A stretch of 64,000 bases of DNA from a virus: the IMG/VR virus record IMGVR_UViG_3300043419_000459, positions 37,471 to 101,470 of that record. One strand, 5' to 3'. The translations under genes were made by a program, and so were the position numbers. Positions 1 through 64,000 of the stretch are shown here, in pieces. Under the pieces are notes generated by a model. It was not told the DNA's origin. It searched no databases and saw only the letters and a program-made list of their open reading frames with translations. Numbering within the stretch: position 1 is the stretch's first letter; each line of letters begins with the position of its first letter.

Positions 1-461
1 ATACAATCGTAATTCAATTCCACATATTCCGGCATTTGAATTTTGTATATTTCGTATTTTGGTTTAATGTTTCCACCTAGTGCGCTGAATCTATCGTATC
101 TATTATCTTTTGAATATTTTGTAATACCCGAATAAGATACATGTCGATTTAACATTGGCATGGTCTCATCTTTTGTAATAGATGTTCTTCGTATCATCAT
201 TATCGGTAATTGTATTTTACCCTTTGAATCTCTAAATACACCTTCTCTACGAGAACCATTCCATCTTTCTGAATTGCCATATACCACAGGAATTTTTAAT
301 GCAGTTCCATTATCATCCAAAGTGGGTAATGCAGTATCTTCCAAATATGACATCATAGCATAGTCGATATCAAACAAAGAAATACTTTGTTTTAAATCTC
401 CTTTTGTAGATTTTATTTCGTTTGCTCTATTATTATTTTGTCTTAGTGGATTTGTAGACAT
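1..461 (-). CDS. 15: Tail completion / sheath stabiliser protein (T4 gp15-like), partial at 3' end
   Basis: The reading frame starts at ATG 461 and stays open to base 1, so the C-terminus lies outside the window. The visible 153 residues are soluble and lack a signal peptide. The segment IPVVYGNSERW near residue 47, followed by KIQLPIMMIRR near residue 73, matches the pattern seen in gp15-type proteins, where a conserved V-P-hydrophobic-YG stretch precedes a 'QLPRM' strand. In T4, gp15 forms a hexameric ring that caps the contracted sheath and joins tail to neck. The position supports this: it is the third gene after two neck-like genes, as in T4 order 13-14-15, with only 1 nt between it and the preceding stop. 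Assignment rests on motif memory and synteny, not on an alignment. Confidence 0.6.
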   Translation of the reverse strand, partial: MSTNPLRQNNNRANEIKSTKGDLKQSISLFDIDYAMMSYLEDTALPTLDDNGTALKIPVVYGNSERWNGSRREGVFRDSKGKIQLPIMMIRRTSITKDETMPMLNRHVSYSGITKYSKDNRYDRFSALGGNIKPKYEIYKIQMPEYVELNYDC

Positions 462-462
462 A

Positions 463-930
463 TTATTTTATTCTTTCTTCTATGTTTAAATTAGATTTAC
501 TTACCATAAATGTAGAACATACGATACTCCAATTTCTATCACTATTTTCACCAGGTAAACCACCCACAAATTGAATTTCATTTGTATTATCTATTTCATA
601 ATAAGAGTTATCAAAATAGATTACATCACCAATTTCCGGATATATATTTCGTTCTTCACACAATAATCTATCAAATTTGAAAGTTATATTTTGTGTATTA
701 TCAGGACCAAATCCTTCATATTGAACATTTTCTGGCTCTTTATCTATCAATACAAATAATTCAACACCGGGATACCAAGTTTTGTTAGTGGATTCACCAT
801 AAATATTTACTTTGGTTTCATTTAAATTTACTTTAAATAATACGCAAGTATTTTCGATTACTTTGTCTACTAATTCTCTTGCAATACTTCTGAAGAGTTG
901 CAAGTCTCTCCCTAACATAAACTTTGGCAT
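463..930 (-). CDS. 14: Neck protein (T4 gp14-like)
   Basis: A 155-aa soluble protein. Residues 44-60 (IYGESTNKTWYPGVELF) followed by an acidic linker, and PEIGDVIYFDNSYYEI near residues 98-113, reproduce the two conserved blocks of gp14-type neck proteins: a YGES strand, and a 'PEVGD-h-h' strand ending in YYEI. T4 gp14 sits with gp13 at the head-tail junction and completes the filled head. The length is below T4 gp14 (256 aa), as is common in distant T4 relatives. It starts 1 nt after the stop of the gp13-like gene and ends 1 nt before the gp15-like start, so the three are almost certainly co-transcribed and probably translationally coupled. Confidence 0.6.
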   Translation of the reverse strand: MPKFMLGRDLQLFRSIARELVDKVIENTCVLFKVNLNETKVNIYGESTNKTWYPGVELFVLIDKEPENVQYEGFGPDNTQNITFKFDRLLCEERNIYPEIGDVIYFDNSYYEIDNTNEIQFVGGLPGENSDRNWSIVCSTFMVSKSNLNIEERIK

Positions 931-931
931 A

Positions 932-2143
932 TTATCCTACATATATTTTAAGTGGAACTTTTCTTAGCATTTCTTGTTGGTGAGTTGATTCATGTGCTTT
1001 ATTTTCCATCACCTTTATTCTACTCATCTCTTCCAAGTTTTCCCTCAATTGCGTAATAAGTGCGTCTTTCTCTACTTGTGCTTCTGCTCTCAATGCCCCA
1101 CCATCCAAAGTCACCTCACCATCTGGAATTGGAATTGAATTATATTTTTCTCTAATTGCACCCAATAATTCTTTTGCAAGTGCAAGGGTGTATTTTCTAA
1201 TCCATTGTTTACCTACTTCATTTATATTTGAATATTGAATAAAATCGTATGGAATGTCGGAATAGTCGGAAAGTGAATCGGATTGAACGGTTTGAGAATC
1301 GTGTTCAAATTCATCTCTATTCATATATTCAAAATATACCTTCTTAAACGTACTGTCTGTTGGAACTGGAAATATTTCCAATTTATTATCTACGATATTA
1401 AATGTATGTGCCGATTTTCTGATGTGGTCATTGAATTCAATCTGTTGCATTCTCAATACATCTTCATAAAGTGGCATCATTAAGAATTGTGCTGCAGGTG
1501 AATAGTTACCAAATCCCAATTCGGAAATTAAATTTAAAGTTCCCTGTGCACCAACTGAATACGGGTCAAAGAATCTTGTAATAGCGGGTATTGCTTCGTG
1601 ATATACTCTTGTTACATCAATTGTTGATGTTGCATAGTCTAATGAAGATGATATTGTATTTCCGGTTTTAACATCAATTCCCTGATTTATTAAATCGTAT
1701 ATTTGAACCGATGCCGTCAAATTAACATATGCTTTTTTAATTGCAGTAGAACCACCGACACCTGCCAAAGTTCCATATTGTTGAGACATACGAACAGTTG
1801 TTGGTAAAAATGAACCATCTACAAGCGTTTGTGAATAGTTTGCAACTTTACCTTTTGGTTGTCCTCTGAGGATATCTAAATTATTTCTAAGATTGAATTG
1901 GTTAACTTGTGCAGAATATTCTGATACCGATTCTTCAAAACATGCCCAAATTTGTTGATTATCTAATTCAATATTAACAATGGGATATCCCAATCTTTTT
2001 GCTACCCAAACTGAAGTTTTAGGTGCGTCATTTTTAAAATCAACATCATTATCATATATTCCAAATGGAGTTGCGGTTGCCGTTACTACCGAAGATGAAA
2101 ATTCTGCTGCCGTTGCACCTGACCAATATGTATTTACAGACAT
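932..2143 (-). CDS. 13: Neck protein (T4 gp13-like), extended form
   Basis: A 403-aa soluble protein. The segment VAKRLGYPIVNIELDNQQIW near residues 48-67 and the following CFEESVSEYSAQVN resemble the N-terminal core of gp13-like head-completion proteins, in which an 'RLGxPxxxVEL' helix-strand unit is followed by an 'F-E-x-A-x-x-EY' helix. This is known from cyanophage-type and far-T4 neck proteins. The long hydrophilic C-terminal part ends in a charged helix (LRENLEEMSRIKVMENKAHE). It is first of three neck/tail-completion genes and is preceded by an exact copy of the promoter-like motif at 2169-2177. T4 gp13 is about 309 aa, so this one is longer. The exact gp13 versus other adaptor assignment is uncertain. 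Confidence 0.6.
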   Translation of the reverse strand: MSVNTYWSGATAAEFSSSVVTATATPFGIYDNDVDFKNDAPKTSVWVAKRLGYPIVNIELDNQQIWACFEESVSEYSAQVNQFNLRNNLDILRGQPKGKVANYSQTLVDGSFLPTTVRMSQQYGTLAGVGGSTAIKKAYVNLTASVQIYDLINQGIDVKTGNTISSSLDYATSTIDVTRVYHEAIPAITRFFDPYSVGAQGTLNLISELGFGNYSPAAQFLMMPLYEDVLRMQQIEFNDHIRKSAHTFNIVDNKLEIFPVPTDSTFKKVYFEYMNRDEFEHDSQTVQSDSLSDYSDIPYDFIQYSNINEVGKQWIRKYTLALAKELLGAIREKYNSIPIPDGEVTLDGGALRAEAQVEKDALITQLRENLEEMSRIKVMENKAHESTHQQEMLRKVPLKIYVG

Positions 2144-2168
2144 TACTTAAAGTTTATAGTTTTACTAC

Positions 2169-2177
2169 TATAAATAT
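2169..2177 (-). promoter_or_regulatory. Promoter-like motif ATATTTATA (coding strand) for the neck gene cluster
   Basis: Exact 9-mer TATAAATAT on the plus strand, so ATATTTATA on the coding strand, 25 nt before the start codon at 2143. It is one of eight exact minus-coding copies placed in short gaps before genes in this window. Function is inferred from position and recurrence. Confidence 0.5.
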
Positions 2178-2195
2178 AAGAATAAAAAAAGAATC

Positions 2196-3419
2196 TTATC
2201 TAACTTGGTTTATTGTTACAATGATAGATGGTGATGCAGGAATATTTCCTGTTGCTGCAATATATTCATAAGTTGTATCACTCCTTTGTGATTGATATGC
2301 TATTTCAAAATAATCACCCACATTTGTCGTAGATTCCCATAAATTTAATGCTACTACTTTTTTAGTGTTTGAAGGAATTGTAACATATGTTGCACTATTT
2401 GGTATATTCACACCATTTCTTTTTAACCAAACTGCTAAATCGGCGGATTGTGAACCTTGAACTATTTGAATACTAAATTGAATATTATATAAAGCAGGTC
2501 TATCACAAACTATATGAGAACCACTTTGAATTGTAATTGCATTTACACCCAAAGTGTTATTAAATGTAAATGAACCACTTTGATTTGCACTTCCACTTTG
2601 AGTTTGTGTTGAATAAAATCCACCAGCTGCAAAAATAGCTGGTAATGCTGATGCATATGTTGTATGAAATAACTCACCCGTTGTTTGGTCATATGATACT
2701 AATGCTGAACCCGTATTTTGATAAAATAAACTACTACTTTCAATATAAAATGCTCCACTAATTTTATTTGTTCCTCTGAATGTAGTTGAACCACTTACAT
2801 CTAATGTTCCACTCATTATAGTATTTCCTAATAAAATATTGTTTCCGATTTGAGTTGTTGAACCACTTACTAAAAATGAACCCGTAATAGTTTGATTTCC
2901 TATGAATGTATTAGAACCGGTTGTTGCAAAATCTCCGTAGTTTTTAATTTGTGCAGATGAACTTAGAATACTTCTACCAGTTGTTTCGTAACTACCACTA
3001 ACAAAACCAAATGCAGTTATTTGTGCAGATGAACTTACTACACCATTAGTTGCATTTATTTGTCCATTGATACCACCAATTACATTAAGTGAACCGGTAA
3101 TATAAACCGAACCAGTAAATGTGTGAGTATCTCCTTCATCTAATCCAAAATTAGTAGATGCAGTAAAGTGATTTACCGATGATGTTGTTACTATGAATTG
3201 ATTTGCAATAATATCACCATCAATATTTAAATTTCCAAATATAATTTGCCCACCATCAAATATGTTTGAACCAGTTGTTGCAAATTGTCCCGCCGATATA
3301 TATCCCATCATACCATCCTCCTGCTTTATAACAACTTCATCAGTAGATTCTAATGTATAAATTTTTGTATATTCTTTTGCAGTTTCTTCTCTATGATATT
3401 GTTTTTCCGGATATGCCAT
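2196..3419 (-). CDS. Virion fibre / decoration protein with beta-repeats and C-terminal jelly-roll-like domain
   Basis: A 407-aa protein rich in Ser, Thr, Gly and Ile. Residues about 45-245 are short irregular beta-repeats (FATTGSN-h-F occurs twice; TGSFLVSGST, SGTLDVSGST, SSSAQI recur), typical of phage fibre shafts with 'T-G-S-x-x-h-x-G' turns. Residues about 285-407 (from QSGSANQSGSFTF to VTINQVR) have alternating beta strands resembling a C1q/TNF-like or similar jelly-roll trimeric tip. It lies between major capsid and neck genes, so a head fibre, whisker-like or neck fibre is plausible. It has its own terminator and promoter-like motif upstream, uncoupling it from the capsid gene. The specific role is inference. 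Confidence 0.6.
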   Translation of the reverse strand: MAYPEKQYHREETAKEYTKIYTLESTDEVVIKQEDGMMGYISAGQFATTGSNIFDGGQIIFGNLNIDGDIIANQFIVTTSSVNHFTASTNFGLDEGDTHTFTGSVYITGSLNVIGGINGQINATNGVVSSSAQITAFGFVSGSYETTGRSILSSSAQIKNYGDFATTGSNTFIGNQTITGSFLVSGSTTQIGNNILLGNTIMSGTLDVSGSTTFRGTNKISGAFYIESSSLFYQNTGSALVSYDQTTGELFHTTYASALPAIFAAGGFYSTQTQSGSANQSGSFTFNNTLGVNAITIQSGSHIVCDRPALYNIQFSIQIVQGSQSADLAVWLKRNGVNIPNSATYVTIPSNTKKVVALNLWESTTNVGDYFEIAYQSQRSDTTYEYIAATGNIPASPSIIVTINQVR

Positions 3420-3433
3420 TTGATGTAATTTCT

Positions 3434-3442
3434 AATAAATAT
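3434..3442 (-). promoter_or_regulatory. Promoter-like motif variant ATATTTATT before the fibre gene
   Basis: AATAAATAT on the plus strand differs from the window consensus at one end base. It lies 14 nt before the start at 3419 and immediately downstream, in the transcription direction, of a strong terminator hairpin at 3450-3483. A fresh start of transcription is therefore expected here. Confidence 0.4.
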
Positions 3443-3449
3443 ACAAAAT

Positions 3450-3483
3450 AAAAAAGGGAAAGTATTTCTACTTTCCCTTTTTC
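3450..3483 (-). terminator. Intrinsic terminator after the major capsid gene
   Basis: A perfect 9-bp stem GGGAAAGTA (3456-3464) / TACTTTCCC (3469-3477) has a 4-nt loop. It is flanked by an A-run (3450-3455) and a T-run (3478-3482). On the minus strand it reads as a hairpin followed by a U-run, 40 nt after the capsid stop. Symmetry makes it potentially bidirectional. Confidence 0.88.
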
Positions 3484-3522
3484 TATATTTTTAGTTTTTA
3501 ACTACTAAAATCTACTCAAAGA

Positions 3523-5136
3523 TTATAAAGTGTTTAAACCATCAACGATAATCTTACCGTAGAACTCTGGTCTTACGATTTTCTTAGCGTATCTAGTCAT
3601 AACACCTCTTCTTGGAGTGAAGTTAGTTGGGTCATAAACTAATGGAGTCATAATCAATGGTACATATGGTGCGTAAACTGCTCCTGTTTCGAAGAAGTTA
3701 GAACCTTTGAAGCCCATTAAGATAACGTTCTCTGTCATATATGGGTTTTTATAAACGTCATATCTGTTAGAGATTGAACCGATGTTAGTTACACCTGCTG
3801 CAAAAGATAAAGCGTCTTTACCTGGGTTAGCAGAGAAACCATTCATTGATTCTAAAATAGTTGCAACGTTTGGAGATACTACTACGAAGTTAGCACCACC
3901 TCTCATTGTTAACTGATGAATCTTGTTAGAAACTTTTTGTAATTTAATACCCAAAGTTTGATACCAAGTACTCTTTGTATAAGCTGATGCTGCCGCTGCT
4001 GATGAATCAATTGAGAATCCGTTTCCGTTCCAATCGTATCCTACTTTAGAAGACCAGTATTCAGTTGTGAAAGCATTTTGTTGTAACATTTCTAAGATTT
4101 CTAAGTCGATTTCTAAAGAGATGTACTCAGACAACATTTGAGTTAACTCAGCTTCAGCGTCTACACTATGGTATGCGTTTAAGTCTTGAGCTAATTCTGG
4201 AGTCCAAATTGCTTTTAATTTTCTTGTCTTAGCAACAATTGGTTCAGATTTCAATTCTAATTCGATTTCTGGAATTGCTAAGTCAGAACCTCTATCTTCA
4301 AAATCACCTCTTGAGATATCAGTTGGTTGTGCGTGGTATGCTAAAGATACACCAACATTCGCTAAGTTTGATAAACCTGTTGCAGCTACTACGAACTCAA
4401 CATTTGAACCATTCTTAGTTGTGTATTGAGGGAAATATCCAGTTACAGAACCAGTCAATAAAGTTGGTTCGAAAGCTCTTACACCATTGAAATCAGCGTC
4501 AGCTGGTAATGCAACTACAACTTTCTTCAAAGTGTTACCTGCAAAAGATGCAGAAACTGAACCTGAAGATAAATCGTAATCAATATCTGCTAAAGATGCA
4601 GAAGCAAAAGTTGCAGTAATTGCTGCAGTTTTGTTATTGATTGTGTATCCAAATCTACCTGCACCATATAAACCACCTTCTGCTACTTGAGTAGAACCTA
4701 ATTTGTTACCTGCTGGAGATAAAGAATCTTTACCAAATTCACCACCATTACCGAATAATGAATTGTTTTGGAAAGACGGATTACCTGCTACATCGGTACC
4801 ATATTTAAAGTCCATATAGAAGATAAGACCTGAAGGTAGGTTCATTGGTTGTACAGAAACGAATTCTTTAGAAGCAATGCTTCCGAATACTCTTCTTACC
4901 AATGGTAACGCTACACCAGCCCACTCTTCAGAACCTGCAGATGTACCTGTTCTTGTAGCTTCATCTAATAATTGTTTTGCTTGGTTTTCTAACATTACTG
5001 CCATACCATGCTTTGCTGTTTCAGAACCTGCGTTCTCTAACAAGCCTGTTTTTTCCCACTTAGCTTTCAAACCTCTTGTTTGCTCAAGCATTACTGATTG
5101 AGGGTTTGCGCCAGTCATAATTTGTTTTAAGTCCAT
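3523..5136 (-). CDS. 23: Major capsid protein (T4 gp23-like)
   Basis: A 537-aa protein of the size of T4 gp23 (521 aa), directly following protease and scaffold genes as in T4. The N-terminus (residues 1-60) is a hydrophilic helical segment likely removed by the gp21-type protease. Then come SEEWAGVALPLVRRVFGSI (about 69-87) and VQPMNLPSGLIFYMDFKYG (about 95-113), the hallmark start of gp23 proteins, where 'VQPM-x-x-P-x-G-h-h-F' is strongly conserved. The C-terminal part includes KLKAIWTPELAQDLNAYH (about 309-326) and YAPYVPLIMTPLVYDPTNFTPRRG (from about 488), also typical of the HK97-fold T4 capsid family. There is no Shine-Dalgarno sequence; the leader is A-rich. A strong terminator follows. 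This is the most secure call in the head module. Confidence 0.95.
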   Translation of the reverse strand: MDLKQIMTGANPQSVMLEQTRGLKAKWEKTGLLENAGSETAKHGMAVMLENQAKQLLDEATRTGTSAGSEEWAGVALPLVRRVFGSIASKEFVSVQPMNLPSGLIFYMDFKYGTDVAGNPSFQNNSLFGNGGEFGKDSLSPAGNKLGSTQVAEGGLYGAGRFGYTINNKTAAITATFASASLADIDYDLSSGSVSASFAGNTLKKVVVALPADADFNGVRAFEPTLLTGSVTGYFPQYTTKNGSNVEFVVAATGLSNLANVGVSLAYHAQPTDISRGDFEDRGSDLAIPEIELELKSEPIVAKTRKLKAIWTPELAQDLNAYHSVDAEAELTQMLSEYISLEIDLEILEMLQQNAFTTEYWSSKVGYDWNGNGFSIDSSAAAASAYTKSTWYQTLGIKLQKVSNKIHQLTMRGGANFVVVSPNVATILESMNGFSANPGKDALSFAAGVTNIGSISNRYDVYKNPYMTENVILMGFKGSNFFETGAVYAPYVPLIMTPLVYDPTNFTPRRGVMTRYAKKIVRPEFYGKIIVDGLNTL

Positions 5137-5159
5137 TTTTAATGAATTTATTTGTTAAT

Positions 5160-6371
5160 TTATTTAATAATACCTGCTAATTTCTTAAATCTGTCGGAGA
5201 AATTTGTAGATTCAGCAATTACTTGCTTAGCTGCTGCAGGCTTAGTTGATTTTGTTACTTTGCTTGCAATACCTTCAGAAATAGATTTTTTAGTAGATTT
5301 GTTAGATGTGTATTTGAAATTCTCTGCTAATGTAGAGTATACCAATTTCACTTCTCTAACTGAATTTGTTCTATCTAAAGTTTCAATCACTTTCACTTTT
5401 TGTTCGTTAGTCATGTTGTGTGCTCTAAATAATTTGTTTGCGAATAATAACTTAGCGTTTAATAAGTTTACTTCGTTGATAGTTTTTTGAAGAGATTTGA
5501 TAGTTTTGTAAGCTTCGTTAAGTTCTTTTTCTTTTTCTTCCTTATCTTCTTCTTCTTTAACTACATCTTCATCATCTTTCATGTCCTTTTCCATTTCACG
5601 AAGAATTTCTTCTAAGTCGATTACATCGTCTTTTTTCTCATCATCAGCTTCTTCGTTAGTAGCTTCTTTTTCCTTATCGGTTTCGTCAGCTTCTTCGTTT
5701 TTAGCTTCTTTTTCATCATCACCATCTTCAGCTTCATACATAGATGATTCTTCTTCGTCAGAATCTTCACCTTCTAATTGAGCTTCTAATTCTCTGATGA
5801 TTGCTTCTAAGTCCATATCATCTTTCGACTCTTCGTCATCAGAATCCATATCCATAGAATCTTCAGAATCCATATCCATGTCATCCATGTCCATTTCTTC
5901 GTCATCTCCCATTTCTTCTTCAGAATCTTCTCCTTCTAATTCTGCCAATCTAGCTTTCAATTCTGCAATTTCTGCATCTTTGTCATCTTTTTTGTCAGCA
6001 AAAGGATTTTCTTCTTCAGAAATGTCTGCTACTTTCTTATAGTCAGTACCAGCTTGTTCAGGTTTACCACTATCTTGCTTTACACCAACTGATAAATCAG
6101 TCATTGCATCTAAGTTTGGTTGTGCACCTGGAGTCTCAGCGTATCCTGCGTCTACTTTAGACCCGATACCTGTTGAATCTAACTCTTCATTTTTCATTTC
6201 ATCATCTTTAACTTCTTGTTCTTCTGCTTCTGCTCTCATTTTTTGAGACAAAATAGATTGAAGTCTAGGAGTGAAAGCTTCTTCAAGAGCGATTTTTGCG
6301 TTTGCTAAAGCTGTTTCTTTAACTGCTTTGGCATCAGCGATTGCTTCTTTCAATAATTTTGAATTTGCCAT
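5160..6371 (-). CDS. 22: Prohead core scaffolding protein (T4 gp22-like), highly acidic
   Basis: A 403-aa protein lying directly upstream of the major capsid gene, the T4 position of gp22. Residues 1-50 form a helix rich in Ala, Lys and Glu. Residues about 110-275 are low-complexity acidic sequence (runs of Glu/Asp with Met and Ser) expected of a disordered core protein. The C-terminal 110 residues (LLNAKLLFANKLFRAHNMTN, then NSVREVKLVYSTLAENFK) match the helical C-terminal module seen in gp22 proteins of cyanophage and far-T4 groups. It assembles the prohead core and is degraded by the gp21 protease. The acidic block is longer than in T4 gp22 (269 aa). A 184-nt untranslated stretch precedes it, unusual in this compact genome. 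Confidence 0.85.
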   Translation of the reverse strand: MANSKLLKEAIADAKAVKETALANAKIALEEAFTPRLQSILSQKMRAEAEEQEVKDDEMKNEELDSTGIGSKVDAGYAETPGAQPNLDAMTDLSVGVKQDSGKPEQAGTDYKKVADISEEENPFADKKDDKDAEIAELKARLAELEGEDSEEEMGDDEEMDMDDMDMDSEDSMDMDSDDEESKDDMDLEAIIRELEAQLEGEDSDEEESSMYEAEDGDDEKEAKNEEADETDKEKEATNEEADDEKKDDVIDLEEILREMEKDMKDDEDVVKEEEDKEEKEKELNEAYKTIKSLQKTINEVNLLNAKLLFANKLFRAHNMTNEQKVKVIETLDRTNSVREVKLVYSTLAENFKYTSNKSTKKSISEGIASKVTKSTKPAAAKQVIAESTNFSDRFKKLAGIIK

Positions 6372-6537
6372 CTTTTTTCCTTAAATTTTGTTGTGAAGTT
6401 ATTCTTGTAGGGAACTCCAATGTAATTATGTTGATTGTTCGGTCACACCTTATAGAGAAGGGTATTCATTAATCAACTATGTCTTATAATCTCATAATAA
6501 AAATGAGATATTTGATAATATATATCTAAATTTTTTA
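6372..6537 (-). promoter_or_regulatory. Structured leader and possible promoter of the scaffold-capsid operon
   Basis: A non-coding gap between bS21 and the scaffold gene, in a genome where most gaps are under 30 nt. A long-range inverted repeat GTTGATT (6430-6436) / AATCAAC (6471-6477) encloses a smaller stem ACCTT/AAGGGT (6447-6451 / 6458-6463, one G-T pair). A second 7-bp stem ATCTCAT/ATGAGAT lies at 6489-6495 / 6503-6509. AATATATAT at 6517-6525 is a two-mismatch relative of the window promoter motif. No open frame of note is present. A regulated 5' UTR is plausible; no known riboswitch class was recognised. Confidence 0.4.
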
Positions 6538-6555
6538 GAAAACTAAAGAAAACTA
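6538..6555 (+). repeat. Two phased GAAAACTA direct repeats (candidate operator)
   Basis: GAAAACTA occurs at 6538-6545 and 6548-6555, exactly 10 bp apart. The 16-mer AAACTAAAGAAAACTA at 6540-6555 is identical to 49831-49846 in front of the ribbon-helix-helix gene. It ends at the stop codon of bS21 and lies upstream of the scaffold-capsid leader. Protein binding is inference. Confidence 0.4.
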
Positions 6556-6732
6556 CTAAAATAGTTTGTTTTTTCTTATAGTTTCTTCTTTTTGTAAACG
6601 TTTTCTTACCGAAGGCTTAGTAAAATTTTTTCTATCCCTAAGTTCTTCTATTTGTTTTGTGGCCTGAACTTTCTTTTTATATTCCTTTAATGCCCACTCT
6701 ATGTTTCCGTTTTTAACACTAACTATTAACAT
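6556..6732 (-). CDS. rpsU: Ribosomal protein bS21, phage-encoded
   Basis: A 58-aa basic protein read from ATG 6732 to TAG 6556. The order of features matches bS21: a short N-terminal strand (MLIVSVKNG), a helix IEWALKEYKKKVQATKQIEE, then LRDRKNFTKPSVRKRLQKEE, whose central 'R-x-F-x-KPS-x-R-R/K-x' block is the family signature. The basic tail is ETIRKNKLF. Length and sequence are close to Bacteroidota bS21. In bacteria bS21 sits at the 30S platform by the 3' end of 16S rRNA and influences mRNA binding. The gene lies 4 nt after a ferritin-like gene inside the head module and precedes the scaffold gene. It lacks a Shine-Dalgarno sequence. Phage-borne bS21 genes are known in other large phages; incorporation into host ribosomes here is inferred. 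Confidence 0.9.
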   Translation of the reverse strand: MLIVSVKNGNIEWALKEYKKKVQATKQIEELRDRKNFTKPSVRKRLQKEETIRKNKLF

Positions 6733-6736
6733 TCTT

Positions 6737-7108
6737 CTATTGTAAATTAACCAATTTGTATTTTGTTGAGTATAGTAAAGTTACAATCGTATCTATATCG
6801 TTTTGTAACCAACTCATTTGTAATTTTTCTTCTTGTCTTAATTTTGTAACTGCTACAATCAATTTATCAAAATATGCAATTACATTTTTAATATCATTAT
6901 TTGTATCCAAACCACTAACAGGTTGTAATTTAATTAAACCATATTGTCCTTGATATGCTTCAACTAATCCGTCCAATATTCCACCAATTGAATCGTAATA
7001 ATTTCCCAATGCCAAATGTGCAGATAGTGCACCTATACCTTTAACTCCTAAATGAAATGAATGCGCCTGCGTTCTACTATGTAATAATAATGATGCTAAT
7101 TGTTCCAT
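6737..7108 (-). CDS. Small helical protein, Dps/ferritin-like fold suspected
   Basis: A 123-aa all-helical protein. LLLHSRTQAHSFHLGVKGIG (7-26), SAHLALGNYYDSIGGILDGL (29-48) and VEAYQGQYG (49-57) resemble the first two helices of a phage protein family related to Dps/ferritin-like four-helix bundles, where 'H-x-x-x-H' and 'H-x-AL-x-x-YYD' residues occur. Whether metal is bound is not clear, because a full ferroxidase set is not evident. It is the first of three small genes sitting between the surface-repeat pair and bS21, coupled with no gap to the 142-aa gene upstream. The function in the phage is unknown; a structural or scaffold-associated role is equally possible. Confidence 0.45.
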   Translation of the reverse strand: MEQLASLLLHSRTQAHSFHLGVKGIGALSAHLALGNYYDSIGGILDGLVEAYQGQYGLIKLQPVSGLDTNNDIKNVIAYFDKLIVAVTKLRQEEKLQMSWLQNDIDTIVTLLYSTKYKLVNLQ

Positions 7109-7537
7109 TTATTTGCAAGTTTTACATTCTTGTAATCCCAATCTTTGTTTCATTACTTCTTCGGATAAATCCGCTATCTCAAAGTATCTACCCAATACGT
7201 GACCCATATCTTCATAAAGTGCTTCCAATCTTTGTTGTTGAGATTGAGCTTCTACTGCTTCTTTTTCGAATGCGGTTTGTAATTTCTTTAACTCACTCAT
7301 ATTTCTTTTAATAGTCACTCTATCAAACCAATCACCACCTTCTCTCAAAGTATATTCTTGTGCAGCGTCTGCGATTCCACCCAATGTTTCTGCGATTTGC
7401 ATAATATCGGATTTTCTACTCATACCTTCTCTATGTTGGTTATAAGTTGAAATAATTTCTAAAAAGTGTTTTTTCAATTCCGTTGGTAATTGTTCAAACT
7501 CTTCGGTTTCTTTTAATAAATCTCTTAACTTTAACAT
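7109..7537 (-). CDS. Hypothetical helical protein in the head module
   Basis: A 142-aa protein I do not recognise. It is hydrophilic and mainly helical. Residues about 80-125 (NMSELKKLQTAFEKEAVEAQ and on) suggest a coiled coil, and it ends in CKTCK, a lone CxxC pair. There is no signal peptide or membrane segment. It abuts the ferritin-like gene (stop directly before its start) and follows an 83-aa gene by 3 nt, so the three are one transcription unit. The location between capsid protease and scaffold suggests a minor head or core component, but this is only positional. Confidence 0.55.
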   Translation of the reverse strand: MLKLRDLLKETEEFEQLPTELKKHFLEIISTYNQHREGMSRKSDIMQIAETLGGIADAAQEYTLREGGDWFDRVTIKRNMSELKKLQTAFEKEAVEAQSQQQRLEALYEDMGHVLGRYFEIADLSEEVMKQRLGLQECKTCK

Positions 7538-7540
7538 ATA

Positions 7541-7792
7541 CTATCTCTTTACGATTTTATTCTTTTTTAATTTTTGAACTGCAATTGATAATTCTTGTGG
7601 TGTCATTCCCAATGCATCTACTAATTTTGCAATCACCAATTGTTCTTTTTTTCTGGATAAGTTATATGATTTAATAACTTGCAATGCTCTATCTAAAAAT
7701 CTTTCAACTTTAGCCGGTATTGCAGTATCCATATCTTCTATGGATTCTTTTTTTATTTCTTTAACAGGTATCAAATTTATTAACTTTGCCAT
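7541..7792 (-). CDS. Hypothetical small basic protein
   Basis: An 83-aa protein. It has a basic N-terminus (MAKLINLIPVKEIKKE), followed by two or three predicted helices (AKVERFLDRALQVIKSYN; KKEQLVIAKLVDALGM; TPQELSIAVQKLKKNKIVKR). The last two helices have the spacing of a compact helix-turn-helix or winged-helix-like unit, but no clear DNA-binding signature is visible. It is co-directional with the neighbours, 13 nt after the leucine-rich-repeat gene upstream and 3 nt before the 142-aa gene. The function is unknown. Confidence 0.55.
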   Translation of the reverse strand: MAKLINLIPVKEIKKESIEDMDTAIPAKVERFLDRALQVIKSYNLSRKKEQLVIAKLVDALGMTPQELSIAVQKLKKNKIVKR

Positions 7793-7805
7793 TTTATTTT
7801 ATTTT

Positions 7806-8660
7806 TTATACTCCACAAGGGTCAACTGAGATTATTTCACCTCTACTACCACTTACTTCAAATTTAATTGAACCATCTCCATCTAATCTATACCAACCAT
7901 CGATTGCAGGATTCCATGCATCTGAATTTTGATATAATCTATTACCAACTTCTATTGCCGAACCACTTGCAATATATCGGTCTACTGTATAGTTACTAGC
8001 ACATATATTAGTTTGAAGTAGTTCGTATGCTACGTTTATCATAGTATGATTACCATTTGTAATATCAAAACTCCAATTTCTTGAATTAAGTACAAAAAGT
8101 GAATCTCTTCCTATTTCGCCGGGTGTCGAATTAGTTCCACCATGAATTTCTACATATCCATCTTCCACACTACCACTAGCTAATTCTAAAAGAATGTTAT
8201 CAACTGTGGTTTGAGTAAAAGCACAATTGGAAACTATTACTTCATTTCCATCAAATCCTATTGGTTGTGTTCTAGATATTATTAATTCGGTTAATTGGGT
8301 ATTACCACTAAAATCAATTGTAGTTAATAAAGGTAAGTTAGTTATATCTACCGAACCTGTTAAATTGCAATCATCAAAATCTATAAATTCCAACGATGTA
8401 CAATCTGATAAATCAGGGAATCCTGCTGAAAAATTACTATCACTAACACGAAGTGTTTGTAATGAGGTACATCCACTTACATTAATAGATGTTAAACTAT
8501 CGGTACCAGTTCCGGGTATATCGTTACGGTCTACATCAATAAGAGTAAGTGATGACATTCCAGAAAAATCAACAGATGTTAAACTATTGTAATCTGCTTG
8601 AAAACTTTGTATATTTGTTAGGTTTTGTAAACCTGTAAATGAAGTTATTGTTGCTCCCAT
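7806..8660 (-). CDS. Leucine-rich-repeat surface-type protein
   Basis: A 284-aa protein. Residues 1-130 contain about six repeats of the pattern L-x-x-h-x-h-x-x-(N/D)-x-L-(T/S)-S-h-x-h-S (for example NIQSFQADYNSLTSVDFSGM, then LTSINVSGCTSLQTLRVSDS), i.e. BspA-like leucine-rich repeats common in Bacteroidota surface proteins. Residues about 135-185 form a variant repeat. The C-terminal 80 residues are beta-rich (IASGSAIEVGNRLYQN, GWYRLDGDGSIKFEVSGSRG) and could be a small trimerisation or carbohydrate-binding domain. There is no signal peptide, as expected for a virion protein. It is in the same reading frame as the preceding PKD-like gene, separated by TAA-AAA-TAA. A head decoration or receptor-contact role is likely. 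Confidence 0.7.
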   Translation of the reverse strand: MGATITSFTGLQNLTNIQSFQADYNSLTSVDFSGMSSLTLIDVDRNDIPGTGTDSLTSINVSGCTSLQTLRVSDSNFSAGFPDLSDCTSLEFIDFDDCNLTGSVDITNLPLLTTIDFSGNTQLTELIISRTQPIGFDGNEVIVSNCAFTQTTVDNILLELASGSVEDGYVEIHGGTNSTPGEIGRDSLFVLNSRNWSFDITNGNHTMINVAYELLQTNICASNYTVDRYIASGSAIEVGNRLYQNSDAWNPAIDGWYRLDGDGSIKFEVSGSRGEIISVDPCGV

Positions 8661-8672
8661 AATATTTTATTT

Positions 8673-9149
8673 TTAATCGTCGCCGTTGAATTCTAAATAG
8701 GTTACTAAACTTATATCATCGAAACATAATCTAACCGTATATTCTGTATCTGTATCTGGATAATTGTGATTTATTTCAACTTGGTTTACACCATCTACTT
8801 CACCAGTTTCAGTTTCACCATCACCCCAAACTATTGTGTAGTTAGTTGGTGCAGATGTGTTAATCCAAAATGTACAATCATTTCCATCGGTTGTGTTGTT
8901 TACAAATTCAATACAACCGGATGGTAATTCACTTTGTTCTTGTTGGATAATTCCCCCACCACCATTACTTGCTGCTACTGCCATAGCTTCAGCCTGTGTC
9001 CTAGCTGCTTCTTGTATTAAATGTATTGCAATTCTTTGTTCTGCAATTTCATTTAGATATATTCTATATTGTCTTTCAACCTCATATTGTGGGACTTTAT
9101 TCATTTCTGGCAAAGTAGAAAACTGATGCCAACTCATTTCATTAACCAT
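8673..9149 (-). CDS. PKD-domain-like protein, head module
   Basis: A 158-aa protein. Residues 1-65 are helical and hydrophilic (YRIYLNEIAEQRIAIHLIQE), then a Gly/Gln hinge (about 62-75). Residues about 80-158 form a PKD/Ig-like beta-sandwich with the characteristic TIVWGDGETETG strand-turn and a later NHNYPDTDTEYTVRLCF strand; 'WGDG' and 'H-x-Y' are PKD hallmarks. The domain ends LVTYLEFNGDD, after which Bacteroidota surface proteins often continue into leucine-rich repeats. That is what the next gene encodes, in frame after two stops. It follows the prohead protease by 7 nt in the minus direction. Inferred role: virion anchor for the leucine-rich-repeat protein. Confidence 0.65.
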   Translation of the reverse strand: MVNEMSWHQFSTLPEMNKVPQYEVERQYRIYLNEIAEQRIAIHLIQEAARTQAEAMAVAASNGGGGIIQQEQSELPSGCIEFVNNTTDGNDCTFWINTSAPTNYTIVWGDGETETGEVDGVNQVEINHNYPDTDTEYTVRLCFDDISLVTYLEFNGDD

Positions 9150-9156
9150 CTCTATA

Positions 9157-9747
9157 TTAGTTTAATTCTATTATAATTTCTCTCATTAAATCTTGTGACT
9201 TACACCACTTACCACATTCCTCTGCTACTTTTGCCCATTGTTTTGATTCGTTCATAGGAGCCATAAATGCACCATGTGTTGATGGGTTGGATACAAAGTC
9301 CCAACCAACCAATTCGAAGTCTTCCTGAACCATTAATGTACCATCATTGAGTTCTTTTACTGAACCCAATCCTCTACTACTAATACCCAAACGAATATTG
9401 TTTTTCAATAATTCTTTTAATATATTTCCAGATGGAGTTGAAAGTATTTCTACCACACCACATACATCATCCCCTTCCCAATAGATTTCTCTAATGTTAT
9501 GAGATACATTTTTTAAATTGATTACGGGAGAATCTGGATGGTCTAACTCACCAAGAGCTCTTCTTTCCTTAATAAGTTGTTCGTATTTCTTACACTCTCT
9601 TTCTAAGATTTCTTTTGGATATCTTCTATGATTTTGATTTGGAGCACCTGCTCTTTGTAGGATTCCCTTAACTAAATAAGTTCCGTTTTCTTCTTGTTGA
9701 AGTTTTGCTTCAAACAGATGGGTTTCTATTAATAATCCTTTATTCAT
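9157..9747 (-). CDS. 21: Prohead core protease (T4 gp21-like, peptidase family S77)
   Basis: A 196-aa protein, near T4 gp21 length (212 aa). The catalytic motifs of the herpesvirus-assemblin-like S77 family are visible: GELDHP with His70 and GISSRG with Ser123/Ser124, followed by FELVGWDFVSNPST, where the conserved 'D-h-V-x-x-P-x' block lies. NQNHRRYPKEIL near residue 38 is the conserved 'N-x-N-x-R-x-Y' region upstream of the His. It cleaves scaffold and capsid N-termini during maturation. It is encoded between the portal and the scaffold/capsid genes as in T4, and its start overlaps the stop of the preceding gene by 1 nt (translational coupling). Confidence 0.93.
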   Translation of the reverse strand: MNKGLLIETHLFEAKLQQEENGTYLVKGILQRAGAPNQNHRRYPKEILERECKKYEQLIKERRALGELDHPDSPVINLKNVSHNIREIYWEGDDVCGVVEILSTPSGNILKELLKNNIRLGISSRGLGSVKELNDGTLMVQEDFELVGWDFVSNPSTHGAFMAPMNESKQWAKVAEECGKWCKSQDLMREIIIELN

Positions 9748-10139
9748 TATTTTAAATCCTTTTTAACTTTTTCAATTGCCGAACCACTCATTGGTGTCCA
9801 AGATTTGATAAGTATGGTCTTTAATTGATTTTTCAATTCAGTTTCATCTAGCTCACCATTTGTACTATCCACCATTTTAATTATCTGCGTCTTAATATAC
9901 CCCATATTAACAATATCCTCTGCGGTATTATTGTCAATTCCTTTTTTCGGGTCAATCATTTTAGATATATCTTCAATTACATTTTTATTATCTGCAATCG
10001 AATCTAAAATACTTTTAACCTGTTTTTTATAATTTGGTTTTCCTTGGAAATATTTCATTCCTTTTTGTGCCAAATCTACGATATAATAAAAGATAATCTT
10101 ACCAATGAGTATAGAACCAATTGTGGTCATTACACCCAA
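9747..10139 (-). CDS. Hypothetical protein with N-terminal membrane segment
   Basis: A 130-aa protein of unknown function. Residues about 5-25 (TTIGSILIGKIIFYYIVDLA) form one hydrophobic helix, possibly a transmembrane anchor. The rest is hydrophilic and helical (KKQVKSILDSIADNKNVIED and on). A start at Met4 would barely change it. It precedes and overlaps the protease gene by 1 nt. A membrane-attached prohead initiator would fit, because T4 proheads assemble on the inner membrane via a membrane protein (gp40), but there is no sequence evidence for homology. Confidence 0.55.
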   Translation of the reverse strand: MGVMTTIGSILIGKIIFYYIVDLAQKGMKYFQGKPNYKKQVKSILDSIADNKNVIEDISKMIDPKKGIDNNTAEDIVNMGYIKTQIIKMVDSTNGELDETELKNQLKTILIKSWTPMSGSAIEKVKKDLK

Positions 10140-10153
10140 TATAAGATTCTCAT

Positions 10154-10462
10154 CTACTTTTTTTTTTCTTCGTTTTTAGCTCTTAATGCTGCTAAATCGG
10201 AACCTTCTATTTCACCATCCTTATCGACATCAATTTTCTTTTGGCCGGCAGTTAGTTCTGCTTCGTTATATCCCCTCAATCTACCTTCTGATTTTGCTTT
10301 CGATGCTTTATCTACCGCATTAAAAAATGCTTTCTTTTCATCATCAGACATATCTCCCAATGATTTACCGGTTTTATCTAACATATGTTTAAACAATTGT
10401 TGATAATCATTTTCTTCTTTTACAACTTGTCTAATAAGTTCTTTTAATTCTGTATGTTTCAT
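10154..10462 (-). CDS. Small protein with EF-hand-like calcium loop
   Basis: A 102-aa hydrophilic protein. DVDKDGEIEGSDLAALR near residues 78-94 fits a single EF-hand/dockerin-type calcium loop (D-x-D-x-D-G-x-I-x-x-x-D-L). The preceding helix KAKSEGRLRGYNEAELTAGQ and an N-terminal amphipathic helix (TELKELIRQVVKEEN) complete it. Its start overlaps the stop of the next upstream gene by 1 nt. The N-terminal 'LKE-h-IRQ-h-V-x-E' helix resembles one inside the adjacent 198-aa protein (KEKIRQIVREKM), suggesting a shared binding partner in the prohead core. The function is not known. Confidence 0.55.
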   Translation of the reverse strand: MKHTELKELIRQVVKEENDYQQLFKHMLDKTGKSLGDMSDDEKKAFFNAVDKASKAKSEGRLRGYNEAELTAGQKKIDVDKDGEIEGSDLAALRAKNEEKKK

Positions 10463-11058
10463 TATTCTGATATTTGTCTGATTTTTTGGTCTAATTTAAT
10501 TAGTCTTTCTTTTATACTATAAATATGACCATTTGTCCTTTTCCAATAAGATTTATTATCAACACCACTTTCATTTTTTATTTTACCATACCAATTAAGA
10601 AATCTTTCCATTTCTTTCAATTGTTTGTTGATATTGGATATACCTCTACCAATTTTAGCCTGTGCGGTTGATTCCTCATTTTTCAAATCCAACCAACGAT
10701 TTTCACTTACTACACTATATCCCGTTAAATCAGCTTGTCTTTTACCTTTTTTCTTTTCGTTTTCAGGTTTACCAAATGCAGCTGGTGTGTTGTATCCTTG
10801 TACATTTCCGGTTACATTCATTTCATCAATCATTTTTTCTCTAACAATTTGACGAATTTTCTCTTTAAGTTGTTTAATTTGTTCTTCCTTTTTATCAGGT
10901 AATCCTTTATGAGAAGTAGATGCAAAATCTTTAACATCTTTGTCAGACATATCCGCTGCTACTTTTGCAACTTCCGGTGATGGGTTTTCCATATCACCTT
11001 TTTGAGCGGCGTGAACCATACCCATAAATCTTTGTTGTGCTTTTGATACTGCTGGCAT
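10462..11058 (-). CDS. Putative prohead-associated protein with DUF3008-like N-terminus
   Basis: A 198-aa basic protein. Residues 1-40 (MPAVSKAQQRFMGMVHAAQKGD and on) match the short 'P-A-x-SKAQQ-x-h-x-G-x-h' start found in small phage and bacterial proteins of unknown function (DUF3008-like). A middle helix LKEKIRQIVREKM (about 63-75), a Lys-rich linker and a C-terminal helical pair (NINKQLKEMERFLNWYGKIK; SIKERLIKLDQKIRQISE) follow. No enzymatic motif is seen. It lies between portal-side genes and the protease, where T4 relatives carry small core proteins (gp67, gp68). A structural core role is inferred. An exact copy of the promoter motif lies within this gene at 10518-10526. Confidence 0.5.
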   Translation of the reverse strand: MPAVSKAQQRFMGMVHAAQKGDMENPSPEVAKVAADMSDKDVKDFASTSHKGLPDKKEEQIKQLKEKIRQIVREKMIDEMNVTGNVQGYNTPAAFGKPENEKKKGKRQADLTGYSVVSENRWLDLKNEESTAQAKIGRGISNINKQLKEMERFLNWYGKIKNESGVDNKSYWKRTNGHIYSIKERLIKLDQKIRQISE

Positions 11059-11069
11059 TTTAGATAAAT

Positions 11070-11297
11070 TTAAGCTAATACATAAACAGAACCACCATTA
11101 GTTACTGAAATACTTTTAACATAGCAAGGAAATACTTCTCCCGCTGCTAAATGTGCTAATGAAATCGTTGTATTACCTTCCAATGTAATTGTACCAGTCA
11201 CACCATTTACAGGTAAAACACCCCAAACTCTATCTATTAAAGAGGCAGAGCCAGATGTTACTAATTTTGCGTTATATGCTCTATAATTTGCACTCAT
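11070..11297 (-). CDS. Small beta-rich protein, possible decoration protein
   Basis: A 75-aa protein rich in Val, Ser, Thr and Gly with alternating strands (KLVTSGSASLIDRVWGVLPV; GTITLEGNTTISLAHLAAGE; FPCYVKSISVTNGGSVYVLA). This looks like a compact beta-barrel or spike-like virion protein. There is no signal peptide and there are no charged helices. It sits 11 nt upstream of the DUF3008-like gene and 4 nt after the helical core-like gene. The family is not recognised; a capsid decoration or small trimeric structural protein would fit size and composition. Confidence 0.55.
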   Translation of the reverse strand: MSANYRAYNAKLVTSGSASLIDRVWGVLPVNGVTGTITLEGNTTISLAHLAAGEVFPCYVKSISVTNGGSVYVLA

Positions 11298-11301
11298 AAT
11301 T

Positions 11302-12177
11302 TTATTTTTTTATCGATTCTTTTAACTCTTTTAACAACTCATATGTCATCATCATTGCTGATAAGTGTTGTTCTTTGATTTTTTTAACCGATTTTATTTT
11401 TTTAATATTTGAAATCGTTTCTGCTAATTTAATTTTAGTTACCTTATCGTTAATGTTAGAACCAACTTCTTTTAATGAATTTACTAATTTGGTTACTTCT
11501 TCATTAACATATTGATTTAATTTACCAGTATTATTGATATTGTTAATATATTCTCTCAATAATCCTTTTTGGTCTTCAGTTAAATTTTTGTATTTAGTAT
11601 TAAAAGATTCTACTAATAATTTGTATGATACTGCTCTTAAATCTTCATCTTGCTTTCTATATTCTTCTAAAACCGCATCTTTTACTTTTACTTCTTTATT
11701 TTGAATAGAAGAATTGATAATATTTTCGGCAATAGTGAATCTAGACGATACTATATCAGTTGGGTCAAATTGTTCATTAGATGTAACCGTTTCAAATATC
11801 TTATAGATAGATGCAAGAGTTTTGTAATTTGATATTGGAGATTTAATAAACTCATCTAAATTGTAAGTTTCCTTAATTTCTTTAATAAGATTATACTTTT
11901 CTTTTGTAAGTTTTTTCTCATCAATTTTTTTACGAGCTTCTAATATCGTATTGATAAATTGTTCAGCTTTTGATTCCGAATTATATTTTTCGTTAATCAA
12001 ATATTGATATAACTTTAATTCTTTAGATAACTCTTTTTTAGAGTTAAAATGTTCTTTTAAAATCTTTTCCGCAATTGATTTGTTAGCAGACATGATTTCG
12101 GAAGTAATTTGTCTTACTAATAATTCAAATATAAATCCAGTATTTTTAAACTTCGAATGTTTTATTTTTTTCATCAA
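11302..12177 (-). CDS. Helical protein next to the portal, probable prohead core/scaffold component
   Basis: A 291-aa, Lys/Glu/Ile/Asn-rich, almost entirely helical protein. The N-terminus KHSKFKNTGFIFELLVRQIT is the most conserved-looking part; similar 'K-x-KNTG-h-h-FELL-x-RQ-h-T' starts occur in phage proteins encoded between portal and protease. Long helices follow (residues 60-120, 190-291). It starts 44 nt after the portal stop with an exact promoter-like motif at 12196-12204. A role as an internal core protein comparable to T4 gp67/gpalt neighbours is inferred only from location and composition. Confidence 0.5.
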   Translation of the reverse strand: MMKKIKHSKFKNTGFIFELLVRQITSEIMSANKSIAEKILKEHFNSKKELSKELKLYQYLINEKYNSESKAEQFINTILEARKKIDEKKLTKEKYNLIKEIKETYNLDEFIKSPISNYKTLASIYKIFETVTSNEQFDPTDIVSSRFTIAENIINSSIQNKEVKVKDAVLEEYRKQDEDLRAVSYKLLVESFNTKYKNLTEDQKGLLREYINNINNTGKLNQYVNEEVTKLVNSLKEVGSNINDKVTKIKLAETISNIKKIKSVKKIKEQHLSAMMMTYELLKELKESIKK

Positions 12178-12195
12178 TTTGTCTAATTTGTCAGA

Positions 12196-12204
12196 TATAA
12201 ATAT
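12196..12204 (-). promoter_or_regulatory. Promoter-like motif ATATTTATA between portal and core gene
   Basis: Exact copy, 18 nt before the start at 12177, in the 44-nt gap after the portal stop codon. It reads ATATTTATA on the coding strand. Confidence 0.5.
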
Positions 12205-12221
12205 GTTTTTATATTACTTTA

Positions 12222-13967
12222 TTACTCTTTTGTTAAATCTTCGGTTAAAATAGTCTTTTTATTACCATTCATATCTTTAAATATTTCTAAATATGAATTT
12301 TTTCTTGGTTTATATTTTACCGAACCTTCTTTTGCCTTTAAAGTTTTAATACCCAATGGGTCTCTACCCTCTGGGTGGTCATCTTTACCATATCTAACAG
12401 GGTCTTTTGGTCTACCTACATTGCCATCTTCTTCCAATTCCGTTTTTAATCTATTTAATTCTTCTTCTACATTTGTGGGGCCGTCTGTTCCGGTTTCTTT
12501 TGCAGGGTCAACACCTTGTGTTTCAATTGATGTTAAACGGAATTGTTGTTTTGTATCATCTAATACTGCAAGTGTTAATTCATCTTGCTCATCTTTCGCC
12601 ATTTTCATTACCGTCTCATACATCCATTCTTTAGAAAACATTTTTGTTTGTTGCATTTGTTGAATCAATGCTACTTTTGAAGTATACAATTCAACTTGCT
12701 CTTGCTCATATATTTTAGATGGAATGGTCAATTCTATTGTAAAATTAGTTAAATTATCATCATCTATACCTTGTGCGTATAAATGAACAATTGCAATTTT
12801 AGTTAATTCCGAAATTAAAACTCTTTGAATTCTTTCAATTGTTTTTGCAAATCTAACATCCATTGAAGCAAGAGTTGCTTTACCATTCGTTTCTTCTTCA
12901 TATCCTAAATATGCTTTTGGAATTTTTAAAGCTGACATCAATTTACCCTTTAAGTAGTTAATATCATCAATCATATTATATTCCAATCCCTTTAAGGTAT
13001 CAATTGAAGTACCATTATCATTACCACGTACAGGCATATAGTAATCTTCAATTAAATTTTGTACATTATACTTTAAATTATATTCACCGGTTCTCTCATC
13101 AACGAAAGGAACTTTTTTCGATGCGTTGATAATTTTCTGCATGTAATTGTCTACCTCATTTGGTGGAATATTGCCTACATCAATTTTAAATATTCTTTTT
13201 TCAGGAGCTCTCATTACTCTATGAATCAACATAGCATCCTCCATCAACATTAATTGTTTCCAAACTCGTCTCGCACCTTCAATCATAGATTTACCATATG
13301 GTAAAAAGTTTGAATCCGAATTTAAACGAAAATGCGCCATTTCATAGTTTTCAAATTCTTTTTTTGGACTCTGACCATATCCACCTAATGGGTTTTGATA
13401 TGGTGCGTATATAAACTTAACTCTTTGTGGGTTTTCTGGGTCAAATCCCTCTACTCTGTTAACTTCATATGTAGACAGTGCCATCACATTAACAATACCA
13501 ATTTTTTCTGCCATTTCCAATTGTAAAAAGAAATCACCATATTTTACTAAATTTCTTGTCCAAGGCCATAAGTTAAATTCAATGTTCATTATATCATAGA
13601 ACAAATTTTCTAATATTTGTTTTACATTGTCATCCGGATGATGAATTTTTAAAACATTTCCTTGTTCATTTCTGGCAGTACATTCGTCTGCATATACATC
13701 CAATGCCGATGATAATATGGGGTCAGTATCCATTGAATCGTAGTCTCTAAACAAGTCAATTCTAACTTGTTGATATGCCATCGATGATTCCAATTGACCA
13801 GTTCCGTAGTTTGTTACTTTTAACTTTAAAAATCTATCAACTAAATTTGTTGTCATATTTTGATACTCATCTGTATCAATAACTTTAACACCACTCTCTG
13901 TTTTACGAACAATGGTATTAGTTGAAAATAATTTTTGTAACCTACTAAATACTGATTTATCTGCCAT
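12222..13967 (-). CDS. 20: Portal vertex protein (T4 gp20-like)
   Basis: A 581-aa protein, close to T4 gp20 (524 aa). Diagnostic segments of T4-type portals are present: YRQQ-like AYQQVRIDLFRDYDSMDTDP (about 64-83) followed by ILSSALDVYADECT, AHFRLNSDSNFLPYGKSMIE, ARRVWKQLMLMEDAMLIHRVMRAPEKRIFKIDVGNIPP (from about 228) and LKIPKAYLGYEEE. The 'R-x-x-W-K-x-L-x-x-h-EDA-x-h-h-YR-h-x-RAPE-R' block is the most conserved part of gp20. The dodecamer forms the DNA entry ring and binds the terminase. The C-terminus (about 480-581) is a polar, probably disordered extension. A variant promoter motif and an AT-rich hairpin precede it. Confidence 0.94.
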   Translation of the reverse strand: MADKSVFSRLQKLFSTNTIVRKTESGVKVIDTDEYQNMTTNLVDRFLKLKVTNYGTGQLESSMAYQQVRIDLFRDYDSMDTDPILSSALDVYADECTARNEQGNVLKIHHPDDNVKQILENLFYDIMNIEFNLWPWTRNLVKYGDFFLQLEMAEKIGIVNVMALSTYEVNRVEGFDPENPQRVKFIYAPYQNPLGGYGQSPKKEFENYEMAHFRLNSDSNFLPYGKSMIEGARRVWKQLMLMEDAMLIHRVMRAPEKRIFKIDVGNIPPNEVDNYMQKIINASKKVPFVDERTGEYNLKYNVQNLIEDYYMPVRGNDNGTSIDTLKGLEYNMIDDINYLKGKLMSALKIPKAYLGYEEETNGKATLASMDVRFAKTIERIQRVLISELTKIAIVHLYAQGIDDDNLTNFTIELTIPSKIYEQEQVELYTSKVALIQQMQQTKMFSKEWMYETVMKMAKDEQDELTLAVLDDTKQQFRLTSIETQGVDPAKETGTDGPTNVEEELNRLKTELEEDGNVGRPKDPVRYGKDDHPEGRDPLGIKTLKAKEGSVKYKPRKNSYLEIFKDMNGNKKTILTEDLTKE

Positions 13968-13987
13968 TTTTGTATAATTCTATTTTT

Positions 13988-14025
13988 CTAAATATAAGGA
14001 AAATATTTGGTTTTTCCAAATTTTA
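13988..14025 (-). repeat. Hairpin-plus-promoter element, copy A
   Basis: On the coding strand, the stop codon of the upstream gene runs into an AT-rich imperfect hairpin (TTTGG / CCAAA core, 14006-14010 and 14016-14020), then TATATTTAG at 13988-13996, a one-mismatch promoter motif 20 nt before the portal start. The whole 38-bp block is nearly the same as 54838-54877, with a 2-nt gap and a few substitutions. Confidence 0.55.
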
Positions 14026-15066
14026 CCACTTTCTACAACTCCAATATCTTGCCTTATGTCTTGGTCCTGGATTATCACAGTTATGTCTTGCTCTAAAATT
14101 TCTTCTTCTACCAGGATTATTTTTTTTAATTTTTACTCCCTTTTGGCCAAAGTTTACTTTTACAACATTACCAGATGGATTTTTTACATATACTTTGAAT
14201 TTCTTAACATCACCGGCCATTGGTTTACCTAACTTAACATCTCTTCCTTGATATTCTGCTTCATGCATACAAGGACAAGTTACTTCATTTAAATCTTTTG
14301 CGTATGCTCTCATAAAAGAAATAAAATCTTCCATATCCTCATCTTCTACATCATATTCTTCGGGTTCAACTAGCCCATAATTTATGTCATCATCACTATC
14401 AATATCTTCATTTATAGGAACACAATTTGGTACCATCTTACCATTTTTCATTTTACCACCAACTTCTTTATATCCATCCCAACATTCGTGTAATGCATTT
14501 AGTTCTCCTAAACTTTCATTGCAAGTTTTCCAACCACCACCCTTTCCTTTATAATTTTTTGCTGCCCATCCATTTGCATAAGCTGATGGATAAACATCAA
14601 ATTTTCTTTTTGCAGCTGCTTTTGATGCCGCCCACTTACCCGGGTCTGTCGGACAATTCTTTTCTAAAAATAAATTTAGTTTTTCTTCTATCTTCATAGT
14701 TTCATTTTTTTTCTTTCCTTGACAATGTGCTTTTTGAGAGAAACCTTTTGGATTATTACAATCTATACTATTTTTATATTTTTCACTCCACTCTTCGTTT
14801 TTTGGTTTAGTAGAAACATATATCGGTGTTTTACCTTGTCCACTACTACTTTTACCACCCCTACCAGCATCATTTTGTGCAGCTCTCTTTCTACGAGTTG
14901 CACTCTCTTTTTCTTTTTTACTCATTCCGGCAGCTTTTGCAGCAGGAACACATTTTGCATAACCTTTTTTTTCTCCCGAAGTTCCACATGGTGGGTGTTT
15001 ACCATCGACCTTTTTGCCAATGTTTACCCATTTTTCTTTAAACCATTTATTTAAATCTTCGTTCAT
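14023..15066 (-). CDS. Multi-module basic, Cys-containing phage protein of unknown function
   Basis: A 347-aa protein of three small modules. Module 1 (1-70): KWFKEKWVNIGKK, PPCGTSGEKKGYAKCVPAAK, then MSKKEKESATRRKRAAQ, matching a DUF5872-like phage domain. Module 2 (about 120-185): CPTDPGKWAASKAAAKRKFD, VYPSAYANGWAAKNYK, a Lys-rich unit common in marine phages. Module 3 (about 275-347): GRDVKLGKPMAGDVKKFKVY, VKNPSGNVVKVNFGQKG, ending FRARHNCDNPGPRHKARYWS-C, a conserved phage C-terminal domain. An acidic linker lies at 225-260. Cysteines are paired in each module and could bind metal. It sits between terminase and portal, replacing the T4 tail sheath/tube position. No enzymatic activity can be assigned. 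Confidence 0.6.
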   Translation of the reverse strand: MNEDLNKWFKEKWVNIGKKVDGKHPPCGTSGEKKGYAKCVPAAKAAGMSKKEKESATRRKRAAQNDAGRGGKSSSGQGKTPIYVSTKPKNEEWSEKYKNSIDCNNPKGFSQKAHCQGKKKNETMKIEEKLNLFLEKNCPTDPGKWAASKAAAKRKFDVYPSAYANGWAAKNYKGKGGGWKTCNESLGELNALHECWDGYKEVGGKMKNGKMVPNCVPINEDIDSDDDINYGLVEPEEYDVEDEDMEDFISFMRAYAKDLNEVTCPCMHEAEYQGRDVKLGKPMAGDVKKFKVYVKNPSGNVVKVNFGQKGVKIKKNNPGRRRNFRARHNCDNPGPRHKARYWSCRKW

Positions 15067-15083
15067 CTATAAGAGTTTCAACA

Positions 15084-15092
15084 TATAAATAT
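15084..15092 (-). promoter_or_regulatory. Promoter-like motif ATATTTATA after terminase
   Basis: Exact copy in the 33-nt gap between the terminase stop and the start at 15066, 17 nt upstream of that start. Confidence 0.5.
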
Positions 15093-15099
15093 AAAAAAA

Positions 15100-16707
15100 T
15101 TATTTAAGTAACCAAGTTAAGTTTTCAGTTTGACCTCTACCTAAATCCATCTCATATGGGTTTTTGGATAAATGACCAGTTGAGATAATTCCCTCATACT
15201 TATTTATCTGTGCTGAGTTTAGCATACTTTTTGTCAAATCTATTCCTTCTTGCTTTAACCTCAACGCAGTATTACGAACCCAAAGTCCAATGCCCAATGC
15301 CATAATAAGGTCATCATTATATCCCTTCATTGCTTCTGCTCTACCACTCTGCCAAATAAATGTAAACATCTCATCTATTAATCTACTTGAACGAATTAGA
15401 ATATCTTTGTCATTTATATATGTATCTAATGCTGAAATGATTAGGGGGCGAGTTTTACTGGTTGTTGAAAATCCCGCAACCATTTGTTTTTCGTCTCTAT
15501 AATATTTGTTAGACATTTGTCTTTCGGTATCAATATATTTCAAATCATTACTCATATAAAATAGATTTTGATATCCTCTATTAATGATTTGTTGAATACA
15601 TGCCCAACCCACATTTGAGTTCTCCACTACTAAAAGTGCATTATTATATTCCGTTGCCAATGCAGTTAAGAAGTTTCCAAAATCTTTTGTGTCAATTTTA
15701 CCTCTATATTCCGCAACTTGTGAACTATCTTCGATGTCTATCACTTGTGCAGTAGAATAGTCGGCTCCGTCTCCACGTGCAACGTCCGCACAAACCATAT
15801 ATGCTCTATTATAATTTGGATGTTCCCATACCCAAAGATTGTTATCAAATCCTCTTTTTTGAACGGGTTCCATTACATATGTATCTTTATACCAAGTCAA
15901 TAGTGCGGGTTCAAATACAGTATCACCTGAACCAACGAAGTCACAATCACATTCTTGTGCTGCACCTTTAACTCCTAAAATTCTTGTTTGTTCATCTCTC
16001 CAGGCCTGGTTTCTTTCTGGGTGAACCGTCCAATGTAGATTGATACAATTAAATCCATTCTGCCCACTCTCACCATCTACCCACATTTTATGAAACCAGT
16101 TACCGATACCATTTGGTGTAGATAATACGATTGCAGCACCACCCGTTGATAATGTAGATTGTGCCGATAACCAAATTTCATCGATATCTCTAATGAATGC
16201 GGCCTCATCCACAACTAACAATGATAAGGCTTCCGAACGACCAGCGTCGGGAGAACTTGCAATTGCTTTTACTTGCGAACCATTCTTCAATTTAAGGGAA
16301 AGTTTATTATCTTCTGCAGCTGCAGTTCCACCATCTCTTAACCAAATAGGAAGTAAGTCGTGCATTACTCTTACCTTCTCTACCAGATTCTTTGCTACGG
16401 TCACTTTCGTTGCGATTACCAACGCATTAAAGTCCTGATTGAATATCATCTTCCATAAAATAAATCCTGCAGATAAGGTCGATAGACCCAATTGACGAGA
16501 TTTAAGAATGATGTTAAAACGATTTTCTTTAAAATCCGTTAAACAATCTTCCTGAAAAGGATAAAGGTGAAAGGGTATTTTTCCTCTCACCGGATGCTGA
16601 ATGACACAATACTTTTTCATAAAGTAGATTGGGTCTAACGCACACTTGCGATATTCTTCAGCGATTATCTCTTTTAAGGTTTTCTTAGGTTGCCCTTGAA
16701 CTCCCAT
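15100..16707 (-). CDS. 17: Terminase large subunit (T4 gp17-like)
   Basis: A 535-aa protein with the two-domain terminase layout. The ATPase has Walker A SRQLGLST (residues 70-77; the classic variant in T4-type terminases), a Walker B LLVVDEAAF with Asp167 and Glu168, and a coupling motif LSTPNG. The C-terminal RNase H-like nuclease begins near VCADVARGDGADYS (about 308-321), with the metal-binding Asp. Further acidic residues follow at VVENSNVGW and YNDDLIMALGIG. gp17 translocates DNA into the prohead and cuts concatemers. Its start overlaps the stop of the next gene upstream by 1 nt. T4 gp17 is 610 aa; this one lacks the longer N-terminal extension. Confidence 0.95.
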   Translation of the reverse strand: MGVQGQPKKTLKEIIAEEYRKCALDPIYFMKKYCVIQHPVRGKIPFHLYPFQEDCLTDFKENRFNIILKSRQLGLSTLSAGFILWKMIFNQDFNALVIATKVTVAKNLVEKVRVMHDLLPIWLRDGGTAAAEDNKLSLKLKNGSQVKAIASSPDAGRSEALSLLVVDEAAFIRDIDEIWLSAQSTLSTGGAAIVLSTPNGIGNWFHKMWVDGESGQNGFNCINLHWTVHPERNQAWRDEQTRILGVKGAAQECDCDFVGSGDTVFEPALLTWYKDTYVMEPVQKRGFDNNLWVWEHPNYNRAYMVCADVARGDGADYSTAQVIDIEDSSQVAEYRGKIDTKDFGNFLTALATEYNNALLVVENSNVGWACIQQIINRGYQNLFYMSNDLKYIDTERQMSNKYYRDEKQMVAGFSTTSKTRPLIISALDTYINDKDILIRSSRLIDEMFTFIWQSGRAEAMKGYNDDLIMALGIGLWVRNTALRLKQEGIDLTKSMLNSAQINKYEGIISTGHLSKNPYEMDLGRGQTENLTWLLK

Positions 16708-17354
16708 TATTTTTTGAATTTAATCTTCCAATAAACACCACCACCTATGTATGGAGATAATGTTCCATTGGTTCCATCGGATACTCTATTAGAAACACCA
16801 ACACCTAAATTATAGATTTTGTCTTTTTTTGTTTTTATAAGCAATCCCGCACCTACATTTGAAACCACATCTGCCTTATTAAATCCACCAGTCAAACCAT
16901 AATATACTTGTGTTTTTGGTAATTCTTTAACAATCATAGTTTCTTTAATAGTTCTTTGTTTAACATTTGCATTAAAAGTTCTACCCAATATTTTATTTTG
17001 TGTAATTGTATCCAAAAGAGCAATGGTTCCTAATGAATCGGGTAAAACCAATGTATCTTTATATAATACTTTTGAATAATAATCTTTTAGTAAAGCCTGT
17101 GTATCTACTATTGTAGGGATTACAACTTGCTTTTCAACTATCGTTTCGTGATAAATGTCTTGACCCTTTTTGGTTATTACTTTTGTTTTTACAACATCAA
17201 TAGTATCGATATCGTGTTTAATAACTTCATATGCCTTACCTTCTATATAAACTTTTTTACCAGGCATAACTCCACCCGGATTAAACCATTCTAATAATAT
17301 AAAAATGATTAATGCAACAATTGCAATGTTTTTTAAATTTAATAATTTTTTCAT
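16707..17354 (-). CDS. Membrane-anchored protein with beta-rich C-terminus
   Basis: A 215-aa protein. Residues 8-24 (KNIAIVALIIFILLEWF) are one strong transmembrane helix with positive charges before it, so the rest is probably periplasmic. Residues about 35-145 are strand/helix mixed. Residues about 148-215 (YYGLTGGFNKADVVSNVGAG, LLIKTKKDKIYNLGVGVSNR, SPYIGGGVYWKIKFKK) alternate polar and hydrophobic residues in short strands with a terminal aromatic-basic motif, resembling outer-membrane beta-hairpins. Position next to terminase suggests a late gene; a lysis (spanin-like) role is one idea but the canonical lipobox and Rz coiled coil are absent. The function is unknown. Confidence 0.5.
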   Translation of the reverse strand: MKKLLNLKNIAIVALIIFILLEWFNPGGVMPGKKVYIEGKAYEVIKHDIDTIDVVKTKVITKKGQDIYHETIVEKQVVIPTIVDTQALLKDYYSKVLYKDTLVLPDSLGTIALLDTITQNKILGRTFNANVKQRTIKETMIVKELPKTQVYYGLTGGFNKADVVSNVGAGLLIKTKKDKIYNLGVGVSNRVSDGTNGTLSPYIGGGVYWKIKFKK

Positions 17355-17359
17355 AATTT

Positions 17360-18028
17360 TTATTTTTTAACTAATTCTGGATGATTTAATTCAACGAATT
17401 TTTCTTCTAATAACCTTTTTCTTTCTATTAATAATTCAATGGCGTTATATGCACCATCAATATCTTTTTGTAAATCTTTTTTTACTTTTTCAACATCTAC
17501 ATCCCATGTCCATTTTTCTACTTTGCCATCTTCGGTAACCATTTCTATTTGTTGTTTAACACCTCTCAAAGCTTCTTCCAATTGTGATTTTAAATCTCTA
17601 ACATAATCCAATTTATTTCTAGTTACTTTATAATCTTCATAAAAAGCAAAAGTTCCATCATCTCGTAATCTTTGTTCCATTTTTCTCAAACAAGTTACAC
17701 ACAAGCCGGTTTTACTGATTATTTTTTTATCTGCGTAACTATATTCTTTTGTGTCACATTGGTCATCTTTACATGTAGTTAGTTTTTTTAAATATTCTCT
17801 AACATCATCCATTTGAGTAACTTTGGATTTGAATCCCTTAAATTGCTCCCACTCTTGTCCATCACTATCTACCCATTTTTCTCCAACTTCTCTTTTTCGT
17901 TCACTCTCTTTTTCATAACCAAACACTCTTTGTGTATTGTCTTGTCTACCAAATACAGTGTCTATAATTAATTTTCGAGATTTATGCATCCCTTTACTTT
18001 TCTCATCCCAACTTTTTCTTTTTGCCAT
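17360..18028 (-). CDS. Hypothetical protein with Cys pairs; possible small-terminase-position gene
   Basis: A 222-aa hydrophilic protein. It has a Lys/Arg-rich N-terminus (MAKRKSWDEKSKGMHKSRK), a central four-Cys set (CKDDQC near residue 90 and CVTC near 114) that could bind zinc, and a long C-terminal coiled coil (about 135-220: LDYVRDLKSQLEEALRGVKQ; AYNAIELLIERKRLLEEKFV). In T4 the small terminase gp16, also a coiled-coil protein, precedes gp17. This gene lies two genes upstream of the large subunit, so it is a candidate for that role, but no sequence match was recognised. The gap upstream carries a promoter-motif variant at 18061-18069. Confidence 0.5.
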   Translation of the reverse strand: MAKRKSWDEKSKGMHKSRKLIIDTVFGRQDNTQRVFGYEKESERKREVGEKWVDSDGQEWEQFKGFKSKVTQMDDVREYLKKLTTCKDDQCDTKEYSYADKKIISKTGLCVTCLRKMEQRLRDDGTFAFYEDYKVTRNKLDYVRDLKSQLEEALRGVKQQIEMVTEDGKVEKWTWDVDVEKVKKDLQKDIDGAYNAIELLIERKRLLEEKFVELNHPELVKK

Positions 18029-18060
18029 ATTTCTATACTTTTATAACCAATTGTTTATAC

Positions 18061-18069
18061 TATATATAT
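18061..18069 (-). promoter_or_regulatory. Promoter-like motif variant TATATATAT
   Basis: One mismatch to TATAAATAT, 32 nt before the start at 18028 in the 46-nt gap below the 1328-aa gene. The weaker match and AT-rich setting lower confidence. Confidence 0.3.
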
Positions 18070-18074
18070 CAAAA

Positions 18075-21000
18075 TTATTCATAAAAAATACCCAATATTT
18101 GATTTAAGGGTGCAAATGAACCGGTTAGTTTATATGTTTTTCCATTATAAAAAAACACCAATCCTTCGGTTGCAACTATTTTATCTATACCACCCAACGT
18201 ATTTAATCTAGATAGTTCTTGTTTTAATTTTTGAATTTTAGATGTGTCTCCACCATTTCTAACTTGTGATGCAACTGAATTTAATTTTTCTTTCATAGAC
18301 CTAATTGCTTTATCAGGATGAATAGTTAATACTGAACTTACAAATTCTAAAACATCTGCACCTACTCCCAAAAATAATTCTTCAAATGGTCTAATATTGT
18401 CTTTTTGTTGCTTTATAACATTTATTTTATCTTGTGTAATTGCCCATTTTTGTAAGTCCGGATTTGAAATAGTATTTAATCTAAATGTTTTATCTCCAAA
18501 TGCCCATCTTCTAATCAATGATTCTTTTGTAAGTTTGTCAACTTTTATTGGACTATTTGATGTAATCCACCAATCCCACCAACTTTGATGATAATCCGCA
18601 ACATTATCGGAATCTTTTAATCCAAATTCACTCTGTAATCTATTTAACTTAGATAGATATTTACCTTGCTTAGAACTTAAATTATCATTTTTAGGTATAC
18701 TTGTAATCGGAGGGCCTTGTATTGTGTATTTGGATTGAATATCTGCATTTACTTGTTTAATCATTCCTGCTAATATATTTTCAGCACCATCCACCTGCCC
18801 CACTGCAACACCGCTTTCGTTATACTGAATACAATTATGAAAAACCAATAAAGCCTGACCATATGGAATTACATTTACTGATGTTGGCCATATTACTTCA
18901 ATATTCATAAAATTTTTACCTTCTCCAAAAATCTTTTCTCTTTGTTTTTGAGATAAAGATGATATTGCTGCTGATAAATCTTTCATTGCGTAGTTGTATG
19001 CATCTGTTAATCCACCTCTTCCGGCAAATTTAGATGCAACACCTTCAATTCCCAATGCATTTGCTCCTGCATTTTGTAAGTGTCCTTTGTTTCTTGCCGC
19101 AATTAATCTACCATTTTTCCAACTTATTGCTAAAGCTTGTCCATCTGTTTTTTCTCTAACTACTCCCAGTTCTCCATTAAGTGCTTTTGTAATTATATTT
19201 TTTAAATCACCAAAAGTCAAATCCATATCATCAAATGGATGAGACATATGTCCGTATGCACCACCTTCTAATAATAAATTTTCATTTAAGTTGGGTTGAA
19301 TATTTAACTCCTTTTCCATTTGGGTTATTTCATCATACCCCATATTACGAAGTGCTCTTGCAACTGCGTTTGGATTTGCTGGCATATTTGCTCTACCAAA
19401 AAGATATACATTTATTCTTTTTCTAAAGGTTGCATTTCTATATAATTTTATGATATTCATAAAATGGACATCTTTATTACCCATTTCATCTATTTTTCTA
19501 AATGTAGTTGCCTGTTTACCATTTATAGTTGGCATCCCATAAGAGTCTTTTCCAATGTCTTTAATCGTAACTTTTTTGTTTTTAAATTTACCCATTAAAA
19601 CTTCATCACCTTTATCAACATCAACACTAACATCTTCATTATAAATTTGTTTGTTGATTCTACCATACTCCCTCATTAAGATTCCCGCAACAGCATGTGC
19701 TTGGTTTTCAATTGGAGAACCATCTGCACCATCTTTCATTGGGTTTCTAACCAATCCCATCTCATCTTGTTTCCTATGAACCATCTCATGTGCAATAGTT
19801 CTTAAAATATCCGCAGTCAATCTATTTTCCGTTGCTACATATATTTCTTTTGTAATTGGGTCAAATCCACCTAATGAAGATTTTACATTACCATATTCTT
19901 TACCAGCTACTAAACTTATCTTTGGATTTTCTTTTAATTTTAATCTTTTGGTTGCAAATTCTACAAAGTGTTGAATTGATTGTTGTTTTGATTCGGAAAT
20001 ATTTTCTTTTATCAAATCCGCTGCATCACTCTTTGGTTTATTCTTTTTATAACTTTCTATTGATTTGAGAAGTTGTTCGTCTGATAATTTATAGGTTTTC
20101 ATCTTTTCGATTACTTTTCCAATAAATTTAGAAGCAAATTTACTATTATTATTTGGCTCATTTCCTTCTTTAAGAATCTCTAATAAACCCAATGTTGCAG
20201 TTGATAAACCTGCACCAACTCCTGCAGCTTGTCCTGCACCCATTCCCATTGCTTCAAGAGATGCATGTTTTGCAATATCTTTAGCAAGATGAACGCCGAA
20301 TCCGGCTGCTCCGTGTGTAAACGCACCGGCTCCACCGGCTGCTGCGGCTGCTCCGACACTAGATGCACCTGCCCCCGCTGCAGCCGCTTTAATTGCTCCA
20401 ACACCTGCACCACCCAATGCCATAGAACCCAATATTAATCCCATATCAATTGCAAAATGGGTCATATCTTTTTTTTGTTTTTTGCTTTCTTTCCAAGAAG
20501 CTTCAAACAATTGTTTTTCTTCATCTGATGCGTATTGTGATACTTTTGGTCTATGTTCTCCCACCTTATTACCAGTTGGTTTACCATGTGAATCTACTTC
20601 ATCGGTTTCAACATATTCGTATTCTGGATTACCACCACGACCAACTTCTGCAAATTCACTCCAATGTCTACGTTTTCCATCTTTATCTTTTACACTACCA
20701 ATTTTACCAGTAGTTGCAATTGATGTCAAACCATCCATAGTTCCTCCAACCATTTCTTTTTTATGTACGAACCAATTTTTTAAACCTTTGCCGAAGTTTT
20801 TAACACCATTAACTACATTGTCAATCATACCCTTTCTTTCGGGTGATTGAGGATTATTATGGGAATCTATGATATCATTATCTTCCGGAGACATTTCTTT
20901 TCTAGCTTTGTCTAATGCCTCTTTAGTTTGTGCAATTTTTTTATCTTCAGGGGACATTTCTGCAGATGATTTTAATTCTGTTCCGCTCAATTTTTGTTCC

Positions 21001-22061
21001 GGTGGTATTTGTTGTGTTTCCTCTCCGGATTTATTTTGTGTAGATTTTCCTTTTGCAGTATCTATTTTACCCTGTGTGGTTGCTCCTTTATTAACTGGTT
21101 GACCAGGTTGAGATGGTTTGGGTTCATTTACAGGTGCATCCGATGGGCCCTTTGCCATCTTTTTTTGTTTTTCTGCTTCCGCTTCTGCGGGTGTCAATGC
21201 TCTTATATCATCACCATCCGATTTATGAGTTGCTGGTTGGTCTTTGCTTTTTGCATAATATCCACCACCCAAATGTACCAACCCCATCTTTTTTGCATTA
21301 GATTCTTCTGCAAAATATTGTTTAGTAAATTCTTGAAATAATTCTTCCGTAACTACTTGATTTAACAATTCTGCAATTGGGTCATATGGGTTTAATTCAT
21401 ATGCACTAACCAATTCCGTTACCGAACCGCTTGGTGCACCATTTATGTATCCTCCAGGTAAATTCAATCCAACTCCTATTCCTCCTGGAAATCCTTCATT
21501 TAATTTGGTTGTTATCATTTTGAAAATATCTTTATCGAATTTTGGATATGCTTTAAGAAAGAACTTTTTAGCTTTTTCTTTATCATTACTTCCCAGTCCA
21601 TTTCTTACATCGGTACCACTAATTGGATTTGCTTCTGCAGGGATTGGATATGTATAACCAATTTCATCATAACCATATCCGGCTTTACCTCTATATGGTT
21701 TGAAATATTTACCTTGTAATCTCGATGCATCCTTTTCACCTACTGCAGCAATATATGCAATAGTTTGGCCATCATATTGTTTTAATATTTCAACAGGTCT
21801 ATATGGATTGTTTACTTTTACAAATTTAGAAGAAGGAACTCCAAACATTTTGGTTGCAATTTCTTTCTTTTCTTTAAATGAAAAAGGAGACTTATCGGAT
21901 GATGTATCGTTTGATGTTGCAATATAAACATTTGCAGAACCAAATTTATCTACTAATCTTTGATATGCATCGTGGTGTCCTCTATGGAATGGTTGAAATC
22001 TACCAGCGTATACAACAACTTCACCTTCTATAATTGGTTTATTTACTTCGTTTAAATTCAT
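18075..22061 (-). CDS. Giant polyvalent protein: nucleotidyltransferase + metallopeptidase + ligase-like domains
   Basis: A 1328-aa protein. Residues 15-175 are an HIGH-superfamily nucleotidyltransferase: YAGRFQPFHRGHH (18-30, with the H-x-G-H motif) and ISGTDVR (147-153). A polar linker with Gln/Pro/Lys/Ser (about 270-400) leads to a Gly/Ala-rich hydrophobic stretch (about 530-625; could insert in membranes). A zinc-peptidase site HEMVH (His758, Glu759, His762) follows, with ENQAH downstream. The C-terminal third is a covalent nucleotidyltransferase/ligase-like domain: KTDG (Lys971, motif I), NIEVIWP, and near the end EGLVF (1299-1303) and YKLTG (motif IV/V). Such mixtures fit 'polyvalent' proteins thought to be packaged and injected with phage DNA. 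The combined function (NAD, RNA or DNA repair) is unknown. Confidence 0.8.
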   Translation of the reverse strand: MNLNEVNKPIIEGEVVVYAGRFQPFHRGHHDAYQRLVDKFGSANVYIATSNDTSSDKSPFSFKEKKEIATKMFGVPSSKFVKVNNPYRPVEILKQYDGQTIAYIAAVGEKDASRLQGKYFKPYRGKAGYGYDEIGYTYPIPAEANPISGTDVRNGLGSNDKEKAKKFFLKAYPKFDKDIFKMITTKLNEGFPGGIGVGLNLPGGYINGAPSGSVTELVSAYELNPYDPIAELLNQVVTEELFQEFTKQYFAEESNAKKMGLVHLGGGYYAKSKDQPATHKSDGDDIRALTPAEAEAEKQKKMAKGPSDAPVNEPKPSQPGQPVNKGATTQGKIDTAKGKSTQNKSGEETQQIPPEQKLSGTELKSSAEMSPEDKKIAQTKEALDKARKEMSPEDNDIIDSHNNPQSPERKGMIDNVVNGVKNFGKGLKNWFVHKKEMVGGTMDGLTSIATTGKIGSVKDKDGKRRHWSEFAEVGRGGNPEYEYVETDEVDSHGKPTGNKVGEHRPKVSQYASDEEKQLFEASWKESKKQKKDMTHFAIDMGLILGSMALGGAGVGAIKAAAAGAGASSVGAAAAAGGAGAFTHGAAGFGVHLAKDIAKHASLEAMGMGAGQAAGVGAGLSTATLGLLEILKEGNEPNNNSKFASKFIGKVIEKMKTYKLSDEQLLKSIESYKKNKPKSDAADLIKENISESKQQSIQHFVEFATKRLKLKENPKISLVAGKEYGNVKSSLGGFDPITKEIYVATENRLTADILRTIAHEMVHRKQDEMGLVRNPMKDGADGSPIENQAHAVAGILMREYGRINKQIYNEDVSVDVDKGDEVLMGKFKNKKVTIKDIGKDSYGMPTINGKQATTFRKIDEMGNKDVHFMNIIKLYRNATFRKRINVYLFGRANMPANPNAVARALRNMGYDEITQMEKELNIQPNLNENLLLEGGAYGHMSHPFDDMDLTFGDLKNIITKALNGELGVVREKTDGQALAISWKNGRLIAARNKGHLQNAGANALGIEGVASKFAGRGGLTDAYNYAMKDLSAAISSLSQKQREKIFGEGKNFMNIEVIWPTSVNVIPYGQALLVFHNCIQYNESGVAVGQVDGAENILAGMIKQVNADIQSKYTIQGPPITSIPKNDNLSSKQGKYLSKLNRLQSEFGLKDSDNVADYHQSWWDWWITSNSPIKVDKLTKESLIRRWAFGDKTFRLNTISNPDLQKWAITQDKINVIKQQKDNIRPFEELFLGVGADVLEFVSSVLTIHPDKAIRSMKEKLNSVASQVRNGGDTSKIQKLKQELSRLNTLGGIDKIVATEGLVFFYNGKTYKLTGSFAPLNQILGIFYE

Positions 22062-22064
22062 ATG

Positions 22065-22073
22065 TATAAATAT
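22065..22073 (-). promoter_or_regulatory. Promoter-like motif ATATTTATA almost touching the start codon
   Basis: Exact copy in the 13-nt gap upstream of the 1328-aa gene, only 3 nt before ATG 22061. If it acts as a -10-type element, the transcript would be leaderless. A downstream start (next Met at residue 71) would remove the H-x-G-H motif and is unlikely. Confidence 0.45.
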
Positions 22074-22074
22074 C

Positions 22075-23496
22075 TTAAATTAAACTCTTTTTACTATCTG
22101 AGAGGAAATTTAGGATTATTGTCATTTCTTTATTCGTAAAATCATTATTCCAACTATTTACGGCGTATTCTAAAAACAAATTTTGATTATATATACATAT
22201 ATCTTTAACATCATTTAAAAATTGGTCTTTTTCTTCTTTAGATTTTTTTGAAAATTTTTCAATTTCAATTTTAATCATTTCTAATCGTTTCATATCATCC
22301 AATTCCATATCATAACTTTCGTCAATATATGGATGAAAGGTTTTATATCCAAATCTTTCTCTAATATGTTTTAATGATTTTGAAGGGCCTGCCAATATAA
22401 ATGGTTGACAATGTCCAACTGGTTTCCATATTTTTTCTGACAAATATCCGCTTGGAAAATTTACATCTTCTTGAAAGAAAACGGATTCGGTAACTATACT
22501 GACATATGTGTTTAAATATATGTCTTTATTTTCAAATCCAAATCCTGCAATTTTTGTTAAATCTTCTATGTCTAATAATGAAGAAGTTTCTGTAATTAAT
22601 TTCAAAAACTCCTCATCATTATCATACATTAAAAATTCATTTTTATTTAATTGATATGAAAATTTATTGTCCCATGAAACTAAACTATTTTCAAATCCTA
22701 ATTTCTTTAATTGACTTAATAAAAGTAATCTATGTAATTTCCAATGTCTATTTAGTAATAAAAAATCTTTTCTTTCGTTTCCAATACTTTGTAGAAATTC
22801 TTCGGATGTTACTATCGATGTTGGTTTTTGCTTCACTATACCAAATTGTGGTTCATATGAATCTTCACCCCAATATGAAAAATTTGGATTATTTATTGTA
22901 TTATAAAATTCTTGAGCTTTACCAATCATATTATAACTATAATCAATTACTTTATAATTTGCTCCTAATTTTTCTAAATTTTCTTTTAACTTAAAATCTG
23001 CAAATACAAAATAAACTTTTTCGTCATCTATATTATTTTCTCTTGTAAATTTTATTAGTTTTTCAAAATTTTCAACTCTAAATGCAGTACCACCATCTAT
23101 AACATAATTAATAAGTAATTTTCCATTTCCACTAACTATCTCATCTAATGCAACTTTTGAAATATTTTCTAAAGAAAATTCATTATAAAAATTATCATTT
23201 CCAAAAAAATTTTCTAAACTTGCAAATGGTTCTATCGGATAAAACCATTCATAATTTATATTATTCTTTCTATCTTCCTTTATTTCATAAATTGATTTTT
23301 TATGAACAAAGTTATTATACATATTACTATTATATAATACCCAACTATTATTCCATCTTTTTGCAAAATATTCCAATGAATCGGAAAAAAAGAAATCAGA
23401 AGCTTGATGTATTGTACTTAAAAATTTTGGATTCATGCAATTGGGTTGTTCACCATTATATGTCATTACATCATATCCAAATATTACTTTTCTCAT
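22075..23496 (-). CDS. Glycosyltransferase-like protein, 'SEKIWKP' family
   Basis: A 473-aa cytosolic protein. The C-terminal half carries a conserved block: TESVFFQ, GYLSEKIWKPVGHCQPFI (about 370-387), GPSKSLKHIRERFGYKTFHP and YIDESYDME. This resembles the nucleotide-sugar-binding region of GT10-type fucosyltransferases (where 'EK-h-x-N/K-x-x-x-x-x-x-P-h-h-x-G' occurs) but is not a certain GT10 member. Two paralogs in the window, at 28172-29602 and 41908-43269, share the same order of motifs with low identity. It is the last gene of the sugar island. A glycan-transfer role is inferred from motif and company; donor and acceptor are unknown. Confidence 0.6.
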   Translation of the reverse strand: MRKVIFGYDVMTYNGEQPNCMNPKFLSTIHQASDFFFSDSLEYFAKRWNNSWVLYNSNMYNNFVHKKSIYEIKEDRKNNINYEWFYPIEPFASLENFFGNDNFYNEFSLENISKVALDEIVSGNGKLLINYVIDGGTAFRVENFEKLIKFTRENNIDDEKVYFVFADFKLKENLEKLGANYKVIDYSYNMIGKAQEFYNTINNPNFSYWGEDSYEPQFGIVKQKPTSIVTSEEFLQSIGNERKDFLLLNRHWKLHRLLLLSQLKKLGFENSLVSWDNKFSYQLNKNEFLMYDNDEEFLKLITETSSLLDIEDLTKIAGFGFENKDIYLNTYVSIVTESVFFQEDVNFPSGYLSEKIWKPVGHCQPFILAGPSKSLKHIRERFGYKTFHPYIDESYDMELDDMKRLEMIKIEIEKFSKKSKEEKDQFLNDVKDICIYNQNLFLEYAVNSWNNDFTNKEMTIILNFLSDSKKSLI

Positions 23497-23622
23497 TTAA
23501 AAATTTTTATATATAAACGGGTCTCTTTTTTTAAGTTCTTCTAACTTTTTTTTGAGTTTTTTTTTCATTCTATAATTTTCGTACCATTTTACAAAAATAG
23601 AAATGATTGGTAATTTTTTCAT
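23497..23622 (-). CDS. Small basic protein, 41 aa
   Basis: A short frame read ATG 23622 to TAA 23497. It has a hydrophobic start (MKKLPIISIFVKWYENYR) followed by a highly basic helix (KKKLKKKLEELKKRDPFIYK). It fills the gap between two genes exactly: 5 nt after the preceding stop and ending next to the following start. Such packing is what a real gene would show here. It could be a membrane-associated peptide. No family is recognised. Confidence 0.5.
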   Translation of the reverse strand: MKKLPIISIFVKWYENYRMKKKLKKKLEELKKRDPFIYKNF

Positions 23623-23627
23623 AATAA

Positions 23628-24170
23628 TTAATTTTTATAATACAATTCAGGCCATTCAACTATAATATGAACACCACCTTCATTATATGCATTGGTGTAT
23701 ACATCATAAATATCTTCTGATTTTTTTAATTCCCACACTTTTGTAAATTGTAATATAGATTTGAATTCTTTAGTATAGTCGTTTCTATGTTGAATTCCTG
23801 GGTCTAATGGGTCTCTACTACCAACACCAACTCTTATAATCACATTGACTTTTTTATCAGTCATATGTTCAAATTTATCCAAATGATTAATTAATTGATT
23901 TGCAGCTGAGACTAAAAAGTCCCATCTTGGGTAAAATGAAATTACACTCTTACCCATCATTGCCAATCCCAAACTCATTCCCATTTGTGTTTCTTCCATA
24001 ACAGGAACTTCAATCATTTTTTCCTTTGGTACATTTGTTAAAGTTGTACTCATTGGATTTCCCGCATAAACTATTTGTTGGCCAATAAAGATTGTATCTT
24101 CTTTTTCAGCAAGAAATGTCATTGCTTTAGTTAGTTCATCTTTATATGGTGACATTTGTGGTGTACTCAT
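23628..24170 (-). CDS. Thiamin-diphosphate enzyme, pyrimidine-binding (E1-beta-like) subunit
   Basis: A 180-aa protein equivalent to the transketolase pyrimidine-binding domain alone. Key features: TIFIGQQIVYAGN (26-38); VPVMEETQMGMSLGLAMMGK (55-74), where Glu59 aligns with the glutamate that activates the thiamin N1' in E1-beta subunits; and SFYPRWDFLVSAANQLINHL (78-97). The C-terminal transketolase domain of full-length E1-beta (about 325 aa) is missing. The matching diphosphate-binding subunit is encoded at 32240-32878, eight genes upstream in the same transcription direction. Together they could make a minimal two-component ThDP enzyme acting on sugars or 2-oxo acids within the glycan pathway. 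It overlaps the next gene's stop by 1 nt. Confidence 0.8.
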   Translation of the reverse strand: MSTPQMSPYKDELTKAMTFLAEKEDTIFIGQQIVYAGNPMSTTLTNVPKEKMIEVPVMEETQMGMSLGLAMMGKSVISFYPRWDFLVSAANQLINHLDKFEHMTDKKVNVIIRVGVGSRDPLDPGIQHRNDYTKEFKSILQFTKVWELKKSEDIYDVYTNAYNEGGVHIIVEWPELYYKN

Positions 24171-25162
24171 TATGGTCTTGAATTTGGATTATATAAATGT
24201 TTATTTGCTTTATACCACTCAATTGTTTCTTTAAGAGCTTCTTTTAAATTTCTCTTTGGTTTCCATCCTAAATCATTAATCTTTTTAGAAGATAATAATC
24301 TAATAGGAATCATTGGTGCTTTATTATTCACATATTCGATTGGATTTGTATTGTTATCCAATTCTTTAATCGTTGCAAGTGTTTCGTTTACTGTAAACCC
24401 TTCACCATAACACACATTAAAGATGTCATATGTATCATTATTTTCTGCTACAAATATAAACCCATCAGCCATATCTTCAACGTGTAGTAAATCTCTTACT
24501 TCCGTACCATCACCCCAAACTGGGATTGGATTTAAACCATCTGCTACTTTACGAATATTTGCAGGGGTAACATGACATTTTTCAAAATCAAATTTATCAT
24601 TAGGGCCGAATGCGTTTGAAGGTCTAACAATTAAACACTGCATTGGATTGTGAATTTGATTAGAGAAAAAATCACATAACATTTCACCATATCTCTTCAT
24701 GCCACCAACTGCTTTATAAACTGGTAACATTGGGGTAGCATGAACATTAATATCTTCGGTACAAAACTCACTTCCCATATCAGGATAAGTTGTATTAGAT
24801 GATATGAATAAAAACTTTCTAACTTTGTTTTTCCAACTTTGTTCCATTAAGTTTACATTCATTTCCACATTTGGAGTAACGTGTAATAGTGGATTAAATT
24901 TGGTATCCAATGCATTTGATGTATTAGCTGCACAATGAAATACAACGTCTACATCTTTACTAATTAATTCACAAAACTCTGCGGTTTGTAAATCACCTTT
25001 AATATGTTCTACTTCCGATGTTCCTTCAAAATCGTTTCTTAAATCTCTACTAAATGATGTTGAACGTAAATTTCTATATCCTTTTTCGTATAGTAATCTT
25101 AATAAATGTGAACCGATAAATCCACTTGCACCTGTAACTAAAATTTTGTCTGTTTTTTTCAT
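24170..25162 (-). CDS. NAD-dependent sugar epimerase/dehydratase (extended SDR), atypical active site
   Basis: An extended short-chain dehydrogenase. The start is taken at ATG 25162 (MKKTDKILVTG), because the longer frame to 25186 would overlap the previous gene. GASGFIGSHL is the Rossmann dinucleotide motif, DVVFHCAANTS the NNAAG-like strand, and FLFISSNTTYP the Ser strand. At the catalytic position the usual Tyr-x-x-x-Lys is replaced by VYKAVGGMKRYGEML: the Lys is present but the residue four before it is Val. Later motifs IVRPSNAFGPND and VWGDGTEVRDLLHVEDMADG are canonical for nucleotide-sugar epimerases. The role is probably on a nucleotide sugar in the island; whether it epimerises, dehydrates or only binds is open. 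Confidence 0.85.
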   Translation of the reverse strand: MKKTDKILVTGASGFIGSHLLRLLYEKGYRNLRSTSFSRDLRNDFEGTSEVEHIKGDLQTAEFCELISKDVDVVFHCAANTSNALDTKFNPLLHVTPNVEMNVNLMEQSWKNKVRKFLFISSNTTYPDMGSEFCTEDINVHATPMLPVYKAVGGMKRYGEMLCDFFSNQIHNPMQCLIVRPSNAFGPNDKFDFEKCHVTPANIRKVADGLNPIPVWGDGTEVRDLLHVEDMADGFIFVAENNDTYDIFNVCYGEGFTVNETLATIKELDNNTNPIEYVNNKAPMIPIRLLSSKKINDLGWKPKRNLKEALKETIEWYKANKHLYNPNSRP

Positions 25163-25167
25163 ATAAT

Positions 25168-26205
25168 TTATTTTAAAATATCCCAATTAAATACCACATC
25201 TTCAACAAATTTTTTGGTTAATATGGATGATGTGTGACCATACCAACTTCTTTCTAAATATTTCTTTTGTTCATCTAAATTCATACCATTCATTTCTCTC
25301 CATAATACTTTTGGTAAATCACCTTGCATATTATAGTCAAAATTTCTAATACTCCATTCAATTAAACCACCAAACAAATGTAATGAATTTTCTTCAAAAT
25401 ACCAAAAATATTTTTTAAAATCAATTTGGTCTGCATATGATTTAACATACGAATTATCAAATTCTAATTCTTTTTGTTCCCACGTATCACAAATATCTTT
25501 ATTTTCTATAATACATTCGTATATTGATTTTTCTTTTGAGGTATGATAATATGGTGGTGTTTTTCCTTCACTCAAATATTTTTTACTAAAATTATTACTC
25601 ATATTGAAGAACTTAATTTTAGTTATACCATTTACTTCTAAAAAATTTAAAAGCATTGTAATATATTCAAACCATTCAAAGTATCTCTCTGTATAAGTCA
25701 TTACACCATCTAACCATTGAAATACTACTGGGTCTACATTGATTGGATTGTTTGTTGGATTATATCCACCGGTTAGGTGAAAGTATCCATGTTCATATGG
25801 TGAAGTCTTATCTTTACCCGTAATTAAATAATCGGTAGTGTGAGCCCAGCTTTCGTTGTTTCTTTCGTATCTAATTTTTGGATTTATTGGATGATATTTT
25901 TCAGGTGTAATAAAAAAAGAATTTCTTATTAATGTTGTAAATTGTGCAATAACAATTATATCATCCGGAGATACACCACTTTTCAATAAATCATTTACTT
26001 TATATATTATAGAACGAACAATACTTTTATTATCATGTGTTATTGCACCATAATTATGCAAAGTATGAGTATCTTTTAGATATTCTTGTAACCAATTTGC
26101 CCAAGTCCAATCTTCAACTGGGTCGTTTTCCCATCTTCTTTCATCACCAACATTAATTCTAAAATTATTGGTGAATGAACATCCAGATACTACTATGTGT
26201 TTCAT
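25168..26205 (-). CDS. SGNH/GDSL-like hydrolase-fold protein
   Basis: A 345-aa protein starting MKHIVVSGCSFTNN, where GCSFT is the block I nucleophile motif of SGNH hydrolases (Ser10). Then NYGAITHDNKSIVRS (block II-like Gly and block III-like Asn), a strand DDIIVIAQFTTLIR, and near residue 270 NSLHLFGG, a possible block V His. SGNH proteins in glycan clusters usually add or remove O-acyl groups. It is one of three such genes in the window, here adjacent to another at 26206. No signal peptide, so it would act in the cytoplasm or be part of the virion. The substrate is unknown. Confidence 0.65.
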   Translation of the reverse strand: MKHIVVSGCSFTNNFRINVGDERRWENDPVEDWTWANWLQEYLKDTHTLHNYGAITHDNKSIVRSIIYKVNDLLKSGVSPDDIIVIAQFTTLIRNSFFITPEKYHPINPKIRYERNNESWAHTTDYLITGKDKTSPYEHGYFHLTGGYNPTNNPINVDPVVFQWLDGVMTYTERYFEWFEYITMLLNFLEVNGITKIKFFNMSNNFSKKYLSEGKTPPYYHTSKEKSIYECIIENKDICDTWEQKELEFDNSYVKSYADQIDFKKYFWYFEENSLHLFGGLIEWSIRNFDYNMQGDLPKVLWREMNGMNLDEQKKYLERSWYGHTSSILTKKFVEDVVFNWDILK

Positions 26206-27201
26206 TTAAATTAATTTTTTTAATTTTTTTATTGATTTTAATTTTTCTTCTTCTATTTGCATCTGAATTTTTATTTCTTCCTTCAATGCTTCCAATCTTT
26301 TTGTATCTTCTTCAATTTGCTTTTGTAGTTCTTTTTCTTTCTCTTTTCTGATTTTTTGTATCTTACTTTCTATGTCTGTTCTATTTTCTTCTATAATTTT
26401 ATTATTAGTATATTCAATATCCTTTTCAATTTCCATTTTTAATTTATGCAAATTGTTTCTATAATTTTTTAATTGTATTTCAAATACACTATTATATTTT
26501 AATTCTTTTATTTTTTCATATAAAAAATCAGACCACAATGTATGGCCTCTTTTATTTGGATGGTCATTTCCTTTTGTTTTGGTATACCCACCAAATGATT
26601 CTTTTAAAAAATTTTCTCTATCATTATGAATAGATTCGACTACACATTTATCCCATCCAAAAAAATGTATATGCTTATATCCAAAATACTCCAAATAAGT
26701 GTATAATGCATTTATATAATTTTTAGTAGTATTTTTTTGATATGTTTCATTTAAAAAATGTAAAATATAATTTTCTAGTAAAGGTTGATTGTTGGATTTC
26801 AATTCTTCTTTTTCAATTAAACGCGATTCCGATAATTCACCATCAACATACATATTTTGAACACTTTTACCATTAAATCTTTCAATTATCACTTTATCAT
26901 CGTATGCATGAAATGAATTTGGAACTACATGATACCATTGATATTTATCATGTGATATTGGTAATTCTTTTCTTAAATAATGAGTCCATTGTATTATCAA
27001 TATATCATTTTTTGTTAATGTATTGGAATTTATTAATTCAAAAACTTTTCTGAATATGTAATCATTGGACATACCACATGCACCGAAATTAAAATACTCT
27101 AATTCTAATTTTTCAGCAAGAAGGTGTGGATAACATTCAAATGATTGTCTTTTTAATCCCTGTCCTTCTGTAAATGAACATCCAATAGTAAATAGTTTCA
27201 T
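26206..27201 (-). CDS. SGNH/GDSL-like protein with C-terminal coiled coil
   Basis: A 331-aa protein. Block I is GCSFTEGQG (8-16), block II/III FNFGACGMSNDYI (37-49, Gly and Asn), then DILIIQWTHYLR and block V DHPNKRGHTLW near residue 218, with the Asp/His pair typical of active SGNH esterases. After about residue 240 it becomes a long charged coiled coil (ENRTDIESKIQKIRKEKEKE; IQMQIEEEKLKSIKKLKKLI), absent from the other two SGNH proteins here; this may mediate oligomerisation. It follows the SDR gene with a 1-nt overlap and directly precedes another SGNH gene. Predicted sugar O-acylation or deacylation. Confidence 0.7.
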   Translation of the reverse strand: MKLFTIGCSFTEGQGLKRQSFECYPHLLAEKLELEYFNFGACGMSNDYIFRKVFELINSNTLTKNDILIIQWTHYLRKELPISHDKYQWYHVVPNSFHAYDDKVIIERFNGKSVQNMYVDGELSESRLIEKEELKSNNQPLLENYILHFLNETYQKNTTKNYINALYTYLEYFGYKHIHFFGWDKCVVESIHNDRENFLKESFGGYTKTKGNDHPNKRGHTLWSDFLYEKIKELKYNSVFEIQLKNYRNNLHKLKMEIEKDIEYTNNKIIEENRTDIESKIQKIRKEKEKELQKQIEEDTKRLEALKEEIKIQMQIEEEKLKSIKKLKKLI

Positions 27202-28202
27202 TACAATCTACTTTTATATTCCAATATTGATTTTTTAATTCCTTCTTTCAAACTGGTTTGTGGTAAAATATCATATTGTTTTTGTTTTTTAGAACCTAAA
27301 CATCTGATTGGGTCTCCGTTTGTTTTTGTTTCATCCCAAACAATATTTTTAGTTTTACCTGTTATTTCCGTATAACATTCTACAATGGTTTCAATTGTTT
27401 CTTTAATTGTTACTGCTTCTGCACATCCAAAGTTAATAATATCACTAACTTCTTTTTTAACCACATCAATGGATGCCTGTGCAACATCGTCTCCAAATAC
27501 AAAATCTCTACGAGAAGAACCATTACCCCAACATACCATATCATCACCTTCTACATTGAATAATTTCCAAATATTAGAAGATATTACAGTCGCATCTTGT
27601 GCAAAATTATCATTGATACCATAAATGTTTGAAGGTCTTATAACCGTCCAATTCTTCCAACCATATTGAACTCTTAATGCGTCTAATGTTAACTCACCCA
27701 TTCTTTTTGTCCAACCTGGATGCCAATCTAAACGAGATGGAGTTGATGCCCAAGTTTCTTCTTGTGACCAAATATCTTCTTCATTCATTATTTCCGAAGG
27801 TTTGTAAACACCAACCGATGAAAGATATACAAACCAATCTACTTTTGCATCAAAAGATGCCTTAATCATATTGGTATTAAACATCAACATAGGAAATAAG
27901 TAATCGGCGGGTTGTGTTGATGAACGGGCCGGTGAACCTTTCACACCCGCAATATGTAAAACTATATCTATTTTTTCTTCTTTAAATAAATTTTCACAAT
28001 GAGAAAGATATGTTAAATCCGTTTTAACCAATACCAATCTATCTCCACCATACATTGATTGTAAAAATTTTAAATTGTCTCCAATATTTAAATCAACCGC
28101 ATAAACCATATATGCACCCTCATCTAAACATTTTTTAACTGCCGGTAGTCCAACTAATCCGTTTGCTCCGGTTACAATAACTTTTTTTCCTGTAAATTCC
28201 AT
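27201..28202 (-). CDS. NAD-dependent sugar epimerase/dehydratase (extended SDR), catalytic Tyr replaced
   Basis: A 333-aa extended SDR. GANGLVGLPA (12-21) is the nucleotide-binding loop, DIVLHIAGVKGSPARS the NNAAG-like strand, and FVYLSSVGVYKPSE the Ser strand. The active-site region reads DWHPGWTKRMGELTLDALR: Lys is kept but the position normally holding Tyr is Pro. The downstream VIRPSNIYGIND and CWGNGSSRRDFVFGDDVAQA are canonical. It resembles the 24170-25162 protein in this deviation (both have a 'KR-x-GE' after the Lys), suggesting a related subfamily. It overlaps the glycosyltransferase-like gene upstream by 31 nt. Likely acts on a nucleotide sugar. Confidence 0.85.
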   Translation of the reverse strand: MEFTGKKVIVTGANGLVGLPAVKKCLDEGAYMVYAVDLNIGDNLKFLQSMYGGDRLVLVKTDLTYLSHCENLFKEEKIDIVLHIAGVKGSPARSSTQPADYLFPMLMFNTNMIKASFDAKVDWFVYLSSVGVYKPSEIMNEEDIWSQEETWASTPSRLDWHPGWTKRMGELTLDALRVQYGWKNWTVIRPSNIYGINDNFAQDATVISSNIWKLFNVEGDDMVCWGNGSSRRDFVFGDDVAQASIDVVKKEVSDIINFGCAEAVTIKETIETIVECYTEITGKTKNIVWDETKTNGDPIRCLGSKKQKQYDILPQTSLKEGIKKSILEYKSRL

Positions 28203-29602
28203 GTTGTTTGTTTTTCGTAATCTAATTTAATTTTTTCGAATATTTCTTCAAAGCATTCATAACTTTCAAATGAATACATATGTTTTTGATTGTGTAATAA
28301 TATATCTTTTATAGAATAATACCATTCATGTATTTCTTCAATTGATTTATTTTTTAATTTTTCAATTTCTTTTTCTATCTTTGATATTCTAGCTTTCGGG
28401 TCTATTTCCAAATCGTAACTCTCATTTATAAATGGTTCAAATGTTTTAAATCCTAATCTTTTTAATTCTCTTAATGTTCCATAATCACCTAATACTACAA
28501 ATGGTTGTAGATTTGAAAGTGGTTTAAATATTTTTTCTGATAGGAATACGTTTCTACCAAAGAAAGTTTCGGTTACTAAATTTACATATGTTTCCGAATA
28601 CCAATCTTTTTTATTATTGGTTGCACCGAAATTAGTTTTTTCTAATTGAGAGAGTTTATGTGTGTCTAATTCATATGGTAAAATTGATTCTATTTTTTTT
28701 ATATATTCTTGATTTGGTTTTTCTATCAGTTTTGATATATGTGAATGTAGAATATTTTTATCAATTTTTTGTATAAATGAAAACTTACCATCAATTAGTA
28801 AATTATATTTTATTGCAAAATACGCCATAGATGCTCTGTGTTCTTTCGTCATAGTTTTATTATTACATAAAAACTTATGTGGTCTTATTTTATTTTCATT
28901 TAAATCCGTTTCTTCAACCAATTCACACATATATCCTAAATTACCAATCGTTGGAAATGATTTCATCATATCGGCATATCCTTTAATAAAGAGGTGGCCG
29001 TTATATATTTTTACTTTACTTTCGGTATGTTTTTCATAATACTCCTGGAAATTACTTCCCCCTAAAAAAATTATATTAGAACCATCTATTCCCAATTTAT
29101 TCATTTGTAATTCAAATTGACGAATATTGTAATCATCATATAATGGGTCGTGCATTAAACTAATTAGTATTTTTACTTTACCAGTTTTGATGTATTCTAT
29201 TAAATCAGCAGGTATTATATCTCTCAAATACCATTTATGTGTTTCACCATTTAATTCAAATCCATTGTGATTATTTAATGCACCCAATGTATCTTTGATT
29301 TCTAATGGATATATGTAAATAAAATCATTATCATTACTTATTTGATTTAATGATATTATATTATTTGGAAAATTTCTATTGAAATAATTTATTAATTCGG
29401 AATGGTCAAATTTTATTCCCTTTTCACCCTCACCATATTGTAGTATTTTATAAAAATCAATATTAAGATTATTTTTATAAATGTGTTGTATAAAGTTTTT
29501 GATTGCCGGGTGTATACCATTTCCAAATGGTTTTCTTTCACCATTTTGAATAAACCAGTCGGTATATATTATTTTAAATTTTGAACCGTTCATTTCTTCC
29601 AT
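28172..29602 (-). CDS. Glycosyltransferase-like protein, 'SEKIxKP' family
   Basis: A 476-aa paralog of the protein at 22075-23496. The shared C-terminal block is clear: NLVTETFFGRNVFLSEKIFK, PLSNLQPFVVLGDYG, LRELKRLGFKTFEPFINESY (about 370-430), then a long charged helix. The N-terminal half is divergent, with strands such as KFKIIYTDWF and VKILISLMHDP, consistent with a GT-B-like fold. Alternative starts at Met4 are possible (29593). It lies between an HAD-related gene and an SDR. Predicted to transfer a sugar; linkage unknown. Confidence 0.6.
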   Translation of the reverse strand: MEEMNGSKFKIIYTDWFIQNGERKPFGNGIHPAIKNFIQHIYKNNLNIDFYKILQYGEGEKGIKFDHSELINYFNRNFPNNIISLNQISNDNDFIYIYPLEIKDTLGALNNHNGFELNGETHKWYLRDIIPADLIEYIKTGKVKILISLMHDPLYDDYNIRQFELQMNKLGIDGSNIIFLGGSNFQEYYEKHTESKVKIYNGHLFIKGYADMMKSFPTIGNLGYMCELVEETDLNENKIRPHKFLCNNKTMTKEHRASMAYFAIKYNLLIDGKFSFIQKIDKNILHSHISKLIEKPNQEYIKKIESILPYELDTHKLSQLEKTNFGATNNKKDWYSETYVNLVTETFFGRNVFLSEKIFKPLSNLQPFVVLGDYGTLRELKRLGFKTFEPFINESYDLEIDPKARISKIEKEIEKLKNKSIEEIHEWYYSIKDILLHNQKHMYSFESYECFEEIFEKIKLDYEKQTTWNLQEKKLL

Positions 29603-29606
29603 AACC

Positions 29607-30599
29607 TTATTTTCTAATTATTTTTTTAGAATTGTCTCTTACATAATAATTATCGTGAAAAAAAATATCAAATAATTTTTCGTTTTTTATATAATCGTTT
29701 GTGCACATTAAATCGAAAAGATGGTCTGCGTATTCATATGATGTAGTTTTTTCATCAAAATTAGTTTCTAACATTTCTATTACAAATTGTTTAATACCAT
29801 TTATTATTTTCGTTTTTTCTTCAAAATATTGAATCGATGAATCTATATTTTCATTTATAAATCTATCATCAATTATGTCTACATAAGACCCAACTTTATC
29901 GGTAAAAATGGATTCAAAGAATATTATATTTTTTTGAAAATTTGTTTTGTAAAAATCATATAAACCTTTTACATCTTTTAAATTTTTATTTCCTTTGTAA
30001 TTGATATATCTGCCTTTTAATTGTAAATCAAAGGCTTTTTGAATATTATATTGAGTTGTACCCTGATATCCACTATCTATCATTACTACTTTCTTTTTAT
30101 CTCCGATTATGTTTTTAATATATTTACCATAATTTAATCTAACTCTTTGTGCATTGGTTAAAATATCACCAATATATTTGTTTAAATTTGGAATCTCTAA
30201 TGTAGTATCTATTTGATAATTTTCATTCGATTTAATACCAAATCTATCATTTAATAAATTTGATATTTTACCGGAATACCTATGCAATTCAAATGTTCTA
30301 TATACATCACTTTCTTCAAAAATAGATACAATGGTTGAAAGTTTTCTTGAAGTTTTAAAATAAACACTATCCGATAAATTGTATTTATTTTTAAAAATCT
30401 CGTATATTTCTTTTAAAAAATATCCTTCTCTAGAATTAAATAAAATTAATTCATCGGATTCTATTTCAGATTTCAACCAAATAAAAAAATTAAATAATAA
30501 GGGGCCTAAAAAAATATAACCCAATTCTTCGAATGATTTTGGGTTTTGTAAATCTTTATTTTTTAGTAATAATTTAGTATAATGGTCTATTGAATTCAT
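29607..30599 (-). CDS. HAD-like (COG5610-type) predicted hydrolase-related protein
   Basis: A 330-aa protein. YIFLGPLLFNFFIWLKSEIE (about 27-46), LILFNSREGYFLKEIYE (50-66) and VYFKTSRKLSTIV (79-91) follow the layout of COG5610-type HAD-superfamily proteins often found fused or next to glycosyltransferases, where 'LGP-x-h-x-x-F-x-x-WL' and 'REG-x-h-L-x-x-x-Y' recur. A later KKVVMIDSGYQGTTQYNIQK is the Asp-Ser-Gly-x-x-G-T strand of the same family. The standard D-x-D-x-T nucleophile loop was not found, so catalysis is doubtful. The start overlaps the previous stop by 1 nt and a true HAD phosphatase precedes it. Confidence 0.5.
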   Translation of the reverse strand: MNSIDHYTKLLLKNKDLQNPKSFEELGYIFLGPLLFNFFIWLKSEIESDELILFNSREGYFLKEIYEIFKNKYNLSDSVYFKTSRKLSTIVSIFEESDVYRTFELHRYSGKISNLLNDRFGIKSNENYQIDTTLEIPNLNKYIGDILTNAQRVRLNYGKYIKNIIGDKKKVVMIDSGYQGTTQYNIQKAFDLQLKGRYINYKGNKNLKDVKGLYDFYKTNFQKNIIFFESIFTDKVGSYVDIIDDRFINENIDSSIQYFEEKTKIINGIKQFVIEMLETNFDEKTTSYEYADHLFDLMCTNDYIKNEKLFDIFFHDNYYVRDNSKKIIRK

Positions 30600-31036
30600 T
30601 AAATAACAAATACTTTAAAACATGGTACACCCATCTCAACCCACATATCGATTATGTTTTGTTCATCATCGTATGCACAAAATACATTTTCTTTTATTTC
30701 GGTTTCGTATATTTTTCTTTTGAATAGTGGTGCTTTTAAAAAATTATCTTCCCAACTTCTCATATATAATTTATCGTATTTTACATTATATTTTTCTAAC
30801 CACAATTCGGTTGCTTTTCTAGTTGATTCCGGCCTTCCTGTTAATATGATAACTTCAAAATTATTTTCCTTATATGTTTTTGCCAAATCTATCATTGGTA
30901 AATTTGGTTTATCGGATATAATATTTTTAAATTCGTGCACAAAATCCCAATCAATTTTTCCATTTTCTTTTTTTGCCAATTCAAATCTTTCATTTGCATT
31001 TGACAATGTATTATCTATGTCTATTATTACTTTCAT
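30599..31036 (-). CDS. HAD-family phosphatase
   Basis: A 145-aa single-domain HAD phosphatase. Motif I is IIDIDNTLS (Asp6, Asp8), motif II VIILTGRPEST (Thr-Gly-Arg), and motif III/IV KAPLFKRKI with AYDDEQNIIDMW (Asp pair). The LTGRP motif and size resemble the phosphatase domain of T4 polynucleotide kinase (PseT) and small sugar-phosphate phosphatases; the context favours a sugar-phosphate role but nucleic-acid 3'-end repair cannot be excluded. It overlaps both neighbours (1 nt and 4 nt), so it is translationally coupled to the radical-SAM gene upstream. Confidence 0.8.
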   Translation of the reverse strand: MKVIIDIDNTLSNANERFELAKKENGKIDWDFVHEFKNIISDKPNLPMIDLAKTYKENNFEVIILTGRPESTRKATELWLEKYNVKYDKLYMRSWEDNFLKAPLFKRKIYETEIKENVFCAYDDEQNIIDMWVEMGVPCFKVFVI

Positions 31037-32238
31037 AAATCTCTTAATCCTTGTTTTTCATAACTAACAGGTATTTTAATTCCCGTATTACATCCATTAC
31101 AATTGTCACAAAATGTAATATATCCCAAATCAGTATAACCTAAATCAAATTTTAATAATTCTTCTTTTGAAATCGTATGGATGTCTAAATAATCATTTTC
31201 ATTTAGTGGAAATAGTTTCGTTCTAACGGCCGATGTGTTTAGGTGGCAATAGTAAAATTTACCATCATTCAATCCTCTAAATGGTGCAGTACATTTGTCA
31301 AAGTGATTTATTAATTCATCGGTTGTTCTACCCACCTTTATTCTCAAATCACCAAAATCATACCATTCAATTTCATTTCTAACATAGTGGTTAATATTGT
31401 TTTCTTTGTATGCATCTAATACTTTAACTACTTTCTTTTTTATATTTTCTAATTTGTCAGTATAATCACTTACACTTAAAATAATGGGATTTGTTTTTAG
31501 AACGTCAATCATACTTTGTTTTGGTAAAATTGTACCATTTGTAGTAATGATTAACTTATCAATTCTATCAATATAGTTATCAATTATATGTCTAACAACA
31601 CCTTCTATGTTTGGATATAAGAATGGTTCACCACCAACTAAATGGAAAACGCTTACATAATCTACTACACCAAAAAAAGAATCTATGTCGTAAATTATCG
31701 TATCCAATTCTCTATGTATTGGTGCCTCAAAATGTGGCATAAACATATTACAATGAGAACAATTCAATGTACACTTTTCGGTAACTAACACATCCGTTTG
31801 ATAAATGTGAACTTTATTTTTATGTTTGTATGGCCATATAGAAACTATATGTTTATACCAAGTCCATTTTATATTTTTTTCTTCTAAAAAAGATTTATAT
31901 TTTTGTTTAAATACATCACTCGTAATTATCACTTGTGTATTTTTATCAAATTCAAAATCATCTATGTGAATTAATTTTAAATCTTTTCTATTTGTCTTAA
32001 TATATTTTGATTGATGATATGCTGAACTAATTTCATTTATATTATTTATCGTTTCTGTATTTTTTATATCATGGTCTACTATGTATTTTATTTTTAATAC
32101 ACCCTCACCCATTAAATGGTCAATACTTCTAATAAATTGTATACACTCTTTACTTGCACCAAATAAAACATATTCAGTTTTTAAGTTCCAATCTTTGACA
32201 AACTTATCAAAATTATGCAATTCTTCATTATATAACAT
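31033..32238 (-). CDS. Radical SAM enzyme with N-terminal Rossmann-like and C-terminal SPASM-like region
   Basis: A 401-aa protein. Residues 20-130 look like a nucleotide-binding segment (YVLFGASKECIQFIRS, IKYIVDHD, NTQVIITSDVF). The radical SAM core starts at TEKCTLNCSHC (Cys156, Cys160, Cys163), followed by HLVGGEPFLYPNIEGV (the GGEP SAM-binding motif) and LIITTNGTIL. The C-terminus has Cys-rich KCTAPFRG, YYCHLN and FCDNCNGC, fitting auxiliary iron-sulfur cluster ligation. It is located between the ThDP alpha subunit and an HAD phosphatase, and 4 nt of overlap links it to the latter. It could dehydrate or epimerise a sugar or modify a peptide; the substrate is unknown. Confidence 0.85.
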   Translation of the reverse strand: MLYNEELHNFDKFVKDWNLKTEYVLFGASKECIQFIRSIDHLMGEGVLKIKYIVDHDIKNTETINNINEISSAYHQSKYIKTNRKDLKLIHIDDFEFDKNTQVIITSDVFKQKYKSFLEEKNIKWTWYKHIVSIWPYKHKNKVHIYQTDVLVTEKCTLNCSHCNMFMPHFEAPIHRELDTIIYDIDSFFGVVDYVSVFHLVGGEPFLYPNIEGVVRHIIDNYIDRIDKLIITTNGTILPKQSMIDVLKTNPIILSVSDYTDKLENIKKKVVKVLDAYKENNINHYVRNEIEWYDFGDLRIKVGRTTDELINHFDKCTAPFRGLNDGKFYYCHLNTSAVRTKLFPLNENDYLDIHTISKEELLKFDLGYTDLGYITFCDNCNGCNTGIKIPVSYEKQGLRDL

Positions 32239-32239
32239 A

Positions 32240-32878
32240 CTAAAATACTACCCACTTACCACTTCCGTAATGCGGGAATTTTGATTTATAAGTGTAATGA
32301 ATCACATCGGATGGAATTTCTCTTTTTTTATTCCAAGTTGCTTCGGTTGGTGTGTAAGTTGAAACATTATTATCTTCTACAACAAATACAATCGGTAAAT
32401 CAAAGTTTCTAGCGTATTTATGGACTTCATAGAATATACCACTTTCAAATGACATATCACCTATGAATACAAATACTTTTTCATCACTACCTCTTTCTTT
32501 TATTCCCATTGCAACTCCCAATGCAATTGATAGAGTACCTCCCACAATGGCAGAAGCATAGAATTTTGAGTCGATATCACAGAGAGTTATAGATTTACCA
32601 TCCAATATTAAACCCTCCGCATAATCTGCTGAAATACCTTTTAATAACCAATGGTAATGAGAACGCCACGTACTAAATACCCAATCGGTTTCTTTAACTC
32701 TTTTGAATATTTCAATCAGCTGTTCTTCATTTCCATTTGATAGATGTATAGGGCCTCTAATCTTACCACTCTCCCATAGATTAACAATATTTTGTTCAAA
32801 TCTAATTAGTTTTTCCGGTGTCCATCCAATTTCTATTTGATTTCTTACTATTGGATATTGCTCTAAATTTTGTATCAT
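32240..32878 (-). CDS. Thiamin-diphosphate enzyme, diphosphate-binding (E1-alpha-like) subunit
   Basis: A 212-aa protein equivalent to an E1-alpha/transketolase PP domain. It contains WRSHYHWLLKG (71-81; equivalent to the 'YR-x-H' active-site segment), GGTLSIALGVAMGIKERGSD (113-132), and the full ThDP motif IGDMSFESGIFYE (139-151; Gly140-Asp141) to EDNN (168-171), with about 28 residues between as required. E1-alpha is normally about 330-400 aa; this is a trimmed form. The complementary Pyr subunit is at 23628-24170. Neighbours are an RmlC-like epimerase (1-nt overlap) and a radical SAM gene. Inferred: a decarboxylase or aldol-type step on a nucleotide sugar. Confidence 0.85.
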   Translation of the reverse strand: MIQNLEQYPIVRNQIEIGWTPEKLIRFEQNIVNLWESGKIRGPIHLSNGNEEQLIEIFKRVKETDWVFSTWRSHYHWLLKGISADYAEGLILDGKSITLCDIDSKFYASAIVGGTLSIALGVAMGIKERGSDEKVFVFIGDMSFESGIFYEVHKYARNFDLPIVFVVEDNNVSTYTPTEATWNKKREIPSDVIHYTYKSKFPHYGSGKWVVF

Positions 32879-33414
32879 TATCTGTCTCTTTTTTGTAATA
32901 TTGGTTTATCGGTTGGCCATTCCATTTGATATTCTGGGTCATTCCACTTAACAACTCCCTGCTCATCTGCATCTACATAACCATCTTTGTAGAATAAGTT
33001 ATAGTGAAACATACAATCGGTTAATGCGTAATGCCCGTTTGCAAATCCTGGCGGAATTAAAACTTGGTTTCTCAATCTCTCACTTATAATATAACTTTCC
33101 CATTCACCATATGTGTTGGATGTTGGTCTTACATCTAAAACAACTAAGTAGATATCACCAACAGCCGCCTGTACCAACTTCCATGTCTTTTTATCCCAAT
33201 GTAATCCTCTCAGCACACCTTTGTATGAACGAGAAAATCTACCATGTATTTCACACCCGTCGCTCACATAATTCATTACAGGATGTTCTTTTGAATGAAA
33301 GGTTGTAAATATTTCACCTCTATATTCTCTAAACACAGATGGTTGAAATTGTGGTACTTCTATACCAAATTTTTTTGATGGAGTAATTTGAAACTCATCC
33401 CATTTACTACTCAT
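32878..33414 (-). CDS. dTDP-4-dehydrorhamnose 3,5-epimerase-like (RmlC family) protein
   Basis: A 178-aa cupin with RmlC landmarks: SRSYKGVLRGLHWDKKTWKL (61-80), where His72 matches the catalytic base after 'LRG-L'; VQAAVGDIYLVVLDVRPTS; LIPPGFANGHYALTD (Tyr position of the active site); and VVKWNDPEYQMEWPTDKPIL, the C-terminal 'W-x-D-P-x-h-x-h-x-W' box. The usual RmlC length is about 180 aa. It is encoded between an SDR and the ThDP alpha subunit with 1-nt spacing or overlap on both sides. It would epimerise a 4-keto-6-deoxy nucleotide sugar. The exact sugar (rhamnose or other) cannot be told; no RmlA, RmlB or RmlD set is complete in the window. Confidence 0.88.
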   Translation of the reverse strand: MSSKWDEFQITPSKKFGIEVPQFQPSVFREYRGEIFTTFHSKEHPVMNYVSDGCEIHGRFSRSYKGVLRGLHWDKKTWKLVQAAVGDIYLVVLDVRPTSNTYGEWESYIISERLRNQVLIPPGFANGHYALTDCMFHYNLFYKDGYVDADEQGVVKWNDPEYQMEWPTDKPILQKRDR

Positions 33415-33415
33415 A

Positions 33416-34387
33416 TTATGTTTGATTTGCGTAACCTAAAGGAAAACCATTTCTAAATTCTGCACCCATTTTTGGAACTATCATTTGATATGCTTGAATT
33501 AATTCTTCTATTCCTCTATCCAAATCCCACTCAGGTTTCCAACCAGTTGATTCTATTTTTTCATTGGATACTATATAGTTTCTTTTATCTGGGTCTTCAT
33601 AATAATCATCATATACTACTGCGAAATCTTTTACATGAGTTTGTATTTTTTCTAATAACTCTTGCTTTGAAAGATTTGCGTCACTCAATCCAATGTTGAA
33701 AATTTCATTTTTATATTTGTCATAATTTTGTAACATAAATAAAAATGCAGCGGCAACGTCTCTAATATGAATAAAATTTCTTTTAAATGTTTTTTCAAAT
33801 ACCACAATATATTTGTCAGTAATTGCTTTGTATGTGAAATCATTTACCAGTAAATCCGTTCTCATTCTATTGGACACACCAAACACCGTTGCTAATCTAA
33901 ATGTAATTGCGTCTGTACAATTTCTTAAAAAGTTTTCTGCATCACATTTTGTTTGTCCATAAACTGATATTGGTGTGAGTGGGGATTCTTCCGTGCATTC
34001 CAATTGACCTATACCCAATCCATATCCACTATTTGTATTTGGATATAAAATCTTTTTTCCTTTACCATTTGTAAATCTAACAATATTTACGATTTGGTCA
34101 AAATTAATTTCTTTTGCTAGTTTTGGGTCTGCTGCACATGCAGGAAATCCTACTATTGCTGCAAGTGGTATTATTACATCGACCTCATTGCAAAGTTTTT
34201 CTAATAATCTTTCATTACGAACATCTCCATGAATAAATTTAAATTTAGGATTATGCGTATACGATAATAAAGATGTTTGATTAAATATTAGTTTATCTAA
34301 TACAATAACCTCATATCCAACATTTAACATTGTTTCAGTAATTACCGAACCCAAATAACCGGCACCACCTGTGATGAGTATTTTCAT
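33416..34387 (-). CDS. NAD-dependent nucleotide-sugar epimerase/dehydratase (extended SDR), canonical
   Basis: A 323-aa extended SDR with an intact active site: ILITGGAGYLGSV (3-15), VDVIIPLAAIVG, LYPNTNSGYG (Ser strand), and PISVYGQTKCDAENF, where Tyr-x-x-x-Lys is present, unlike the other two SDRs. TFRLATVFGVSN and NFIHIRDVAAAFLF complete the set. Close in pattern to UDP-glucose 4-epimerase/NDP-sugar epimerases of capsule clusters. It is preceded by a variant promoter motif at 34403-34411 overlapping the end of the upstream gene, and followed directly by the RmlC-like gene. Confidence 0.9.
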   Translation of the reverse strand: MKILITGGAGYLGSVITETMLNVGYEVIVLDKLIFNQTSLLSYTHNPKFKFIHGDVRNERLLEKLCNEVDVIIPLAAIVGFPACAADPKLAKEINFDQIVNIVRFTNGKGKKILYPNTNSGYGLGIGQLECTEESPLTPISVYGQTKCDAENFLRNCTDAITFRLATVFGVSNRMRTDLLVNDFTYKAITDKYIVVFEKTFKRNFIHIRDVAAAFLFMLQNYDKYKNEIFNIGLSDANLSKQELLEKIQTHVKDFAVVYDDYYEDPDKRNYIVSNEKIESTGWKPEWDLDRGIEELIQAYQMIVPKMGAEFRNGFPLGYANQT

Positions 34388-34396
34388 AACTTTTGT

Positions 34397-35146
34397 TTAA
34401 AAATAAATATTATCTTCTATATAAATTTGTGGATAATTACCACTAAATGTCATATCCCAAATTTTGTATTTAGTATGATTTTCAAAATCACAAAAAAATG
34501 CAAAATTATCTTTTAGTTCAAAATCATCTTTTAACTTCCTTACATTATCAAACATTTCAATTGTGTATAATTTTTTATAATTTTCAAAAATATCATTAAC
34601 TTTACTTATGTCTATTTTTTTATTTAATAAAAATGATAATTGATAATCGAAATCACCAATGTGTCTGTGTTCTTCTGGAGACATCATAGAACCACATCCG
34701 AACCAATAAAATGTATTTTCATATTTATGTCTCTCACATTTTTTGTAATATATGGTATCTATATATTTACCATTTAAGTAACAATAAATTTCTTTTTCCG
34801 TTTCATCGCAAATCATTAGTATTTCTTGAAAATTATCTATCGTATCTTCTTCAATTTTGTGTGATATGCTTTTATATTGGTTTTCACCATTTTCATCTAT
34901 TATCCACCAACTATATACTATATGTAAAAAACCATCTAAATCTTTATATATACTTAATCCGGAATGCATTCCATTTCTTGCAAAAATATAATACTCTTTA
35001 TCGTTTTCAAATTCTTTATGATTAATTTTTACATTTACATATAATGTAAAATCATCGGACATATATCCATCTATTTTTTTAGAAACGGAATATCTGTCCT
35101 CAGGTAATATACAAAATATATTATCTTTATTTATTCTTAAACTCAT
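34397..35146 (-). CDS. LamG/concanavalin-like lectin-fold protein
   Basis: A 249-aa protein. The start is taken at ATG 35146, which overlaps the preceding stop as ATGA; an upstream ATG at 35164 is in frame but less likely. The beta-rich sequence follows the LamG pattern: FTLYVNVKINHKEF (entry strands), YYIFARNGMHSGLSIYKD, EIYCYLNGKYIDTIYY (the classic 'h-x-h-Y-h-N-G' strand), TFYWFGCGSMMSPEEHRHIG and DFDYQLSFLLNKKID. Very similar LamG patterns are inserted in the two glycosyltransferases encoded just upstream, so this may be a carbohydrate-binding companion. No signal peptide. Confidence 0.6.
   Translation of the reverse strand: MSLRINKDNIFCILPEDRYSVSKKIDGYMSDDFTLYVNVKINHKEFENDKEYYIFARNGMHSGLSIYKDLDGFLHIVYSWWIIDENGENQYKSISHKIEEDTIDNFQEILMICDETEKEIYCYLNGKYIDTIYYKKCERHKYENTFYWFGCGSMMSPEEHRHIGDFDYQLSFLLNKKIDISKVNDIFENYKKLYTIEMFDNVRKLKDDFELKDNFAFFCDFENHTKYKIWDMTFSGNYPQIYIEDNIYF
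34403..34411 (-). promoter_or_regulatory. Promoter-like motif variant ATATTTATT before the canonical epimerase
   Basis: AATAAATAT on the plus strand, one mismatch to the window consensus, 15 nt before the start at 34387 and overlapping the last codons of the upstream LamG gene. Suggests an internal start inside the sugar island. Confidence 0.35.
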
Positions 35147-36552
35147 ATTTTTATAGTTGAACAAAAGTTATAAAATTCTTCTAATTCTGGGAAAGTGGAC
35201 ACAAAATCCGTTCCTCTTCTCTTATCATGTTCTGAAAAATATTTATAAAAATTATATCTATTTTTCATTTGTTGTTGTGTATCTTGTGGTGCTACCATCC
35301 AATCATAAATTCTTTTTACTTTTTGAACTTCAACATCTGCGTATCCTATATGAGTGTGGTCAAATGAAGGTGATGCATAATATGTTATCAATTTGGTTTG
35401 ATTTAAAATATTATTTGAAAAGTTATATGGTAAAATTTGAACCGTTTGGTGTTGAGGGTGTCTTAAATAAGATGAATCCAAAAATACGGCCGAATTCCAA
35501 TATCTATCTGTTGATGCATATTCGGTTTTTAAACCGTATACATTGTGAATTAGTTTATCATAATTAAATACCGACAATGCGTTGTATGTTGCCATAAATG
35601 TAACTACAACTCTAGGACATAATGTTAATATTTTATTTACATTATTCCAAAAACGATTAAATTCTAATCCAGTTCTAATATATTCGGCTTGCTTACCCCA
35701 AGTATCGGTTGAAGTAAATATTACAATTTCTTTAACTCTACCTTCATCTTCAATTCTTCTTATTTTTTCAATAAACTTATCAACTAAATTGTCAGGTACA
35801 CCCAAATTTGAATTGATTGCTAGTTTTAATTCTCTATTTGGATTTGGATGTTCTATTATATAATCCAAAACTCCCCAAGTATCTTTTGACATTAAAGGTT
35901 CACCGCCGGTAATTCTAAATGTATGCAAATCTCTATACAATTCAGGCCACCATTTCCAAAATGCTTCTACATATGGATTATGTTCTCTATGTGGTATTGG
36001 ATTCTTATCTTCGGTTTTTAACCAATCGGTGGAATTAAAACTATCTAAAGTTGGATATGCACCAAATTTATCAATTTCTTCCATCCACTTAGAACTATAT
36101 GCGGGCCCACAATATGAACATTTAAAATTACAAGCATTACTAAATGCAACTTCTACATATTTTGGATTATAATCTTCTCTCCAATCTGAATTGAAAATTT
36201 CTTCTTTAAATGGATATGACCAACTTTCACCTGATTTAAATATTCTATCACTAAATCTATCGGAATTATCTTCCACATTCCAACAATAATCACACTCTTC
36301 AGGCCTTGCACCCTGTAACATTTCCTTTCTGCGTAATTTTTTGTATCTACTATTGTGTAGTGCAGATGGATTCCTAGCTATTTCTGTTTGGGAAATTTTA
36401 TGAGTTTTTGGGTGATGACAACTATGATTATGTCCACTTTGTAATTGCAAAGTTACTTGTGTCCATTTGGCCAAACACATTCCCTTACCAATCGAATCTA
36501 ATTCTTCTTTGACATTTAGATAAATTGGATTTTCAAATTTTTTATCACTCAT
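35143..36552 (-). CDS. Radical SAM protein, twitch-domain type
   Basis: A 469-aa protein. The radical SAM cluster motif is SNACNFKCSYCG (Cys141, Cys145, Cys148), with RITGGEPLMSKDTWG as the SAM-binding GGEP strand and LKLAINSNLGVP next. A Cys pair before the core (ECDYCW, Cys87 and Cys90) and an N-terminal CLAKWTQVTLQLQSGHNHSC could hold an extra cluster. This order is typical of twitch-domain radical SAM proteins encoded in several T4-like and marine phages, whose substrates are unknown. It overlaps the glycosyltransferase gene upstream by 8 nt. A role in glycan or peptide modification is inferred from context. Confidence 0.85.
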   Translation of the reverse strand: MSDKKFENPIYLNVKEELDSIGKGMCLAKWTQVTLQLQSGHNHSCHHPKTHKISQTEIARNPSALHNSRYKKLRRKEMLQGARPEECDYCWNVEDNSDRFSDRIFKSGESWSYPFKEEIFNSDWREDYNPKYVEVAFSNACNFKCSYCGPAYSSKWMEEIDKFGAYPTLDSFNSTDWLKTEDKNPIPHREHNPYVEAFWKWWPELYRDLHTFRITGGEPLMSKDTWGVLDYIIEHPNPNRELKLAINSNLGVPDNLVDKFIEKIRRIEDEGRVKEIVIFTSTDTWGKQAEYIRTGLEFNRFWNNVNKILTLCPRVVVTFMATYNALSVFNYDKLIHNVYGLKTEYASTDRYWNSAVFLDSSYLRHPQHQTVQILPYNFSNNILNQTKLITYYASPSFDHTHIGYADVEVQKVKRIYDWMVAPQDTQQQMKNRYNFYKYFSEHDKRRGTDFVSTFPELEEFYNFCSTIKI

Positions 36553-37963
36553 AACTTTTTGTTTTTACATTAATCATTTTGTGTCTGTTATAAATAGTAT
36601 CAATTGATAAAAGTTCGTAATTCATATTATTTATACCATCATTCTTATAATCAATTTCACCTTGTTGCATTTTTAAAATATATCTTCTTTCATTTCTCGC
36701 AGTAGTTTCACCCTTTGCCCACTTATCTATACCACCTTCATTTATCAATCCTTCCGTTTGGTGAGGTAAACATCTAAATTTACCATCTCTTCGAAATGGT
36801 AATATGGTGTGTGGTATTTCTATTTTTTCTTTTTTTAATTCTACATTTTCAAAATCACCAAATTCTAAATTCATAGTAAAAATATCTAATACTAAATTAT
36901 CTTCAGGAGTTTCTTTATGTATGTTTTTAATTTCTTTTGGAGTTAAACACCTATCCCACATTTGTATACTTGCAACACCACCTTTGAAAAAAGACTCAAC
37001 AGGTGATTTTGAATATCCCACATAAAATGGTTCCATACCATATCTTTTAAGTGGTTCTGTATATGATAGTGGTGATTGTGTTCCTGTTCCTAATCTTGCA
37101 TCACTTTCTCTACCATTTAAGTAGAAATGTATTTTTTGGTTTTCCGCATCTACTGCCATTGTAATCCAACTCCATTGATTTTCATATCTTTTAATCCATT
37201 GATATAAATGTCCTTTCATTCTATCCCAAAGTTGCATTGTATATGCTCTACTATTATTAAAAGATAATCCCCAATCGTATCCTGGTTTTCTAAATATTGG
37301 GTATTCCATAAATTGTCTATTAGTATCACCGATTAACCAAATAGGAACTTTTTCAATTTGTTGTTCTGCTTTTACTAAAATCGAAACAGTATGAGATTCC
37401 GATATACAACTCTTTTGCTCTCTTGATGGTCTGAATTGAATTTTTGAATCTATACCATTAAAATATGCAACATATTTTTCTTCATTAAAATCTAATTTGG
37501 TTTTTTCAGCATATCCTTCCATTACACATCTCCAAAATAAATCATCATCTTCCATACCCCAATCCCAATAATCATTTGAGTAACCATTGGTTTTTTCTAC
37601 TTGTTCCTTTGAAAATATAACAGCACCACCAAAGTATTCTTCATACTTTAATTGATAATCGGATTGAGAAATACGAACTGCAATATGTTGTGGGTTTCCT
37701 TCCGGAAATGAATAATCACAACTATCATCTTCCGGTACCATATCAATATCATGCCATACAATGTAATCACATCCGTCATTGAATGCATGTTTAGCGGCAA
37801 TATTCTTCATTAAACCTCTATTGAAAAGTTTATCGTCACATTGGTGTGCTAAATAAATTGTATGTTCAATTCCTTTTTCTTCTAAGAATTTACTAACATG
37901 GGGAACAAATATATTCATATGTTCCTCTCTATTTCTATATGGTACGCATACTCCTAATTTCAT
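36545..37963 (-). CDS. GT7-type (beta-1,4-galactosyltransferase-like) glycosyltransferase with inserted LamG domain
   Basis: A 472-aa protein. The N-terminal GT7/GT27-like part is unmistakable: VCVPYRNREEHM (5-16), LFNRGLMKNI (46-55), DYIVWHDIDMVP (66-77, DxD metal motif) and EEYFGGAVIFSKEQVEKTNG followed by WDWGMEDDDLFWR (133-145), the acceptor/catalytic WGxEDDD loop. From about residue 165 to 375 a LamG-like domain is inserted (KIHFYLNGRESD, YVGYSKSPVESFFKGGVASI, QMWDRCLTPKEIKNIH). The chain then returns to the GT7 end: ERRYILKM and YKNDGINNMNYELLS (439-453). It transfers a hexose to a glycan; acceptor unknown. Adjacent and paralogous to 37963-39258. Confidence 0.88.
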   Translation of the reverse strand: MKLGVCVPYRNREEHMNIFVPHVSKFLEEKGIEHTIYLAHQCDDKLFNRGLMKNIAAKHAFNDGCDYIVWHDIDMVPEDDSCDYSFPEGNPQHIAVRISQSDYQLKYEEYFGGAVIFSKEQVEKTNGYSNDYWDWGMEDDDLFWRCVMEGYAEKTKLDFNEEKYVAYFNGIDSKIQFRPSREQKSCISESHTVSILVKAEQQIEKVPIWLIGDTNRQFMEYPIFRKPGYDWGLSFNNSRAYTMQLWDRMKGHLYQWIKRYENQWSWITMAVDAENQKIHFYLNGRESDARLGTGTQSPLSYTEPLKRYGMEPFYVGYSKSPVESFFKGGVASIQMWDRCLTPKEIKNIHKETPEDNLVLDIFTMNLEFGDFENVELKKEKIEIPHTILPFRRDGKFRCLPHQTEGLINEGGIDKWAKGETTARNERRYILKMQQGEIDYKNDGINNMNYELLSIDTIYNRHKMINVKTKSYE

Positions 37964-39258
37964 TATATACCTACATTTAAGTGTATTATATTATTTTCTT
38001 CAATTTTTCCGTATAAAGTATAATCTAAACAGGTTGTTAAACCATCTTCAATATCATCTCTATATCCGGTTTGAACTTCATTATTATATCTCAATTGATT
38101 CCATCTACTATTATCATCACGCCATCTACCACCATTGAATCCGCAATCATCATGTTCTAATTTTAATATTTTACTTTCCCGTCTATATGGTGTATAAGAA
38201 TAATAATTTTTAAATGGTTTAAATTTGTCTAAATATACATTAAAAAATTCTCCATGATTATCATTACCCGATTTATCATTTAGAGTATAATTTTCTATGT
38301 TATAATTATAGTAATCTATTTTTACATCTCCATTTTGTTCTACGAACATTTCGTTTATACTTCCTTTAAAAAAACTTTCTAATTTAGAATCCGACCCAAT
38401 AATAATTGAATTTGTATCCGAATAATTATGTATATAATTTAAAAGTTTAATATTATATACATTTTCGTTTACTGAAAATTCTATTGATTTTTCTTTTTTA
38501 TTGTATTTAATTTTTATTTTGTTATGAGATTTTACCACTATATCCGAATGTGCGTCGTAATATATTCCATCTTTGTCAAAAATTTGTAAATAAAATCTAT
38601 TAAAAGAATTATAAAATAATTTTAAATCATATCCAGCTATTGTTAGTATTGGAAATATATCAAATTGTTTATTTACATCATATACAACTCTATCTAAATT
38701 TATATCAATTTCTATATTAAAATTTCTATTATAATTTATAATATTTGGAACAATTGCATATGCATTTACACCATTAAAAATCGGTAATGATTCTTTACTT
38801 ATATCTTCAATTATATGTTTTGCAAATGGTATATTATTTTTTATACACCTATAACGTAAATCATCATCTTCAAACCCCCATCCCCAATATAAATTAGAAA
38901 AACCATTTATTTTTTCAAATAGATTAGTAGGAAATAAAGTCATCCCACCGAAGTAGGATTCAAATGGAATATTATCGGTTGCTAAATGAACCGGTACTTT
39001 TGAATACGAATAATCAACATCAACCGGTATCATATCAATATCGTGAATTACTATATAATCACAATTTTCTTTTTGTGCTTCTATGAATCCAATATTGCAT
39101 AGCATTCCACGATTAAATAATTTAGCGTCATCTTGTTCAACAATTATAATTTTAAAATCTATGTTTTTAGATTTTAAATATTCAGTTATACTTTCTTGAA
39201 ATTGAATAAGATGTTCATAACGATTTCTATATGGAACGATTACACCAAGTTTATGCAT
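37963..39258 (-). CDS. GT7-type glycosyltransferase with inserted LamG-like domain (second copy)
   Basis: A 431-aa paralog of the next gene. VIVPYRNRYEHL (6-17), DDAKLFNRGMLCNIGF (43-58), YIVIHDIDMIP (68-78; DxD 73-75), SYFGGMTLFPTNLFEKINGF (101-120) and YWGWGFEDDDLRYR (124-137) define the GT7 domain. A beta-rich insert from about 165 to 335 carries a LamG-like pattern (IKYNKKEKSIEFSVNENVYN; IIIGSDSKLESFFKGSINEM). The GT7 tail returns as DIEDGLTTCLDYTLYGKIEE (from about 402). It overlaps the next start by 1 nt. Sequence is more Asn/Ile/Lys-rich than the head genes. Confidence 0.85.
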   Translation of the reverse strand: MHKLGVIVPYRNRYEHLIQFQESITEYLKSKNIDFKIIIVEQDDAKLFNRGMLCNIGFIEAQKENCDYIVIHDIDMIPVDVDYSYSKVPVHLATDNIPFESYFGGMTLFPTNLFEKINGFSNLYWGWGFEDDDLRYRCIKNNIPFAKHIIEDISKESLPIFNGVNAYAIVPNIINYNRNFNIEIDINLDRVVYDVNKQFDIFPILTIAGYDLKLFYNSFNRFYLQIFDKDGIYYDAHSDIVVKSHNKIKIKYNKKEKSIEFSVNENVYNIKLLNYIHNYSDTNSIIIGSDSKLESFFKGSINEMFVEQNGDVKIDYYNYNIENYTLNDKSGNDNHGEFFNVYLDKFKPFKNYYSYTPYRRESKILKLEHDDCGFNGGRWRDDNSRWNQLRYNNEVQTGYRDDIEDGLTTCLDYTLYGKIEENNIIHLNVGI

Positions 39259-39475
39259 TTGGGGTTTCTTCTTCTTTTGGAACTAATTTATGAAATTCTG
39301 ATAAATACCATTGAATTCTTGGGCCCCATTCTTCTTTATCGATATCTTCAAACCAAATAGTAAGTGCGTCCACCGAATTAGCAATCTTTTCCAATGCTTT
39401 TACTTTTCTTTGTTCTAATAAAAATAATTCATCTTGATTATTTGCCGGAGTTTCTGTTTTTGTTGCTTTTGCCAT
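39251..39475 (-). CDS. Small acidic hypothetical protein
   Basis: A 74-aa hydrophilic protein with one central helix (ELFLLEQRKVKALEKIANSV) and a Trp-rich part (ALTIWFEDIDKEEWGPRIQW), ending KEEETPNA. No known family recognised. It overlaps the first GT7 gene by 8 nt and has a promoter-motif variant 14 nt upstream, so it may be the first gene of a sub-operon. Confidence 0.6.
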   Translation of the reverse strand: MAKATKTETPANNQDELFLLEQRKVKALEKIANSVDALTIWFEDIDKEEWGPRIQWYLSEFHKLVPKEEETPNA

Positions 39476-39488
39476 AATAACTTATTTT

Positions 39489-39497
39489 TTTAAATAT
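39489..39497 (-). promoter_or_regulatory. Promoter-like motif variant ATATTTAAA
   Basis: TTTAAATAT on the plus strand, one mismatch to the consensus, 13 nt before the start at 39475 in a 47-nt gap. Confidence 0.35.
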
Positions 39498-39522
39498 ACA
39501 ATTTTTTACTGATATTACCAAA

Positions 39523-40371
39523 TTATATTGATATTATTATTTTCAATAATTTATCCCATTGTTCGTACCAATACCACTCACATTGTTCAAACATAAACTC
39601 AGAATTAGTTACATCAATTTGGAAATTATTTCTTCTTATTGCCTCATACATTTTTTGATATTCATCTGAATACGAATAATCTTTCTTAATATCTGCTACT
39701 GCTTTAATTCTTTCTACACAAGTACTATCCCATTTAACATGATGTACCTGTACGTTATATTCATCAACAGGTGCAATTAACGGATGGTTCCAACCTTGCC
39801 ATCTCCATGTTGTTTGTCCATTTATTTTTGCATAATGTTGACCAGATGTTATTTCAATATGACCTTTCATTACGCAAACTTTATTTGGACATGCTCCTGA
39901 TAAAGGATATCTAAAAAATCCAGCTAAAGGGAATTGTTTAAGTATATCTTGCTTATCGTTTATTTCAGGAAAGGTTCCATCAATTCCAATTCTATCAATA
40001 AATCCACCTCTAACTAATTCCCAACCATTCTCTTCACAATCTTCTATTATTTTATCAATAGGTTTTGAATACATATGAAACTCATCATCATCCGCAACTA
40101 CCCACCAATCATTAGGATGTAACATTTTAGTTTCATTATATAATTGAGTAACATATTCCCAATTAAATTTTTCTTTTGTTTCTCTTCTTACAATTTTAGC
40201 TTTAGGAAATTTAGAAACAATCTCTTGTACCAAATCATATGTAGAAAAATTTTCCCATTCATAAACTATTACATAAATTTCATCAACAATTTCAGTATAA
40301 TGAGATAACATATGAGGTAGAGTGTTTGTTCTACTTCCTGTTACTGTAACTAATCTTATTTTTTTATTCAT
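39523..40371 (-). CDS. Glycosyltransferase, GT-A (GT2-like) fold
   Basis: A 282-aa protein. IRLVTVTGSRTNTLPHMLSH (5-24) is a nucleotide-sugar-binding start, EIYVIVYEWENFSTYDLVQE (31-50) the following strand-helix, and WWVVADDDEFHMYSKP (about 88-103) the DxD metal site. HHVKWDSTCVERIKAV (near 217) is typical of 'glycosyl transferase family 2 / DUF23-like' proteins. Length suits a soluble GT. It is flanked by a SAM methyltransferase and the small 74-aa gene. Acceptor unknown. Confidence 0.75.
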   Translation of the reverse strand: MNKKIRLVTVTGSRTNTLPHMLSHYTEIVDEIYVIVYEWENFSTYDLVQEIVSKFPKAKIVRRETKEKFNWEYVTQLYNETKMLHPNDWWVVADDDEFHMYSKPIDKIIEDCEENGWELVRGGFIDRIGIDGTFPEINDKQDILKQFPLAGFFRYPLSGACPNKVCVMKGHIEITSGQHYAKINGQTTWRWQGWNHPLIAPVDEYNVQVHHVKWDSTCVERIKAVADIKKDYSYSDEYQKMYEAIRRNNFQIDVTNSEFMFEQCEWYWYEQWDKLLKIIISI

Positions 40372-40377
40372 ATTTTT

Positions 40378-41136
40378 TTAAAGCTTTCTTGTTAACATTG
40401 CTAAACCAGTACTTGAAGAATTTACATCTAACATACGAAAATTTTTTAAATTTACCAAATTCCAATCACTATTTTTTTCTAAATCTTTTAAATATTTCGC
40501 CGGGCCATCAAATGCAACAAAGTCTTTCTTTGAATTTTCAGTAACTAAAAATGTATCATGATAAAATTGGTCTGTGTCGTGAATTGTTATAATTGCATTT
40601 TCTGACATAATAGTTGAATATAATTCAAAATCTTTTTTAACTCCATCATATGAATGGTCTCCGTCAATATGCAGATAATCAATTTTAATATTCTGTCTTA
40701 CAAAATAGTCGTAAAAGGCTCTTTCGGATGTTTCTAAAATAACTTGTGGTTGAAAATGTTGTCTTAAAAAACTATTCTCCTCAGTCCAATCGGTAAATCC
40801 ACCAACACCATTTGCCGCATCTATTATTATAGTCGTACCTATATCACCCCATTCGTTTTGTCCATTACCCTTAAATATTCCCTGTGAGTGTAAATCCATT
40901 CTTGCTTGTGTCATAAGTCTAGGAATAAATCCTCCTCCTGACCCAATACAAACGCATACCTTTGCTCTAATAAATTGAATGAAAGAGTATATCAAAAGAC
41001 CATCGCCCAAATGTAAATCAGTTGCACCATGCGCCCATCTATATTTTACAGGCTCCAAAATCATTTCATTATTCTCATCGAATGTATGATTATTTGTTAA
41101 ATATTGTTTTATATATTCTTTATTAAATAAGTCCAT
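40378..41136 (-). CDS. SAM-dependent class I methyltransferase (Methyltransf_24-like)
   Basis: A 252-aa protein. VCVCIGSGGGFIPRLMTQAR (56-75) is the Gly-rich SAM loop and IDYLHIDGDHSYDGVKKDFE (about 150-169) the 'DGDHSYEGVKKD' signature of Methyltransf_24/O-methyltransferase-like enzymes in polysaccharide clusters. ITIHDTDQFYHDTF follows, with metal-ligand-like residues. It would methylate a sugar hydroxyl. It overlaps the SGNH gene upstream by 14 nt. Confidence 0.85.
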   Translation of the reverse strand: MDLFNKEYIKQYLTNNHTFDENNEMILEPVKYRWAHGATDLHLGDGLLIYSFIQFIRAKVCVCIGSGGGFIPRLMTQARMDLHSQGIFKGNGQNEWGDIGTTIIIDAANGVGGFTDWTEENSFLRQHFQPQVILETSERAFYDYFVRQNIKIDYLHIDGDHSYDGVKKDFELYSTIMSENAIITIHDTDQFYHDTFLVTENSKKDFVAFDGPAKYLKDLEKNSDWNLVNLKNFRMLDVNSSSTGLAMLTRKL

Positions 41137-41908
41137 TTGGAATTAATATTTTTGGTTTTATAAATTCATGTAAAAAATCATAAGACTGCTTTCCATTAAA
41201 ATGAAAATTATTTTTAGGATATTCGTTTTTTATAGAATATATCCACTCCAACATACCACCACCAAATGGAGTTTTAATAACGTCCGTAAATATAAATTTG
41301 TTATAATTTATTTTATTTAACAATACAGGAACACTATCGGTATCTTTGTATATATCTTGCATTCTTTCTATTTTTTCTAAAACATTTTCACGCAATCCAT
41401 AGTAATCACCACTCATATTCATCAAATTTTTTATTTGTTGAATTGTTGTTGATAATGTAAATAAATTACCAATTGTAATCATACTATATGGAATATTTTC
41501 TGAATCTAAAAATTGTTGAGTAAACAATATATTTTCTAAAGTATCGATTACAGCACCATATACCGAATAATAGTTTTCATAAAAATTTTTATTCTTTCCT
41601 TCTAAATTACTTCCATTTGGCCAATATCTTACAAAAGTTGGATGTTCTTCCAATCCAATCGGATAATCCCACCTATCTATCGTACTCCATTGAATGATAA
41701 TGTAATCCCAATTTTGCTCCATAGATTTTTTTGTAACCATTCTTTTTATCAATTCATTACTTGCACCTGGTAAACTTATATTACACACATATAAATTATC
41801 TACAAATTCTTCGTGCATCCAATCTGCCCAACTATTTTCTTTTATGTCATTTTCATTATTCGTATGATGTGAAAAAGAACATCCAACTACTAATATACTT
41901 TTTTTCAT
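41123..41908 (-). CDS. SGNH/GDSL-like protein (third copy)
   Basis: A 261-aa protein with VVGCSFSHHTNN (7-18; block I Ser), CNISLPGASNELIKRM (41-56; block II Gly, III Asn), YIIIQWSTIDRWDYP (69-83) and near the C-terminus NNFHFNGKQSYDFLHEF, a possible block V His. The pattern is the same as at 25168 and 26206, so these are likely a phage family rather than three imports. Predicted O-acyl transfer or hydrolysis on glycans. Confidence 0.65.
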   Translation of the reverse strand: MKKSILVVGCSFSHHTNNENDIKENSWADWMHEEFVDNLYVCNISLPGASNELIKRMVTKKSMEQNWDYIIIQWSTIDRWDYPIGLEEHPTFVRYWPNGSNLEGKNKNFYENYYSVYGAVIDTLENILFTQQFLDSENIPYSMITIGNLFTLSTTIQQIKNLMNMSGDYYGLRENVLEKIERMQDIYKDTDSVPVLLNKINYNKFIFTDVIKTPFGGGMLEWIYSIKNEYPKNNFHFNGKQSYDFLHEFIKPKILIPNGLI

Positions 41909-43269
41909 TATTCAAAAATAAACTTTTTTACATCAACCATACCATCCGTAAATTTAGAAAGTATTTTTTGCTTTGTATCAATTAATTTGTATTTGTTTTT
42001 CTTATAGTATTCTTCGATATCAAATTCTCCCGAATTAATTTTGTCTATTAATTCTTTTAATTTTTTAGTTATAATTTCACCTTGCTCATATGGACTTTCT
42101 ATTTTATAGTAAGAATTATCTAATCCGAATAAGTCTAAAGAATTATAACAATCCAATTCTTCTAACATTTCATAAAATCTATTTGCTCCATATATTATAA
42201 AAAACTTTTCAGTCAATATTGGATAATAAGACTTTTCTGAAAAATATGAAAACATTGTATGAAACAAAATATGCGTTTCACCTACCACATCTATATAACT
42301 TTTTTTATATTCTTTATGTTCTAAATAGTGTCTTAAATGAGACCAAAAATCTTTACCCAATGTATCAGATAATTTTTTTGAATAATATTCATATCCTCTA
42401 TAATCTATATTTTTAAAATAATCATATAACCACTTACTTTGCATTAAACAATTATCGGTAGAATATACAAATCCTTTATTTTTTCTTTCTTCATATTCAT
42501 CATACATCAATTTATTTAATGTACAATAACCATAATCCACTATATCCAAATCATATAATTTATTTATTACATTCATTCTATGTGGTCTGGGTTTTAAAGT
42601 TAAATGTGAGTATATTTTTTCTGCGTTTGAAATTTCTTCGATTGGAAATAAATTATGAATACTTTTAACATTATTATCTCTAAACATTTCATTTACCTGA
42701 AAACTCATTAAATCTCCAACTATGTGAAATACATTAAAAGTTTTTGAAAAAATAAAATTATCATCACCATTAAATAATTCGTAATCTGTAATTTTTATAC
42801 AATCAAACCCGTAGTTGTATTTTATTAAAAAATAATTTAAACTTTCATATTCATTTGGTTCAAAGAATGCAAAATTAAAAATTACTTTTACATTTCTTTC
42901 TTTATATCGATTTATCAATCTATTGAACTCCGATATACCATATTGTTTAAACACAAAATCAAAATACCTTTCAAATATCCACCTATCATAAATAACAATA
43001 GAATCTTCAGGAGGATTCATATAAAAATCAAATTCTAAATCAGTTAATCTTGTTGTTGGATTTGCTTGTAATGCAGAATTCGGCATAGATGATATATGAA
43101 GTTGTATTAATTCAATTTTATCATTTACATTTATTTCTAATTCTATAATATATGGTTTGGTTTCCCTTATATCATAATATTTTAAATTATCAAATTTTTT
43201 TAAAATTTTTATATTATTTTCAGAAAACAATGCGTAAAATAAACCCTCTTGTCCTACAAATTTTTTCAT
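41908..43269 (-). CDS. Divergent glycosyltransferase-like protein, third member of the 'SEK' group
   Basis: A 453-aa protein. The C-terminal part (YIDVVGETHILFHTMFSYFS, EKSYYPILTEKFFIIYGANR, LDLFGLDNSYYKIE) keeps the order TE...SEK...P...G...DxSYD of the other two, in a weaker form. The N-terminus is predicted alpha/beta. It overlaps the GT-B gene by 4 nt and the SGNH gene by 1 nt, as part of a tightly packed series just downstream of the giant fibre. Function inferred from context only. Confidence 0.5.
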   Translation of the reverse strand: MKKFVGQEGLFYALFSENNIKILKKFDNLKYYDIRETKPYIIELEINVNDKIELIQLHISSMPNSALQANPTTRLTDLEFDFYMNPPEDSIVIYDRWIFERYFDFVFKQYGISEFNRLINRYKERNVKVIFNFAFFEPNEYESLNYFLIKYNYGFDCIKITDYELFNGDDNFIFSKTFNVFHIVGDLMSFQVNEMFRDNNVKSIHNLFPIEEISNAEKIYSHLTLKPRPHRMNVINKLYDLDIVDYGYCTLNKLMYDEYEERKNKGFVYSTDNCLMQSKWLYDYFKNIDYRGYEYYSKKLSDTLGKDFWSHLRHYLEHKEYKKSYIDVVGETHILFHTMFSYFSEKSYYPILTEKFFIIYGANRFYEMLEELDCYNSLDLFGLDNSYYKIESPYEQGEIITKKLKELIDKINSGEFDIEEYYKKNKYKLIDTKQKILSKFTDGMVDVKKFIFE

Positions 43270-44240
43270 ATTATTTCTTTTATTTTTTTAACCCATTTTT
43301 GTTTATTGGTATATTTTGTAAGACCTTTTCTTAATTTGCAAAATTCTAAATTTACTTTTGTAAAATCTTCTTCCAATATTTGCAAATATATTTTATTGAA
43401 TTCTTTTTTAGTTTTTGCTCTATATTTGTAATCAATATGTTTCATCCAATCTGTATGTATAATTGGAACTTTACCATTATCAACTGCATCAAAAATTGCA
43501 TAACCAAATGGTTCTTTTGTATAACATCCATGAAATATTTGAAAATTACTTTCAAAAAATTTATTATGGAATGTATAATTAAATTCCATAAACCTATGAT
43601 AATCCGAATTTGTATTTGAACCTTCTAACATTCGTTTATAATCATATTTGTTTGAAAATATAATTGATGGTATGTAATCTAAATAATGTGCGTTTTTTCT
43701 TGTTTCACATCTAGCAGCGTATCCAATTTTATTAGTTATAATTCCTGTAAATGGTTTATTTTGTTTCCATTCATAGTAGTTTGTAATGGTTTTTGTTTTT
43801 GGATATTCTTTATGTATTGTATCATCTTCATAACCTATCCAAACTATATTGTCCGAATTATCTAATATTTGTTTTTGCCAATCCCAATCTACTTTTGTCA
43901 TTATATTTTCATAATCAGAATTTAATCCTAACATATCAGGAATAAAAGCATGAACAAATGTAAGATAAGTTTTGTGTAAATAATTTTTAATTATAGGATT
44001 TGGTTTGTAAGAATGGTGTAAGAAAATAATTTTATCACATTCTTGTAATATTCTATCAACTTCTTTTTCATTTTCGTAAGTGTAGATTGCACCGATTTCT
44101 TTAACCAATGGCCTGCCATCAATTATTATTTTGTAATCTTCTTTTACTAATGGCAAAATATTTTCTATAAAGTTATTGCACCATAAATCCGCACCACCAA
44201 TAACATTTTTTCCGTAACCTGTTGTAATGAATACTATCAT
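43266..44240 (-). CDS. Glycosyltransferase, GT-B (GT4-like) fold
   Basis: A 324-aa protein. FITTGYGKNVIGGADLWCNN (4-23) is a GT4-type start (G-G-A/E-x-x-h). IIFLHHSYKPN and LTFVHAFIPD are the strand-turns of the N-terminal Rossmann-like domain. YTKEPFGYAIFDAVDNGKVP (about 241-260) matches the C-terminal 'E-P-F-G-h-x-h-x-E-A' donor-binding motif of GT4, with Asp in place of the second Glu. The first sugar gene after the fibre; its start overlaps the fibre stop by 4 nt (ATGA-type), so it should be co-translated with the fibre. Confidence 0.75.
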   Translation of the reverse strand: MIVFITTGYGKNVIGGADLWCNNFIENILPLVKEDYKIIIDGRPLVKEIGAIYTYENEKEVDRILQECDKIIFLHHSYKPNPIIKNYLHKTYLTFVHAFIPDMLGLNSDYENIMTKVDWDWQKQILDNSDNIVWIGYEDDTIHKEYPKTKTITNYYEWKQNKPFTGIITNKIGYAARCETRKNAHYLDYIPSIIFSNKYDYKRMLEGSNTNSDYHRFMEFNYTFHNKFFESNFQIFHGCYTKEPFGYAIFDAVDNGKVPIIHTDWMKHIDYKYRAKTKKEFNKIYLQILEEDFTKVNLEFCKLRKGLTKYTNKQKWVKKIKEII

Positions 44241-47200
44241 ATATCATTTAATTTTGGAACTCTTTCCGGTCTAGTTGAATCTAAATACTCACCTTTATAA
44301 TTTTCTGTTTTATAATTTCCATTTACATCATATAATGGCGATTTTAATATTTCTTTGTCATTCCTTTCAGCAATAACCATCCAATCTATTTTGACATTTG
44401 ATTCTACATTTTCAGAAATAACATAAACACTTCCACTTTCAACATAACCTTTTACTCTATCAAATGTTTGATTATTTTGTAAAAACAATTGTGGATTTTT
44501 TGTTAAAACATCAAATGTACCAATTGTCATATTGGATGCAGAATCTATACTCATACTACCTTCTCCATTTTCTAATTCTATCGTACCTCTATAAATCAAA
44601 TCTGCTCTCGGTGACTCCGTTGAAGTATGATATAACCATTTGTTCTCATTAAGTGGGTGTTGAATTTTAAATTGTTTGCTATTGGCACTAAATCCACCTA
44701 AAATATTTAATGAACCTATAATCTGTGATTTACCTTTAATTATAAAAAAGTTTGATGATTCTCCTGAAGTACCTTCGGGTACCGAAGCATTTAAATAATT
44801 TCTAACCCCTTGATAAACCTGTAAACCACCGGGAGAAAAGACAGAATAACCATTTTGTACTCTACCATATTTAACAAAAATATCACTAGCCGGTCTGTTT
44901 GCATAGATAACACTATCGAAATTCCCACCATCTACTTGTAAATACCAAAATTGTTGCAATTCTACTCTATACCACACAGCCGTACCCGGTGTATTAATTC
45001 CACCACCACCTTGTGCTGATATCGTTGCTCCATATACTTGTTCATTATCGATATTTTCTAATTGTGTACCTCCCGAAGTATATGATTGTCTAAATTCTCG
45101 GTATGCAACCAACGCTGTCTTTGTACCATATGTCATGTTTTGGTTGGTCTGATTTTCGGCATCCGTTTGAGTTGGATATTGTCTAACTCTTAAAGTACAA
45201 TTCCAATATCCATAAACGGTATGAGTTTCACCAAAGGCAGGAAGTGCTGCGTAACCAAATATTGTGTTTGATATAACTGGGAAGTCTTCAGCCTCTACAA
45301 ATATTTCTTCTTCAGCATATTGTAATCCAATAATACCACAACTGGTTCCATAATTATAACTACATCCATTTGGTAATGTAAATCCAGTATCTACTTCCGC
45401 AGTAGATGGTGAATCCGTTCCATATACTATGTCTAAGTTTTGACCAGAATTAGACCAATTTAAAGATGCTGTATCGGATACGGTAATTGCAGATATATTT
45501 GATGATGCATCAATTCTAACTCTATCCAATGTATCGGTACCGGTTGCCTGTGTAATTGATATTCTCTGTGCATTGGATGCTAATCGTAATGTATACGCAC
45601 CAACTGTTTTATAAAAACCAGTACCATCCATAGTCCAACCCGCAACTTGACCCGTATCAAAAACTGCGTTTTTACCGGAAAAAGCCAATGATGCAATATT
45701 TCCGGCTACAATACTATTTGCAGCAATTTGATTTGTAGTAATGGATTGACCATCTATATATGTACTAACATTATTTGGTAGAATTTTATTTAAAGTTGCA
45801 AATGCACCTAATCCACTAACTTGTGCGGTAGTGACACCATTTGCAGTTGCCAATGTACCCAATCCGCTAACTTGTGTATTTGAAATGGTAACACCTGCAC
45901 TTAATGTTAAAGATGTTGCCGTTATGTTTCCACTAATTGATGCGTTTGTAGCAGTCAGTACACCCGATGGACTTACCCTAAAAGGTGCGGATGAAAATGT
46001 TGCATTACCCAAATAAATTCCATTAGTATCTGCTTTAAAAATACTATCGCCACTACCTATTGAAATCGTACCACCTTGTAATGCTCCAGTGAATGTACCC
46101 GCAGCTGCCGAAAGATTTCCGGCAAAAGTACCGCCAGCTGCGGAAAGTGTTCCTTTAAATACCGCATCTCCATTAGAATCCACATAAAACGTTTTAGTAG
46201 CAATTCTTCCATTATCTAAATCTATAATACTACCAGCAGTTGTATATGGTGTCCCTGCCGAATAATTTGTAGAAATAATTTTACCAGTAGATATGTTACT
46301 ACCATTGATTAATGTTGTTCCTGCTACACCGAATGATAAAGCATTTGTTCCATCTGTGACATTATTGGCTGCTGTAAATGATACCAATCCACTAAATCCA
46401 ATTGCTTGAGTCGGTGTACCAAATGTTGGAGTACCCGTTCCGCCACCGGCAGTAGTTTCTACAACAGTATAAGTTGCGTACCAATATTTATTTGTATTTC
46501 CACTTGCATATGTTGGTGCTCCCGTACCCCAATTGTTAGTTAAATCGGTGAATGTACCATTACTAAATGTAAAAGAAGTTGCGGATGGTGATGTTGGTGC
46601 CGAAGTTGCGGTTAATTGATAATGAACCATACCAGTTGCAGTTCGTTTACCATCTGCTCCCGTTGCACCATTGGCACCGGCTGCACCAGTTATTGCTTTT
46701 GATATTGTAAATTTAATTGTAGATGTTCCAGAGGTTCCTTCCGAATCAACATATTGAATTGTTACAACGCCCGTATTATCATTTGATGATACACCCGTTA
46801 CGTCTATCGTAGATGTCGATGGTGTTGTACTTACAACCGTTACACCGGTTACATTTGTTATTTTAAATTCCGATGTAGTTAACGTTCCTTGATTATATGT
46901 TAAAGTAGATGACCCTTCAAATGCAGTTAAAACTGGGTCAACAATTGTACCCGTTAAAGTTCCTGCACTATTCGCATTTACAGTTTGTGAATTTGGTGTT
47001 ACAGAAAATGTAATTGTAGGTGGTGCTTTTTTAACTTTAGATAAACTCAATGTGTCGGTTAAAATTCTACTAACACCTTCAGAATCAATTACTACTGCCG
47101 TAATTATTATAGTAGTCGAATTAACACCATCTGCCAATGTTCTTCCATTTAATGTAACAATTCCTGTTGTGTAATCGGTTACAATGGATGAAATATTAGA

Positions 47201-49753
47201 AGAGGTTGCTGTTAATGATGACAAAGATTTTGAAGTAGTTGTACCATCATATGTTTCTCTTACACTTATTGTTACATTTGCAAAAGAATCGATTTGCGCG
47301 CCTGTTGATTTTGCAGTTACACTTTGGTCTTTTGGTGTCGATGTAATTGATAATACAGGAGCAGCTTTTTTATTTTTTGTGTAAGTAACATTTTTAATAA
47401 GACTTGTGGTATCACCTGCTCCATCTTTATAATCAATTGTTATATCCAACGAACCACTATCTGCCGATAAATTAGTTATACTATATACATTTGAAGTTGG
47501 GTTACTATTATTTCCACCATTTGGAGTACACCCAATTCCACTTACATTTGTTATAGAAAATGTGTTATTTGCTCTATTTCCATCATTATCATCATCAAAT
47601 GTAATTGTTTCGTTTCCAACCTTTACATTAACAGAACCCGATGTAAACAAAAACGAACCACTTGCAACAAATCCATTAGAAAGGGCCGGTAAAGATGCAT
47701 TATCGTTTGTAAGGGTCGCAGATAATCCGTCTAATATTTTTACAGGACTTATTTTAATTGAGTCGGAGAATTCATTTCCAAATTGGTCAGAACCAGAAAT
47801 ATAATAAATTGTTTCATTTGTCAAATATGGATATGATGAACCTGCTAATGTATAGGTATCAACACCATTGGTTGGATTTGTACTTACAAACGTCAATGCT
47901 GGTTTACCACTTCCTGAATTTACAATTAATGGTGTAGTTGCCGATGCTAAATTTTTTCTTTTAGCTTCAATTGTAATAACTTGTCCAACCGGATTAAGAG
48001 ATAAGTCGGTTGCTTTATAAATAAACTGATTTGTATTCGCAGTTACAAAAACGCCCGGTGCGTTATCACCATCTTCGAATCTATAAATTGTTTCATATTC
48101 TTCAAATCCTTCACAAGATGCAGTATATACAATAGAACCAACCAACACATTTGAAACACTACCACTAAAACTACTTATATTCAATAGTGCACCATTATCA
48201 TTTTGAGATACAAATGCACCAGGATAAGTACCTGCGTAAGAGGATGGTTCGATATAGTTACCACCAATGTCAAATGCAGATGAAGCGTATGTTATAGAAC
48301 CTGTAAAATTTGTTTTTTGTGTTCTAAATCTTACAGACTGATTTGCAGGATTTGCAAAAGACCCAGTTGAAAATCTAAATGCGGTTCTGTCCGATTCGAA
48401 TGTTAATAATTTTGTAATCGTATTTGAACCTCCTGTAAAGTTTGCACTTTGTGTTACGAACACCGGAACGTAGTTATTATTTACATCATAAAATTCAAAC
48501 TTAAAATTAAAATCTTCATTACCAATAACCGTAGGCATTGAGGTAATAAATGAAATCTCATCCGGTGAGAACGCCGTATCTTGTGATAATTTTAAACTAA
48601 CATTTCCAACATGCCATTCTCCTTGTGATTGTGAAAAATACAAAGTAGCATTTGGGTAATCTCTATCTATTTTAAATGGTATAGTTGTATCTAATAAATT
48701 TCTAGTTGGATTTAATCCAGATAGTGTTCCAATACTACTACTAAATGTTGTTGATTGTGAAACATATGATAAATAAATACCCAAATCGGATTTAGTTGAT
48801 GAAGAATAAAAAGCATCTAAATTTATTTCATATGTATTTAAACTTTTTATGTCTAAAGATGATGTATATGTTAAATTACCACTACCATTAAGTTTTATAC
48901 CATTATCTATTTTGTCCGATAATAATTTAACATCCAATGAACCGGTGTTCCAATAATTCTTTAAAGTTTCTGATGTAAATGTTCCTGTATTTCCAACAAC
49001 ACTTCCAGACAATCCAAAAGTAGTTAATAATTCTTTTGACTCAACTAATATATCTTGTATTAAACTAAAATCAGATATATCACCCAATGAAGTTCTAAAT
49101 ACTTTTACTCTTTTTACATCACCTGCAAATGTTTCTAAATTAGATACTTTAATATTTGCAAATGATTGATTTAATCCACTATTTACTTTTAAACCATTTT
49201 CTATTCTATAAATTGGTTCTAATAATTCGGTAATACTAACCGTAGGTCTTCTATAAAATCTAATCTTAGTAGTATTAGCCAACGATGGGTTTACATCTAT
49301 TTGCTTTTGCCACTTTACATTGTATTTGTTTTCCCAATCTAATGGAACAGGAAGTGTAACACCATTCGTGTCCTGATATTCACTAAGTTCACCTAATATA
49401 GTAAGTGTGCACACACCATATGCGGTATCTGGATAAATATATACCGCAACCACCTTAGAAACACCTTCATAATATTCTGTTTGAAATTCAACTCCATCTA
49501 TTGAACCCGTCATTAAACCCTCACCTGGCTCGTGATAAATAATATTACCAGCGGAATCTTTTAATTCAATTTGTATTTTGGTATCAGGAACCAAATATTC
49601 GGAACCCGCAATTAGAAATGCATTTTTTCCACCTGTAAATGTATCGGGTAATTCTGTTATTTTAAAATATTTACTATCCGATTGAGTATCGTTTACTAAT
49701 ACTGCAAACTTTTCTAAATTCTTTGCAAATAATGTTTTCTTTATAACAGCCAT
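44237..49753 (-). CDS. Giant tail fibre / adhesin, 1838 aa
   Basis: A 1838-aa beta-rich protein, with no signal peptide. N-terminal 150 residues (KTLFAKNLEKFAVLVNDTQS and on) probably anchor to the tail. From about 200 to 1000 there are many beta-sandwich modules. Residues about 780-1015 hold two Ig-like repeats of about 110 aa with matching landmarks (SITSTPKDQSVTAKSTG versus FSVTPNSQTVNANSAG; VIDSEG versus YVDSEG). A short collagen-like stretch (GAAGANGATGADGK) follows near 1020. Residues about 1100-1400 carry fibre repeats (GTLSAAGGTFAGNLSAAAGT and similar, like tail-tip 'GKxxA' proteins), then a receptor-type C-terminus with unique sequence. It is directly followed by the sugar island, which suggests its glycosylation. 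Confidence 0.8.
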   Translation of the reverse strand: MAVIKKTLFAKNLEKFAVLVNDTQSDSKYFKITELPDTFTGGKNAFLIAGSEYLVPDTKIQIELKDSAGNIIYHEPGEGLMTGSIDGVEFQTEYYEGVSKVVAVYIYPDTAYGVCTLTILGELSEYQDTNGVTLPVPLDWENKYNVKWQKQIDVNPSLANTTKIRFYRRPTVSITELLEPIYRIENGLKVNSGLNQSFANIKVSNLETFAGDVKRVKVFRTSLGDISDFSLIQDILVESKELLTTFGLSGSVVGNTGTFTSETLKNYWNTGSLDVKLLSDKIDNGIKLNGSGNLTYTSSLDIKSLNTYEINLDAFYSSSTKSDLGIYLSYVSQSTTFSSSIGTLSGLNPTRNLLDTTIPFKIDRDYPNATLYFSQSQGEWHVGNVSLKLSQDTAFSPDEISFITSMPTVIGNEDFNFKFEFYDVNNNYVPVFVTQSANFTGGSNTITKLLTFESDRTAFRFSTGSFANPANQSVRFRTQKTNFTGSITYASSAFDIGGNYIEPSSYAGTYPGAFVSQNDNGALLNISSFSGSVSNVLVGSIVYTASCEGFEEYETIYRFEDGDNAPGVFVTANTNQFIYKATDLSLNPVGQVITIEAKRKNLASATTPLIVNSGSGKPALTFVSTNPTNGVDTYTLAGSSYPYLTNETIYYISGSDQFGNEFSDSIKISPVKILDGLSATLTNDNASLPALSNGFVASGSFLFTSGSVNVKVGNETITFDDDNDGNRANNTFSITNVSGIGCTPNGGNNSNPTSNVYSITNLSADSGSLDITIDYKDGAGDTTSLIKNVTYTKNKKAAPVLSITSTPKDQSVTAKSTGAQIDSFANVTISVRETYDGTTTSKSLSSLTATSSNISSIVTDYTTGIVTLNGRTLADGVNSTTIIITAVVIDSEGVSRILTDTLSLSKVKKAPPTITFSVTPNSQTVNANSAGTLTGTIVDPVLTAFEGSSTLTYNQGTLTTSEFKITNVTGVTVVSTTPSTSTIDVTGVSSNDNTGVVTIQYVDSEGTSGTSTIKFTISKAITGAAGANGATGADGKRTATGMVHYQLTATSAPTSPSATSFTFSNGTFTDLTNNWGTGAPTYASGNTNKYWYATYTVVETTAGGGTGTPTFGTPTQAIGFSGLVSFTAANNVTDGTNALSFGVAGTTLINGSNISTGKIISTNYSAGTPYTTAGSIIDLDNGRIATKTFYVDSNGDAVFKGTLSAAGGTFAGNLSAAAGTFTGALQGGTISIGSGDSIFKADTNGIYLGNATFSSAPFRVSPSGVLTATNASISGNITATSLTLSAGVTISNTQVSGLGTLATANGVTTAQVSGLGAFATLNKILPNNVSTYIDGQSITTNQIAANSIVAGNIASLAFSGKNAVFDTGQVAGWTMDGTGFYKTVGAYTLRLASNAQRISITQATGTDTLDRVRIDASSNISAITVSDTASLNWSNSGQNLDIVYGTDSPSTAEVDTGFTLPNGCSYNYGTSCGIIGLQYAEEEIFVEAEDFPVISNTIFGYAALPAFGETHTVYGYWNCTLRVRQYPTQTDAENQTNQNMTYGTKTALVAYREFRQSYTSGGTQLENIDNEQVYGATISAQGGGGINTPGTAVWYRVELQQFWYLQVDGGNFDSVIYANRPASDIFVKYGRVQNGYSVFSPGGLQVYQGVRNYLNASVPEGTSGESSNFFIIKGKSQIIGSLNILGGFSANSKQFKIQHPLNENKWLYHTSTESPRADLIYRGTIELENGEGSMSIDSASNMTIGTFDVLTKNPQLFLQNNQTFDRVKGYVESGSVYVISENVESNVKIDWMVIAERNDKEILKSPLYDVNGNYKTENYKGEYLDSTRPERVPKLNDI

Positions 49754-49765
49754 TTAATCTTTTTA

Positions 49766-49774
49766 AATAAATAT
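49766..49774 (-). promoter_or_regulatory. Promoter-like motif variant ATATTTATT before the giant fibre
   Basis: AATAAATAT on the plus strand, 12 nt before the start at 49753, on the fibre side of a 101-nt divergent intergenic region. One mismatch to consensus. Confidence 0.45.
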
Positions 49775-49795
49775 CTCTAAAAAAAGAATTATATC

Positions 49796-49804
49796 ATATT
49801 TATA
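49796..49804 (+). promoter_or_regulatory. Promoter-like motif ATATTTATA on the plus strand
   Basis: The only gap where the exact motif points rightward, 50 nt before the only plus-strand gene (ATG 49855). This change of orientation with the gene is the best evidence that the motif is directional. Confidence 0.55.
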
Positions 49805-49808
49805 TAAA

Positions 49809-49846
49809 GAAAACTAATAAACTCTTTAATAAACTAAAGAAAACTA
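49809..49846 (+). repeat. Phased AAACT(A) repeats, candidate operator of the ribbon-helix-helix gene
   Basis: AAACT occurs at 49811, 49819, 49831 and 49841 (intervals 8, 12 and 10), i.e. four copies near one helical turn apart, between the promoter-like motif and the ATG. The last two lie in a 16-mer that is identical to 6540-6555. Arrays like this are what ribbon-helix-helix dimers bind; binding here is untested. Confidence 0.45.
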
Positions 49847-49854
49847 AATAAGTT

Positions 49855-50031
49855 ATGAAATACGCAATGTTACAAATTAAAAAAGAAACCCATGAACTTC
49901 TCAAAGAATATTGTGAAGAACACGGGTTCAAAATGGGTAGTCTTGTTGAAAATCTAATTAAGAAACATGTTGGTGTCTCAAAACCACAATCCAGTGTGTT
50001 GAAGGCTGATAAGGTCGTTCTTAGAAGTTAG
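49855..50031 (+). CDS. Ribbon-helix-helix DNA-binding protein, only plus-strand gene
   Basis: A 58-aa protein read ATG 49855 to TAG 50031. The MetJ/Arc-type layout is clear: an N-terminal beta strand (KYAMLQIKKE, alternating polar and hydrophobic), helix A (THELLKEYCEEHG), a turn with Gly24, and helix B (KMGSLVENLIKKHV). A basic tail (KADKVVLRS) follows. Dimers of such proteins insert the paired strand in the major groove, often to repress their own gene. Its leader contains phased AAACT repeats and an exact promoter-like motif. It converges on the oxygenase gene with a 4-nt tail-to-tail overlap. Likely a phage regulator; targets inferred only. Confidence 0.75.
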   Translation: MKYAMLQIKKETHELLKEYCEEHGFKMGSLVENLIKKHVGVSKPQSSVLKADKVVLRS

Positions 50032-50741
50032 ACTATCCCAGAATAAAAAGATACTATATTATATTTTATATTTTGATTTACTTTTTCAACTTCATGAAAT
50101 AAATTTAAATCACTATCCAATACTACAAAATTAGGAAATGTAGGATTTATTTTTATTTTATCATTATTCTTATTATACAAAATTAGGTGGCCACCATTTT
50201 CGTCATTCCAATCGTTGTTTAGAAAATATAAAAACACACAAATCCTATCAGCAGGTTTCCCATCATCGTGTAATTTTATTTCACAATCTTTATCATAAAA
50301 TTGTAATTTAACATTTTTCATATAAGATTTATAACTCTTATCTGAATAATATTTTTTAACAAAGTTTTCCTGAAAGTTGGATATAATTTCACCATTAATT
50401 AAATTATCTATTTCTTCATCCATAGAAGTTCCAAAAACCCAAGTTGGATAGAAGTCAGAATCCTGTATTTTTTTAATCATATATTCGTGCGACATTTGAT
50501 AGATAAAATCTGCAACATTTAAATCTCCATCTCTTTTTAAGAAATTTTCATAAACTATTTCTTCCATATAAGATAGATTTTTAAATTTATACCAATAATC
50601 ATATCTTGAAAATCGTTTGATATTTTTATTGTCTATTTTTGATTTTATATCTTTGAATTTTTCAAAATTAATTAAATCAGTATAGTTTTCTAAACTATCT
50701 AACAAATATCCCTGCTCTCTAAATGTTTTGATATCTATCAT
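50028..50741 (-). CDS. 2-oxoglutarate/Fe(II)-dependent oxygenase (prolyl-4-hydroxylase-like)
   Basis: A 237-aa protein. The double-stranded beta-helix core has the Fe ligands: EIKLHDDGKPADRI (His158, Asp160) and DLNLFHEVEKV (His216), with KYNIVSFYSG (Lys226 region) where the 2-oxoglutarate-binding basic residue lies. VFLYFLNNDWNDENGGHLIL is the typical 'Y-x-N-x-x-W-x-x-x-x-G-G-x-L' strand of P4H-type enzymes. Such enzymes in T4-like phages hydroxylate proteins or other small substrates. A variant promoter motif is 4 nt upstream. The location near the collagen-like fibre may be coincidental. Confidence 0.85.
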   Translation of the reverse strand: MIDIKTFREQGYLLDSLENYTDLINFEKFKDIKSKIDNKNIKRFSRYDYWYKFKNLSYMEEIVYENFLKRDGDLNVADFIYQMSHEYMIKKIQDSDFYPTWVFGTSMDEEIDNLINGEIISNFQENFVKKYYSDKSYKSYMKNVKLQFYDKDCEIKLHDDGKPADRICVFLYFLNNDWNDENGGHLILYNKNNDKIKINPTFPNFVVLDSDLNLFHEVEKVNQNIKYNIVSFYSGIV

Positions 50742-50744
50742 AAA

Positions 50745-50753
50745 AATAAATAT
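50745..50753 (-). promoter_or_regulatory. Promoter-like motif variant ATATTTATT, start-proximal
   Basis: AATAAATAT in plus orientation, 3 nt before the start at 50741 and touching the stop of the upstream gene. One mismatch to consensus; would give a very short or absent leader. Confidence 0.35.
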
Positions 50754-53700
50754 TAGAAGTCAATCTTACTAAATCCGTTTTCTTTTTTAATCTCAATCAA
50801 CCCGTCTACGATATCTCTCATTTGTTCTAAGTGAGAAATCATCCATATAAAATCAAATTGTGTTTTAAGATATTGCATCATCATAAATAGGGATGATAAG
50901 TTGTCTGCGTCTAATGTTCCAAATCCCTCATCTACTACTAAGAAGTTTGGACGAGGTAAATTACATACATTGATAAGTGCAACTCTAATAGCAAGTCCAC
51001 TAACAAATTTCTCCATACCACTGCACATTTCTAATGGCCATTCCTGGTCTTCATAAACAATTTTTGCATTGATAGATTTACCATCCATTTCCATTGTAAT
51101 ACCAAAATCTACAACCTGTCCTAAAATATTATTAATCTCACTTTCAATTACAGGTAAAGCCTTTGTAATCAATTCATATGGGATACCATCTCTCTTAACC
51201 GAATCTAAATAATAGGTGTATAATCGGTTCTTTTCCTCCAATTCCTTAACATTACTCATCTTCTCTTTAATACCATCTATATAAGTCTGTAATGATGAAA
51301 TAGACCCATTTGTATTGGAAATATCTTTACTCAATTTCTTAATTTGGATATTTAATACATCCACTTCACCTTCTATGAATTTAATCTGACCTTCTAACTT
51401 TTTATTGGATTGAATTGTATCTTCGTTTTCATAATATGTTTCAATATCTTCTTCTATTTTATCCAATTGTGTTTCTAACAACTCACCTTTAGTTTCTAAA
51501 CCTTTTAATTCTGCTTGTGCCTTTTCTATTAAGATTTTACCCTGGGTGTATTTCTTTTTTAATTCTTGTAATTCGTTATATTGTTCTTCAACCCCTTCCA
51601 TAGTATCCAATGTTTGTTGAATACCTACACAATCAATTAATGCATGTTTAACAACACTTGTCAATTCAGGTAATGCATCTTTTGCTCTCATTGCATCCTT
51701 AACAAACTCATTATCACAACAAAATTTACAATTTGGGTCGTACTCATGTTTATCCAAATATTTAATTTTTTCCTCTGCAGAATTTAAATGCAATTTTGCA
51801 GTATCATAAACTTTAGTAGACTCTGTTAAACTTTTTTGTTCCCTTTGATAATTTGAATATGCTGTTTCTACATCAACATCACCAAACATCTTCTTATCAT
51901 CTATTGATTGTGAAATTTCTGCAACTTTTTCTTCTAAAATTTCAATATTGTTTTCCTTTGTTCCAATTAGATTTGTATTGTTTTGAATATCATCAATCAA
52001 TCTTCTTTTCTTTGACTCTAAAGTTGGTAAGTCTAAATTATTACCAATAGGAACTATTTGTCTACTTTTTTCTAAGATATGTGTACTCTGTGCATCTCTC
52101 TCATTTGTTAATTCATCCAATTCCTCTTGTAATTGTTTCAATTCACCTTTCTTATCTTTTAACTCATTTGATTTATCGGCAAGTTCAGTTGTAAAGTCCG
52201 TTTTCTTAAAGTTTTTGATTAATACTGAAACTTCTTTGATATCTTCAACCGCAGTATCGTATAACTTGTCAAAAACATTCAATCCCATAAATTGGGCAAG
52301 TAAGTCTTTTCTCTCACTTTGGGATTTATCAATGAATATAGAGTTATTACCCTGTAAAGACAATGCAGTCAATACGAAATCTTCATATTTGCCAACATAT
52401 TGTTCAATTACTGAATTTGTATCTCTTCTCTCTGTTCCGTTTAATGAAACATTTTCACCACCATCTTCATACCAGAAATTAACATCTACTTTTACATTTT
52501 TACCTTTGTTAATTGTCTTTGCAGTTCTTTCTATATGATAATCCATTCCATCGATTTGGAAATGTAAATAACATCTAAAGTCAGTCTTACGATTGTTTAG
52601 AATATTTGCAGCTTTGAATGCTCTACTACTTTTATCATATAAACAAAATGAAATAGCATCGAATATAGAAGATTTACCTTGTGCATTTGGTGCAAACAAT
52701 CCCATCAACCCCCCCAATTTAGAGAAATCAATTTTATTATCTTCACCATAACTAAACATATTAGAAAACTCAAATCTAACCGGTTTCCACATAATGTTTC
52801 TTAAAGTATCTTCATGTACAATTCTACTATTTACATCTCTATTAATCTTCTCCAACTCTGCCAAATCTTTCTTATCAACAAATGGCATCATTCTTTCTAC
52901 ATACTCATTGATTAAAGAGTTTTGATAATTGATATCAGAAATATCTTCAAAGTCTAATTTATTTTGTCTATCTCCTGTTTTCTTTTTTGATAATGAGTCC
53001 GTTCTAATAATTGTAAAGTCCTCAACACCATATTTCATTTTGATTTCTGCAATTACTTTTTTAGTATCGGCAGTATCGGTGTTTGATAATCTTACTCTTA
53101 AACGAGGATGTTTTGGCATATCATTTACAACTGGAACTTTACCATTGTCGATATCCATTGTATAATAACCATAATCATTTGGAATATCAATTTCTTCATA
53201 AGTCATTGTATCTAAATCCCATGCTAAAAATCCATGTCTACCCAATGTTTCACCAAAATTTTGTTGAACCAATGAACCGGCATAAACTACCTTACAACCT
53301 TTCGGACTAATCATTTCTTGACGCTTATGAATATCACCCAATAAGGCTAAATCAAAACCATCAAATATATCCGTTGTAAAATGTCTACTACTTACTACAT
53401 AACCAATATCAGTTTGAGAATTATCAACAGGTCCGTGGAATAACGCAATCTTTTTATTACCAAATAGTTTATCAGCGGTAATCCAATTGTCCTTATTATC
53501 CAAAATTGAAAATACTGAAAAATCAACACCACCAATTGAATAAACCTGTGTATCTTTTAAGTAATAAAAGTTTTCTAATTCTAATGCATCTACAATAGGA
53601 GTAAGAACATCCATTCTATCCATATTGTTCATATTACAATCGTGATTTCCGGTAATAAGAATTGTAGGACAAGTTTTAGCACACTCTTTGAATAACCAAC

Positions 53701-53896
53701 TTATTTCGTTCACTAATTCTGGACTCATTTCCAACTTCGCATGTGCAATATCACCTGCTAAATATATAATTGCGTCTTCGGTTCCTCTTTTACGGATTTC
53801 CTCAAACATCAATTCAAATACCTTTCTATACTCTTTGTGTCTTTTCACATTACGGATATGAACATCCGCAATATGATAAATCTTCTTTAAACTCAT
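50753..53896 (-). CDS. Fused Mre11-Rad50 (T4 gp47-gp46 / SbcD-SbcC) recombination nuclease
   Basis: A 1047-aa single chain. Residues 1-335 are the Mre11/SbcD phosphoesterase: ADVHIRN (Asp11, His13), LAGDIAHAK (Asp49) and ITGNHDCN (Gly83-Asn-His-Asp). From about 370 the Rad50/SbcC ATPase begins: FEFSNMFSYGED, LFAPNAQGKSSIFDA (Walker A Lys408), a long coiled coil (550-900) with a zinc hook NCKFC (Cys723, Cys726), signature CSGMEKFVSG (near 958) and Walker B FLVVDEGFGTLDADNLS (near 983). In T4 the two subunits are separate genes 46 and 47. The enzyme processes DNA ends for recombination-dependent replication. It overlaps the primase start by 4 nt. Confidence 0.95.
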   Translation of the reverse strand: MSLKKIYHIADVHIRNVKRHKEYRKVFELMFEEIRKRGTEDAIIYLAGDIAHAKLEMSPELVNEISWLFKECAKTCPTILITGNHDCNMNNMDRMDVLTPIVDALELENFYYLKDTQVYSIGGVDFSVFSILDNKDNWITADKLFGNKKIALFHGPVDNSQTDIGYVVSSRHFTTDIFDGFDLALLGDIHKRQEMISPKGCKVVYAGSLVQQNFGETLGRHGFLAWDLDTMTYEEIDIPNDYGYYTMDIDNGKVPVVNDMPKHPRLRVRLSNTDTADTKKVIAEIKMKYGVEDFTIIRTDSLSKKKTGDRQNKLDFEDISDINYQNSLINEYVERMMPFVDKKDLAELEKINRDVNSRIVHEDTLRNIMWKPVRFEFSNMFSYGEDNKIDFSKLGGLMGLFAPNAQGKSSIFDAISFCLYDKSSRAFKAANILNNRKTDFRCYLHFQIDGMDYHIERTAKTINKGKNVKVDVNFWYEDGGENVSLNGTERRDTNSVIEQYVGKYEDFVLTALSLQGNNSIFIDKSQSERKDLLAQFMGLNVFDKLYDTAVEDIKEVSVLIKNFKKTDFTTELADKSNELKDKKGELKQLQEELDELTNERDAQSTHILEKSRQIVPIGNNLDLPTLESKKRRLIDDIQNNTNLIGTKENNIEILEEKVAEISQSIDDKKMFGDVDVETAYSNYQREQKSLTESTKVYDTAKLHLNSAEEKIKYLDKHEYDPNCKFCCDNEFVKDAMRAKDALPELTSVVKHALIDCVGIQQTLDTMEGVEEQYNELQELKKKYTQGKILIEKAQAELKGLETKGELLETQLDKIEEDIETYYENEDTIQSNKKLEGQIKFIEGEVDVLNIQIKKLSKDISNTNGSISSLQTYIDGIKEKMSNVKELEEKNRLYTYYLDSVKRDGIPYELITKALPVIESEINNILGQVVDFGITMEMDGKSINAKIVYEDQEWPLEMCSGMEKFVSGLAIRVALINVCNLPRPNFLVVDEGFGTLDADNLSSLFMMMQYLKTQFDFIWMISHLEQMRDIVDGLIEIKKENGFSKIDF

Positions 53897-54834
53897 AATG
53901 AATTTATTTTATTTAACAATAGTTCTTCCGATGAAAACTCTTTGGTTTTTTTTAATTCCTCATAAAACTTTTCATAACCAATTTCGGAAGCATCTTTATC
54001 TTTCATATACATCATCTTCACATGAATACCTTGCTTTCTAAAATACTCAGCAGCTTTAAGTGCTTCGTTGATAGCATCATTATCCAATGAAATAATAATG
54101 TCAGTAATTCCACTCATAAAGATTTTTTCCACCAATGTTCTTGATGGAAACTTACCCAATAATGGAATTGCATTTCTTTTAATAGTAATTGCATCAAATA
54201 CACCCTCACAAAGTATAATCGGTTCATTCCAATTTACTTGGGAGTCAAAACATATTACATTTTTGCTGATTGGAGGATTTTTGTATTTCATTTTGTTGTC
54301 CGGATAATACGAACGAGAAACAAAGTAATTTAATGACCCATCGGAATTGTATGATGGTATAATTACTCTTTGTCCATATAATCCTTCTTTACAATATCCT
54401 ATATTATATTTGACTATATCTTTTTCCGTAATACCTCTTTGAGTAAGGTAGTGAATTGCGTGTTTATATTCTGGATTAAACCCCTTCGGAGTCTCACTAA
54501 GCGATATAAATTCTTTTGGTAAGGAAATGAATACCTTCGTATCTTTATCCTCTAATTGTGGATTATAATTGCTATCTCCGTAGATTTCTCTAATAATTGA
54601 AATAGTCTTTCTATCAACATCTAACTTTTTTAATAATGAGGTCATTTTTTTACCACCACTATTGCAAGTCCAACAATGCCACTTTTGAGTTTCAGTATTA
54701 ACTTGTAATTTTGGTTTGTGGTGATTACAAAAAGGACAGTAAAATGCCAACTCATTCCCCTTTAGAGTGAGATGACTACCTAACGCACCGGTTAGAGTAG
54801 ATACGACTATATTCTTATCATTTTGCTTCAACAC
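53893..54834 (-). CDS. 61: DNA primase (T4 gp61/DnaG-like), zinc-finger + TOPRIM
   Basis: A 313-aa primase. The zinc-binding domain has CPFC (33-36) and CWTC (54-57), and the TOPRIM domain IILCEGVFDAIT (Glu210) plus IISLDNDAINEA (Asp251, Asp253). The intervening YFVSRSYYPDNKMKYKNPPI is the RNA-polymerase basic region. Length matches T4 gp61 (342 aa). No helicase fusion. It starts just after the hairpin-plus-promoter element (copy B) and is coupled to the fused recombination nuclease. Confidence 0.92.
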   Translation of the reverse strand: MLKQNDKNIVVSTLTGALGSHLTLKGNELAFYCPFCNHHKPKLQVNTETQKWHCWTCNSGGKKMTSLLKKLDVDRKTISIIREIYGDSNYNPQLEDKDTKVFISLPKEFISLSETPKGFNPEYKHAIHYLTQRGITEKDIVKYNIGYCKEGLYGQRVIIPSYNSDGSLNYFVSRSYYPDNKMKYKNPPISKNVICFDSQVNWNEPIILCEGVFDAITIKRNAIPLLGKFPSRTLVEKIFMSGITDIIISLDNDAINEALKAAEYFRKQGIHVKMMYMKDKDASEIGYEKFYEELKKTKEFSSEELLLNKINSL

Positions 54835-54837
54835 CCC

Positions 54838-54877
54838 CTAAATATACGACAAATATTTGATATTTCCAAATATTTTA
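54838..54877 (-). repeat. Hairpin-plus-promoter element, copy B
   Basis: A perfect 9-bp AT-rich inverted repeat AAATATTTG (54851-54859) / CAAATATTT (54867-54875) starts at the stop codon of the upstream endonuclease gene. It is followed on the coding strand by TATATTTAG (54838-54846), 3 nt before the primase start. It matches 13988-14025 over the whole block. The hairpin lacks a U-run directly after it, so termination is possible but unproven. Confidence 0.55.
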
Positions 54878-55300
54878 TGGTCTATTTTCCTCTAAAAACC
54901 ACTCTTCTGGGATGAATTTGTCCGAATACTTAAATCCGTTCTTTTCACACCACATTCCGTAGGTAGTTTTAGAGTTTTTGCTGATTTTGTTCTTTGAATT
55001 CGAAAATACGAAACGAATGTCCAAATTGGGGTTTTGTTCTTTTACTAATTGGTGTTTCTTACGGTCTGCAGCAACAAATCTTCCCTTTGTTTCTACTCTA
55101 ATCCCATTAGGTAGTTTGAAATCTGGATGATAATTGTGAGTTGATGCTGGTATGATATACTCAACCTTTTCAGTTTCATATTCAACCGGAATACCTTTAC
55201 TTTCTATTTGAATTGAAATGGATTCCTCTAAACCGGACTTAAATCCATACTTTTTAGCAACCCACTTTGGATTGTTCTTTTTTGTAACTTTTTTGGCCAT
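54875..55300 (-). CDS. Holliday-junction endonuclease (T7 endonuclease I-like)
   Basis: A 141-aa protein. YGFKSGLEESI (18-28, Glu25/Glu26), YHPDFKLPNGIRVETKG (57-73; Asp60, Glu70, Lys72) and RKKHQLVKEQNPNLDIRFVF reproduce the active-site set of T7 gp3 (Glu20, Asp55, Glu65, Lys67 with the same D-x9-E-x-K spacing). It resolves branched DNA before packaging. T4 uses the unrelated endonuclease VII, so this is a module from a different lineage. It follows a small 69-aa gene by 8 nt and precedes the primase. Confidence 0.9.
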   Translation of the reverse strand: MAKKVTKKNNPKWVAKKYGFKSGLEESISIQIESKGIPVEYETEKVEYIIPASTHNYHPDFKLPNGIRVETKGRFVAADRKKHQLVKEQNPNLDIRFVFSNSKNKISKNSKTTYGMWCEKNGFKYSDKFIPEEWFLEENRP

Positions 55301-55308
55301 TAAGTTTG

Positions 55309-55518
55309 TTATTTTTTTACAGAATCGGAGTATTTAGCGAAATTCTTTTCACCACCTCTACCTGTTTTAAATTTGTCAGCGGTTAACACTTGGTCATCCA
55401 CTTTTTTCAAATCGTTTGTAGTATATGGAGTTTTTGCTGCTACACCCGCATCAAATCCTAATTTATCAACACCCAATGCTGCTTGTTGTGATTTGTATAA
55501 ATCTAATATTTTAGACAT
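55309..55518 (-). CDS. Small hypothetical protein
   Basis: A 69-aa polar protein (KILDLYKSQQAALGVDKLGF; DDQVLTADKFKTGRGGEKNF) of unknown function. An exact promoter-like motif lies 18 nt upstream at 55537-55545, so it heads the unit with the endonuclease. No known family. Confidence 0.6.
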   Translation of the reverse strand: MSKILDLYKSQQAALGVDKLGFDAGVAAKTPYTTNDLKKVDDQVLTADKFKTGRGGEKNFAKYSDSVKK

Positions 55519-55536
55519 AATAATTGTTTTTACTTA

Positions 55537-55545
55537 TAAATATAT
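55537..55545 (-). promoter_or_regulatory. Promoter-like motif ATATTTATA
   Basis: Exact copy, 18 nt before the start at 55518 and 1 nt after the stop of the structural gene upstream. Confidence 0.5.
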
Positions 55546-55546
55546 G

Positions 55547-56722
55547 TTATGTGTCAAAACGAATAATAAAATTTACTGGAATATCTGGTTCGGACTTAAT
55601 TGGTTGTGGTAATTTTGCAACCGCAACTAAATCACAATTATCATCATATAATCCAATCGTTGTAATAAATGGAGATAAAAATGAACCAGTTGAATCCACC
55701 GAACCACTTAAATCATAATGTTCAAATCCACCTGATATAGATGATGTGTATTGAGATGGTATTCTATAATCTAATATATTACCATTTTCTAATATAGATT
55801 TTTTCTTAATATATTTGACACCTGGATTAGTTGTTACCTTATATAGTTTACCATCGGTACCAGAAATACTTTCAATTTGTTTACCAACTTCTACAACGGC
55901 CGTTGGATTTTGTGAAACATTGAATTCATCTTCGTTTACTATTAAAAGATATTCGTGTTCATATATAGTTTCAGTTGATTTGTAATTTAAATTAAAGCTA
56001 GATGTATTAAAATTATTATTTTCAGTTAACACTATTAGTCCCTGTGTATAAAATACATTACCTAATCTATTGATAACATTATCTAAAAATGGAATTTCAT
56101 ATACTTCCAATATATCATTTTCAAAATCTATTTTTATCAATTGTAATGTATATTCGATAGTTTTATATTCAACTTTTAATATACTAGTTTCCAAATTTAA
56201 TTCAAGTATTTTGAAAGAAAGCACGACATCAGATAAATCTTGAAATGATATTTTTTCATCATTAAAATTTATAACTTCCAATTCGAGATTAGCCCCTATA
56301 CCTGTTAAGTTACCAAATCCATCATCAAAATAAGAATTTACACCATCTTCCAAAATAACAGAACCCCTTTTTATACTTTCACCCACACACTTTTCTGGAA
56401 TGGATATAACAATCGCGCTACCACTTAAATATCTTTCTTTTGCTTTGGTAAATATTGTAAATTCATTTGTTTTTATACCATACCTTTCAATGGGATTATC
56501 CTCTCTACCATTATAAAATGTAGATTTTACTTGACTATATAAAGAATGTTTATTATAAGTAGAACCACTCAAATGACCGACATTTATATCAATCATTTGT
56601 GTGTCGGTATAATTCCCTTCTTGTGCAACTAAAACCGAAACATTGGCTGATACTTCATCCCATTCTTTATATGCCTTAAAAGGCCTTACACTAATATCCG
56701 ACTTTGGTATTCTTTTTAACAT
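55547..56722 (-). CDS. Virion structural protein, tail/baseplate region
   Basis: A 391-aa beta-rich protein. The N-terminus KRIPKSDISVRPFKAYKEWD is polar. The C-terminus FITTIGLYDDNCDLVAVAKL, PQPIKSEPDIPVNFIIRFDT closely parallels the C-terminus of the next protein (56796-58025), so they share a terminal domain. Such proteins are encoded among baseplate genes of far-T4 phages, but the exact T4 counterpart is unclear. An exact promoter motif and a terminator precede it. Confidence 0.6.
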   Translation of the reverse strand: MLKRIPKSDISVRPFKAYKEWDEVSANVSVLVAQEGNYTDTQMIDINVGHLSGSTYNKHSLYSQVKSTFYNGREDNPIERYGIKTNEFTIFTKAKERYLSGSAIVISIPEKCVGESIKRGSVILEDGVNSYFDDGFGNLTGIGANLELEVINFNDEKISFQDLSDVVLSFKILELNLETSILKVEYKTIEYTLQLIKIDFENDILEVYEIPFLDNVINRLGNVFYTQGLIVLTENNNFNTSSFNLNYKSTETIYEHEYLLIVNEDEFNVSQNPTAVVEVGKQIESISGTDGKLYKVTTNPGVKYIKKKSILENGNILDYRIPSQYTSSISGGFEHYDLSGSVDSTGSFLSPFITTIGLYDDNCDLVAVAKLPQPIKSEPDIPVNFIIRFDT

Positions 56723-56728
56723 ATCGTA

Positions 56729-56737
56729 TATAAATAT
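56729..56737 (-). promoter_or_regulatory. Promoter-like motif ATATTTATA after terminator
   Basis: Exact copy, 6 nt before the start at 56722 and 14 nt downstream (in transcription) of the GC hairpin at 56752-56770. Confidence 0.5.
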
Positions 56738-56747
56738 TCTTTTAATG

Positions 56748-56770
56748 AAAAACCCCCAAATAAAGGGGGT
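56748..56770 (-). terminator. Intrinsic terminator with C5/G5 stem
   Basis: ACCCCC (56752-56757) / GGGGGT (56765-56770) with a 7-nt loop, followed on the minus strand by a U-run (AAAAA at 56748-56752). It lies 25 nt after the stop of 56796-58025. Confidence 0.85.
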
Positions 56771-56795
56771 CTGACATTTTTAATATATTCTCCGA

Positions 56796-58025
56796 TTAGA
56801 AGTCTAATTTAACTTTGATTGCAACCTCTTTATCAAATGATTTTTCTATTGGTTTAGAAACTTTAGCTACTGCTAGTAATTCATTTGCATCATCATAAAG
56901 ACCAACAGTTGTAATGTATACTTTAGGGTCTCTCTCAAATGATGGGTTTGCAAATGCACCAACCGAACCACTTACGAATGTTGGGTTGTTTGAGAAATTG
57001 AACTCTCTATTGTTTGCTCTTACGAAATAATGAGAGGTTGAAACATTTTCAGTTCTACGAGCTTGGAAATCTGCACCTTTTCTTAATGCATCATATAATT
57101 TTAATGAACCAGATACAGAACCTGATTGGTGATATTGACCCGCTGTTGAACCAGCTGCCGCCATTAACTTACCATCCACCGATGCAGATAATGCATTTGG
57201 ATTTAATAATATAATACCCATATCAGGATAGAATAATCCAAAACCTTGTCCATTTGATGCAGTAAATGTATTAATTGAAGAAGTAAGTGCTGAACCGATA
57301 TTTAATGAACCACTTGCTAAATAATAAACTCTACCAGCGGTTGTTACGTTTTCGTCTGTTCCACCACTATTATCAATCAATGTTACAAATTTATCACTTC
57401 CGTTTACTGAACCTGATAAATCTATTGAAATGTTTCCTGGGTCTAATCTTTCTTTGTATCTAGCTCTATTTACATTAATTGCGTAAAAAGATGTCATATT
57501 ATTTCCAGCATAATCCGTAAAATATGTATCAGACGAATCTAATAATACATTTTTTAATTGATTGTATACTGCTTTTGTAGAAAGTGTAGATGTATCGTCT
57601 TGCGTTAAAGTCGGTGCACCATTACCATTTGCATCACCATAAGATATTGAGAATTGAACTTCTGCTGCATCTGATGAGGTATCTTCGTTGTAAACATCTA
57701 AATAATATTTACCAGTTACACTATTAACTTGCAATGACGATGTGTAAAATAAATTTAAAGAACCAACATCACCACTCCATATTCCAGAAGTTACGATTTC
57801 GGTTCTATTAGTTACTTTGTCAATTGTACCAAATTTTTTGTAGATACCATTTGTAATTGTAGTGATATCCGAACTGATTTGTTCACCGGTTCCTAAAAAT
57901 TGGTTTACGATTCTAACTAATTCGTTAGTATCTATTGGAGTCCCTGCGGTATTTGCTGCACCTGCTAAGTAATTTGATATATTACTCGCTAAAAGGGTTC
58001 CTCTATTGTCTCTTATTACTGCCAT
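56796..58025 (-). CDS. Virion structural protein with shared C-terminal domain
   Basis: A 409-aa protein rich in Ser, Asn and Gly. N-terminus VIRDNRGTLLASNISNYLAG, then strand-rich repeats (GSVNGSDKFVTLIDNSGGTD). C-terminus YITTVGLYDDANELLAVAKV, SKPIEKSFDKEVAIKVKLDF aligns with the C-terminus of the 55547-56722 protein. This domain type recurs in virion proteins of marine T4-like phages. It starts 8 nt after the next gene and ends before a strong terminator. Inferred tail or baseplate part. Confidence 0.65.
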   Translation of the reverse strand: MAVIRDNRGTLLASNISNYLAGAANTAGTPIDTNELVRIVNQFLGTGEQISSDITTITNGIYKKFGTIDKVTNRTEIVTSGIWSGDVGSLNLFYTSSLQVNSVTGKYYLDVYNEDTSSDAAEVQFSISYGDANGNGAPTLTQDDTSTLSTKAVYNQLKNVLLDSSDTYFTDYAGNNMTSFYAINVNRARYKERLDPGNISIDLSGSVNGSDKFVTLIDNSGGTDENVTTAGRVYYLASGSLNIGSALTSSINTFTASNGQGFGLFYPDMGIILLNPNALSASVDGKLMAAAGSTAGQYHQSGSVSGSLKLYDALRKGADFQARRTENVSTSHYFVRANNREFNFSNNPTFVSGSVGAFANPSFERDPKVYITTVGLYDDANELLAVAKVSKPIEKSFDKEVAIKVKLDF

Positions 58026-58033
58026 AGTTTATA

Positions 58034-58657
58034 TTATTGAACGTAAGTTACTGTTACTGGAATAGTTTGTGAACCACCCGTTTCGTTACCATAAACCGTA
58101 ATTGTAGTTCTGATAGTCGAAGTTAATGATGGGTTTGGAATAAATTTAAAAGTTAATCCTTTTGCAATTGCTGCGGTTGCAGATACATCGTCTCCGATAA
58201 ATACTGGAACTGAACCAATTTCCGATGTTACACCTTCACCAATAATATCACCTGCATTTTTGTTAGATAATACAATTGTATATCCTAAACTTCTATTTCC
58301 TGCAGGAGATGTAGTTGGAGATAATGCAACTTCACCACTTCTTTGATTAACTGAAATGTTAGGAACACCAAACTCAACAACCGGAATACGAGTTGTATTT
58401 TTTGGTAAAGTTACTAACTTATATTTCATTACTTGAGTCTCATCCGGATTAGCCTCCAATACAGGCATATTTTTAATTGCTGCATCGTAATAAGCTGAAC
58501 CCAATGGGTGAGCTGGTTCATAAAGTGTGTAATCAATTTCATCATCTGCTAAAGCAAATTGAGTGATGTTCAATCCTTGTCCAGCTGCTAATTTTTCTCT
58601 ACCTTTTTTTGTTAAGATAGCGTCAACTGTTAATTCGGTATTACTTAAATATCCCAT
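58034..58657 (-). CDS. Conserved virion structural protein
   Basis: A 207-aa protein starting MGYLSNTELTVDAILTKKGR, EKLAAGQGLNITQFALADDE, then IDYTLYEPAHPLGSAYYDAA. The 'T-x-D-A-h-L-T-x-x-G-R-x-x-L-A' start and 'F-x-h-x-DD-E-x-D-Y' block are those of a small structural family near baseplate genes in many marine phages. The second half is a beta-sandwich (TFKFIPNPSLTSTIRTTITV). An exact promoter motif precedes it. Function inferred as tail/baseplate. Confidence 0.65.
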   Translation of the reverse strand: MGYLSNTELTVDAILTKKGREKLAAGQGLNITQFALADDEIDYTLYEPAHPLGSAYYDAAIKNMPVLEANPDETQVMKYKLVTLPKNTTRIPVVEFGVPNISVNQRSGEVALSPTTSPAGNRSLGYTIVLSNKNAGDIIGEGVTSEIGSVPVFIGDDVSATAAIAKGLTFKFIPNPSLTSTIRTTITVYGNETGGSQTIPVTVTYVQ

Positions 58658-58677
58658 AATATAATATTATCTTTTGT

Positions 58678-58686
58678 TATAAATAT
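58678..58686 (-). promoter_or_regulatory. Promoter-like motif ATATTTATA
   Basis: Exact copy in the 48-nt gap, 20 nt before the start at 58657. Confidence 0.5.
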
Positions 58687-58705
58687 AATTATTTTAAAAT
58701 TCCGT

Positions 58706-61700
58706 TTATTCTACTTCTAAAATTGGTTCAGAAGTATTTCTACCTGTTCTATTTACTGTCAATGTATTTGGATTAGATACAAATGTTTCAACCGGAGGAG
58801 TTCCATCCAATGTGGTTGCTGCAGTATTTTTTGAACCTTTAAAGAAACTATTTTGTAGTCCTCTTGTCAAATCGGATGTATTTTTGTAATGTGTTGGTAA
58901 ATAACCATCAACAGGCTTTACCGCAATTATATTATCCTTAACAACAGGAACAACAGAACCACTAAATGGTTGTATATTTAATTTAGTTTCAGTATAAGTT
59001 TGAATATCCGAAACATATCCACCACGTGGGTCGCCTAATCCGTTAACGGAAGCAGTTATAGCAAATTTAGTTACAATTCTTTCTTTCTGCTCAGTAATTA
59101 ATTGAACCCTAATTCTTTCACTAACACGTTTATTGTCTTTGTCAAAGTAAGTTCTAATTGCATTACCATTTTGTGCATAAATACCAAACCCAATAGTTTC
59201 GTAAGTAGTTTGACCATATGTTTCAATTCCCAAATCAATTTCGGTTGTAATGGTAGATTCATCCAAACCGGCATCTATATTTACTTCTTTTTGATAAGAC
59301 TCTGCGTTTACAATGGTAGTGTCCGTATTTTCAATTAGACCACCATGTTGATAAGATGTAGCTATCAAATTCTCAGAAAGATTTGCATCAACTATACTTT
59401 GGTATTGATTATTTTCACCAATCAAATTTTCAGAAAAATCAGAATTAATTTTTACTTCATATTGTAAATTTTCACTACTTAGTATAGTCGTATCTTCATA
59501 ATGTATTGTTACATCTTTTTGATATTCATCACCTATTGGTTTTTTCTGTGCAATCTTACTTCTTTCTAAAATATGTGGTTCAATTAAAAGACCCGTAGTT
59601 GCTTTAACTCTAGCCGGTAACATTTTCTTAATATCGTCAAACATAGATTTCTCATATAGTTTGATTAAGTTGATGTATGCGTAAATGTCTCTATTGTCAA
59701 ATCTTTTGAAATAATAATTTCTTAACTCATCCAATCTTTTATAATTAGACCTATATCTGTCCGATGGGTCTCCTATGTAATTATCTAAATTTAATCCACC
59801 CAATGATTTGGCAATGTCAATATTTAACTCTTTTGTAGGAGAGAAAAATAAACCAACTCTATTAGAATCAGTGGGCGATTGGTCAAATGATTTTTTGGTT
59901 GCTCTACTTTTTGAAGATAAATCGGAAATTAATTCTTGTGATTCAAATCTAACCTTATTTGTAGAATATCTTGTAGAACCAATGTCGGGTATTTCTAAAA
60001 CAACAGTTCTATCTATTGCTTCAAATTGATACGGATATGTTGTTAAAGTAGGGAATCCTATTGCGGATGCGGAATACGATGCAGAAGGGTTTTCTGAGAA
60101 TATTAATGTCCCACTTATTATAGAACCACTTTCCAAATCATTTCTATATAAAGAAGATGAAAAGTAAATATTTGTATCAACATTCAATAAAGAAGAAGAT
60201 ACTGCTAAATTTTTTGGATATTCAAAATCTAATCTAAAAAATAAATCATCGGTAGAAGCATATACATCATTACCATTTATCATTTCAGGAAAAGAAACGT
60301 GTTCGTAGAATTTCTCTTTATTTAAAGGTGTAGACCATAAACGGAATTCGTCTAATGAACCACTATATCCATTACTACCACTACCTATATAAATGTAGTT
60401 ACCACCATCCCAGCTTGCACTAACATTCAAAATACTTGCACTTACCGATTCTTGGAATATAGTTCTTTCTTTTTCGGATTGTCTTACATTTAATTCAAAG
60501 CTAGAAGATACACTTCCACTAGTTCTACTAACTTCAACACCAAAGAAACTATCATTAAATATTGGTAGTAATGATGATGTAATTTCATGTGAACCCGAAT
60601 AATTAAATACAACTTTACCAAATTTAGAATTCGTTGAACCACTAATATTTATTCCCCAACCACTACCCGATATAATGTTGAATTGACCACTATATTCTGG
60701 TTTTATAAAAAATTCTATTGTATCTGGTTTTCTATTTCTTTCGGTATTTTTCCATTCTAATTTAATACTTCCAGAATTTTGTCCATAGAATTTTAATGCG
60801 GTTGTTATGTTATCAAATTCAAATTTACTCTTTGATGTATCGGTTACTTCTGGTCCACCAAATTCTAAAATTGAAAGGTTTGATGATGGAATACCATAAC
60901 ATGCCATCAACGCATATACACCTCTTCTTGTTCCTTTGTGTTTTAATAAGTAAGGTAAGTTATTTACAATTCTTCTCCAAACTTCGTATGTTCTTTTCTT
61001 TGCCGGATTCGTTTCTTTTATATTTCCATCGGAATCCATACCAAATACATAATTCCAAAGTTGTGAATCTGAAGCTAGATTTTTAGCATCCCAATTAAAG
61101 GATTTTAATACATCAAATAATAATTTATCTGAGATTCCATTTGCAGATTTATAACCTAGTCCTCTACTTTTTTCTATTGATTTTGTATAAAAATAAATGT
61201 TATCAAAGTGTTGACCTATCATTGAGAAGAATAATAATAAACTTTGATTTTCCGTATTATTTACAATGTATTGTGGTATATTATTTAATACATAGTTTGC
61301 ATTATTGATATCATATGATTCGGCAAATTCTATTATATCATTATACCAAACCTCAACAATTGAATCAGTAGAGTTTAATCTATCACTACCAGTATACGGC
61401 CACGACGTTGATGATGATGTGTATAAGAATTTTTCAAATCCATCAAATCCTTGTATCAATTGTTCTTTCTTAATCGTTTGTCTTTCTATTTCTTTAGCCG
61501 ATTCTAATGTAGAAGACCAAGATGCGGTTTGTGCACTTTTTATAGAATTTTCATATACTTCGATTAATTGAACTTTATATACAAAATTGTCAACTCGTTC
61601 CTTCGCAGAACTAAAATGTACAAAATTATCCCAAAGATATTCGGAATCACTCACATATTGTATGTTTAAATCATCCGTATTAACCAAAGATGAACTTAAA

Positions 61701-63337
61701 TAATCACCTATTAAATTAGAAGACGATGATACAGGCGCATTCAATATTATGTCATCCAATGATTCATATCCGGTAGACTTTCCTACAACAAAATCAACAT
61801 CTATACTAAAATTCGGCCCTTTTATTGGTGGGCAATTTATTCCATCTTGTTGAGATAATACAACCGTTTCAATCAAAGGATTGGTCAATAACTTAGTAAT
61901 CCAAAAAGTTGAATTTTCTGTTATATTTGCGGGAAGTGGTGTATACAATTTTAATATCAAAGATTCAACCTCTTTGGTAATAACCGTATTTCCCAACTCA
62001 TCCGTTGTCTTATCCGATAAAGTAAAATTATCGTCTTCCCAAGATGAAACTATTATTTGTTCATCATTACCAAAGTTTGCAAGATGTGTTAAATATTTAC
62101 TTTCTTTTTCTGGTTCTGTGAATTTTAAATTTTCAACAAAAGCATCAAATAGAGTTTTTTTAATTATATCTTCATCTAACTTTATACTTGATAATAATAA
62201 TGTCGTTTTTATCTCATATTCATTTCCAATCAATTCAACGTTACCATTCCTATTATATGGTTTAAAAATAAGAGTTACATTATCACTACCATTCCAATTT
62301 GTAAATTTAGTAGATAAGTCTCTTAAATTAATTTTAAGTTTACCATTTGCTGATAAAGATTTCACTAATGGAATTCTACTTTTATCTTTTGCAATCAAAT
62401 CAACATCTATTGATGAAACTGCAAAGGAATTCCATTCTACATCATATTCCAAATTTAAATCAGAAAATGAGGGGATATCAATGGTGTCGGGAAATGTAAT
62501 TTGTGTAATTGATGGAAAATCGTTTACACTATTAAAATTAATAAGTAATTCAATTCTATCACCTGTACCATATAAATCACTTGTTGGTACAATTATTATT
62601 TTTTTACTACCAAATACTCCTAAAAAATCCTTTTTAAAAGATACATCAACAAATCCTAATGTTGCATTTACTCTAATTGGTGTATTTGAATTTAAATAAA
62701 AATCAACAAAGTCAGTATTAGATGTACTAAATGGTATAGTAACAATGGAATCGGTATCCGAATCTTTTACATTATAATCATATTTTCCATTGGCAATTGA
62801 TATGATTGGTTTATCTACCAATATTTGTTTCTCAACAGCAACAGCCAAAGCAAATCCACCGGTTAATAATTCAGTTGCAGGTACTTCTATATACGAATCC
62901 CCCACATTCCATTTGGAAAAATCTTTTGAATTTTTTTCTGCAACTTGTCTATTTGCATAAAATATTTTTAAAATTTTGTAATTTGATGGTAATACACCTT
63001 CTATGTAAAATTTTAAAGTTGAATTGGTAAGATTTGATTTTAATATTTGTTTACCATCGGTATTATAATCTGCCAATGTTATACTATCATTTATTATAAC
63101 ACTATCAGTTGTACCTACTTCATATTTTAATTTTAATAAATCACCCAATTCATTTTGTAAGTTGGATGTAAACAAAATTTCATAATTAACCGAATAATCG
63201 GCTATAACCGGTTGACTTACCGGTTCACCTGGTTGTGATATTGGTGGCACAATTTGTATTGGTTCGATTGGGTTGAAAACGATATCTCCACCACCCCCAC
63301 CAAAATCAAAAATTATATCTTCTACTTCTTCGGCCAT
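58706..63337 (-). CDS. Large tail/baseplate protein with LamG domain, 1543 aa
   Basis: A 1543-aa virion protein. N-terminus has a Gly-run (FGGGGGD, 12-18) and Pro/Ile-rich stretch. Repeated beta modules to about 600, then a helical region. About 790-830 holds NNLPYLLKHKGTRRGVYALM and ACYGIPSSNLSILEFGGP, a block seen in large baseplate-related proteins of far-T4 phages. Residues about 840-1020 form a LamG domain (TIEFFIKPEYSGQF, GVEVSRTSGSVSSSFEL, YIYIGSGSNGYSGSLDEFRL). Near 1200 RYRSNYKRLDELRNYYFKRF suggests a helical core. The C-terminus is repetitive (ENLIGENNQYQSIVDANLSE). Probably a baseplate wedge or tail-associated giant. Confidence 0.7.
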   Translation of the reverse strand: MAEEVEDIIFDFGGGGGDIVFNPIEPIQIVPPISQPGEPVSQPVIADYSVNYEILFTSNLQNELGDLLKLKYEVGTTDSVIINDSITLADYNTDGKQILKSNLTNSTLKFYIEGVLPSNYKILKIFYANRQVAEKNSKDFSKWNVGDSYIEVPATELLTGGFALAVAVEKQILVDKPIISIANGKYDYNVKDSDTDSIVTIPFSTSNTDFVDFYLNSNTPIRVNATLGFVDVSFKKDFLGVFGSKKIIIVPTSDLYGTGDRIELLINFNSVNDFPSITQITFPDTIDIPSFSDLNLEYDVEWNSFAVSSIDVDLIAKDKSRIPLVKSLSANGKLKINLRDLSTKFTNWNGSDNVTLIFKPYNRNGNVELIGNEYEIKTTLLLSSIKLDEDIIKKTLFDAFVENLKFTEPEKESKYLTHLANFGNDEQIIVSSWEDDNFTLSDKTTDELGNTVITKEVESLILKLYTPLPANITENSTFWITKLLTNPLIETVVLSQQDGINCPPIKGPNFSIDVDFVVGKSTGYESLDDIILNAPVSSSSNLIGDYLSSSLVNTDDLNIQYVSDSEYLWDNFVHFSSAKERVDNFVYKVQLIEVYENSIKSAQTASWSSTLESAKEIERQTIKKEQLIQGFDGFEKFLYTSSSTSWPYTGSDRLNSTDSIVEVWYNDIIEFAESYDINNANYVLNNIPQYIVNNTENQSLLLFFSMIGQHFDNIYFYTKSIEKSRGLGYKSANGISDKLLFDVLKSFNWDAKNLASDSQLWNYVFGMDSDGNIKETNPAKKRTYEVWRRIVNNLPYLLKHKGTRRGVYALMACYGIPSSNLSILEFGGPEVTDTSKSKFEFDNITTALKFYGQNSGSIKLEWKNTERNRKPDTIEFFIKPEYSGQFNIISGSGWGINISGSTNSKFGKVVFNYSGSHEITSSLLPIFNDSFFGVEVSRTSGSVSSSFELNVRQSEKERTIFQESVSASILNVSASWDGGNYIYIGSGSNGYSGSLDEFRLWSTPLNKEKFYEHVSFPEMINGNDVYASTDDLFFRLDFEYPKNLAVSSSLLNVDTNIYFSSSLYRNDLESGSIISGTLIFSENPSASYSASAIGFPTLTTYPYQFEAIDRTVVLEIPDIGSTRYSTNKVRFESQELISDLSSKSRATKKSFDQSPTDSNRVGLFFSPTKELNIDIAKSLGGLNLDNYIGDPSDRYRSNYKRLDELRNYYFKRFDNRDIYAYINLIKLYEKSMFDDIKKMLPARVKATTGLLIEPHILERSKIAQKKPIGDEYQKDVTIHYEDTTILSSENLQYEVKINSDFSENLIGENNQYQSIVDANLSENLIATSYQHGGLIENTDTTIVNAESYQKEVNIDAGLDESTITTEIDLGIETYGQTTYETIGFGIYAQNGNAIRTYFDKDNKRVSERIRVQLITEQKERIVTKFAITASVNGLGDPRGGYVSDIQTYTETKLNIQPFSGSVVPVVKDNIIAVKPVDGYLPTHYKNTSDLTRGLQNSFFKGSKNTAATTLDGTPPVETFVSNPNTLTVNRTGRNTSEPILEVE

Positions 63338-63349
63338 TTATTCTTTTTT

Positions 63350-63358
63350 TATAAATAT
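63350..63358 (-). promoter_or_regulatory. Promoter-like motif ATATTTATA before the 1543-aa gene
   Basis: Exact copy, 12 nt before the start at 63337 and 1 nt after the upstream stop. Confidence 0.5.
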
Positions 63359-63359
63359 C

Positions 63360-64000
63360 TTATAGTATATTTTCTCTTGTATTTGAATCTCCTTCAAATC
63401 CACGTTCTTTACCCAATCCGTCACCAATTCCACCATCATAATATCCACCACCTCCACCACCATATGTACCGCCGGTTGTAGGTGGGATGTATATCGGTGT
63501 AGGTTCTACCGGTAAAACTTCAATTGGTTGTGGTTCAATCACTGGTTCTTTTATTATAGGTTCTGAATCAATTTTGTCATCAAATTCGACATTAACATTT
63601 GATGGATTATATACATTTGTTTTAATTTCTGTGAATGTAGAAAATGATTCTATATTATTTTGAATTTGTTTTTTTAATTCTGTTATTCCGAATTCGGTTG
63701 GTAATTGTTTTATTTCAACACCTCTTCTTTTCAATACCTTTGAATTCGCATCAATACAAATATTTAATATAGTTTGTATTTCGGCCAACATCGTATCATA
63801 ATCATACACATCGAAATTATCAAATCGAACTTCATCGGGTTTGCCAAAATTAGATTCATTTATTTTGTAGTATTTATTATTTAAATAATAATCAACCGAT
63901 AATTTAAAATCTTCAAATATTTTTGTCCTAAAATTATCAAACCTACTTAATCCAAAATCTTTTTTTAAAATTGTAAAAAAATCTTTACCAAATCTGGTTT
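63360..64000 (-). CDS. Virion protein, partial at 5' end, Pro- and Gly-rich C-terminus
   Basis: Open in one minus-strand frame from the right edge to TAA at 63360, so the N-terminus is missing; an internal GTG at 63809 is not the real start, because the frame continues without a stop for 63 more codons (TRFGKDFFTILKKDFGLSRF and on). The visible part is a mixed helical domain (TMLAEIQTILNICIDANSKV, LKRRGVEIKQLPTEFGITEL), then a Pro/Glu/Ile linker and a glycine-rich end (GGTYGGGGGGYYDGG). The following gene begins with a similar Gly/Pro-rich stretch. Probably a baseplate or tail-associated protein; identity unknown. Confidence 0.65.
   Translation of the reverse strand, partial: TRFGKDFFTILKKDFGLSRFDNFRTKIFEDFKLSVDYYLNNKYYKINESNFGKPDEVRFDNFDVYDYDTMLAEIQTILNICIDANSKVLKRRGVEIKQLPTEFGITELKKQIQNNIESFSTFTEIKTNVYNPSNVNVEFDDKIDSEPIIKEPVIEPQPIEVLPVEPTPIYIPPTTGGTYGGGGGGYYDGGIGDGLGKERGFEGDSNTRENIL

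Follow-up and report, generated by a model that had tools for sequence, protein, structure and literature searches.

Phage-encoded bS21 proteins of a head-module clade in which a segment conserved in Bacteroidota hosts is replaced

Bacteroidota ribosomes carry an intact anti-Shine-Dalgarno (ASD) sequence that is hidden, and the ribosomal protein bS21 is part of the lock. In Flavobacterium johnsoniae, Tyr54 of bS21 stacks on A1534 of the 16S rRNA tail, and protein yield from a Shine-Dalgarno (SD) message in vitro rises 3-fold with ribosomes of the Y54A variant and 5-fold with those of the deltaC variant (McNutt et al., 2023; PMC9976891). The same bS21 is subject to SD-driven autoregulation. Phages also encode this protein. 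In 47 Bacteroidetes-phage genomes, bS21 was found in the region of the terminase large subunit (TerL), portal, protease and major capsid protein (MCP) genes, and 388 of the 900 phages with a published bS21 have structural genes no more than ten genes away from it (Chen et al., 2022; ISME Commun 2:31, PMC9723584). These authors reported that the Bacteroidetes-phage gene is highly expressed late and proposed that ribosomes exchange their bS21 for the phage version, to the advantage of phage transcripts. They also described strong divergence in the N-terminal helix and, noting that 61/61 phage proteins are aromatic at F. johnsoniae position 54, made the case that the phage protein reproduces the lock. 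Furthermore, bS21 of the Pelagibacter phage HTVC008M is incorporated into E. coli 70S ribosomes, and these produce about 5% of the wild-type amount of GFP in an E. coli system, although its authors allow that species mismatch may be responsible (Mizuno et al., 2019; PMC6375957). Likened by description, that system shares a phage-encoded bS21 with the locus described here but has an alphaproteobacterial host and sequence.

We examined a 64,000 nt stretch (the window, to which all positions refer) of a 101,470-base IMG/VR virus record (IMGVR_UViG_3300043419_000459). Our data concern the identity, context, conservation and purifying selection of a bS21 gene in this window, the replacement of a segment in its product, and the SD pattern of the phage genes. 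The gene occupies positions 6556..6732 on the minus strand, begins with ATG, lacks an SD of its own and encodes 58 amino acids (MLIVSVKNGNIEWALKEYKKKVQATKQIEELRDRKNFTKPSVRKRLQKEETIRKNKLF), whereas the plus strand within the same exact bounds is interrupted by stops. The product had been annotated as bS21 from the letters alone, and profile searches confirm that this is a genuine phage-encoded bS21. Matches to PF01165 (E=1.6e-13, 50.6 bits) and TIGR00030 (42.1 bits) lie well over the curated cut-offs of 27 and 28.95, respectively, and phrog_21469, ‘ribosomal protein S21’, is matched at E=7.3e-7. The closest relatives of solved structure are the bS21 chains of 9i5v (E=1.1e-8) and of F. johnsoniae 7jil (E=5.2e-8). 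An AlphaFold model (mean pLDDT 80) shows the two-helix bS21 fold, with helices at residues 11-33 and 40-57, and all eight Foldseek matches of this model are ribosome entries, each of them weak (E>=0.57). The median pairwise dN/dS of the family is about 0.11 (1862 pairs), which identifies the gene as one under purifying selection and not a chance ORF.

The bS21 gene is embedded in a T4-type head module, within the TerL/portal/protease/MCP region of the record, and all 85 genes that a simple gene caller predicted in the 101-kb record lie on one strand. In the direction of transcription on the minus strand, the module comprises the large terminase subunit (15100..16707; 52.7% identity to TerL of Flavobacterium phage immuto), the portal protein gp20 (12222..13967; PF07230, 237.9 bits), a gp21-type prohead protease (9157..9747; PF03420, 105.8 bits; phrog_207, 181 bits), a DUF5856/Dps-like protein that may have a ferritin fold (6737..7108; PF19174, 47.6 bits; phrog_858, 61.2 bits; weak Dps matches in the PDB at E=0.2-0.3), bS21, an acidic scaffold-like protein (5160..6371) and the major capsid protein gp23 (3523..5136; PF07068, 256 bits; 54% to immuto). 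The scaffold-like protein is of gp22 type by position and composition and is homologous to the ORF before gp23 in immuto and in Microcystis phage Mel-JY01; profile searches for family matches to it returned none. The reported position between a ferritin-like gene and the scaffold gene, among head genes, is correct, and bS21 sits in a co-directional operon of late head genes, from which we infer late expression of bS21. Scans of 6300-7200 for sigma-70-type promoters and terminators gave no excess over shuffles.

This arrangement is common among related viruses. Scanning IMG/VR with the window bS21 gave 79 loci, a scan with the family alignment gave 444 relatives of the query, and about 85 IMG/VR relatives have bS21 in the identical head slot. 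Within the window-type loci (L002-L079), the genes found beside bS21 were gp23 in 60, scaffold in 70, DUF5856 in 70, protease in 64 and portal in 42, and each head gene found is on the bS21 strand. The initial annotation had judged this placement unusual. However, the large T4-type phages of Chen et al. (our loci L163-L242) also carry bS21 in the TerL/portal/protease/MCP region, and Mel-JY01 carries its RpsU (PP395634, WWT39311.1) in the equivalent slot, so neither the placement nor the general idea of a phage bS21 swap is new. The details differ. In the Chen-type phages, bS21 lies between portal and protease and runs against the direction of the structural genes, whereas the window-type gene is co-directional and is flanked by the DUF5856 and scaffold genes. 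Mel-JY01 resembles the window in slot, strand and a basic residue 54, its bS21 being downstream of the protease gene and of a p7109 homologue and upstream of the scaffold gene, but its protein is 75 aa long and very divergent.

Several indirect but concordant observations point to a probable Bacteroidota host for the window phage, as the description ‘Bacteroidota-type T4 relative’ had implied. The best 80 of 326 cellular bS21 matches are all from Bacteroidota, the nearest cultured phage is Flavobacterium phage immuto (gp23 54%, TerL 53%), and the initiation regions of the window phage are A-rich and SD-poor. Mel-JY01 is about equally near (gp23 54%, TerL 51%), but its genes, unlike those of the window phage, use SD sequences (68% versus 18% of shuffled sites). 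Its host is thus not SD-blind, and host range in the wider phage group is not uniform.

Host-like residues persist in the N-terminal and central parts of the window protein (helix 1 and the F-x-KPS-x-R region), which can be aligned with F. johnsoniae bS21, a member of the same family. In contrast, the C-terminal segment is replaced. In an alignment of 50 window-clade, 123 host and 59 other-phage bS21 sequences, the host residues K51-A52-x-Y54-[IV]-Q56 give way to E-T-I-R-K-N in 50/50 distinct clade sequences; in the window these are residues E50-T51-I52-R53-K54-N55, encoded at 6568..6585 on the minus strand and equivalent to positions 51-56 in the F. johnsoniae numbering used hereafter. Among hosts, K51 is conserved at 94%, A52 at 99%, Y54 at 93% and Q56 at 89%, for which the clade has E, T, R and N, and K-A-x-Y-x-Q is retained both by hosts and by the other Bacteroidota-type phages sampled. 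Position 54, which corresponds to residue 53 in the window, is Arg in all 50 distinct clade sequences. Cellular bS21 proteins have Tyr in 59 cases, His in two and Arg in one, Chen-type phages have Tyr in 46/46 determinable sequences, and another phage set has 11 Tyr and one His. More distant members, collected by means of an RNA leader motif described below, also have Arg54, with the single exception of a Tyr in L507. Segment replacement sets this clade apart from the other Bacteroidota-type phage bS21 proteins sampled and makes it a clear exception to the aromatic rule from which lock-copying was argued.

In a bS21 tree the window clade is monophyletic (99/98), and its nearest cellular neighbours are accessory paralogues from Winogradskyella (93/83), although the tree is built on 64 columns and its deeper forks are unsure. 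The accessory Flavobacteriaceae paralogues (for example Winogradskyella L131/L248, L418 and L406), many of which lack an SD, keep an aromatic residue 54 (Tyr, His or Phe), unlike the window clade. Many Flavobacteriaceae genomes (L131, L248, L405-L434) have two or three bS21 genes. The strong SD that precedes the main rpsU is usually missing from the second copies, in which helix 1 is also different. Across 60 Flavobacteriaceae copies, second paralogues included, position 54 is Tyr in 55, His in four and Phe in one. A Bacteroidia metagenome-assembled genome (L132:3001-3195) has Arg in place of Tyr54 in the only bS21 detected there, and that gene has no SD. It is unlikely that Arg54 was taken from the bS21 of the actual host, given that 60/60 Flavobacteriaceae copies are aromatic and that Arg occurs in this one Bacteroidia genome. 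Resolution in the 64-column tree that includes SD-using relatives is too low for Arg54 to be called ancestral or derived.

The earlier expectation that bS21 helps to keep the ASD occupied probably fails for the window protein, from which K-A-x-Y54-x-Q is gone in 50/50 clade sequences; with the segment replaced throughout, a weakened clamp is a prediction at least as good as ASD occupancy. We propose that, once infection has reached its late stage, window bS21 would most likely take the place of its host counterpart in 30S subunits. The host-like helix 1 and F-x-KPS-x-R region would dock in the normal site, but without the K-A-Y-Q segment the swapped subunits would sequester the ASD less tightly than host subunits. 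They would then initiate relatively better on SD messages, for example that of the adjacent scaffold gene, and SD-less messages would still be read. Taken as a whole, this scheme of late swap, normal docking, looser ASD hold and relative gain for SD messages is tentative, with a chance that we put slightly below even. Incorporation, ASD release and any benefit to the phage are inferences, and the looser hold is argued by analogy with what the Y54A and deltaC changes do in F. johnsoniae. A natural phage bS21 that has the docking part but not the lock would be a testable case of viral ribosome specialisation, and the clade-wide replacement of the host segment, which is the new element here, may change which messages get translated.

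Some features of the protein speak against an explanation by clamp loss. Arg itself can stack or bind phosphate, and roughly one helical turn beyond position 54 there is an aromatic side chain, F58 or, in some members, Y57. Borrelia bS21 has Lys53 at the corresponding place, and its authors consider it possible that the ASD is still held there in a pocket (PMC10618245), perhaps a weaker one. The Bacteroidia genome with Arg54 in its sole detected bS21 is a further point of this kind. These observations favour a role of the type proposed by Chen et al., in which host bS21 would be replaced while the ASD stays sequestered, with Arg54 or F58/Y57 standing in for Tyr54; the benefit would be bS21 supply, or an mRNA preference exerted via helix 1, and not SD recognition. 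The Lys-bearing Borrelia protein and the Bacteroidia organism that lives with Arg54 are both consistent with such a role. So are the SD-poor genes of the phage and the uniform changes that the clade has made in its own helix 1 (W14, an acidic residue 18, Q24 and KQIE at 27-30), which recall the N-terminal divergence seen by Chen et al. However, it is not a single residue but the entire K-A-x-Y-x-Q segment that is replaced in 50/50 sequences, including a charge reversal from K51 to E, while hosts and the other phage groups sampled keep the segment. We regard retention of the lock as rather unlikely, though well worth considering.

The SD pattern of the phage bears on both readings. Of 83 phage genes, 8.4% have a site of -5 kcal/mol or better, compared with 7.2% of shuffled sites, and no excess of SD use over shuffles is seen across the whole 101-kb record. 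The statement that genes in the window lack SD sequences thus holds overall, with the scaffold gene as the exception. An SD-like AAGGA (6378..6382, minus strand) lies 6 nt before the scaffold ATG, and AAGGA or AAGGAG gives -5 kcal/mol or lower in 18/18 distinct initiation regions of the family. The family loci as a group show a small SD excess, most of it contributed by the scaffold and protease genes. Among the head genes of this otherwise SD-poor family, a conserved SD-like site is confined to the scaffold gene; the protease gene has one in 6/34 cases, and gp23, portal and bS21 have none. The bS21 gene in particular lacks an SD of -5 kcal/mol or better in all 76 family members, while many host rpsU genes reach -15 to -19 kcal/mol. 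Window bS21 therefore differs from that of F. johnsoniae, which has both KAxYxQ and an SD-bearing rpsU.

Several of these findings weigh against clamp loss. Most late genes, gp23 and portal included, are SD-less, so the suggestion that late messages are favoured could not be upheld as far as SD recognition is concerned. At -5 to -8 kcal/mol, the SD of the scaffold gene is weak compared with -15 to -19 for host rpsU, and opening of the ASD should free the SD-bearing host rpsU, yielding competing host bS21. Raw counts suggested a link between bS21 and the scaffold SD, which is present in 75/84 loci with bS21 and in 5/17 without (one of the 17, L069, being a frame miscall), but a phylogeny-aware test leaves five independent pairs and p~0.5, and we rejected the coupling. 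Moreover, four bS21-negative loci (L485, L496, L520 and L524) have the scaffold SD. The stronger proposition that infection would turn SD-blind Bacteroidota ribosomes SD-capable through a clampless late bS21, to the benefit of at least the scaffold message, seems to us unlikely.

The replaced C-terminal part could instead be harmful to translation. If SD-less initiation needs this part of bS21, the phage protein might poison host synthesis, and phage polysomes that are already assembled, or abundant late mRNAs, might profit. Such poisoning would be in keeping with the reduced GFP output of HTVC008M bS21 ribosomes (PMC6375957) and with a 2-fold lower yield of F. johnsoniae deltaC ribosomes on an SD-less template (PMC9976891). 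Yet the late mRNAs of the phage are SD-less too and would suffer equally, and the HTVC008M effect is the one for which species mismatch was considered by its authors. We think poisoning improbable.

The gap of about 187 nt between bS21 and the scaffold gene holds a structured RNA (6372..6482, minus strand), which is supported by covariation. Its P1 stem, GUUGAUU paired with AAUCAAC, encloses P2 (6430..6477; 6477-6471 with 6436-6430), and is followed by the P3 hairpin (6394..6419; 6419-6413 with 6400-6394) and then by the scaffold start. In an alignment of 42 sequences (A4), 99.2% of cells are paired and 9/20 pairs have two-sided changes. None of 500 shuffles matched the percentage paired, the double-change counts or the covariation score, and sliding the pairing partners gave far lower values. 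Folded by itself, the window leader is thermodynamically ordinary (z=0.27), and it is covariation only that supports the structure. Two strands, UUAAUGAAUAC and GUGACCGAAC, are near-invariant; loci were gathered with a pattern that fixes both, so their invariance arises partly by selection of sequences, whereas the stem covariation is unaffected. At least 120 stretches in IMG/VR match the leader. The 101-kb record has no gathering-level match in Rfam, nothing of relevance turned up within 6340-6760 at E<=5, and a literature search for phage scaffold leader RNAs found nothing. The leader is possibly an undescribed regulatory RNA of scaffold or capsid expression. In immuto-type loci (L290-L369), two hairpins whose sequences change yet appear complementary occupy the corresponding place, some 130 nt ahead of the scaffold start. 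They follow a TATATTTATATA-like stretch that is a possible late promoter.

Because the leader directly follows the bS21 gene, is strongly conserved and covaries, and because its conserved loops suggest a ligand or a protein, bS21 might be an RNA-binding regulator of the scaffold/gp23 message that acts in an autoregulation-like manner and not on the ribosome. The distribution of the leader argues otherwise. It lies beside bS21 in 72 loci but occurs without adjacent bS21 in 22, and a weak match (31 bits) is also found upstream of the Mel-JY01 scaffold. The leader thus belongs to the scaffold message and is not a bS21 element; we rejected it as a bS21-specific autoregulatory site, and a regulatory role for bS21 through this RNA is highly improbable.

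Adjacent bS21 was gained or lost at least 11 times, as counted by changes on the scaffold tree, and a 252,603-base record (L440) has the scaffold leader without adjacent bS21 but carries bS21 elsewhere in its genome, which indicates that the gene moves. Such frequent gain and loss would suit a passenger, or a protein packaged in the virion, that has no part in translation. The dN/dS of 0.11 and the conserved slot argue instead for a selected function, and packaging was offered by Chen et al. only as a suggestion (PMC9723584); we give a passenger or packaged protein little credence. Elsewhere in the window, a long block between the terminase-side and tail genes (22075-44240) appears from its translated sequences to be devoted to sugar or surface-glycan functions, with NAD-epimerase-like, glycosyltransferase-like and radical-SAM-like proteins.
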